From Spirulina subsalsa CS-330 (lineage in GTDB: Bacteria; Cyanobacteriota; Cyanobacteriia; Cyanobacteriales; Spirulinaceae): DNA of 32,531 nucleotides. The stretch covers positions 1 to 32,531 of the forward strand of contig NZ_JAQMTY010000121.1 of NCBI RefSeq assembly GCF_028330765.1. Reading direction: 5' to 3'. The notes under the pieces are model-generated. The model had not been told where the DNA came from, did no database searches, and saw nothing but the letters and a program-made list of their open reading frames with translations. Made by a program: the position numbers and the translations under genes. Below, in pieces: positions 1-32,531 of this stretch (positions within the stretch are counted from its first letter, which is position 1; every line of letters begins with the position of its first letter).

Positions 1-4
1 CTTC

Positions 5-52
5 GGGGGAGGGGTTTGGGGTGGTGGGGGTTGGGGAGGGGTTGGGGGTGGG
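5..52 (+). other. G-tract cluster, potential G-quadruplex
   Basis: Eight runs of three to five G are separated by one to four bases on the plus strand, about 70 bases upstream of the CADD-type gene. Such spacing can form a G-quadruplex in the non-template strand. It could equally be the end of a proline-rich reading frame on the minus strand that lies outside the window. No function is claimed. Confidence 0.45.
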
Positions 53-124
53 CATAGTCAGGAAAATTAGGGAGAGTCGTGATACATTGGCCGATATTTA
101 ACACGAAAGGACAACGGCTGCCTT

Positions 125-817
125 ATGTTCACTCTCGAAAAACCGATGACCGAGCAAGATTTGTTGGCTCAACTCGATGCGATCGTGGACGAGCATCACC
201 TCCTGAAGCACAAGTTTTATCAGCTTTGGAATGAAGGGAAACTAACCCTGACCGCACTCCAAGAATACGCCAAGGAATATTATCACCAAGTCCACTTTTT
301 CCCCACCTATGTGAGTGCGACCCATGCGGCCTGTGATGATTTGGCCGTGCGACAAATGCTCCTCGAAAACCTGATCGAGGAAGAGCGCGGCGCGAACCAT
401 CACCCGGAATTGTGGCTGCGGTTTGCCGAAGGGTTAGGGGTTGATCGTGACGCGGTGCTCAACCATGAACCGGCCCAGGATACAAAGGAATCCGTGCAAA
501 CGTTAAAAGCCCTGTCCCGTTCGGAAAATCCGGCGGTGGGGATGGCGGCGCTCTATGCCTATGAATCCCAAATTCCGGCAGTGTCCACGACGAAAATCGC
601 GGGGCTGAAGGACTATTACGGCATTGAGAGCGAGGCGGCGCTGTCGTTCTTCCAAGTTCATGAACAGGCGGATGCAGTTCACAGCCAAATGACGCGGGAA
701 GCGATCGCGAAACTCTGCAAAACGCCCGACGACCAAGCGGCGGCAATCAACGCCACTGAAACCGCTGTGAAGGCGTTAAACCAACTCCTCGACGGCGTTT
801 ACGCAGCCCATTGTTAA
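125..817 (+). CDS. CADD/TenA-like haem-oxygenase-fold di-metal protein (putative p-aminobenzoate synthase)
   Basis: A 230-residue all-helical protein resembling the CADD family, in which a di-metal enzyme makes p-aminobenzoate for folate by cutting out one of its own tyrosines. Six likely metal ligands are visible: E86, H93, E147, H179, D183 and H186. As I recall the Chlamydia protein, these match its ligands with a constant offset of five. With the same offset, Y32 falls on the sacrificial tyrosine (Tyr27) and K157 on the amino-donor lysine (Lys152). So the full self-sacrificing chemistry appears possible; this is inferred from residue spacing, not shown. The start follows an AAAGGA motif about 13 bases upstream; ATG 146 is an alternative. 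No other folate gene lies nearby, and it converges on the MFS gene. Confidence 0.8.
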   Translation: MFTLEKPMTEQDLLAQLDAIVDEHHLLKHKFYQLWNEGKLTLTALQEYAKEYYHQVHFFPTYVSATHAACDDLAVRQMLLENLIEEERGANHHPELWLRFAEGLGVDRDAVLNHEPAQDTKESVQTLKALSRSENPAVGMAALYAYESQIPAVSTTKIAGLKDYYGIESEAALSFFQVHEQADAVHSQMTREAIAKLCKTPDDQAAAINATETAVKALNQLLDGVYAAHC

Positions 818-831
818 TCAGTGGGGCCAGG

Positions 832-851
832 CAAGGGGCTTCAGCCCCTTG
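832..851. repeat. Dispersed hairpin repeat (CAAGGGGCT family)
   Basis: A palindrome of CAAGGGGCT and AGCCCCTTG with a two-base centre, just after the CADD-type gene. Near-identical copies occur at 14801-14820, 26318-26337 and 26359-26378, so it is a dispersed short repeat rather than a gene-specific terminator. It may still help stop transcription. Confidence 0.75.
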
Positions 852-870
852 TTATGAGTCAATCGTCAGT

Positions 871-910
871 CGATCGGAGGGTGGACAATTGCCCACCCTT
901 CGATCGTTTT
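871..910 (+). terminator. Rho-independent terminator between convergent genes
   Basis: Arms CGATCGGAGGGTGG and CCACCCTTCGATCG pair around a short loop, followed by TTTT at 907-910. It ends the plus-strand CADD-type gene. The stop codon of the minus-strand MFS gene lies in the same T run. Confidence 0.65.
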
Positions 911-2357
911 AGTCCAAATCCGCTTCCATGGCGGTGGCGAGGACGGTGCGGGTATTGGCGCGGAATTCCGCCACATCGACGCGGGCCAGGAGTGCGATCG
1001 CAATCACCATACTGATCGATTGCAAGAGAAACACCGCCCCATAGGCCAAGAGCGGAATTTGGAACAGACTGCGGCTAACATCGAGGATCACACCGCCAGA
1101 AAAAATCGCGAGACCGCGAGCGATCGCCTGGGACAACCCCCACGCCCCCACGAACGTCCCCGCCGTTTCCGCCGTTGTTAAATCCAGCATCAAATTAATC
1201 GAGCCGATCGTCGTCATCCCCGCCGCAATCCCAAACAGAATCATCGCCCCTTTCAGCACCTCGGCATTCTGGGTGAATCCCGACAGAATAATCAAAATAA
1301 AACACACCGCCACCAAGGCGCAGCCCCATTTTGTCACCCGCTTTTTCCCAAACCGGGGAATGAGGAAAAACCCTGTGGCACTGTACCCCAACAGAATCCC
1401 GATCCCCCAAAAGGAATTAAGGGCGGTGGTTTCTCCGATCGCCATGCCAAACACTTCACCGCCGTAGGGTTCGAGCACGGCTTCTTGGAGAAACAGGCCG
1501 ATGGTCAAGATGAGGAGGAAACTAAAGAAAATGCCCGTTTGGCGGTTGGAGGTGAGGAGGCGCAGGGTGTCTTTGAGGGTAACGCTGTCCTCGCGGCCTT
1601 TGCCTTCAGAACGGCGTTGAAAATGGGAATAGGTGCGCTCGATGCCCCAGGTGGCGATCAGGGCGAGGCAGAAAAAGAGGAGGGGCACGGCGGTGAACAG
1701 GGCGGTGATCGGCCCGTAGAGGGTGGTGAGGGGATCGCCGAGGTCTTCAGGGATGAAGATTTTGCCCCAAATCGCGCCACCGATGCCACCGATCACAATC
1801 CCCACCATTAGTTTTGACCAGACGATCGCCACTAATTTCGATCGCTTCCGTTCATCGGACACATCCACGAGCAACGCGGTGAAAGGAATCGAGCAGGCAC
1901 TCACGGCCAAGCCGTAGCAGAGAAACACGAGGCTCAGGACGATCGCCCAGCCCGCGATCGCTGGATTTTGCCATGACCATTGCCCCGCAGCGGCCACGGC
2001 TCCCCCCAATTGCCACACCACTTGCACCGCCAACCACACCATCAACCCCATGACCACCACTCCGACGCGCACATAGCCCGTGCGATGCAACCCCCACAGG
2101 GGCCGCGAATCGGACAGTTGCCCAAACCAGACCCGCGCCGGTGAGACGAGATAGGGCAGAGCGATCGCGCCTGCCGTCACCCAGCCGGGAATCCCCAACT
2201 CGCTAATCATGACGCGATTGAGCACCGCCACCGTGAGGACGGACATTAAGCCCAAACCGAGATTAAACAGCCCCAAACGGAGAATGGTGAATAGGCCCAG
2301 ATCGGGCGGCAGGTCGGGGTTAGGATCAACGGCGGTTACGGAAGAATCAACAGTCAT
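909..2357 (-). CDS. PucC/BCD-family MFS transporter (pigment delivery type)
   Basis: A 482-residue, very hydrophobic protein with about twelve membrane segments. The region after the first helix (PARVWFGQLSDSRPLWGLHR, about residues 73-92) carries the loop 2-3 signature of the PUCC family, whose members act in bacteriochlorophyll or chlorophyll delivery and light-harvesting assembly. Cyanobacteria commonly carry such homologues, but the cargo is not proven. The first 20 residues are polar and probably cytoplasmic. The gene converges on the CADD-type gene with a shared terminator region. Upstream it is divergent from the lipoprotein gene, with about 300 bases between the starts. Family assignment is firm; the substrate is unknown. 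Confidence 0.85.
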   Translation of the reverse strand: MTVDSSVTAVDPNPDLPPDLGLFTILRLGLFNLGLGLMSVLTVAVLNRVMISELGIPGWVTAGAIALPYLVSPARVWFGQLSDSRPLWGLHRTGYVRVGVVVMGLMVWLAVQVVWQLGGAVAAAGQWSWQNPAIAGWAIVLSLVFLCYGLAVSACSIPFTALLVDVSDERKRSKLVAIVWSKLMVGIVIGGIGGAIWGKIFIPEDLGDPLTTLYGPITALFTAVPLLFFCLALIATWGIERTYSHFQRRSEGKGREDSVTLKDTLRLLTSNRQTGIFFSFLLILTIGLFLQEAVLEPYGGEVFGMAIGETTALNSFWGIGILLGYSATGFFLIPRFGKKRVTKWGCALVAVCFILIILSGFTQNAEVLKGAMILFGIAAGMTTIGSINLMLDLTTAETAGTFVGAWGLSQAIARGLAIFSGGVILDVSRSLFQIPLLAYGAVFLLQSISMVIAIALLARVDVAEFRANTRTVLATAMEADLD

Positions 2358-2481
2358 GGTGGGTTCGCTGCAATGTCAATGAAAAAGCTAAACGGGATTA
2401 AATGAAATGTTACGCACGAGCAGGGCAGTGGCGCGATCGCCTCTCGTCACAATACTTTAACGTCAAAACCATCTCAGCACA

Positions 2482-2509
2482 GCGACAAAATAATGCGCTC
2501 AACTATACT
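2482..2509 (+). promoter_or_regulatory. Candidate sigma-70 promoter for the lipoprotein gene
   Basis: TATACT at 2504-2509 matches a -10 box. The best -35 is weak (GCGACA, 2482-2487) at 16 bases. The rest of 2358-2654 holds one HIP1 octamer and no gene that I can see. Confidence 0.3.
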
Positions 2510-2654
2510 GGTTCTGTCCTGTTTCCGATGACTGCACGCCCTACCATCGCCTGAAGCCCTTGCAATTCCGGACAAAACTGTCGATTATTTAGTGAGTTCC
2601 GCTAAAATAGCCCTACAGATTCATCGCCCACCATTCTATTACCCAGCATTGCCC

Positions 2655-3170
2655 ATGAATCGCTCTCAATTGACCCCGGTTTTAACCGTTATCTGGCTGA
2701 CATTGTTGGCCGGTTGTGGATTTATCAACTCCATCAATCCCTTTGCTACGGAGGAGCCGATACCAGCTCCTGTGGCGGTTGACCCCAATGCCGTCCCGGC
2801 TGACCCCAATGCCGTCCCGGCTGACCCCAACGCTGCCCCGGCTGACCCCAATGCTGCCCCGGCTGACCCCAACGCTGCCCCGGCTGATCCCAATGCTGCC
2901 GCTCCTGCTGCCGCTCCCGCCGCTGCCCCCAATGTTCCCCCATCTCAAACCCCGTTCCGTGATGCGGTGAATGAGGCCATGGCGGCGGCCAATGCGGTGC
3001 AAACGGCCCAAGATGCCGCAGCGTGGCAAGCGGTTGTGACCCAGTGGCAAACCGCGATCGCTCTGATGCAACAAGTGCCCGCCGGTGATCCTAACTATGA
3101 AACTGCCCAGCAGAAGGTGACGGAATACCAAGGCTATCTAACCTACGCTCAACAGAACGCCGCTCAATAG
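2655..3170 (+). CDS. Repeat-containing lipoprotein
   Basis: A 171-residue secreted lipoprotein of unknown function. The ATG at 2655 is preferred over an upstream GTG at 2592, because it puts a basic N-region and hydrophobic stretch directly before a lipobox (LLAGC), with C21 as the lipidated residue. Residues about 43-85 are repeats of the seven-residue unit DPNA(V/A)PA, then an Ala-Pro tail, likely an extended spacer crossing the periplasm or peptidoglycan. The C-terminal half (about 95-171) is a predicted helical, Ala/Gln-rich domain with phrases such as AWQAVVTQWQTAIALMQQVP, which looks like a short tetratricopeptide-like helical hairpin. It stands alone between the MFS gene and the tRNA. 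I do not recognise a named family. Confidence 0.75.
   Translation: MNRSQLTPVLTVIWLTLLAGCGFINSINPFATEEPIPAPVAVDPNAVPADPNAVPADPNAAPADPNAAPADPNAAPADPNAAAPAAAPAAAPNVPPSQTPFRDAVNEAMAAANAVQTAQDAAAWQAVVTQWQTAIALMQQVPAGDPNYETAQQKVTEYQGYLTYAQQNAAQ
2781..2906 (+). repeat. 21-bp tandem coding repeats
   Basis: Five full copies and one partial copy of a 21-base unit encode DPNA(V/A)PA within the lipoprotein gene. The units differ only at a few bases (GTC versus GCC, AAT versus AAC), which points to recent expansion by slippage or unequal exchange. Confidence 0.85.
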
Positions 3171-3258
3171 CCCATCAGCAGCAAGACTTGGGAGGCGCGA
3201 GCGATCGCCCTCCTCCACCGTCGCGCCGACTGTGATTCAAGATTCTTTTTTGCTAAAC

Positions 3259-3288
3259 TTGTAGATCCGGGTGTTTACCTGTTATAGT
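3259..3288 (+). promoter_or_regulatory. Promoter of tRNA-fMet
   Basis: TTGTAG (3259-3264), 18 bases, then TATAGT (3283-3288) gives a reasonable sigma-70 promoter ending 11 bases before the tRNA. Confidence 0.5.
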
Positions 3289-3299
3289 GAGAAAGGCGA

Positions 3300-3373
<74 letters not shown>

Positions 3374-3377
3374 TTTT

Positions 3378-3411
3378 AAAAAAGGTACTGTTTTTCAGCA
3401 GTACCTTTTTT
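3378..3411 (+). terminator. Terminator after tRNA-fMet
   Basis: A 13-base perfect stem (AAAAAAGGTACTG and its complement) with an eight-base loop and a T run on its 3' side. Because the stem starts with an A run it also works on the minus strand, ending the convergent glcF transcript. Confidence 0.85.
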
Positions 3412-3427
3412 AATGGGTTTTAATGGG

Positions 3428-4807
3428 TTAACCGTTGAGTCCCACATTCCGTAGGGCACGGTCTAACAATTCAATGGGATGGTAGAGGGCGATCGCATCT
3501 CCCCGCCCCTGTAGATGTTTCCGAATTTGCAGCGAACAGCCAGGGTTAGGCGACGCGATCAGATCCGCGCCCGTATTGAGGAGATTGGCCACCTTTTGCT
3601 GTCCCAACTCATCCGCAACGGCAGGCTGCAACAGGTTATACACCCCTGCACTGCCACAACAAAGCGCCGCATCCACGGGTTCGCGCAGGGTAACACCGGG
3701 AATTTGCTGCAACAGGTGGCGCGGTTGGGCCGTAATCCGCTGGCCATGGATCAGGTGGCAGGCATCTTGATAGACCACGGCTAATTCGCCATCGGTCAAC
3801 GGCGACAGGGGAGCCGTTAGCCCCACTTCCGCGAGAAATTCATGGACATCGCGCACTTTTGCCGAGAAGGCCGCACCGAGATCGCCCTCTTCATGGCGCA
3901 AAATATGCCCGTATTCCTTCAAGGTATGCCCACAGCCCGCCGCATTGATAATGATGTAGTCGAGGTCGAGATCCGCGAAACTGTCCACCATCTGCCGCGC
4001 CAGATCCGCCGCTTGGGCCTCTTGTCCTTGGTGGGCCGGCAGGGCGGCACAACAACCCTGGGTTTTGGGAATCACCACCTCACACCCATTGGCCGTCAAC
4101 ACCCGCGCCGTCGCCTCATTCACCGGCGAGAAAAACAAGCGTTGCACACAGCCCAACACCATCCCCACCCGATAACGTTTTTCCCCCTGCGCCGGGATCA
4201 CATCGGGCAATTGCTCAGAAAAAATCATCCCCCAGGTTAACCGGGGCAAAATCGATTCCATCGCCGCCAACCGGGGAAAGAGTTGCTTTAAAATTCCCGT
4301 CGTGCGGACGATCGCTTGTAACCCGCTGATCTGATAGAACCACAGGAACACCAATAATGGGCGCAAGCGGGCCGGATAGGGAAAGAGGTTGAAAATGAGC
4401 GATCGCAAACCCCGTTCCCACCCATTCCGGGGCTGATTCCGTTCCACTTGGGGGCGCGTCGCCGCGATCAGTTGGTCATACTTCACCCCCGACGGACAGG
4501 TAGACACACAGGCCAAGCACCCTAGGCAACTATCAAAATGTTGACTGGTCGCCGCATTGAACGGGGTTTCTCCCTTGTTGATCGCATCCATCAGGTAAAT
4601 CCGACCCCGTGGCGAATCCATTTCAGTCCCCAACACGCGGTAACTGGGGCAGGTGGACAGGCAAAATCCGCAGTGAATACAGGTATTAATCAGGTCGGGG
4701 CGGGGCGGCTCTTGGGCATCAAAGCCCTCATGAGCGCCGGGGTCTGTGATGCCCGCATCAAGGGGCGCATTGAGAAAAGATTGAGGATTAGAAGAAGCGG
4801 AAGTCAT
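3428..4807 (-). CDS. glcF: Glycolate oxidase/dehydrogenase iron-sulfur subunit GlcF
   Basis: A 459-residue Fe-S subunit that passes electrons from glycolate oxidation by GlcD toward the membrane in photorespiratory glycolate use. Two 4Fe-4S ferredoxin motifs are complete: C43, C46, C49, C53 and C94, C97, C100, C104. Two cysteine-rich (CCG) domains follow, marked by QGCCAALPAHQG and ALCCGSAGVYN. Length fits the family. The other subunits (glcD, glcE) are not in the window, so the gene is separated from its partners. It is divergent from the helicase gene across about 230 bases containing two overlapping HIP1-like sites. Confidence 0.92.
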   Translation of the reverse strand: MTSASSNPQSFLNAPLDAGITDPGAHEGFDAQEPPRPDLINTCIHCGFCLSTCPSYRVLGTEMDSPRGRIYLMDAINKGETPFNAATSQHFDSCLGCLACVSTCPSGVKYDQLIAATRPQVERNQPRNGWERGLRSLIFNLFPYPARLRPLLVFLWFYQISGLQAIVRTTGILKQLFPRLAAMESILPRLTWGMIFSEQLPDVIPAQGEKRYRVGMVLGCVQRLFFSPVNEATARVLTANGCEVVIPKTQGCCAALPAHQGQEAQAADLARQMVDSFADLDLDYIIINAAGCGHTLKEYGHILRHEEGDLGAAFSAKVRDVHEFLAEVGLTAPLSPLTDGELAVVYQDACHLIHGQRITAQPRHLLQQIPGVTLREPVDAALCCGSAGVYNLLQPAVADELGQQKVANLLNTGADLIASPNPGCSLQIRKHLQGRGDAIALYHPIELLDRALRNVGLNG

Positions 4808-5037
4808 AGGAAATGGTGAGGGTGTTAAAACGCATTAGCAAACCATGGCAAACCCGATCGCGATCGCGTCCGGGTGCAATGACAGAGCAGCCCTGAGGTT
4901 GGCTGTTCGTTTGAACCGTTTAAATTGTTTTTCAGTGTAGCAGCGTGGTTTAAGGAGGGGGGCGATCGCACCATGTCCCGGATTTTTTGCCGAAAAAACA
5001 CTAGCATAGGGGGCATCTCCTCACCTCGGTACAGTCC

Positions 5038-8000
5038 ATGTCGAGTATTTACGACAACATTGAACAGCCCCTGTTGCCAGAATTGCAGGCATATCTGAAA
5101 CAGGCCTATCGGGCGGATTTTTGTGTTGGGTATTTTAACCTGCGGGGGTGGCGACAGCTTGACCGGGAGATCGAGCAGCTTGAGGCAAGACAGGCGATGC
5201 GATCGCTCCCCTCACCCCCCCACACCTGCCGCCTGATCGTGGGGATGCACCGCCTACCGCAGGACGAGCTACGGCACACCCTTGCTCTAGGGGGTTCACC
5301 CCAACGCATGGATCAAGGGCAAGCCCAACGCCTCAAAATCGTGATGGCCGAGGAATTTCGGCGACAACTCACCTATGGTGCGCCCACGATTGCCGATGAG
5401 GAGGGCTTAAAACGCTTGCGATCGCAACTCCTCAGCGGGAAACTCCGGGTTAAACTCTTTCTGCGCCACCCCCTCCACGCCAAGCTGTATCTGATCTATC
5501 GCGACGATCGCGCCACGCCGATCATCGGCTATGTGGGCAGCAGTAACCTGACATTTTCCGGCTTGAAATCCCAAGGGGAACTCAATGTAGAAGTGGTGGA
5601 TCGGGATGATACCCACCGGCTCGAACAATGGTTTAACGATCGCTGGGACGATCGCTTTTGTCTGGACATTACCGCCGAACTGGCCGAGATCATCGATCGC
5701 AGTTGGGCAGGGCGATCGCTCAAGCCCTACTACATCTATCTCAAAATGGCCTATCACCTCTCCCAAGAGGCGCGGGACGGCTTGAGCCAATATCGCGCCC
5801 CCGCTGGGTTTGGCCTGCTGTCCTTCCAAGAGGCAGCGGTACAGGTGGCGGCGAAAAAACTCAATAGTCGGGGCGGCGTGATCATCGGGGATGTGGTGGG
5901 GTTGGGAAAAACCTTGGTGGGAACTGCGATCGCCCATGTTTATCAAGACGACCACGGCACAAGCACGCTGATCATCTGTCCGAAAAATTTAGAAAAAATG
6001 TGGCAGGGCTATGTCGATCGCTATGGCCTAGCGGCCAAAGTGGTTCCGATCAGTCGCGTGGTGCAACTATTGCCCAATGTGCCCGCCCGCTTTCGCCTCG
6101 TCCTCATCGATGAAAGCCACAACCTCCGCAACACCGACGGCAAACGCTACCAAGCGATCAAAGACTACATCGAAACCAGCGGCAGCCGTTGCATTTTGCT
6201 CACCGCCACCCCCTACAACAAAACCTATCTCGATCTGTCGGCTCAGTTGCGGTTATTTCTGCGTTCGGATGCCGATTTGGGCATTAAACCCGAAGCCTAT
6301 GTGCGGAACTTGGGGGGAGAGATGGAGTTTCGGCGCAAACACCCCACCACGCCAGTGCGATCGCTCCTCGCCTTTGAGCACAGTACCGAGCCGGAAGATT
6401 GGCAACAACTCATGAGCCGCTACATGGTGCGGCGTACCCGCAGTTTCATTAAACGAACCTATGGCCGTCAGGACGGAGAACGGTATTATCTAGAGTTTCC
6501 CAATGGGGAACGCTCCTACTTTCCCCGACGGCGACCGCGCACGGTACGCTTCACCATTGGCGACCCCCAAACCGACCCCTACAGCCGCTTGTATGGCGAT
6601 CGCGTCGTTGATGTGATCAATACCCTCCACTTACCCCGCTACGGCCTGGGCCGCTATATCGCCCCCCAGCCCAACCCCGCCGCCAATGACTCCGAAGCCC
6701 AACAACTCGCCAATCTTTCCCACGCCGGCCAGCGGTTGATGGGATTTTGCCGCACCAATTTATTTAAACGGCTCGAAAGTAGCGGCGTGGCCTTTTTGCA
6801 ATCGATCGAGCGGCATTTGCTCAGAAATGAGGTCTATCTCTATGCGATCGCCCATCATCTCCCCCTCCCCATTGGCACACAGGACGCGGCGCTCTTGGAT
6901 GATGACGACGAAGAAGCCGATGGCCTCTTGCCACCCGACGAGCGCGACCCCCAAACCGGCCACACCTTCCGCCAACGGGCAGCGGCGATCCATGACCGCT
7001 ATCATCGCCACTACCGCAGCCGGTTTAAATGGTTGCGGGTGGATCTGTTCGGGCCGCAGTTGGCGGAACATCTGGAGGAGGATGCCCAGGCCCTGAGGGA
7101 GATTTTAGACCTTGCGGGGGATTGGAACCCGGCAGCAGATAGCAAATTAGCGGCCTTGGTGGAATTGCTTCAGATCCGGCATCCAGCGGAAAAGGTGTTG
7201 ATTTTCACCCAATTTGCTGATACGGCACGGTATCTAGGGGAGGCTTTGGCGGCTCAGGGCATTGAGCAGGTGGGGATTGCCACGGGTCACGTTGCCGACC
7301 CCACAACCCTCGCTTGGCGGTTCAGCCCGGTGAGCAATGGCCAATCGATGCCAGCGGCGGAGCAGTTACGGGTGTTGATTGCCACGGATGTCCTCAGTGA
7401 GGGGCAAAACCTCCAAGATGGCGCGATCATTCTCAACTACGATTTACCCTGGGCAATTATTCGCCTCATTCAGCGGGCGGGACGGGTCGATCGCATCGGC
7501 CAGACGGCGACGGAAATTTTGTGCTATTCGTTTTTACCGGCGGACGGGGTGGAGCGGCTGATTAATTTGCGGGGACGATTACGCGATCGCCTCAGTGAGA
7601 ATCAGGATGTGGTGGGAACCGATGAAGCCTTTTTTGAAGATGAGCAGGTGCGCGATGTGTTGCTCAATCTCTACCATGAGCGGTCGGGGGTCTTGGATGA
7701 GGATGAAACCGACGATGGCGAAGTGGATTTAACCTCCGAGGCATTGCAGATATGGCAAAGCGCGATCGCGGCGAATCCGCGCCTCAAGGCGGAAATCGAA
7801 GCCTTGCCCGATGTGGTCTATGCCACGCGCCACCATGAACCCACCGGCCTTGATCCCGAAGGTGTGCTGCTCTATGTTCGCACCCAGAGCGGAACCGATG
7901 CCCTCGCCTGGGTGGATCGCCAAGGCAACAGCGTGACGCAATCCCAAATGCGGATTTTGCGGATGGCGCGGTGCAGCCTAGACACGCCCCCCTTACCCCG

Positions 8001-8400
8001 CGATCGCCAGCACCACGAGCTTGTCACCCAAGGGGGAGCCTTGATCGCCGAGCAGAGTAAAACCGTACCGGGAACCCTCGGCAATCCCCGCAGCGCAGCG
8101 TACCGCACCTATCATCGCCTCATGGCCTATACCCAATCGATGCGGGAAACGATGCCCTTGTTGGCCCAAGGCAAGGAATGGGAACTGTTGGAGCGGGCCA
8201 TTGAAGGGATACATCAACATCCCTTAAAACAGCAGGCGATCGCCCGTCTAAATCGAGAATTAAAATCAGGGATTTCTAATGAACAACTAGCGCAGCTTGT
8301 GCGTTTTTTATGGGAACATAACCTCCTCTGTGTGGTAAATGCCGAAGAACAAAATCAAGGCTCACAGGTGATTTGTTCGTTAGGTTTATTCCCAGGATAG
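5038..8400 (+). CDS. PLD-like nuclease fused to SNF2-type helicase
   Basis: A 1120-residue fusion. Residues about 1-215 are a phospholipase D-like nuclease domain with one HKD motif (H147, K149, then GSSN 167-170 and E181). Residues about 255-830 are a superfamily 2 helicase: Walker A GDVVGLGKT (284-292), DESH (358-361), TATP (389-392), motif IV KVLIFTQFADT (719-729), motif V around ATDVLSEGQNLQ (782-793) and motif VI QRAGRVDRIGQ (812-822). An acidic stretch (about 621-627) lies inside the helicase insertion. The last 290 residues have no recognised domain. Similar fusions are found near restriction and phage-defence genes. A single HKD usually means a dimer. It opens the accessory island; neighbours are toxin-antitoxin genes and a methyltransferase on the same strand. 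The role is probably DNA translocation with cleavage, inferred. Confidence 0.85.
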   Translation: MSSIYDNIEQPLLPELQAYLKQAYRADFCVGYFNLRGWRQLDREIEQLEARQAMRSLPSPPHTCRLIVGMHRLPQDELRHTLALGGSPQRMDQGQAQRLKIVMAEEFRRQLTYGAPTIADEEGLKRLRSQLLSGKLRVKLFLRHPLHAKLYLIYRDDRATPIIGYVGSSNLTFSGLKSQGELNVEVVDRDDTHRLEQWFNDRWDDRFCLDITAELAEIIDRSWAGRSLKPYYIYLKMAYHLSQEARDGLSQYRAPAGFGLLSFQEAAVQVAAKKLNSRGGVIIGDVVGLGKTLVGTAIAHVYQDDHGTSTLIICPKNLEKMWQGYVDRYGLAAKVVPISRVVQLLPNVPARFRLVLIDESHNLRNTDGKRYQAIKDYIETSGSRCILLTATPYNKTYLDLSAQLRLFLRSDADLGIKPEAYVRNLGGEMEFRRKHPTTPVRSLLAFEHSTEPEDWQQLMSRYMVRRTRSFIKRTYGRQDGERYYLEFPNGERSYFPRRRPRTVRFTIGDPQTDPYSRLYGDRVVDVINTLHLPRYGLGRYIAPQPNPAANDSEAQQLANLSHAGQRLMGFCRTNLFKRLESSGVAFLQSIERHLLRNEVYLYAIAHHLPLPIGTQDAALLDDDDEEADGLLPPDERDPQTGHTFRQRAAAIHDRYHRHYRSRFKWLRVDLFGPQLAEHLEEDAQALREILDLAGDWNPAADSKLAALVELLQIRHPAEKVLIFTQFADTARYLGEALAAQGIEQVGIATGHVADPTTLAWRFSPVSNGQSMPAAEQLRVLIATDVLSEGQNLQDGAIILNYDLPWAIIRLIQRAGRVDRIGQTATEILCYSFLPADGVERLINLRGRLRDRLSENQDVVGTDEAFFEDEQVRDVLLNLYHERSGVLDEDETDDGEVDLTSEALQIWQSAIAANPRLKAEIEALPDVVYATRHHEPTGLDPEGVLLYVRTQSGTDALAWVDRQGNSVTQSQMRILRMARCSLDTPPLPRDRQHHELVTQGGALIAEQSKTVPGTLGNPRSAAYRTYHRLMAYTQSMRETMPLLAQGKEWELLERAIEGIHQHPLKQQAIARLNRELKSGISNEQLAQLVRFLWEHNLLCVVNAEEQNQGSQVICSLGLFPG

Positions 8401-8423
8401 GAGCGAGAAATTTTCGCCATCAT

Positions 8424-8690
8424 TTACGGAAAATATTGATAAATTTTCTTGTGGTGCAGTACCCTGATGAAGGAAACAACGCCTTGAGCCACCCTAATCC
8501 CAATTCGGTAGTTGCCGATTCTAATTCGATAGTAGTTTGGTTCACCTTGGAGTTTCTTGATTTGGTTTACGGCTTGAAGATTTTCAGCTTGTTGAATCTG
8601 TACGATCACGTTTTTGATCTTTGATCGGGTTTGTGCATCGTTTATTTTTAGTAAGTCTTTTTAGAAACTTTTTCTGAATTCGAGTTGCAT
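8424..8690 (-). pseudogene. RelE/ParE-family toxin with an in-frame stop
   Basis: The frame starts at ATG 8690-8688 with MQLEFRKSF and meets TAA at 8663-8661. It then continues in the same frame as KDLLKINDAQTRSKIKNVI and on to a typical RelE ending with YYRIRIGNYRIGIR and LHHKKIYQYFP. Family members read Leu or another residue at the stop position, so one base change (TTA to TAA) explains it. A GTG at 8609 could restart a 61-residue fragment lacking the first helix. The gene begins two bases after the stop of its antitoxin, as expected for a pair. A sequencing error cannot be excluded, but the toxin is likely inactive, or made only by readthrough. Confidence 0.75.
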
Positions 8691-8692
8691 GA

Positions 8693-8896
8693 TTATTGTT
8701 CCAGAATTTTAAAAATTTCCTCCTGATTAACCAATTCTGTTTGTTCACCTTCTTTGATGGCGTTAATCATGCCAATGTTTTCAATGACATCGCTTAAAAT
8801 TTCGGAAAACATTTCTTTTTCTTCTTGAATGAGTTCAAAAATAGCTACTTTTAGCAATTCTTTGAGTTTGGTCTCGTCGAGGGTGACAGGATTCAT
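8693..8896 (-). CDS. Probable antitoxin paired with the broken RelE toxin
   Basis: A 67-residue acidic protein read from ATG 8896 (MNPVTLDETKLKELLKVAIF...). It is predicted to be helical. Cyanobacterial RelE-type toxins are often preceded by small proteins with such LKELLKxAIxELIQEE stretches. Its stop is two bases upstream of the relE start, so the pair would be co-translated. A longer frame running up to 9085 passes through repeat DNA and is not preferred. With its toxin interrupted this antitoxin is probably a relic. The antitoxin role is inferred from position and size. Confidence 0.65.
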   Translation of the reverse strand: MNPVTLDETKLKELLKVAIFELIQEEKEMFSEILSDVIENIGMINAIKEGEQTELVNQEEIFKILEQ

Positions 8897-8941
8897 GGTG
8901 AATTGGGATTGAGATAAATTGATTATAACGGCTGTTTTCCT

Positions 8942-9030
8942 CGTTACTTGGCTCTGCCAAGTAATGCCTTCTTGGTGGCTCTGCCTCCATGGGCGGCAGA
9001 GCCGCCTAATGCCCATACCACGGCGGAGCC
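8942..9030. repeat. Compound palindromic repeat next to the hicB remnant
   Basis: Two hairpins in a row: CGTTACTTGG/CCAAGTAATG (8942-8966) and GGCTCTGCC/GGCAGAGCC (8977-9003), followed by a GGCGGAGCC echo. These are typical of short cyanobacterial repetitive elements. The element ends at the point where HicB-like coding begins. The rest of 8897-9386 holds the hicB remnant and a smaller hairpin and no intact gene. Confidence 0.6.
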
Positions 9031-9180
9031 ATGGCACGAGATGGAACGCATAAAGTAAATAGAGTTCTTTCTCAAGGTGATACATTAGAGGAAGCTGTTG
9101 CTAACAGTCAAGAGGCTAAGATTGCTTGGATTGAAACAGCTTGGGAATGTAACGATGAAATTCCATTGCCCAAGACTTGA
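9031..9180 (+). pseudogene. HicB-like antitoxin remnant
   Basis: An open frame of 49 residues whose core, SQGDTLEEAVANSQEAKIAW, followed by IETAWECNDEIPLPK, matches the C-terminal half of HicB-family antitoxins (usual form GDTLEEAxANAxEAxxxWIE). The N-terminal half, normally with xxPDLPGC-type residues, is missing and is replaced by repeat DNA. No HicA toxin is seen on either side. It is probably a decayed HicAB module; the ATG at 9031 lies in the repeat and may not be used. Confidence 0.5.
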
Positions 9181-9280
9181 AGAGGGCGAAAGATTTTGTG
9201 CCTCCGGCAGGCTTACGCCAACACCCCTACGAGATAATTTCATGCTATATCGCAGATTGCGAAAGTATGAGAACGCCACT

Positions 9281-9299
9281 TCCCCCTTTTTAAGGGGGA
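9281..9299. repeat. Short hairpin repeat (CCCCCTTTTTAAGGGGG type)
   Basis: TCCCCCTT and AAGGGGGA pair around a three-base loop, followed by a TTGAGGGGGATC echo. This resembles a short dispersed repeat common in cyanobacteria. The surrounding 9181-9386 shows nothing else that I recognise. Confidence 0.5.
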
Positions 9300-9386
9300 T
9301 TGAGGGGGATCTTTGTACCTCAAGTTTATGAAAGCTGCTATAAATGGGGTTAGAGTATTAAATATTTTTATCGATAGGTGAAGATT

Positions 9387-9617
9387 ATGGCTAAGATTTT
9401 TCTTGAGGTTGATGAAGAGATTAAATCGGCATTTGAACAGGTTAACCCTGAAGTCAAGCAACAGTTAAGCCATTTTTTTCAACTGTTCTTGCAGGATAAG
9501 TTACAGGGAAAAACCTTGACTGATGTAATGGCATCAATTTCAGATAATGCACAACAGCGAGGTTTAACACCGGAAATCCTAGCAGAAATCTTAGCAGATG
9601 ATCATGGAGACGAGTAA
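9387..9617 (+). CDS. Antitoxin of PIN-toxin pair
   Basis: A 76-residue protein that begins MAKIFLEVDEEIKSAFEQV. ATG 9387 is preferred over GTG 9378 because AGGTGA lies six bases upstream. The N-terminal beta strand with following helix looks like a short ribbon-helix-helix-type or similar antitoxin. The C-terminal tail is acidic and likely wraps the toxin. It overlaps the PIN gene by 20 bases, so the two are translationally coupled. The antitoxin role is inferred from this arrangement; the family name is not certain. Confidence 0.75.
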   Translation: MAKIFLEVDEEIKSAFEQVNPEVKQQLSHFFQLFLQDKLQGKTLTDVMASISDNAQQRGLTPEILAEILADDHGDE

Positions 9618-10017
9618 ATTTGTTGTTGACACTAACGTTTTAATCAGTGCTTTATTGTTTAAGTCTTCCGTCCCATTTGAGGCAATCAGTTTAGCAACAA
9701 AACAGGGGGACATCTTATATTCAGAAGCCACATTAATGGAGTTAAAGAAAGTCCTCAATCGTCGCAAATTTGATAAGTACATTTCTGAAGACGAGAGACA
9801 ATTATTCCTGCTTAATTTTGTTGCATCATCAAAGTTGGTGACCATTACAGAACGTATCACTGTTTGTCGAGATCAAAAAGATAACAAGTTTTTAGAGCTA
9901 GCTGTTAGTGGCAAGGCAAAAACCATTGTGACGGGTGATTTGGATTTACTGATCCTCAATCCTTTTCGATCGATTAAAGTTTTGACCCCAGATCAGTTTG
10001 TCGCTGACGTTAAATAA
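9598..10017 (+). CDS. PIN-domain toxin (VapC-like, COG1569 type)
   Basis: A 139-residue PIN ribonuclease. The acidic catalytic residues are all visible: D11 in VVDTNVLISALL, E49 in MELKKVL, D95 in RDQKDNKFLELA and D114/D116 in VTGDLDLL. The family acts as the RNase toxin of type II toxin-antitoxin pairs. The frame is complete, and ATG 9598 lies inside the end of the antitoxin gene; ATG 9604 is an alternative start. Codon use is more AT-rich than the flanking core genes, which fits acquisition by transfer. This is the only toxin-antitoxin pair between the helicase and the methyltransferase that looks intact. Confidence 0.85.
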   Translation: MIMETSKFVVDTNVLISALLFKSSVPFEAISLATKQGDILYSEATLMELKKVLNRRKFDKYISEDERQLFLLNFVASSKLVTITERITVCRDQKDNKFLELAVSGKAKTIVTGDLDLLILNPFRSIKVLTPDQFVADVK

Positions 10018-10081
10018 GGTTACCATTACCCGCGCTGGGGAGTTTTGGGTTAGAGTGGTGGATTGATGGAGGTTTAAGTAG

Positions 10082-13000
10082 ATGTTGAATCGCAGTCGGG
10101 CGCAACGGTATCTAGCAGAGTTTGATTTTGAGGCTCTGTTTATTGAGGAATTGGGTTGGGATGGGGTGGATGGGCCGGGGTTGCCGTTGACGATCGCAGA
10201 GGCAACCGTTGAGGCAGTGCCGATCGCTCAAAAGCGCGGTTTCGTGGTGTATCAGTGCATCGGCGAGGCAATCCCAGCGCGATCGCTCCGGGTGAAACTG
10301 GAGCGTCGCCTGATGGAATACAGTCAGTCCCATGTGTTGGTGTTTGGGGATTTGGGGCGGACGGCGCAGGTGTGGATGTGGTTGAAGCCGGAGGGGGGAA
10401 AGCGGGCCAAGGTGCGATCGCATTCCTATCGGGTGGGTCAGAATGCGGAATCGTTGCTGCAAACGTTAGAGGCGTTAGCGATCGCGTTTGAGGAAGAGGC
10501 GACCTTAACCCATGTGGATGTGGCCCAAAAGGTGAAGCAGGGGTTTGATATTGAGCAGGTCACCAAGCAGTTTTTTCAAGATTTTGAGGGGCTACACGCT
10601 GATTTATGTGCCCAAATTGAGGGAATCGCGGCGGAGGGCGATCGCCGTTGGTATGGGTCGGTGTTATTAAATCGGTTGATGTTTGTGTATTTTTTGCAGC
10701 GTCGCTATTTCTTGGATGGCGGCGATGCGCTGTATTTGCAACATAAATTACAGGCTTGTCAAGCCCAAGGAGCCGCATTTTATTCCTTTTTGCAGGATTT
10801 ATTTTTTGAAGGGTTTGCAAAGCCAGAGTACGAGCGCGATGGTTCCGCTCAGTCCCGATTAGGGAACATTTGTTATTTAAATGGTGGTTTATTTTTAAAG
10901 CATCCGATTGAGGTGCGTTATCCAGATATCACGATCTGTAATGCGGCGTTTAGTGAGGTTTTCACGCTCTTTGCGCGGTATTCTTGGCATTTGGACGATC
11001 GCCCCGATAAAGACCCGCTGGAAATTAACCCGGATGTGTTGGGCTATATTTTTGAAAAATATATTAACCAAAAGGAATTTGGGGCCTATTATACCCGTCC
11101 AGAAATCACGGAATATCTTTGCGATCGCACGATTAAAACGTTAATTCGGGAGCGGCTGGGTTGTGATGAGTTGGTGTGGTCGGGGTTGGATGCGGCGGCT
11201 TGTGAGCGGTTGTTGTGGGATATTTTACCGGGGTTAACGTTGCTCGATCCGGCCTGTGGATCGGGGGCGTTTTTGGTGGCGGCGATGAAGACGTTGATCG
11301 GTGTTTATGAAGGGGTGGTGGAACGGGCTAAGTTATTAGACCCTCATCCCCTAACCCCTTCTCCCAAGGGGGGAGAAGAGGGATCGGAAAGTCCCTCTCC
11401 CTCTTTGGGAGAGGGATTTAGGGTGAGGGCAAGCATTGCCCAATGGTTAGCAGAGGCGGCTAAACATCCATCGTTGGACTATTACGTGAAGAAGCGCATT
11501 ATTACGGACAATCTCTATGGTGTGGACATCATGGAGGAGGCGACGGAAATTGCCAAGTTGCGCTTATTTTTGGCGTTGGTGGCGGCGGCGAAACGGGTGG
11601 AAGATTTGGAGCCGTTGCCGAATATTGATTTTAATATCATGGCGGGCAATTCGTTAATTGGCTTGATTCGGGTGGATGGGGCAGGGTTTGATCAGTTGGG
11701 CGGCGGGCGATCGTTTGGTCACGATCCAACGCAGGGGAATTTGTTGGGGCCGACGGTGATTCAGGGGAATTTATTATCAGGGTTGGCGGCTTCGGAATAT
11801 GAGACAATTTTAAAGGAGAAAAATCAAAGTATTGAGTTATATAAGAAACACGCTTTTCAGGCGGTGGATGAGGAGTTACCCCAGGAAACGCGGCTGTTGC
11901 AGTTGCGGGATCACATTGAGCAGTTAAACAAAAAATCTCAGGGGCGGTTAAATCAGTTGTTGTTGACTGAGTTTAGTCAAAATTTGGGGATTAAGTATGA
12001 GGAGGCGCAGTTAACAGGAAAGGCGAAAAAGCGGCTTTTAGGCATTGCAGATATTGAGGCGTTGAAGCCGTTCCATTGGGGCTATCATTTTGATCGGGTG
12101 TTTGCGCGGGGTGGGTTTGATGCGATTATTGCTAATCCACCGTGGGAGGTTTTCAAGCCGAATGCTAAGGAGTTTTTCGCAAACTATAGCCATTTGGTGA
12201 CGAAGAAAAAGATGGATATCAAGGCGTTTCAAAAGGAAAAGAAAAAACTTTTAAATGATCCAGAAATTGCCCAAGCCTGGAATGATTATCAAAGCCAATT
12301 CCCGTATGTGAGTGCCTATTATCGTTCGTCAGAAGATTATCAAAATCAGATTTCGGTGGTGAATGGTCGAAAGGCGGGGACGGATATTAATCTTTACAAG
12401 TTGTTTTTAGAGCGGTGTTTTAGTCTATTGCGAGAGGGTGGGCGTTGTGGGATCATTTTGCCTACTGGAATTTATACCGATCTTGGTGCAAAGCAGCTTC
12501 GAGAAATGTTGTTTTCTCAATGTAAGTTAGATAACTTGTTTGGTGTTTCTAATGAGCGATTTATTTTTGAGGCGGTTGATCATCGTTTCAAGTTTTGTCT
12601 CATCGATTTTGAAAAGGGTAAAACAACAAGTCAGTTTAATGCTTGTTTCCGTATTGATCCACGAGAAGCAGTAAAGCCCCAAGATCTAGGAACGTTTCTC
12701 AACAATAAAAATCAACACATTGAAATTTCAGTTCCGCTAGTGCGTCGCCTGTCGCCGGATTCGCTGTCAGTGATGGAGTTTAAGCAGCCGATTGATATCA
12801 CCATTGCTGAAAAAATGCTGCAATTCCCGCTCTTGGGTGAAAAAATCCCGAATAAGTGGAATTTAAAGTTAACTCGTGAATTTGATATGACGAATGATAG
12901 TCATCTTTTCAAAACCGAACCCGCGCCGGGACGCTTGCCCCTCTACGAAGGCAAAATGATCCACCAATTCACCCATCAATTCGCCGAGCCGCGCTATTGG

Positions 13001-13612
13001 GTTGATGAACAGGAGGGACGCAAATCAGTTTTAGGAAAAAAAGCTAAAGATATTGGACAAAAACTAGATTATCAAGGCTATCGCTTTGCATATCGAGCTA
13101 TTGCTAGAAACACTGATTCTCGAACACTTATTGGTAGTGTTATTCCTCCCTACTCTTATTGTGGACATTCTCTTAATGTCTCGTGTGATTTTGAATATCC
13201 TGAATATTCTTTGATTATTTGTGCTCTGATGAATAGCTTTTGTTTTGATTCTTGGCTAAGACAACAAGTTTCAGCAAATCTGACAATGTTCTTTCTCTAT
13301 CAAATCCCAGTCCCTCGACTTCAAGAAGGCGATCCGGGGTTTAGTGAGATTGTCGATCGCGCTGCGAAATTGATTTGTACCACTCCCGAATTTGATGACC
13401 TTGCTGCCACAGTTGGCCTCGGTTCCCACCAGAACGGCATCACCAACCCCAGCGATCGCGCCCAACTCCGCGCCGAACTCGACGGCATCATCGCCCACCT
13501 CTACCACCTCACCGAACCCGAATTCACCCACATCCTCAGCACCTTTCCCATCGTCCCCGACGAAACCAAAGACGCTGCATTGAATGCCTATCGTGCGATC
13601 GCCAAGAGCTAG
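10082..13612 (+). CDS. Eco57I-type adenine-specific DNA methyltransferase (type IIG/PglX-like)
   Basis: A 1176-residue gamma-class N6-adenine methyltransferase. S-adenosylmethionine motif I is LDPACGSGAF (388-397) and the catalytic motif IV is NPPW (685-688). The C-terminal part (about 940-1110) carries a TaqI-type specificity domain, marked by PLYEGKMIHQF. The N-terminal 350 residues resemble those of large type IIG enzymes, but I see no clear PD-(D/E)XK nuclease triad, so it may lack its own restriction activity. Residues 420-450 are encoded by an inserted palindromic repeat, kept in frame. Base composition falls in the specificity region and rises again at the end. GGAGG lies about 11 bases before the ATG. 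XisH starts 14 bases after its stop. Confidence 0.88.
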   Translation: MLNRSRAQRYLAEFDFEALFIEELGWDGVDGPGLPLTIAEATVEAVPIAQKRGFVVYQCIGEAIPARSLRVKLERRLMEYSQSHVLVFGDLGRTAQVWMWLKPEGGKRAKVRSHSYRVGQNAESLLQTLEALAIAFEEEATLTHVDVAQKVKQGFDIEQVTKQFFQDFEGLHADLCAQIEGIAAEGDRRWYGSVLLNRLMFVYFLQRRYFLDGGDALYLQHKLQACQAQGAAFYSFLQDLFFEGFAKPEYERDGSAQSRLGNICYLNGGLFLKHPIEVRYPDITICNAAFSEVFTLFARYSWHLDDRPDKDPLEINPDVLGYIFEKYINQKEFGAYYTRPEITEYLCDRTIKTLIRERLGCDELVWSGLDAAACERLLWDILPGLTLLDPACGSGAFLVAAMKTLIGVYEGVVERAKLLDPHPLTPSPKGGEEGSESPSPSLGEGFRVRASIAQWLAEAAKHPSLDYYVKKRIITDNLYGVDIMEEATEIAKLRLFLALVAAAKRVEDLEPLPNIDFNIMAGNSLIGLIRVDGAGFDQLGGGRSFGHDPTQGNLLGPTVIQGNLLSGLAASEYETILKEKNQSIELYKKHAFQAVDEELPQETRLLQLRDHIEQLNKKSQGRLNQLLLTEFSQNLGIKYEEAQLTGKAKKRLLGIADIEALKPFHWGYHFDRVFARGGFDAIIANPPWEVFKPNAKEFFANYSHLVTKKKMDIKAFQKEKKKLLNDPEIAQAWNDYQSQFPYVSAYYRSSEDYQNQISVVNGRKAGTDINLYKLFLERCFSLLREGGRCGIILPTGIYTDLGAKQLREMLFSQCKLDNLFGVSNERFIFEAVDHRFKFCLIDFEKGKTTSQFNACFRIDPREAVKPQDLGTFLNNKNQHIEISVPLVRRLSPDSLSVMEFKQPIDITIAEKMLQFPLLGEKIPNKWNLKLTREFDMTNDSHLFKTEPAPGRLPLYEGKMIHQFTHQFAEPRYWVDEQEGRKSVLGKKAKDIGQKLDYQGYRFAYRAIARNTDSRTLIGSVIPPYSYCGHSLNVSCDFEYPEYSLIICALMNSFCFDSWLRQQVSANLTMFFLYQIPVPRLQEGDPGFSEIVDRAAKLICTTPEFDDLAATVGLGSHQNGITNPSDRAQLRAELDGIIAHLYHLTEPEFTHILSTFPIVPDETKDAALNAYRAIAKS
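11341..11429. repeat. Palindromic repeat inserted in frame in the methyltransferase gene
   Basis: Begins CCCTCATCCCCTAACCCC and ends TTAGGGTGAGGG, with two internal hairpins of CTTCTCCC/GGGAGAAG and CCCTCTCC/GGAGAGGG type. The same family occurs at 32413-32487. Here it is translated as a Pro/Ser/Gly-rich stretch (HPLTPSPKGGEEG...) between motifs I and IV. Confidence 0.85.
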
Positions 13613-13625
13613 GAGATTCCATCAA

Positions 13626-14039
13626 ATGGCTAAGGATTTATTCCATAATGTCGTTAAAACTGCCCTAATCAAAGACGGATGGATCATCACCGACGATCCT
13701 CTATTTCTGAACGTTGGCGGTGTAGACCTTTTCGTTGATTTGGGTGCAGAGAAATTACTCGCGGCTGAACGAGATGGTGACAAAATTGCGATCGAAATCA
13801 AGAGCTTTCTGAGTGCCTCAAGCCTTGCTGACTTTCATCTTGCGATCGGACAATTCATGAACTACCGTGTTGCTCTTCAGTCCGCTGATCCTGAACGGCA
13901 GTTATTTCTTGCCATTCCAGACACAGCTTACAATACATTTTTTCAAAAAGAATTTCCACTCATGGTGATTAAGCAGTATCAGCTTAGATTTTTTGTTTAT
14001 GACACTGAAAATGAGGTGATTACCCTATGGAAACTCTAG
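13626..14039 (+). CDS. xisH: XisH-family protein (PD-(D/E)XK nuclease-like)
   Basis: A 137-residue protein matching XisH, named as a factor controlling excision of the fdxN element in Anabaena but widespread without that element. The start is the ATG after AGGAG, giving MAKDLFHNVVKTALIKDGW. Residues of an endonuclease-like core are visible: H7, D38 (VDLGAE), and E57-I-K59 (IAIEIKSF), the last being the (D/E)XK element. It follows the methyltransferase by 13 bases and overlaps xisI by 13 bases, so the three are likely one operon. No fdxN-type element or recombinase is in the window. A nuclease role is inferred from the motif. Confidence 0.88.
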   Translation: MAKDLFHNVVKTALIKDGWIITDDPLFLNVGGVDLFVDLGAEKLLAAERDGDKIAIEIKSFLSASSLADFHLAIGQFMNYRVALQSADPERQLFLAIPDTAYNTFFQKEFPLMVIKQYQLRFFVYDTENEVITLWKL

Positions 14040-14371
14040 CAAAACGGCAAGCCTACCGAACCATCATCAAGCAACTGTTAGAACACTATGCGACCTATAA
14101 ACCCTCCTATGGTGATATTGAAATTCAAACCGTGTTTGATGCGGAACATGATCACTACCAAGTAGTAGCGATCGGGTGGCACAAAAAAAACAGAATCTAT
14201 AGCTGTTCGATTCATTTGGATATTAAAGACGAGAAAATTTGGATTCAGGTCAATGATACTGAGTTGGATATTGCCCAAAAACTTTTTGAAAAAGGGATAC
14301 CGAAAGACGATATTGTCATTGGCTTTCACCCCCCGCACTTGCGCCAACACTCAGGTTACGAAATTTCTTAA
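14027..14371 (+). CDS. xisI: XisI-family protein
   Basis: A 114-residue partner of XisH. Typical family features are visible: Y-RxxIxxLLxxYA near the N-terminus, FDxEHDHYQVVxIGW in the middle, and the C-terminal GIPKxDIVxGFHPPxxR. It overlaps xisH by 13 bases. The molecular role is not established; the constant pairing suggests XisI binds or restrains XisH. It is full length. Confidence 0.9.
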   Translation: METLAKRQAYRTIIKQLLEHYATYKPSYGDIEIQTVFDAEHDHYQVVAIGWHKKNRIYSCSIHLDIKDEKIWIQVNDTELDIAQKLFEKGIPKDDIVIGFHPPHLRQHSGYEIS

Positions 14372-14386
14372 CCCTTACGTTCAATC

Positions 14387-14677
14387 ATGAACCTTAAAGA
14401 AAAATTGCAACAAAAACGCGCAGACATCCTCAACCTAGCCATCAAATATGGAGCATACAATATCCGCATCTTCGGCTCTGTCGCCAGAGGTGAAGCTGAT
14501 GCCGAGAGTGATATTGATTTTTTAGTTGAACTGGAACAAGGATGCAGCTTACTTGATTTAGGCGGCTTGCTCATGGAATTACAAGATCTGCTCGCATGTC
14601 CTGTCGATATTGTCACCGAGCGAGGACTCCGCAGCAGAATTCGTCAACACGTTCTCAATGAAGCGATTCCTCTATGA
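14387..14677 (+). CDS. MNT-type minimal nucleotidyltransferase (antitoxin of HEPN/MNT pair)
   Basis: A 96-residue protein with the nucleotidyltransferase signature [20 protein letters not shown]30-S31 and metal-binding D42 and D44. In HEPN/MNT modules this protein AMPylates and silences the HEPN ribonuclease. It starts 15 bases after xisI and its stop overlaps the start of the HEPN remnant in an ATGA, typical of translational coupling. It is complete, yet its toxin is cut short, so it may be an orphan. Confidence 0.85.
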
Positions 14678-14841
14678 GACGCGATCGCGTGAGCCTGATG
14701 GAGCGCGTTGGTTTGAGCCGTGTGGAGCAAAATCGCACCCCATTCCTAACTTTCAGGACTTACGCAAATTTCTTTCCAATCTCTCAATTTTTCGTTGAGG
14801 CAAGGGGCTTAAGCCCCTTGTTTCTGCGTCTCACTGCGTAA
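14674..14841 (+). pseudogene. Truncated HEPN toxin start
   Basis: ATG overlaps the MNT stop as ATGA. The frame opens [12 protein letters not shown], similar to the MKRDxxxLxDI start of HEPN partners. From about codon 28 it enters an inverted-repeat element and ends at a TAA inside the right inverted repeat. No R(x)4-6H catalytic motif is encoded, and no HEPN remainder is found beyond the element. The identification rests on gene position and a short N-terminus, so it is tentative. Confidence 0.5.
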
Positions 14842-14846
14842 GTCCT
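14755..14846. mobile_element. MITE-like element with 12-bp terminal inverted repeats
   Basis: AGGACTTACGCA (14755-14766) and its exact complement TGCGTAAGTCCT (14835-14846) bound a 92-base element without a gene. AACTTT occurs just outside both ends and may be a target-site duplication. The hairpin repeat CAAGGGGCTT/AAGCCCCTTG (14801-14820) is nested inside. The element lies in the HEPN remnant. Confidence 0.75.
14801..14820. repeat. Dispersed hairpin repeat (CAAGGGGCTT family)
   Basis: A perfect 20-base palindrome nested in the MITE-like element, identical to the copies at 26318-26337 and 26359-26378. Confidence 0.8.
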
Positions 14847-14941
14847 AACTTTTTTGCCCAAAATCCAGCATCCACTGGAACCCACCCCGTATGATTGAGA
14901 GAAACACGCGCAAAACAGCACAGTGATTAGGGTGGTGAGTG

Positions 14942-16084
14942 ATGGCCTTTAAAATACTTTGTCTTGATGGGGGAGGGATGCGCGGCGTGCTGTCCGCCCA
15001 GCTTTTAGCACTGATCGAAGCAGAACTCCTCAAGCAAACCGGCAAGCGCATTCATAATTATTTTGACCTGATTGCTGGAACCTCCACCGGGGCAATCCTC
15101 GCGGCGGGTCTCGCCCTTGGCACCAGCAGCGAACAGATGATGCAGCTTTATCTGCAAAAAGGGCGGCGGATTTTTCCCTATCAGGGCTATTGGGGCTATT
15201 TCGCGCCCCAACGCTTGCCCTTAGTCCTGCAACATGGCCCGTCGGCTCCCAAATTTTCCCACGCGGGGCTAGAATCCGTCCTCAAAGAACAATATGGCCA
15301 GCGCACCCTCGCGGATCTGCAACGCCAGACCCCTAAATTATTAATCACCGCCTACGACACGATGCTGCGCCACCCCGTGATTTTTAAAAGTTGGGAAGCG
15401 GCCTGGTATTCCCAGAGCAAAGTATGGGAGGCGGTGATTTGTTCGGCTTCGGCTCCGACCTTTTTCCCGTCCTATCCGCTTCAGGCTAATGGGTATAGTT
15501 GCTCGTTAATTGATGGAGGGGTGGGGGCGAACAATCCGAGCACCTGCGCGATCGTGGCGGCGTTAAAGTTGGGCTATGCCCTCAAAGATTTGCGGATTTT
15601 ATCGATTGGGACGGGGGAAAGTACGACAGGGTATCCCTACAAGGATACGAAGCATTGGGGGTTGGCGCAGTGGGGCAAACGGATTGCTGATGTGCTGATG
15701 GATGCGCCCCAAGATGTGATGGAAGAGACGGCGCAGCAGGTGGTGACCTTGGGCGATCGCTACCCTAACCACTACATCCGCCTTCAGCCGAAACTCACCG
15801 CCGACAGTCTGCACCAATGGCTCGACCCCGAACACCTCGCCCAACTTCGCCGCGATTTCAAGGGCAAACGCCTCCAAGTCCGCGAAGATATCGATGATGC
15901 GAGTCCGGAAAATATGCAAATTTTACAGGCCCTCGCCACGGGCTATTTTCACAATCAAACCCTCCGCATCCCGACTTCGTACCACCAAACCCGCGAAATC
16001 ACGATCACCGAAGCCCTGCAAGCCTGGGTGAGTAGTGCGGTGCTGTCAGAGCGGGATGGGTTTGCAATGGAGGATTGGCGATGA
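14942..16084 (+). CDS. Patatin-like phospholipase
   Basis: A 380-residue patatin-fold lipid acyl hydrolase. The oxyanion motif DGGGMRG (9-15), nucleophile motif GTSTG (46-50, S48) and catalytic DGG (D191) are all present, so it is probably active on phospholipids or galactolipids. ATG 14942 follows AGGGTGG; a GTG one codon earlier is an alternative. There is no signal peptide, so it is cytoplasmic or peripheral. The stop overlaps the start of the L,D-transpeptidase gene (ATGA). Patatins also serve as CBASS effectors, but no cyclase (CD-NTase) gene is seen here, so a housekeeping or envelope role is as likely. Confidence 0.88.
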   Translation: MAFKILCLDGGGMRGVLSAQLLALIEAELLKQTGKRIHNYFDLIAGTSTGAILAAGLALGTSSEQMMQLYLQKGRRIFPYQGYWGYFAPQRLPLVLQHGPSAPKFSHAGLESVLKEQYGQRTLADLQRQTPKLLITAYDTMLRHPVIFKSWEAAWYSQSKVWEAVICSASAPTFFPSYPLQANGYSCSLIDGGVGANNPSTCAIVAALKLGYALKDLRILSIGTGESTTGYPYKDTKHWGLAQWGKRIADVLMDAPQDVMEETAQQVVTLGDRYPNHYIRLQPKLTADSLHQWLDPEHLAQLRRDFKGKRLQVREDIDDASPENMQILQALATGYFHNQTLRIPTSYHQTREITITEALQAWVSSAVLSERDGFAMEDWR

Positions 16085-16620
16085 AGGGGCGCGATCGCTG
16101 GCCAATGGGGATCATGTTGGGGAGTTTGCTGCTGGCGGCTTGGCCGGCGGTGGGTTGGGCGATGCCGGAGATTGTGCTCTCGGCGGGGGTGGATATTCCG
16201 GGGCTGGGCCGGGGGGAACCCTTTTTCCCGACGGCGGAGCGGCTGGTGCTGCGACTGAGCGATCGCCGTGTGGACTACTACCATGGCGACAGTCTGATCG
16301 TCTCCTATCCCGTTGCGGTGGGGCGGGCAGGGTGGGAAACCCCTACGGGCGAGTTTCACGTCCGCCAAAAAGTGGCGAACCCCACCTGGCAACATCCTTT
16401 TACGAATGAGATCGTGCCGCCGGGCCCGGATAATCCGTTGGGGGCGCGGTGGATCGGGTTTTGGACAGATGGGACGAATGCGATCGGCTTCCATGGCACG
16501 CCGGATGAGTCGCTTATTGGTCAAGCGGTATCCCATGGCTGTGTGCGGATGCGGAATGCGGATATTGAGGCGTTGTTTGAAGAGGTGACCCTGGGCACGC
16601 CGGTAATCGTGGAACCGTGA
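16081..16620 (+). CDS. L,D-transpeptidase (YkuD domain)
   Basis: A 179-residue secreted enzyme that makes or edits 3-3 peptidoglycan cross-links or anchors envelope proteins. An N-terminal signal peptide (MKGRDRWPMGIMLGSLLLAA) is followed by a YkuD domain ending with HGTP (H138) and the catalytic SHGCVRM (C154). ATG 16081 is chosen because it overlaps the patatin stop as ATGA; an in-frame TTG at 16075 is weaker. The overlap predicts that the two genes are expressed together. Confidence 0.9.
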   Translation: MKGRDRWPMGIMLGSLLLAAWPAVGWAMPEIVLSAGVDIPGLGRGEPFFPTAERLVLRLSDRRVDYYHGDSLIVSYPVAVGRAGWETPTGEFHVRQKVANPTWQHPFTNEIVPPGPDNPLGARWIGFWTDGTNAIGFHGTPDESLIGQAVSHGCVRMRNADIEALFEEVTLGTPVIVEP

Positions 16621-16663
16621 GGGAGGCGATCGCACTGGGGCTGGGGCGGTTAATCCACAGGGG

Positions 16664-16684
16664 CAAGGGGCTAAAGCCGCCTTG
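16664..16684. repeat. Degenerate copy of the CAAGGGGCT hairpin
   Basis: CAAGGGGCTAAAGCCGCCTTG keeps the outer arms of the dispersed palindrome but has changes in the centre. It lies in the 158-base gap before the DUF815 gene and may act as a terminator. Confidence 0.5.
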
Positions 16685-16778
16685 TCACAGGGTTAATCCA
16701 GTGCGGGGATCTAATTTAATCGGGAAGCGTCGCCAAGATTCGCAATAATTGAAACAAACCCCCCTGAAGCTATTGCCC

Positions 16779-18047
16779 ATGTCTGCTGTGAATCCCTCCC
16801 TGCATCTTCTCCAACAACAGGCTGCCTCGCTGCTGCTCTATCGTGATGTGGTGGCACAACCGATCGCGCAACAGTTCTTACAGCTTTTAACGACTCTCCA
16901 AGGCGGCAACGCCACCCAATCGCTCCAGGCCTATGGGCAATGGTTTAGCGCGATCGCCGCCACGGGCAAGAGTTGGCCCGCGTCGATTACGGCCGCCATT
17001 TTGCGATCGGATAATCCCTTTAGTCAGGCGGCGCAACGGTATTCCTTCCCAGAGATTAACCCGACTTTATCAGCCGCCGCTCGCCATGATCTCCACGCCT
17101 TGCAACAATTGGCCCACTGCGATCCGGCCCAGCTTGCCCACTGGGTGCGGGCGGTGTGTAAGTTGCCCCAGTCTCCGGTGATTTGGACGGGAGACGGCGG
17201 GAAAACGCTCTTCAGTGATTGGGACAATTGGCCAGATGCGATCGCGCCCCTCGCCCAGCATTACCAGCAGCAAGGGGTCGGAAAATGGGGACAGTATCGG
17301 GCGTTCCGGTGGCAAGGGGGCGCGTTGCACGGGATTGCCAACCCCGACCCGGTGCAGTTGCCGCAGTTGGTGGGCTACGACGACCAAAAAGCCCAACTGA
17401 TCAGCAATACGGAGTATTTATTACAGGGATTGCCCGCGTTGCATGTGTTGCTTTACGGCAGTCGGGGATCGGGGAAATCGTCGCTGATTAAAGGGTTGCT
17501 AACGGCTTACGGCGATCGCGGTCTCCGCCTCATTGAAGTCACTAAAGCCGAGTTACATAATCTCCCGGCAATCCTCGATCCCCTCCGCAACCTGCCGCAA
17601 AAGTTCATTATTTTCGTGGATGATCTGTCCTTTGAAGAAGATGACGAAGCCTTTAAATCCTTAAAAGTGGTGCTCGAAGGCAGCGTCACGGCTCGCCCGG
17701 CGAATGTGGTGGTCTATGCCACCTCAAACCGTCGCCATTTAATCCGCGAATTCTTTGAAGACCGCCCCCGCCCAATGGAGCGCGAAGAAATCCACAGTTG
17801 GGACACGGTGCAAGAAAAGTTATCGTTTAGCGATCGCTTCGGCCTCACCCTCACCTTTGGCCCGGCGGATCAAGATTTATATTTAGCGATCGTTCGTCAT
17901 CTCGCCCAAGCCGCAGGCCTCAACCTCCCCCCCGATGACCTCGATTTCCGCGCCCGCCAATGGGCCACCCGCCACAATGGCCGCTCCGGTCGCACCGCCC
18001 GCCAATTCATCGACCACCTCCGCGCCGAACTCCACCCCACCCCTTAA
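16779..18047 (+). CDS. DUF815-family AAA ATPase
   Basis: A 422-residue protein of the DUF815 family, whose function is unknown. ATG 16779 (MSAVNPSLHLLQQ) is preferred to a TTG ten codons earlier. The N-terminal 180 residues are helical and not recognised. The C-terminal AAA module has Walker A GSRGSGKS (227-234), Walker B with D281-D282 (FVDDLSFEEDDEAF), a sensor 1 in VVYATSNRRHL and the family motif SFSDRFGLTLTF. It stands as a single gene. The AT-rich neighbour downstream and the repeat upstream set it apart from an operon. Confidence 0.88.
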   Translation: MSAVNPSLHLLQQQAASLLLYRDVVAQPIAQQFLQLLTTLQGGNATQSLQAYGQWFSAIAATGKSWPASITAAILRSDNPFSQAAQRYSFPEINPTLSAAARHDLHALQQLAHCDPAQLAHWVRAVCKLPQSPVIWTGDGGKTLFSDWDNWPDAIAPLAQHYQQQGVGKWGQYRAFRWQGGALHGIANPDPVQLPQLVGYDDQKAQLISNTEYLLQGLPALHVLLYGSRGSGKSSLIKGLLTAYGDRGLRLIEVTKAELHNLPAILDPLRNLPQKFIIFVDDLSFEEDDEAFKSLKVVLEGSVTARPANVVVYATSNRRHLIREFFEDRPRPMEREEIHSWDTVQEKLSFSDRFGLTLTFGPADQDLYLAIVRHLAQAAGLNLPPDDLDFRARQWATRHNGRSGRTARQFIDHLRAELHPTP

Positions 18048-18200
18048 CCGCCCTGCTCCCCAGTCCTCCTGCCTGAAGACTGTTGTTCTAGGAAAATCAA
18101 GTCCAAAATAGAGTTAGATTGTGTCTAATTGATTCAGACCCCGGTGAATGGGCGTTCTTTTCGTCCAGCATTGACCCAACCCCCACAATTGTTTTCCCCT

Positions 18201-18434
18201 ATGCAAAAACAGCGCATTCAATACACATCACCCCTCGATGCACTCATAGCAGTGCTACGCAGGCTGAATCGCTATGAATATCAATATCAGAAACGTTCAG
18301 AGGATTTCTTTGTTCAGTACAGCCAAGGACAACTAGGTGATGAGGTGGATTTTATCGAGTGGGCAAACGATTATCGTCACTACCTTGAGCTGCACCATAC
18401 ATTAACCCGACAACTCCAAGATGTTGCATCCTAA
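18201..18434 (+). CDS. TumA-like antitoxin
   Basis: A 77-residue protein beginning MQKQRIQYTSPLDALIAVLR. It contains the conserved-looking phrases YQxxSEDFFxQYSxGxL and FIEWANDYRHYL seen in small proteins placed before TumE-type toxins. The upstream TTG at 18129 would add 24 residues with no matching motif, so ATG 18201 is chosen. It overlaps the toxin gene by 14 bases. The role is inferred from pairing and resemblance. Confidence 0.7.
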   Translation: MQKQRIQYTSPLDALIAVLRRLNRYEYQYQKRSEDFFVQYSQGQLGDEVDFIEWANDYRHYLELHHTLTRQLQDVAS

Positions 18435-18801
18435 ACTGGATCGCTATCTCACAGACATCGAATATTTAATCAACCAAATGCAGGATCTGTATGTTGAGAA
18501 TTATCAAGAGGAAATTCTGACACCACAACGATGCAACCTGAGAATTCGGATTCGGTTTATCGTGGGACATTTATTGGCACTGAATGAAGCGATCGTGATT
18601 GTTGACTCAAACCTAAAATTCCTTGACTATCGCTATCATTTTCAAGACGGGAGCAATCAACTCATCTTTCGGTATGACAATACACCACATTTTCCCAATC
18701 TCCCCACAGCTCCACATCATAAGCATTTACCTGAGGGTGCGATCGCAAGCCATAAGCCGACGATCGCCACTGTTTTCGAGGAAGTGCGCTCAATTCTCTA
18801 A
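18421..18801 (+). CDS. TumE/DUF6516-family toxin
   Basis: A 126-residue protein with the family hallmarks: RIRxRFxxG near residue 40, YHFQDGSNQLIFRYDNTPH in the centre and PHHKHLPEG toward the end. Members are proposed type II toxins. The frame is complete and starts inside the antitoxin gene. The pair is flanked by non-coding DNA on the left and the glnB terminator on the right, so it looks like a self-contained cassette. Confidence 0.78.
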   Translation: MLHPKLDRYLTDIEYLINQMQDLYVENYQEEILTPQRCNLRIRIRFIVGHLLALNEAIVIVDSNLKFLDYRYHFQDGSNQLIFRYDNTPHFPNLPTAPHHKHLPEGAIASHKPTIATVFEEVRSIL

Positions 18802-18974
18802 AACCACCTCTGCGTCAATCACATCCACCGAGCAAGTTACCCCGACGCTCACTCGCTCGATGGGGTCGCTTGCATCATAGGGAAAGTATCGCCACTCTCT
18901 GAGGACTTCAACGATCGCACCAGGGTAGCGGTTGAACTGTGGTGCGATCGCACCCTTAACCGTACCCAGTTGAA

Positions 18975-18996
18975 AGGGTTGGCCGCAGCCAACCCT
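18975..18996 (-). terminator. Terminator of glnB
   Basis: Perfect nine-base arms AGGGTTGGC/GCCAACCCT with a four-base loop, followed on the minus strand by TTTC. It lies 30 bases past the glnB stop. Confidence 0.6.
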
Positions 18997-19025
18997 CAAA
19001 GGATAGGAAGAAAGAGGGGCGATCG

Positions 19026-19376
<351 letters not shown>

Positions 19377-19422
19377 TTAACGATCAATTAAGTCCTGTTT
19401 AATGGTGCTTGACTCACAACAA

Positions 19423-19464
19423 ACCCTAACAGCTTGTGTAAGTTCCTTTTGTTGGCTGACGTAC
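19423..19464 (-). promoter_or_regulatory. NtcA-activated-type promoter of glnB
   Basis: On the minus strand GTA-N8-AAC (19464-19451) differs at one base from the NtcA consensus GTA-N8-TAC. It is followed after 22 bases by TAGGGT (19428-19423), fitting the TAN3T -10 box. This is the known spacing of NtcA-activated cyanobacterial promoters. The remaining bases of 19465-19669 show no gene. Confidence 0.6.
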
Positions 19465-19669
19465 AATCCAACCGTGATATCTTCCCACAATTGCGGAATT
19501 ATGAGAGTCTGACACACCACCGTCGGCACAACCGAGCGGGGAGGCAGGGTGATTTAGAGGCTAGATTAACGTCACAGCATCTCCATGAGCACGACGCTCA
19601 CCCCCTAAGATAGAACGAGTTTTTCACTTTCGAGCGACTTTTACGGAGAATTTTAGGAATTGGCAACAA

Positions 19670-20116
19670 TTAAGGGGATTTGGGGGCGGCATGGTCGGAG
19701 GGGGAGGGGGTTTTTCGCCAAATCCAGAGAAAATTAGTGATCATGCTCAAGCCGACGGAGGTGACGGTGGCGAAGAGGGCGGCGAGTAGATAGTGAACGC
19801 CGATCGCATCAAAAATATTCACGCCCCCCCACCAGACGACGAAGCTGCCGAAGTTGGTGGCGTGGTATTGCCAAAAGCGTTTCCAGGTGGGGGCAGCGTG
19901 GCCGAAGACCCAGCGATCGTTGAGGAAAAAGCGAATGATCGTGGTCAGTTCGGCGGCGATCAGGGAGGCGATCGCCACGGAGAAGCCGGCCACTTCCTTG
20001 AGGACATAGAGCAGGGGAAAGTTAAACCCGGTGAAAAAGAGACCAACAATCCACCACCGCACCATAGGTTTGGCGAAAAATTGGTTGACGCGGGTTTTGA
20101 TAGGAAGGGAAGTCAT
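19670..20116 (-). CDS. GtrA-family membrane protein
   Basis: A 148-residue protein with four predicted membrane segments, matching the GtrA family that helps move or use lipid-linked sugars in envelope polysaccharide building. The motif SLIAAELTTIIRFFLNDRWVF carries the family's conserved Asn-aromatic region. ATG 20116 (MTSLPIKTRV) is preferred to a start inside comF. It follows comF by seven bases on the same strand, so they are likely co-transcribed. No sugar transferase gene is adjacent. Confidence 0.82.
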   Translation of the reverse strand: MTSLPIKTRVNQFFAKPMVRWWIVGLFFTGFNFPLLYVLKEVAGFSVAIASLIAAELTTIIRFFLNDRWVFGHAAPTWKRFWQYHATNFGSFVVWWGGVNIFDAIGVHYLLAALFATVTSVGLSMITNFLWIWRKTPSPSDHAAPKSP

Positions 20117-20123
20117 GGGAGAT

Positions 20124-20810
20124 TTAGCGAGAGGGCGATCGCGGCACAGTCGAACGGGGAGACCGGCGGGGTACAGCCAGGACAACAACACCAGCGAGGG
20201 TTAATTCAGCACGACGGAGCACCTGAGCCGCTGCTTTTACCGTTGCTCCCGTAGTATAAATGTCATCGAGCAAGAGAATCGGCCGTTTCGGTAAATGACG
20301 GCGAAAATCCGGGCCGAGGGTGAAGGCTCCGGCGATGTTGCGCTGGCGTTCTTGGGCGTTGAGTTGGAACATGGCTTGGGTGGCGCGATTGCGTTCGAGA
20401 CCACGGGCGGCGAGGGGCAGATGGGCGTAGTGACAGAAGTGGCGGGCTAATAGTTCGGCATGGTCGAAGCCCCGCTCTTGGCGCTTGGCCGCGTGCATGG
20501 GGAGGGGGACGACGAGGGGACGGAGCTGGGGCGGGGCTTGGGCGAGCCAGGTGGCGGCGAGCCAATGGCCGAGGGGGCGGGCGAGTTGGGGATTGTTTTT
20601 GAATTTGAGGGCGGCGATCGCCTCTCGCAATCCCTCACGATAGGTTCCCCAGGCGACGAGTTTCTGGGGTTCAGGGGGATGCGATCGCTGGCACACCTGC
20701 ACCCGCTGCTGACAATCGGGACAGAATACCGTTGCCGCCGTTTGGTCACACAGGGGGCAAGTTTCTTGAAAAATCAGGGACAACAGCCCCCGGAACCAGG
20801 GAAGGGCCAT
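20124..20810 (-). CDS. comF: ComF-family phosphoribosyltransferase-like protein
   Basis: A 228-residue ComF protein, required for DNA uptake in naturally competent bacteria. The N-terminal zinc ribbon has C18, C21, C30 and C33. The phosphoribosyltransferase-like PRPP loop is ILLLDDIYTTGAT. Length matches the family. It leads the comF-gtrA pair. ComM, another transformation factor, lies at the other end of the window. Confidence 0.9.
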   Translation of the reverse strand: MALPWFRGLLSLIFQETCPLCDQTAATVFCPDCQQRVQVCQRSHPPEPQKLVAWGTYREGLREAIAALKFKNNPQLARPLGHWLAATWLAQAPPQLRPLVVPLPMHAAKRQERGFDHAELLARHFCHYAHLPLAARGLERNRATQAMFQLNAQERQRNIAGAFTLGPDFRRHLPKRPILLLDDIYTTGATVKAAAQVLRRAELTLAGVVVLAVPRRSPRSTVPRSPSR

Positions 20811-20876
20811 AGGAAGAGGTCAGCAGCTTGCGATACAATGCTGGTAGAAATTGTCTAGCATTACACCACAAAACCT

Positions 20877-21242
20877 ATGACTTCGACAAACGATCAACCG
20901 CAGAACGGCACAAAAACCCTCGAAGCGATGAAAAGTTTTTCGGAAACCTACGCCAAGCGCACCGATACCTACTTTTGTGTTGATCCGTCTGTCACCGCCG
21001 TTGTGATTGAAGGGCTGGCCCGCCATAAAGATGAACTCGGCTCACCCCTTTGCCCCTGCCGCCATTACGAAGACAAAGAAGCCGAAGTGAAAGCCGCCTA
21101 TTGGAACTGTCCCTGTGTGCCGATGCGGGAACGCAAAGAATGCCACTGTATGCTGTTCATCACCCCCGATAATGACTTCGCCGGCGACCAACAAGACATC
21201 ACCATGGACGAACTGATCAAAGCACGGGAAAGTCTGTCCTAA
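20877..21242 (+). CDS. ftrC: Ferredoxin-thioredoxin reductase catalytic subunit
   Basis: A 121-residue catalytic (beta) subunit that passes electrons from photosystem I-reduced ferredoxin to thioredoxin through a 4Fe-4S cluster and an adjacent disulfide. The complete motif set is visible: CPC (59-61), CPC (78-80) and CHC (89-91), with the redox pair C61/C91 and cluster cysteines C59, C78, C80 and C89 by the known spacing. The gene starts a plus-strand run; the DUF309 gene follows after eight bases. A TACAAT at 20834-20839 could be its -10 box. Confidence 0.96.
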   Translation: MTSTNDQPQNGTKTLEAMKSFSETYAKRTDTYFCVDPSVTAVVIEGLARHKDELGSPLCPCRHYEDKEAEVKAAYWNCPCVPMRERKECHCMLFITPDNDFAGDQQDITMDELIKARESLS

Positions 21243-21250
21243 CCAGTTCC

Positions 21251-21667
21251 ATGATCCCAACTGCCTTCAGCCAAGCCATTGGCGAATTTCAGCGCCAAGA
21301 CTTCTACGCCTGCCATGACACCCTCGAAGCCCTGTGGATCGAAGCCCTAGAGCCTGAAAAGCAGTTCTATCAAGGGGTGTTACAGGTGGCGGTGGCCTGC
21401 TATCACTTGGAAAACCAAAACCAGCGGGGGGCGGTGATGCTCCTAGGGGAGGGGGTGCGGCGGCTGCGGAACTATCAACCGGAGTTTTCAGGGATTGATG
21501 TGGATCGCTTGATGGCGACGAGTTTGGCCCTCCTGGGGCAACTCCAGCAGTTAGCTGTTCAGGACGATGTGGATCAGGGGGATGCAGGGATGGATTTCAC
21601 CCTGCCGGACGTGCAATGGCGCGATTCGTCAGGAAAGGGGAACAGCAGCGCGGAAAAGGGAATCTAG
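21251..21667 (+). CDS. DUF309-family protein
   Basis: A 138-residue helical protein of the DUF309 family. The conserved phrase FYACHDTLEALWIE (with H and E residues), then FYQGVLQVAVACYHL and GAVxLLxEGxxRLRxY, marks the family; a metal- or ligand-binding role has been suggested but is not known. It is eight bases downstream of ftrC and is followed closely by the LptA-like gene. The last 35 residues are polar and probably flexible. Confidence 0.88.
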   Translation: MIPTAFSQAIGEFQRQDFYACHDTLEALWIEALEPEKQFYQGVLQVAVACYHLENQNQRGAVMLLGEGVRRLRNYQPEFSGIDVDRLMATSLALLGQLQQLAVQDDVDQGDAGMDFTLPDVQWRDSSGKGNSSAEKGI

Positions 21668-21697
21668 AGAGTTGGGCCGTTTTTAACTGTGAAATCT

Positions 21698-22261
21698 ATG
21701 GGTACTGTGCCATTTCTAAATCGTCGTTGGCTGTGGACTGTGGTTGTGCCGCTGGTCTTAGGGGGGGCGATCGCGCTTTCCGGCCGAACCCCAGCGATCG
21801 CCCAAGACGGTCGCGCCATCACCGTCCGCTCTGATGTCCAAGAAGCCGACCAAGTCACCGGCATCATCACCGCCACCGGCAATGTCCGCGTCGATTATCC
21901 CGCCCGCCAAATCCAAGCCACCTCGGCCCAGGCGCAATATTTCAGCCGCGAACGGCGGATCGTGATGACCGGCAATGTCTACGTCCTCCAGGAGGGCAAC
22001 AGCATTCGCGGCGAAACCGTCACCTACCTAATTGAGGAGGGTCGCTTCATCGCCACGCCCCAACCCGATCGCCAAGTAGAATCGATCTACATCATTTCTG
22101 ACCCCGACGCGCCGCCGACAACCCCCGCCCCGGAACCTGCGCCCCCCTTCAACCCCAAACCCGCCTTCAAACGCCCCTACAGCGATGAAGTCCCAGCCCC
22201 GCCCACCGCAACCCCAGACCCGTTTAATCCCCGTCCGTCCGACCTCAATGGGCCACGATAA
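21698..22261 (+). CDS. lptA: LptA/OstA-like periplasmic LPS transport protein
   Basis: A 187-residue secreted protein. The signal peptide ends near AIAQD; GTG 21689 three codons earlier is an alternative start. Residues about 40-140 form an OstA/LptA beta-jellyroll, with repeats such as GIITATGNVRVDYPARQIQA and MTGNVYVLQEGNSIRGETV. It would carry LPS across the periplasm. The C-terminal 45 residues are Pro-rich. It precedes the ATPase and permease genes of the same pathway. Confidence 0.88.
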   Translation: MGTVPFLNRRWLWTVVVPLVLGGAIALSGRTPAIAQDGRAITVRSDVQEADQVTGIITATGNVRVDYPARQIQATSAQAQYFSRERRIVMTGNVYVLQEGNSIRGETVTYLIEEGRFIATPQPDRQVESIYIISDPDAPPTTPAPEPAPPFNPKPAFKRPYSDEVPAPPTATPDPFNPRPSDLNGPR

Positions 22262-22358
22262 CCCGCATCTCCTAGGGATGATCCGGCCCCGTTGGCGCTG
22301 ATCTGCATTTCCTGGGATGATATCGGGTGGGCGATCCTTAATCAGTCTTTAACCTCCC

Positions 22359-23087
22359 ATGACCATCTACCTTAAAAATGTCAAAAAGCGATACGGCAAG
22401 CGGGTCGTGGTGGATCGGGTGACGGTGCAGGTGTCGTTGGGTGAGATTGTCGGGTTGTTGGGGCCGAACGGAGCCGGGAAAACGACGACGTTTTATATGG
22501 CGACGGGGCTGGTGAAACCCAATGAGGGGACGGTGTGGCTCAATAATCGGGAGATCACGAAACTGTCGCTCAATGAGCGATCGCACCTTGGCATCGGCTA
22601 CCTCACCCAACAGGCCAGCATTTTTCGCAACCTCACCGTTGCTGAAAACCTGGAACTCGTCCTCGAACAGGGCCCCCTTTCCCCCCAAGAACGCCATTAC
22701 CGCCTCAAAACCCTCCTCGGTGAATTTCGCCTCGAACAGGTGGCCCACACCAAAAGCTGCTACGTGTCGGGGGGAGAACGGCGGCGGACGGAATTAGCCC
22801 GCTCCCTGGCCACGGGGCAATACGGCCCGGAATTTCTGCTGCTGGATGAACCCTTTGCCGGGGTTGACCCGATCGCGGTGTCGGAAATTCAAAAAATGGT
22901 GGCCCAATTGCGCGATCGCCCCATGGGGATTTTAATCACCGACCACAACGTCCGCGAAACCCTCGCCATCACCGATCGCGCCTACATCATGCGCGAAGGC
23001 ACGATCCTCGCCTCCGGAACCGCCGATGAACTCTACGAGAATGATCTCGTGCGTCAGTATTATCTCGGTGAGGATTTCCAAATTTAA
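22359..23087 (+). CDS. lptB: LPS export ABC transporter ATPase LptB
   Basis: A 242-residue ABC ATPase. Walker A GPNGAGKT (35-42), Q-loop Q84/Q85, signature SGGE (137-140), Walker B FLLLDEPFAGVDP (159-171) and H-loop ITDHNVRET are complete. The sequence YLTQQASIFRNLTVAENL is typical of LptB. It powers LPS extraction with the LptF/G permease encoded next. The gaps before and after it are about 100 bases, so internal promoters are possible. Confidence 0.95.
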   Translation: MTIYLKNVKKRYGKRVVVDRVTVQVSLGEIVGLLGPNGAGKTTTFYMATGLVKPNEGTVWLNNREITKLSLNERSHLGIGYLTQQASIFRNLTVAENLELVLEQGPLSPQERHYRLKTLLGEFRLEQVAHTKSCYVSGGERRRTELARSLATGQYGPEFLLLDEPFAGVDPIAVSEIQKMVAQLRDRPMGILITDHNVRETLAITDRAYIMREGTILASGTADELYENDLVRQYYLGEDFQI

Positions 23088-23191
23088 ACGGTTAGCAAGA
23101 TTCAGAATTATCCTAGGTTCAGGCGCGATCGCGCTCCGTCCGGTTCACACCCACGCCCCCCCATCCTGTTTCGTTTTACTCCTGCACCCCC

Positions 23192-24343
23192 ATGGCCCTA
23201 GAACTTCCCCGCATCCGTGCTCCCTGGTCAGTCCTCGATCGCTACATCATCGGGGAAATTCTCGCGCCGTTCCTGTTTGGGGTCGGGCTGTTTTCCTCCC
23301 TGGGGTTTGCGGTGGGGGTATTGTTCGACCTCGTGCGGCGGGTGACGGAATTTGGGCTACCCCTCTCGGTAGCCTTCAAAGTGGCCGCCCTCAGTTCGCC
23401 CCAATTCATCTGCTACGCCTTCCCCATGTCGATCCTCTTGGCGACCTTGATGGCCTATAGCCGCTTGGCCGCCGATAGCGAACTGATCGCCCTGCGCAGC
23501 GTGGGGGTGAGTGTGTATCGCATTGTCGTGCCGGGGTTGATCGTCAGTTTAGCGATCACGGCGTTAACCTTTATTTTTAACGATATCGTTGTACCGCGTG
23601 CCAACTACTACGCCGCCATCACCCTTGAAGAAGCCCTCACCGGCGAAACCCCCCAATTCCAAGACAGCAACATTCTCTATCCGGAATATCACGATATCGT
23701 TGATGATGCGGGCCAATCTCGCAACGTCCTCAGTCGCCTTTTCTATGCCGAACGCTACGACGGGCAATCCATGCATAAGCTCACCGTGGTGGATCGCAGT
23801 CAGCAGGGCATCAGCCAGATCATCACCTCCGATTCAGCGCAATGGAATCCCCGCGATGGTAAGTGGGATTTTTTCAATGGCACGATTTATCTGATCGATC
23901 CCGATGGGTCGTTTCGGAATATTCTCCGTTTTGACCGCGAACAACTGCAACTGCCCCGCGCTCCCCTCGATTTGGTCGAACGGGTGCGGGACAACACAGA
24001 AATGACCATTACCCAAGCCCGCGACCACCTTAAAGTGCTGCGCATCAGTGGTGATTTACAACAAATTCGTAAAATCACAGTGCGACTCCATCAAAAAATT
24101 TCCTTTCCCTTTGCCTGCTTCATTTTTGGGCTGGTGGGGGCGGCGTTGGGGACGCGATCGCAAGGGGGACGCGCCACCAGTTTCGCCATTAGTGTCTTGA
24201 CGATCTTTTTGTATTACACCCTCTTCACCACCACCGGAGCCATGGGCGTGGCCGGTGTCATTCCCCCCTTTCCCTCCGCCTGGATCACCAATGTCTTAGG
24301 GCTTGCCGTTGGTGGCGTGATCCTCTTCCAAGTCGCCCGTTGA
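23192..24343 (+). CDS. LptF/LptG-family permease
   Basis: A 383-residue YjgP/YjgQ-family membrane protein with three N-terminal and three C-terminal membrane helices around a periplasmic beta-jellyroll domain (about residues 130-270). The opening LDRYIIGEILAPFLFGVGLF and the coupling-region phrase RLAADSELIALRSVGVS are characteristic. Cyanobacteria usually have one such gene rather than separate lptF and lptG, so the permease may be a homodimer. It acts with LptB upstream. Confidence 0.93.
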   Translation: MALELPRIRAPWSVLDRYIIGEILAPFLFGVGLFSSLGFAVGVLFDLVRRVTEFGLPLSVAFKVAALSSPQFICYAFPMSILLATLMAYSRLAADSELIALRSVGVSVYRIVVPGLIVSLAITALTFIFNDIVVPRANYYAAITLEEALTGETPQFQDSNILYPEYHDIVDDAGQSRNVLSRLFYAERYDGQSMHKLTVVDRSQQGISQIITSDSAQWNPRDGKWDFFNGTIYLIDPDGSFRNILRFDREQLQLPRAPLDLVERVRDNTEMTITQARDHLKVLRISGDLQQIRKITVRLHQKISFPFACFIFGLVGAALGTRSQGGRATSFAISVLTIFLYYTLFTTTGAMGVAGVIPPFPSAWITNVLGLAVGGVILFQVAR

Positions 24344-24403
24344 TCCCACACCTGGCTATCTGCAAAAAATCTCTTAAACTAAAGAAGTAGTGCCCGTTGT
24401 GCC

Positions 24404-25363
24404 ATGTCTTCTCATCCGCATCACTCTTCCCATCATCCGCATCACCCCGTTGAGGGTCTAGACCTCGCTCCCCGCCCGTTTTATCAACGTCCCATGGTGA
24501 TCGGCTCGACCGTCGTGGGGGTCTTGGTGGGAGTGTCGTTGTGGAGCTATCTCCTCAACCCCAACTGGCTCAGTGATAGCCATGCGGATAGCCCCTGGAT
24601 TGACCGAATTTTGCGCCTCAACCCCACCTTATCCCGTGAGGATTTGGAAAAAGATGCGGAGTTAGGAGATTTGTCCTTTTGGTTTGGCCGGTCGGAGAGT
24701 TCCTACACGGGTGCTCCCCCCACATCGTCCCCGGAAGAGGGTGAACAGGAACCCAGTTTGCTCGAACAATTCATGAAGCAACAGGAGGCCGATAACGCGC
24801 AGCAAAACGCGGCTAATCCCCTGCTCACGCCCCCGACTCCGGCGGATAATGCCACCCCGGCCACCACTGCCCAGCCCGATCAACCCCCGCCGCGTTCCGC
24901 CCTCGATCGCGCTCTTAACGGGGAGAGTCCCACCGCTGAACCGACCACGAACCCCCTCCAAACGGCACTGGAGCAGCAGGGGAATGCCACTGATGGGCCA
25001 GGGACTCCCGCCAATGCGGCCCCAACGCCCCAGACTTCACGTTATGACAACGCCAATAATCTCGGCATTCCGGATAATTCTGCTGCGTCGTCGAGTTCGG
25101 TTCTCGCTGTGCCACCCACACGCACCCGCCGCAATACGCCCACCACACCCACGGCTATCCCCGCCTTGCCGCCCACGGGTCGCCGCACCGTCCCCACGAA
25201 CCCACTCCCCGGCAATCCCACGACGGCCACACCCCAAGCCCCTAACGTTCCTAGCAATCAACGCCGCCAACTGACTCCTAATGCTGGGGCGCAACAGGGG
25301 TTTCAGCGGGTGGGCGGCGGTGATATTAATACCTTTGCTGATCCGCTCAATTCCACACCATGA
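24404..25363 (+). CDS. His-rich, Pro/Thr-rich single-span membrane protein of unknown function
   Basis: A 319-residue protein I do not recognise. The N-terminus is strikingly His-rich (MSSHPHHSSHHPHHP). A single membrane helix lies at about 31-51 (MVIGSTVVGVLVGVSLWSYL), followed by a moderately conserved-looking segment (LSREDLEKDAELGDLSFWFG). From residue 100 on the chain is low-complexity, rich in Pro, Thr, Ala, Asn and Gln, so probably a disordered periplasmic tail. The gene follows the LptF-like gene by 60 bases and overlaps the DUF429 gene by four. An envelope role is inferred from position only. Confidence 0.7.
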   Translation: MSSHPHHSSHHPHHPVEGLDLAPRPFYQRPMVIGSTVVGVLVGVSLWSYLLNPNWLSDSHADSPWIDRILRLNPTLSREDLEKDAELGDLSFWFGRSESSYTGAPPTSSPEEGEQEPSLLEQFMKQQEADNAQQNAANPLLTPPTPADNATPATTAQPDQPPPRSALDRALNGESPTAEPTTNPLQTALEQQGNATDGPGTPANAAPTPQTSRYDNANNLGIPDNSAASSSSVLAVPPTRTRRNTPTTPTAIPALPPTGRRTVPTNPLPGNPTTATPQAPNVPSNQRRQLTPNAGAQQGFQRVGGGDINTFADPLNSTP

Positions 25364-26115
25364 ATTGTTTAGGGGTTGATTTGGGGTGGTCGTCGGGGGC
25401 GAGTGGGGTCTGTGGGTTGCGGTGGGATGGGGTGGGGTTGCGGTTTGTGGATTGGGGGACGGTGGCGACGGCGGCGGCGGTGTTGGCTTGGTGCGATCGC
25501 ACCCTCTCCCCCACTGATCCGGGCATGATTGCGATCGATGCCCCGACGATTATCCCCAACCCCACCGGAACCCGCCGCCCCGATCGCCTCACCCACCGCC
25601 ATTTTGGCCGCTACCATGCAGGCTGCTATCCCGCCAATCAGGGCCGCCCTTTCGCTGCACAAACCGTGGGGTTAGGGGAGGCCCTCACCGAGCGGGGGTT
25701 TCACCATGCCCCGGACATCACCCCCCAAGCCCCAGGCCGCTATCAAATCGAGGTGTTTCCCCATCCGGCAACGATTCACCTGTTCGGGCTGGATCGGATT
25801 TTGAAATATAAAAAAGGTCGGTTAAGCGATCGCAAACTCGCCCTTACTCAACTCCGCACCTATCTCTTCACCATCCTGCCCACCCTCGACCCGCCCCTAT
25901 TGCCCCCCTTTCCTCCCCTCCCCGATTTTGCAACCTTAACCGGCAAAGCCTTAAAAGCAATTGAAGACCAACTCGATAGCCTCCTCTGCGCCTACATCGC
26001 CGCCCATTGGTGGTATTGGGGGCGCGATCGTAATTGGGTCTTCGGCACTGTCGAAACGGGGTATATTGTGATCCCGGCTCCTGTGAATACCCTGGCTCCC
26101 TGCCCAGAACCTTAA
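25360..26115 (+). CDS. DUF429-family protein
   Basis: A 251-residue DUF429 protein with a predicted RNase H-like fold. The opening GVDLGWSS, then AIDAPTIIPN (about 57-66), HPATIHLFGLDRILKYKKGR and KAIEDQLDSLLCAYIAAHW are the family signatures, and the acidic residues in them could bind metal. Function is unknown. Its ATG overlaps the stop of the preceding gene as ATGA, which predicts coupling. Confidence 0.88.
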   Translation: MNCLGVDLGWSSGASGVCGLRWDGVGLRFVDWGTVATAAAVLAWCDRTLSPTDPGMIAIDAPTIIPNPTGTRRPDRLTHRHFGRYHAGCYPANQGRPFAAQTVGLGEALTERGFHHAPDITPQAPGRYQIEVFPHPATIHLFGLDRILKYKKGRLSDRKLALTQLRTYLFTILPTLDPPLLPPFPPLPDFATLTGKALKAIEDQLDSLLCAYIAAHWWYWGRDRNWVFGTVETGYIVIPAPVNTLAPCPEP

Positions 26116-26215
26116 GCCGCCCCATGGCACAGTTGATCGAATCCATGCGATCCATGAAACTGTAGGAAATGTCCCAGCCTTTAATCGAGTGAGCGTTTAT
26201 GAAACTTAAGGAAAT

Positions 26216-26284
26216 AATCCGGTCATTCCGTAGTGCGAGCATCTTGCTCGCTAGAGGTTTAGAGCCTTTTTCAATGACCGGATT
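26216..26284. mobile_element. 69-bp element with perfect 12-bp inverted ends
   Basis: AATCCGGTCATT (26216-26227) and AATGACCGGATT (26273-26284) are exact complements. An inner hairpin GCGAGC/GCTCGC sits between them. The element is non-coding and lies in the 357-base gap between DUF429 and trmB, which holds only such elements. Confidence 0.7.
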
Positions 26285-26287
26285 AAA

Positions 26288-26421
26288 TATAGCAATCCTA
26301 TTTGATTCATGAACAGGCAAGGGGCTTAAGCCCCTTGTTAGTGAGATTCATGAACAGGCAAGGGGCTTAAGCCCCTTGTTAGTGAGGAGATCAGATCTCC
26401 GATTGATTTAGGATCGCTATA
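26288..26421. mobile_element. MITE-like element with TATAGC(A/G)ATCCT ends and nested tandem hairpins
   Basis: TATAGCAATCCT (26288-26299) and AGGATCGCTATA (26410-26421) match as inverted repeats at 11 of 12 bases. Between them are two identical 41-base direct repeats, each with a perfect 20-base palindrome. No coding capacity is present. Confidence 0.65.
26304..26385. repeat. Two tandem 41-bp repeats with CAAGGGGCTT palindrome
   Basis: Units 26304-26344 and 26345-26385 are identical by eye. Each contains CAAGGGGCTTAAGCCCCTTG (26318-26337 and 26359-26378). The identity points to a recent duplication. Confidence 0.9.
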
Positions 26422-26472
26422 GTTAACCTCCATTAACGCTCAATTCTGCCTTCATTCTTCATCCTTTTAGCC

Positions 26473-27114
26473 ATGCCTAGAGTCCGCGTTCGTCAGCACG
26501 TTAACCCCCTTGCCAAAAAATATCAAAACCCGGTGGTGTTGCCGGATTGGTCGCAGGTGTTTGAGGACATGAACCGACCGATTCACCTCGATATTGGCTG
26601 TGCGCGGGGTCGGTTTCCGTTGATGCTCGCGCCGTTGCAGCCGGATTGGAATATTTTGGGGCTGGAGATTCGCGAGTCGTTGGTGGTGGAAGCGAACCGG
26701 ATTCGGGATGAGCAGGGGTTAAAAAACCTGCATTACTTATTTTGTAATGTCAATGTGGACGGGGTGCAGATTTTCGACTCGTTGCCGCCGGGCCGGGTGC
26801 AGTGGGTGTCGATTCAGTTTCCTGATCCGTGGTTTAAACAACGCCATGCGAAGCGGCGGGTGGTGCAGCCGGAGTTGGTGGCGTTGTTGGCGGAGCGGTT
26901 GCCGGTGGGGGCGCGGGTATTTTTACAGTCGGATGTGGAGGCGATCGCCCAAGACATGACCCATCAATTTACCGCCCATCCCGCCTTTGCTTGTCAACAC
27001 GCATCCCTCTGGTTGCCGGAAAATCCCCTCCCCGTCACCACAGAACGGGAACGCGCCACCCACCGCAAAGGCCAGCCGGTCTATCGCAGCTTGTTCGCCC
27101 GTCAATCATCCTGA
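26473..27114 (+). CDS. trmB: tRNA (guanine-N7-)-methyltransferase TrmB
   Basis: A 213-residue methyltransferase that forms m7G46 in tRNA. The S-adenosylmethionine motif DIGCARGRFPLML, then GLEIRESLV, the hallmark FPDPWFKQRHAKRR and the C-terminal EREREAT-type end (ERERATHRKGQPVYRSLFAR) are all present. It is a single gene, with repeat elements upstream. The convergent amidase gene ends 20 bases downstream without an obvious terminator. Confidence 0.95.
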   Translation: MPRVRVRQHVNPLAKKYQNPVVLPDWSQVFEDMNRPIHLDIGCARGRFPLMLAPLQPDWNILGLEIRESLVVEANRIRDEQGLKNLHYLFCNVNVDGVQIFDSLPPGRVQWVSIQFPDPWFKQRHAKRRVVQPELVALLAERLPVGARVFLQSDVEAIAQDMTHQFTAHPAFACQHASLWLPENPLPVTTERERATHRKGQPVYRSLFARQSS

Positions 27115-27134
27115 CTAAAAAAGGGGGCGGCGGA

Positions 27135-28097
27135 CTAGACGAGCAGCTTACCCCAGCATTGGGGGCCGACAATGCCGTCAACGGTGATGTGGGTTTGGAG
27201 TTGGAAGCGACGGACGGCGGTGGCGGTTTGGGAGCCAAAAATGCCGTCGATCGCCGTTCCGATCCGGAATTGCACATAGCGCACGGCTTTGCCGGTGGCG
27301 TGGCTGGGGCGGAGGATGGGACGGGCGAGGATTTCGGCGATCGCTTTCCAGGTGGCGGCGCTGGCGGTGTCGCCGCTGGTGATGGCCATGAGGTCGTTGA
27401 AGCGTTGGGTGGCGAAACGGGTGGCGGGGCCGATCAGACCATCTTCGCTGAGGGGTTTGTTGTTGCGATCGCGAATTTGCAACTGATTTAACTGCTGCTG
27501 AAGTTTCAGCACTTGGGCATCAAAGGACGTGGGAGGTGTGGAGCCGCCTGTGTTTTCCTCGGTGTTGGGGGGGGGAGTCACCACGGGACTTTGCCCCGTC
27601 AGGCCGGTGACGATCGCATTAGCCATCCGTTCCGTGTCGTAGAGGTCGCGATCGCGCCAAGAATCAATAAAACAGCATTCAATCAAAATCGCGGGCATCC
27701 AGGTATTTTTCAACACATAAAGGTGCGATCCATCCTTCACCCCCCGGTTATAAAACCCCAAACGGACAATTTCACTCAAAACCGGCTTGGCGTAGCGTTC
27801 CCCGGAGGAACTGACCGCAAACACTTCTGCCCCGTTGGCCTTGCCATTGAAAGCGTTGAAATGAATCGAAACGTAGAGATCCACATTTTGCGCATTCGCT
27901 ATGCTGACCCGCTTGTTGAGGGAATCCAAGACGCTATAGGCCGAACTCGGATTGCAGTTCACCGCAATATGACCCAGGGCGGCGAGTTTGGCCCTCACCC
28001 GCGTGCCAACGGCCTTGGTGAGGTCGTCTTCCTTCGCCCAGCCCGATGCACCCGTATCCGGTGGTGCATTATGTCCCATGTCGATCCCAAATTTCAC
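27135..28097 (-). CDS. N-acetylmuramoyl-L-alanine amidase with two peptidoglycan-binding modules
   Basis: A 320-residue zinc amidase (Amidase_3). Likely zinc ligands H9 (DMGHN), E23 and H79 (SIHFNA) and catalytic E140 (LIECCFID) are visible. Two PG_binding_1 modules follow a short linker: about residues 200-245 (DGLIGPATRFATQRFN) and 265-318 (DGIFGSQTATAVRRFQ, DGIVGPQCW). There is no signal peptide; the domain starts at residue 1. This is more like a phage endolysin or a protein exported another way. Length and order otherwise fit cell-wall hydrolases. Confidence 0.9.
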   Translation of the reverse strand: MKFGIDMGHNAPPDTGASGWAKEDDLTKAVGTRVRAKLAALGHIAVNCNPSSAYSVLDSLNKRVSIANAQNVDLYVSIHFNAFNGKANGAEVFAVSSSGERYAKPVLSEIVRLGFYNRGVKDGSHLYVLKNTWMPAILIECCFIDSWRDRDLYDTERMANAIVTGLTGQSPVVTPPPNTEENTGGSTPPTSFDAQVLKLQQQLNQLQIRDRNNKPLSEDGLIGPATRFATQRFNDLMAITSGDTASAATWKAIAEILARPILRPSHATGKAVRYVQFRIGTAIDGIFGSQTATAVRRFQLQTHITVDGIVGPQCWGKLLV

Positions 28098-28193
28098 AGC
28101 ACTCTTCCCCGATGTTGGACGCTGGTTTGCATTATATCAAGGGGGTTTCGTCCTGCTGCGGAACTTAAGCATTCCATACCAGATTGACGCACA

Positions 28194-29003
28194 TTAACGC
28201 AGGGCTGCGATCGCGCCTGCCGTCAACTCCCGCACCGTACTGAGGTCGATCCCCTCCCCCTTCCCTTCCCTCAACCAGAGCAAATATTCCACATTTCCCG
28301 CTGGCCCCGTAATCGGCGACCACGTCAGACCGCGATACTGCCACCCCAACCCCTGCGCCGCCGTGATCACCCCCCAAATCGCATCGGCATGATCCCTCGG
28401 ATCACGCACCACGCCCTTTTTTCCCACCCGTGCTTTCCCCACTTCAAACTGTGGCTTCACCAGCACAATTAATTCCCGTGGCGCTCGGAGCAATGGCCAA
28501 AACGCGGGCAACACTTTCGTCAGGGAAATAAACGACAGATCCGCCACGCCCAGATCGGCGAGTTCAGCCTCACCATAGAGATCCGCCGGGGTTAAATGGC
28601 GCAGATTCGTCCGTTCTCTCAGGATGACGCGGGAATCTTGGCGCAGGGGCCAAGCCACCTGGCCATAGCCCACATCCACACCATAGACCTGTCGCGCCCC
28701 CTGTTGGAGCAAACAATCGGTAAAGCCGCCGGTGGAAATGCCGCCATCGAGACAGATGCGATCGCGCACCTCCACCCCAAACACCGCCAACGCCTTCGCC
28801 AACTTCTCCCCCCCCCGCGACACATAGGGCGGTTTCGCCTTCACCTCAATCTCAGCATCGATGGCCACCTCCGTCCCCGGCTTATCCACCCGCTGCTGAT
28901 TCACCTTCACATCCCCCGCCCGAATCAACCGCTGCGCCCATTGCCGCGACTCACACAAATTGCGTTCCACTAGTAGCAGATCCAGGCGTTGTTTCTTACT
29001 CAT
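28194..29003 (-). CDS. tlyA: TlyA-family rRNA 2'-O-methyltransferase (S4-FtsJ)
   Basis: A 269-residue protein with an N-terminal S4 RNA-binding domain (1-60, RLDLLLVERNLCESRQWAQR) and an FtsJ-like methyltransferase domain (about 61-250). The SAM motif reads LDGGISTGGFTD; many homologues have LDIGASTGGFTD, so two small changes are present. The catalytic-core region DLSFISLTKVLP and KPQFEVG is intact. TlyA methylates ribosomal RNA and in some bacteria acts as a haemolysin-like factor. It is a single gene on the minus strand. Confidence 0.92.
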   Translation of the reverse strand: MSKKQRLDLLLVERNLCESRQWAQRLIRAGDVKVNQQRVDKPGTEVAIDAEIEVKAKPPYVSRGGEKLAKALAVFGVEVRDRICLDGGISTGGFTDCLLQQGARQVYGVDVGYGQVAWPLRQDSRVILRERTNLRHLTPADLYGEAELADLGVADLSFISLTKVLPAFWPLLRAPRELIVLVKPQFEVGKARVGKKGVVRDPRDHADAIWGVITAAQGLGWQYRGLTWSPITGPAGNVEYLLWLREGKGEGIDLSTVRELTAGAIAALR

Positions 29004-29030
29004 CCTAATTAGTATGGTTAACCATCGTTT

Positions 29031-29606
29031 TTAAAACTCAATCCCTTCGTATAGATCTGCCAAATTAACCACCACTGGCAAGGATGCAATGGTCACCTGT
29101 GCCGCCAAATCATCATACTCCGTAAAAAGCCATTGATTATTCCCTTGTTTCACATAATGTTCAACATGAATGCGGTACTGATCAATGAGGAGATAGTCTT
29201 GGAACGTGGTCAGGGTGCGATAGGCTTCAAACTTTTCGTCGCGGTCATAGCTGCGGGTCGATTTGGAGAGAACTTCGGCGATGAAAATGGGATTCATTAC
29301 CGTATCATTTCGACCCTCTTGACGCTCGATCGGTTTCGCCATCACCATCAAATCGGGATAGGTATAAAGCCTGTGATTGGGAATCCAAAGGCGTTGATCT
29401 GCCACAAACACTTGATAGGGTTTTCCTTTCAAGGCAAGGCGAAACAATACCACTAAACTGCCGCTTAATTCATTGTGTTCTGGGGTTCCACCGGTCATGG
29501 TGATAATTCGTCCATCGCGGTACTCATGGCGTTGTTCGGATGCTGTTTCTTGGGTGAAATATTGATCAATACTGTGGCGTTGCAGTGGGAGGGGTGAGAC
29601 GCTCAT
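29031..29606 (-). CDS. Uma2-family (DUF820) PD-(D/E)XK endonuclease-like protein
   Basis: A 191-residue member of a family expanded in cyanobacteria. Core residues are visible: HEYRDGRIITM, YPDLMVMAKP (catalytic Asp), and FIAEVLSKSTRSYDRDEKFEAYR, where the usual form is VEVLSPST...D...K...Y. Function is unknown; some members may be encoded by transposon-like or toxin-like genes. It lies 27 bases upstream of tlyA on the same strand but is a typical scattered copy rather than a pathway partner. Confidence 0.9.
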   Translation of the reverse strand: MSVSPLPLQRHSIDQYFTQETASEQRHEYRDGRIITMTGGTPEHNELSGSLVVLFRLALKGKPYQVFVADQRLWIPNHRLYTYPDLMVMAKPIERQEGRNDTVMNPIFIAEVLSKSTRSYDRDEKFEAYRTLTTFQDYLLIDQYRIHVEHYVKQGNNQWLFTEYDDLAAQVTIASLPVVVNLADLYEGIEF

Positions 29607-29682
29607 GATGATTGACCTCTGGGACAGTTTCGCTACCCATCATTTTGGGTAATTCTGGTGATTAGTGTAACGTCAAACCCTG

Positions 29683-31212
29683 TTATTGCATGCGGTCGAT
29701 GGTGCGGTATTGGATGGCTTCGGCGATGTGGGGGGTTTGGATCGTGGCGGCGCTTTCGAGGTCGGCGATCGTGCGGGCGACTTTGAGGATGCGATCCATG
29801 GCGCGGGCGGAGAGACCGAGTTTGCGGATTGCGGTTTCGAGGAGGGTGCGACAGGCATCATCAAGGGCGCAGTGGTCGCGGAGGTGGCGGCTTTGCATGT
29901 CGGCGTTGGCTTGAAGATGGGGTTCGGATGCGAAGCGATCGCTCGCAATCTGCCGCGCTCGTTGGACGCGATCGCGCACCGCCGCCGACGCTTCCCCCTG
30001 GGCCTGCCCCATCATTTCATCGGGCTTGAGCCGATTCACCGCCACCTGTAGATCAATGCGATCCATCAACGGCCCCGACAGTTTCGCCCAATACCGTTCC
30101 CGTTGGATCGGGCCACAGGTACAAGCCTGGATCGTGTCGCCATAATAGCCACAGGGGCAGGGGTTTGTACTGGCGATCAGGGTAAATTGCGCCGGAAACT
30201 CCACCGATTGCCGCGTCCGGGTAATCGTCACCTGGCCATCTTCGAGGGGTTGGCGCAGGAATTCCAACACATTCCGCTTAAATTCTGTGAGTTCGTCGAG
30301 AAAAAGAATGCCTCTGTGAGCCAAGGAAATCTCCCCCGGCTTTGGAATGCTACCACCCCCCACCAACGACGGCCCCGACGCGGAATGGTGGGGACTCCGA
30401 AAGGGTCGCTCTCGCACCAATGTGCCGCGATTTTTCAACAGCCCCGCCACGGAATGAATTTGCGACACTTCCAACGCTTCAGGAAAGGTCAGGGGTGGCA
30501 AAATTCCCGGTAATCGACGGGCTAGCATGGTTTTACCACTGCCCGGCGGCCCGACGAAAATTAGGTTATGGCCCCCAGCGGCGGCAATTTCCAAGGCGCG
30601 GCGGGCCTGGGCTTGGCCTTTCACATCTTTTAAATCCGGGATGCCGATCCAGGGTTCGGTTTTGAAGACATCGCGATTGAGGGTGACGGGTTGATGGTCT
30701 TGGGGGCGATCGCAAAAGGCGGCGATTTCGCTGAGGTACTTAAACCCGTAAACGTCGAGACCTTCGACGACGGCGGCTTCTTGGGCATTGTCGGCCGGGA
30801 GAATCAGGCCGCGCATCCCCAATTGTTTCGCCGCTGCCGCCACGGGGAGCACGCCCGCCACAGCCCGTAAACTGCCATCGAGGGACAATTCCCCAATAAA
30901 AATAAAATCCCCCAAAAGTTGGGTGTTGATCTGTTCGGAGGCGGCGAGAATGCCGATGCTGATCGGGAGATCGAAGCTGGGGCCTTCTTTGCGGAGGTCG
31001 GCGGGGGTGAGGTTGACGAGGATTTTCCGCATCGGGAAGGCGAAACCGGAGTTTTTCAGGGCGGCATTGACGCGCTCGCGGGATTCTTGGACAGCGGTAT
31101 CAGGAAGACCGACAAGGATGGTTTTGGGCAACCCGCCGGATACATCGACTTCTACGCCGATTTGGACGGCATGGATGCCGACAACAGATGCACTCCAAAC
31201 TCTGGCTAGCAT
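29683..31212 (-). CDS. comM: ComM/YifB-family Mg chelatase-like AAA helicase
   Basis: A 509-residue ComM/YifB protein. ComM is a hexameric helicase promoting branch migration during natural transformation. The N-terminal Lon-like domain (MLARVWSASVVGIHAVQIGV) is followed by Walker A GPPGSGKT (221-228) and the phrase RGILFLDELTEFKRNVLEFL as Walker B. A small zinc-like motif CPCGYYGD...CTC is typical. ATG 31212 matches the usual family start; a TTG seven codons earlier is less likely. The upstream gap is divergent with the ParB-like gene. Confidence 0.94.
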   Translation of the reverse strand: MLARVWSASVVGIHAVQIGVEVDVSGGLPKTILVGLPDTAVQESRERVNAALKNSGFAFPMRKILVNLTPADLRKEGPSFDLPISIGILAASEQINTQLLGDFIFIGELSLDGSLRAVAGVLPVAAAAKQLGMRGLILPADNAQEAAVVEGLDVYGFKYLSEIAAFCDRPQDHQPVTLNRDVFKTEPWIGIPDLKDVKGQAQARRALEIAAAGGHNLIFVGPPGSGKTMLARRLPGILPPLTFPEALEVSQIHSVAGLLKNRGTLVRERPFRSPHHSASGPSLVGGGSIPKPGEISLAHRGILFLDELTEFKRNVLEFLRQPLEDGQVTITRTRQSVEFPAQFTLIASTNPCPCGYYGDTIQACTCGPIQRERYWAKLSGPLMDRIDLQVAVNRLKPDEMMGQAQGEASAAVRDRVQRARQIASDRFASEPHLQANADMQSRHLRDHCALDDACRTLLETAIRKLGLSARAMDRILKVARTIADLESAATIQTPHIAEAIQYRTIDRMQ

Positions 31213-31342
31213 GGTGGTTTTGGGGATGGACAATAGGCGATCGCACTCAGGCCGAAACTCTAGCTCGATACGGTTTGAATTTTAAAGGAGTTCGGGGCGA
31301 CGTGGCATAATGGCCGTCGCAATCTTCCCCGAATCTTGACCT

Positions 31343-32389
31343 GTGCAAACCACTCCTTCCCGTGACGAACTGGCGGCGGCTCTCGCTGTTCCCGCTGATT
31401 TTGATTTTCAACTGCCCGATCCTGACGATGATCAGATCCATGACCATGAATTTACGCGGCAATTGGATGAGGTGTGGAATATCTGCGAGCGGTTTGATCT
31501 GCAAACGGATATTTGGCGGGGTCGGGTGCTGCGAGCGGTGCGCGATCGCGAAAAACGCGGCGGCGAAGGTCGGGGCACAGGCTTTTTGAATTGGCTCAAA
31601 CAGCGAGAAATCACCAAAAGCCAAGCCTACACCCTGATCCAACTGGCCAACAGTGCCGACACGCTCCTCGCGGATGGTCAACTTGACCCCACCTCGATCA
31701 ACCGCTTCAGCAAAAACGCCTTTATGGAAACCGCCAAGGCTGACCCGGAAGTGCAGCGGATGGTGAGCGAGGCGGCGGCCGGGGGCGATCGCATCACCCG
31801 TCGCGAAGTCAAACAACTCACCGACGAATGGACGGCCGTGAGTTCCGACCTCCTCCCCGACGAAATCAAAGCCAAAGCCGCCGACGGCAGCATCGCCCCG
31901 CGCCACATCGCCCCCCTCGTCCGGGAAATGGAAAAACTCCCCGATGCTCACCTGAAAACCATTCAAGTGGAGGCGGCGAACTCCCCCGACCTCGACATGG
32001 TGAAAACCCTGACCACGGAGGCCAAAAACCTCTCAAAATACCTCGACGCTGCCGCCCAAGTGCAAACCCTGCGCCGCGCCGATATCGACCTGGAAATGGC
32101 CCTCGAAGAAGCCCTCCGCCTCGACTGTCTCAACACCACCGCCGACCTCGTTAAACAAGCCACCACCCTAGAGCAAACCGTAGGCAAGCTCTACACCACC
32201 TGGCGACGCTTGGGCAGCTTGGCCGATCGCCTCTACGTGGACACGGGCGCGAGCAATCCTCACCTGCGATCGCTCCTCAACAGCCTCCATGTCCTCACCC
32301 AGGATGTGATCGAGGTGCAGCTTGATGAATCCGGCGAAAAACAGGTGCGCCTCCGCATCCTCAATGACCCCGCTGCAACGGATTCCTAG
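31343..32389 (+). CDS. Conserved hypothetical protein with ParB-like helix-turn-helix region
   Basis: A 348-residue acidic, helical protein. The start is a GTG at 31343. Residues about 80-165 (NWLKQREITKSQAYTLIQLA, then DPTSINRFSKNAFMETAKAD and ITRREVKQLTDEW) look like the DNA-binding part of ParB/KorB-type proteins, but the N-terminal CTPase motif GxRR is not seen. The C-terminal half (about 190-300) is predicted coiled coil or helix bundle. A DNA-binding role is therefore likely but unproven. It is divergent from comM and is followed directly by an inverted-repeat element. Confidence 0.65.
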   Translation: MQTTPSRDELAAALAVPADFDFQLPDPDDDQIHDHEFTRQLDEVWNICERFDLQTDIWRGRVLRAVRDREKRGGEGRGTGFLNWLKQREITKSQAYTLIQLANSADTLLADGQLDPTSINRFSKNAFMETAKADPEVQRMVSEAAAGGDRITRREVKQLTDEWTAVSSDLLPDEIKAKAADGSIAPRHIAPLVREMEKLPDAHLKTIQVEAANSPDLDMVKTLTTEAKNLSKYLDAAAQVQTLRRADIDLEMALEEALRLDCLNTTADLVKQATTLEQTVGKLYTTWRRLGSLADRLYVDTGASNPHLRSLLNSLHVLTQDVIEVQLDESGEKQVRLRILNDPAATDS

Positions 32390-32391
32390 GG

Positions 32392-32531
32392 GGTGCATCC
32401 CAGTTGTGCAACCCCTCACCCAACCCTCTCCCGCAGGAGAGGGCTTTTGGCTCCCTTCTCCTGCGGGAGAAGGGCTGGGGATGAGGGTTCTACCTGGCGA
32501 GCAATATGAATCTGCAAAAGTGGGATGCACC
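32392..32531. mobile_element. MITE-like element with GGTGCATCCCA inverted ends (right end at window edge)
   Basis: The first 19 bases (32392-32410) match the complement of 32513-32531 at 17 of 19 positions. The element carries no gene. A palindromic repeat of the CCCTCA...TGAGGG family (32413-32487) is nested inside. The element may extend one or more bases past the window. Confidence 0.75.
32413..32487. repeat. Palindromic repeat of the CCCTCA...TGAGGG family
   Basis: Contains hairpins CCCTCTCC/GGAGAGGG and CCTTCTCC/GGAGAAGG, like the copy inside the methyltransferase gene at 11341-11429. Confidence 0.85.

Follow-up and report, generated by a model that had tools for sequence, protein, structure and literature searches.

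A conserved PLD-SNF2 helicase and methyltransferase gene pair in Spirulina subsalsa as a candidate two-component restriction-modification system

Genes that lie side by side and read in the same direction may form one functional unit or may have been brought together by chance. This question is raised by a window of 32,531 nucleotides from Spirulina subsalsa CS-330 (the whole stretch of DNA analysed here, contig NZ_JAQMTY010000121.1), in which the initial annotation described four co-oriented genes as a candidate restriction-like unit within an AT-richer island. Open reading frames and Pfam searches confirmed the four genes, all on the plus strand, with the domains claimed for them: a PLD nuclease–SNF2/RapA-like helicase fusion (5038–8400; 1,120 aa), an N6-adenine DNA methyltransferase of the Eco57I type (10082–13612; 1,176 aa), XisH (about 13626–14039; Pfam XisH, 1.7e-55) and XisI (14027–14371; Pfam XisI, 2.8e-43). 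The XisH reading frame opens at 13584; its start at 13626 is inferred, the XisH domain running from residue 16 of the frame. The last three genes are tightly spaced, as had been described, and 1.7 kb separate the helicase from the methyltransferase. This gap holds a minus-strand ORF for a RelB-like antitoxin (8693–9085; Pfam RelB_like_antitoxin, 3.7e-16) and, on the plus strand, a PIN-domain toxin (9598–10017; Pfam PIN_3, 1.2e-21; TIGR00305) overlapped by an ORF without a Pfam match (9378–9617), whose position makes it the probable antitoxin partner. The AT-richer island is real for about 8.0–15 kb of the window (40–51% G+C per kb) and does not extend to the helicase gene, which at 56–58% G+C is similar to the flanks.

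A conserved pair of genes

We followed the helicase and its neighbours through 80 loci of named genomes, which cover about 17 phyla by their record titles. Firstly, at 72 of these loci the helicase has a methyltransferase match next to it, and the two genes are neighbours on the same strand at every one of the 55 loci with at least 3 kb of sequence beyond the helicase; within the 55, the match at L174 is a 56-residue C-terminal piece only and that at L109 is truncated. The median gap between the two genes is 44.5 bp (42 non-cyanobacterial loci). Secondly, among relatives, the pair is adjacent at 22 of 24 loci with room for it, broken copies counted; the two exceptions without a methyltransferase are an intact helicase (L079) and a helicase fragment (L092). 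The refuting condition of the initial annotation, independent occurrence without a neighbourhood association, is thus not borne out for helicase and methyltransferase (55/55 and 22/24 loci), and the proposed restriction-like unit stands as a conserved co-oriented pair of helicase and methyltransferase, a core smaller than four genes. In Synechocystis PCC 6803 the pair (helicase SGL_RS01585, methyltransferase SGL_RS01600) is carried by plasmid pSYSX, with a VapC gene sitting in the gap between the two genes.

Thirdly, we asked whether XisH and XisI belong to the same unit. They lie near the pair at one of the 80 named-genome loci; at 32 loci of relatives, XisH was found at none and XisI at one, and both are absent from the corresponding locus (L062) of a genus-mate. 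XisH is moreover widespread, being present in 122 of 149 related genomes with up to 26 copies per genome. For the clade of the window (helicase identity of 60% or more), we counted loci with more than 4 kb of sequence past the methyltransferase match: XisI is present at two of nine distinct other loci, one of which has XisH too, and seven, the genus-mate's included, have neither. XisH and XisI do recur in this clade. At a Microcystis locus (L104) the methyltransferase ORF is followed directly by XisH and XisI and then by an MntA-like gene, the same order as in the window, and at L069 XisI stands downstream of the methyltransferase while XisH was not detected. These recurrences and the tight spacing in the window are what speaks for a functional unit of all four genes, at least within the clade of the window, to which XisH would contribute a further nuclease and XisI regulation. 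However, the Microcystis copies of XisH and XisI are only 48% and 36% identical to those of the window, against 76% for the helicase, and with the rarity of the two genes beside the pair and the abundance of XisH elsewhere we give this reading almost no credence. XisH and XisI were therefore rejected as constant components, and this part of the initial annotation fell.

Among recurrent neighbour families at the 80 loci, a DprA-like gene leads with 23, any other cluster reaching at most six. Its distribution is uneven: it lies downstream of the pair at 22 of 29 non-cyanobacterial loci with room, versus none of 20 cyanobacterial ones. Genes for XisH, XisI, PIN, PemK, Uma2, DUF29 and YhcG, in the gap or close to it, are probably passengers. 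We likewise take as passengers the RelB-like ORF, for which tblastn found nothing in the 80 loci of named genomes, and the presumed partner of the PIN toxin.

The two proteins of the pair

The window helicase combines PLDc_2/RE_NgoFVII, SNF2-rel_dom and Helicase_C domains in Pfam. Its motifs are a PLD HxK (H147/K149) with GSSN at 167–170, a Walker A at G288–K291 (followed by T or S at 292) and DESH at 358–361. Across 31 helicases, H147, K149, GSSN, G288, G290, K291, D358, E359 and S360 are invariant, position 292 is T in 26 and S in five, and H361 is kept in 29. An AF2 model (pLDDT 72.1) matches SNF2 ATPases and RapA in the PDB; a PLD nuclease is absent among the 50 fold matches listed, in which only residues 247–898 are spanned by at least one-fifth of the rows. 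The best PADLOC match, at 135 bits, is C3a139 ('HKD+Snf2'), a name that we did not meet in the literature searched; this model matches all 31 helicases and scores two sister-clade proteins at 227 and 229 bits. The NCBIfam anti-phage model NF042964 gives 146 bits where 1,100 are needed.

SauUSI is a working fusion of a PLD nuclease to an SF2 motor, in the same order of PLD before motor, and dimerizes via its PLD domains (excerpted text of PMC7913695). The window helicase could accordingly be read as a type IV modification-dependent nuclease beside an epigenetic methyltransferase. One relative (G137, listed as 100% complete in 510 contigs) would suit this reading: its helicase keeps all 27 key residues checked, and a close methyltransferase was not found among the four of ten first-look candidates scored (best match E 9.9e-4), so that a copy may have been missed. 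Yet that text describes SauUSI as a type IV enzyme made of one protein, which includes a C-terminal SRA reader and has no methyltransferase, whereas Pfam finds no modified-base reader domain (SRA) in the window helicase and the methyltransferase is a constant partner of the pair. We regard a type IV enzyme as highly improbable. The lone helicase of G137 is also what one would expect if the nuclease did no harm in the absence of its partner.

The window methyltransferase, an Eco57I methylase in Pfam, carries DPACGSGAF at 389 and NPPW at 685. Over 20 gene pairs, identity is 55–57% at residues 151–540 and only 25–26% at 701–1176, a C-terminal divergence as expected for a diversifying specificity region. 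The predicted model matches BrxX, Type ISP LlaGI/LlaBIII and MmeI, with only residues 159–1148 spanned by at least one-fifth of the rows; residues 160–1156 align with MmeI 161–890, and the N-terminal domain (1–156) occupies the place of the MmeI nuclease domain. The predicted order of secondary structure in this domain, helix-strand-strand-strand-helix-strand, suggests an REase-like fold. Across 33 homologues, residues 1–155 hold no invariant D-(D/E)xK or PD-(D/E)XK triad. Four N-terminal segments gave no Pfam nuclease match at E≤1, their weak matches being to winged-helix families (E 0.015 and 0.77) and Tae4 (0.17). By its sequence, the domain thus seems to be without a PD-(D/E)XK active site, though a nuclease of another kind is conceivable there.

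These observations bear on a simpler explanation, that an ordinary type IIG/IIL enzyme methylates and cuts alone, the PLD-SNF2 gene being a separate defence gene that shares its preference of neighbourhood. The methyltransferase architecture is indeed common to both, the predicted strand order is REase-like, and the PADLOC model PDLC03628 ('REase_MTase_IIG') fits the window protein at 513.9 bits and that of L158 over its full length at 1,162 bits. The pair differs from type IIG/IIL enzymes in the missing conserved triad and in the constant helicase-nuclease neighbour, co-orientation at all 55 loci being far more than a shared neighbourhood would give. Cutting by the methyltransferase alone is hence unlikely.

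Relation to known systems

We compared the pair with systems of similar composition. Type-2 BREX-related (BR) systems, partly called Hma, have an HKD/PLD domain N-terminal to a Swi2/Snf2 helicase, an operonic adenine methyltransferase and a proposed restriction-modification logic; they also have a DUF499 ATPase and, in Type 2, a DUF3780 gene (excerpted text of PMC12839542). The HKD/PLD-Swi2/Snf2 fusion is present in the window helicase. However, neither DUF499 (PF04465) nor DUF3780 (PF12635) was found in the window genome. Of 35 genomes, 17 carry a DUF499 match, but no pair helicase has one within 10 kb of it on its contig; DUF3780 is present in five of 292 genomes, and at the five DUF3780 loci inspected the methyltransferase profile of the pair matches nothing. 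The four Type-2 BR helicases found by profile searches (903–908 aa) score 78–94 bits against the pair-helicase profile, mostly over the motor core. In a tree, subject to a long-branch warning, the 21 pair helicases group together (99/96), apart from the four Type-2 BR helicases, which form a clade of their own (100/100). With both marker families missing and the helicases in a separate clade, a BREX-related/Hma identity was rejected.

The DrmD and DrmMI models of DISARM match window proteins, the NCBIfam DrmD match reaching 147 of the 610 bits needed. PF09369 (MZB), which we take to be the DUF1998 family, is absent from the window genome, in agreement with the initial annotation, which had reported no DUF1998 protein; of 35 genomes, 12 have a match (11 over the cut-off), but in no case does it lie less than 10 kb from a pair helicase of its contig. 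The Snf2/RapA-like helicase and PglX-like methyltransferase of DISARM class I and ARMADA may correspond to the pair, and these systems feature a DUF1998 module on a helicase of the YprA family (excerpted text of PMC12458937), whereas in the pair the SNF2 protein itself bears the PLD domain. For want of the MZB/DUF1998 partner, DISARM and ARMADA were rejected as identities. A related mode of action is a block in the manner of BREX or DISARM, in which methylation of host DNA by the pair would be combined with an SNF2 motor that halts the replication or packaging of phage, PLD being an accessory; the absence of the defining partners of both kinds of system, and the PLD HxK kept in 31/31 helicases, make it improbable.

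CglI and NgoAVII likewise join a PLD nuclease and an SF2 ATPase to a methyltransferase; unlike in the pair, the PLD, which carries a fused B3 reader, and the ATPase are separate proteins (excerpted text of PMC7913695). PADLOC C3a139 and PLD_Helicase/NF042964 match the window helicase, C3a139 and NF042964 at low scores, and the PADLOC, NCBIfam and Pfam matches given here are to single-protein models, not to rules for a pair or system. We met no recognisable description of the two-gene system in the literature searched, most subscription journals lying outside its coverage.

A proposed division of labour

With the conserved pair, its intact motifs, the predicted main folds and the missing DISARM and BREX-related hallmarks as computed ground, we infer that the pair is probably a compact ATP-dependent restriction-modification system. 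Specificity and protection would come from the methyltransferase, translocation and cleavage from the PLD-SNF2 protein. The scheme that we read from the sequences, with its methylation, translocation, cutting, restriction, division of labour and anti-phage role, would run as follows. The variable C-terminal half of the methyltransferase would recognise a short site, in which an adenine is methylated on host DNA. On unmodified DNA, the methyltransferase would instead recruit or license the PLD-SNF2 protein, which would form a dimer via the PLD domains in the manner of SauUSI and BfiI, translocate at the expense of ATP and cleave. Since the N-terminal domain of the methyltransferase seems to lack an active site, we propose that cleavage was transferred in trans to the partner. 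Beyond the cyanobacteria, the system would usually include a DprA-like protein, perhaps as an accessory for handling single strands or DNA ends.

In its widest form, this proposal describes an undescribed and widespread two-component ATP-dependent class, in which a type IIL-like methyltransferase with a dead nuclease domain targets an adjacently encoded PLD-SNF2 translocating nuclease, with a DprA-like third gene at most non-cyanobacterial loci; we find this conceivable, while leaning slightly against it. If true, a restriction-modification class of about 17 phyla (by record titles), plasmids and Synechocystis PCC 6803 included, has been annotated in halves and concealed by its labels, one half appearing as 'DNA methyltransferase' or as a type IIG enzyme acting alone, the other as 'helicase-related protein'. 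Among the predicted 'type IIG restriction enzymes', some would then be methyltransferases unable to cut alone. The class would offer a clean example of a nuclease function shifting from cis to trans, and would connect enzymes of the MmeI type with BREX and DISARM methyltransferases.

The pSYSX pair would, in that case, be a tractable laboratory system. For Synechocystis PCC 6803, an active restriction-modification system is stated not to be expressed (excerpted text of PMC6560206), which speaks against the proposed activity of the pair. M.Ssp6803IV (GA6mAGGC), a possible identity for the methyltransferase of the pSYSX pair, is placed on pSYSX (excerpted text of PMC6604393). A mutant of sll8009, a different gene from the methyltransferase of the pSYSX pair, is among the methyltransferase mutants in the excerpted text of PMC6560206.

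A linked helicase and methyltransferase

The four genes that the initial annotation had grouped into a candidate defence unit (5038..14371) are all present at the positions given and are co-oriented. In the product of the first (5038-8400, +), a PLD nuclease domain precedes an SNF2-type helicase (Pfam PLDc_2, RE_NgoFVII, SNF2-rel_dom, Helicase_C), and the second (10082-13612, +) encodes a predicted Eco57I-type adenine methyltransferase (Pfam). The third and fourth encode XisH and XisI (Pfam); the XisH domain begins at residue 16 of its ORF, so that the true start probably lies near 13626. As a unit, the proposal holds for the helicase and methyltransferase genes, more strongly than could be known from the window itself, and is not borne out for the other two. 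The gap between helicase and methyltransferase contains an opposite-strand RelB-like ORF and an antitoxin/PIN toxin pair (9378..10017, +). The AT-richer island described in the initial annotation exists downstream of the helicase gene and does not include that gene, whose G+C content (56-58%) is that of the flanks. Residues about 421-450 of the methyltransferase form an in-frame low-complexity segment resembling a cyanobacterial interspersed repeat; similar letters occur at 9240-9461 (-) and 32168-32530 (-), and the helicase of another locus (L090) also contains similar segments.

An alignment of 13 helicases, searched against one genome per species, gave at least 546 relatives, of which we used the best 80 loci (52-85% identity across the best segment; by record title, 36 cyanobacterial and 44 from elsewhere). 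A methyltransferase match of over 60 bits adjoins the helicase on the same strand in 72 of the 80, 70 times downstream and twice upstream. In all eight loci without a match the sequence to the right extends no further than 2.2 kb, and where at least 3 kb is available the match is always found (55/55; in L174 it covers just 56 C-terminal residues, and in L109 the gene is truncated). When all ORFs from the 80 loci were clustered as an internal control, the helicase family appeared in all 80, that of the methyltransferase in 69 and a DprA-like family in 23, every further family being confined to 6 loci or fewer. The gap between the two genes is short in non-cyanobacterial loci (median 44.5 bp, n=42) and longer in cyanobacterial ones (median 559.5 bp, n=28), some of which accommodate PIN or PemK toxin, Uma2, DUF29 or YhcG genes.

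We also searched 149 genomes related to that of the window and fetched 32 loci, those of six genomes being common to both sets. Where 3 kb is available (24 loci), the pair is present in 22, once in reverse order (L071) and with broken or truncated copies in L067, L078, L089 and L091. The two exceptions are a helicase fragment (L092) and, in genome G137, an intact helicase preceded by two Uma2-cluster genes (L079). No methyltransferase relative better than E 9.9e-4 was found in G137 (4 of 10 candidates scored), an assembly listed as 100% complete, yet in 510 contigs. This single genome suggests that the predicted nuclease may be harmless without a methyltransferase partner; loss of expression would explain it too. 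In a sister clade of PLD-SNF2 helicases (L093, L094, L097, L098, L099, L100), a methyltransferase of the same profile precedes the helicase, the reversed order, in five of six loci; a DUF559 nuclease gene lies between the two in one locus, and two of the helicases are closer matches to PADLOC C3a139 than the window protein is.

XisH, XisI and a DprA-like third gene

XisH and XisI together lie near the pair in one of the 80 named-genome loci (L104, Microcystis), and both are missing, as is the PIN pair, from the same locus of the genus-mate G002 (L062), which is flanked by the same patatin and L,D-transpeptidase genes; their membership of the unit is therefore not upheld. The relatives' 32 loci contain XisI alone once (L069) and XisH never, and L096, which retains helicase pieces only, has both nearby. 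XisH occurs in 122 of the 149 related genomes, often in multiple copies. Pure chance as the reason for their placement is disfavoured, because in L104 they directly follow the methyltransferase ORF and precede an MntA-like gene, matching the window, and because XisI recurs in the window's own clade, at 2 of the 9 other loci that extend far enough. We read their position as a cargo slot rather than as that of a system component. Relatives of the window's small MntA-type nucleotidyltransferase (14387-14677; 41.8 bits against a cut-off of 60; also PADLOC candidate PDC-S09) lie close to the pair in both L104 and L113. The patatin-like phospholipase (14939-16084) comes near CBASS lipase model NF041079 (181.9 bits, cut-off 200) and is 98% identical to its counterpart at the same locus in G002.

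DprA binds single-stranded DNA. Among loci that extend at least 6.5 kb to the right, the DprA-like gene (Pfam DNA_processg_A, one member tested) follows downstream in the same orientation in 22 of the 29 from outside the cyanobacteria and in none of the 20 cyanobacterial ones. It overlaps the methyltransferase stop or lies within 5 bp of it in 8 of 23 loci; in others its distance to the helicase reaches about 9 kb, with genes intervening. L125 and L137, non-cyanobacterial loci without it, carry another family (190-196 aa) directly after the methyltransferase.

Known systems and a predicted mechanism

The locus shares parts with the BREX-related/Hma systems, as described in PMC12839542, and with DISARM and ARMADA, as in PMC12458937. 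We ruled out the former for want of DUF499 and DUF3780 and the latter two for want of MZB/DUF1998. DUF499 (PF04465) and MZB/DUF1998 (PF09369) are found neither in the window genome nor, in 35 genomes and as far as contigs extend, on the same contig within 10 kb of the pair helicase, which bears out the reported lack of the DISARM DUF1998 protein. DUF3780 (PF12635) occurs in 5 of 292 genomes, the window genome not among them; five DUF3780 loci examined gave a weak helicase match in four cases and no methyltransferase-profile match in any.

No recognisable description of the pair as a system was found in the literature searched. We infer that the pair is probably an ATP-dependent restriction-modification system. 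The methyltransferase would recognise a site and protect the host; on unmodified DNA it would direct a PLD-SNF2 dimer, which would move using ATP and cut. Against this counts the statement in PMC6560206 that Synechocystis PCC 6803 does not express an active restriction-modification system, since this strain has the pair on pSYSX.

Plasmid copies

Some helicase match is present in 498 of 72,556 plasmid records, 22 of which match at least 80% of the protein, and in 8 of 50,697 phage records, none of them at that length. A DNA methyltransferase is annotated downstream on pSYSX, on pPRO1 of Pelobacter propionicus and on a 17.7-kb Rhodococcus plasmid; that of pSYSX is related to the window protein (37% identity over 73% of it). 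After the pSYSX pair (L181), on the opposite strand, lie ThiF, E2/UBC and multiubiquitin-domain genes (17291-19545), a ubiquitin-like defence-type cluster.
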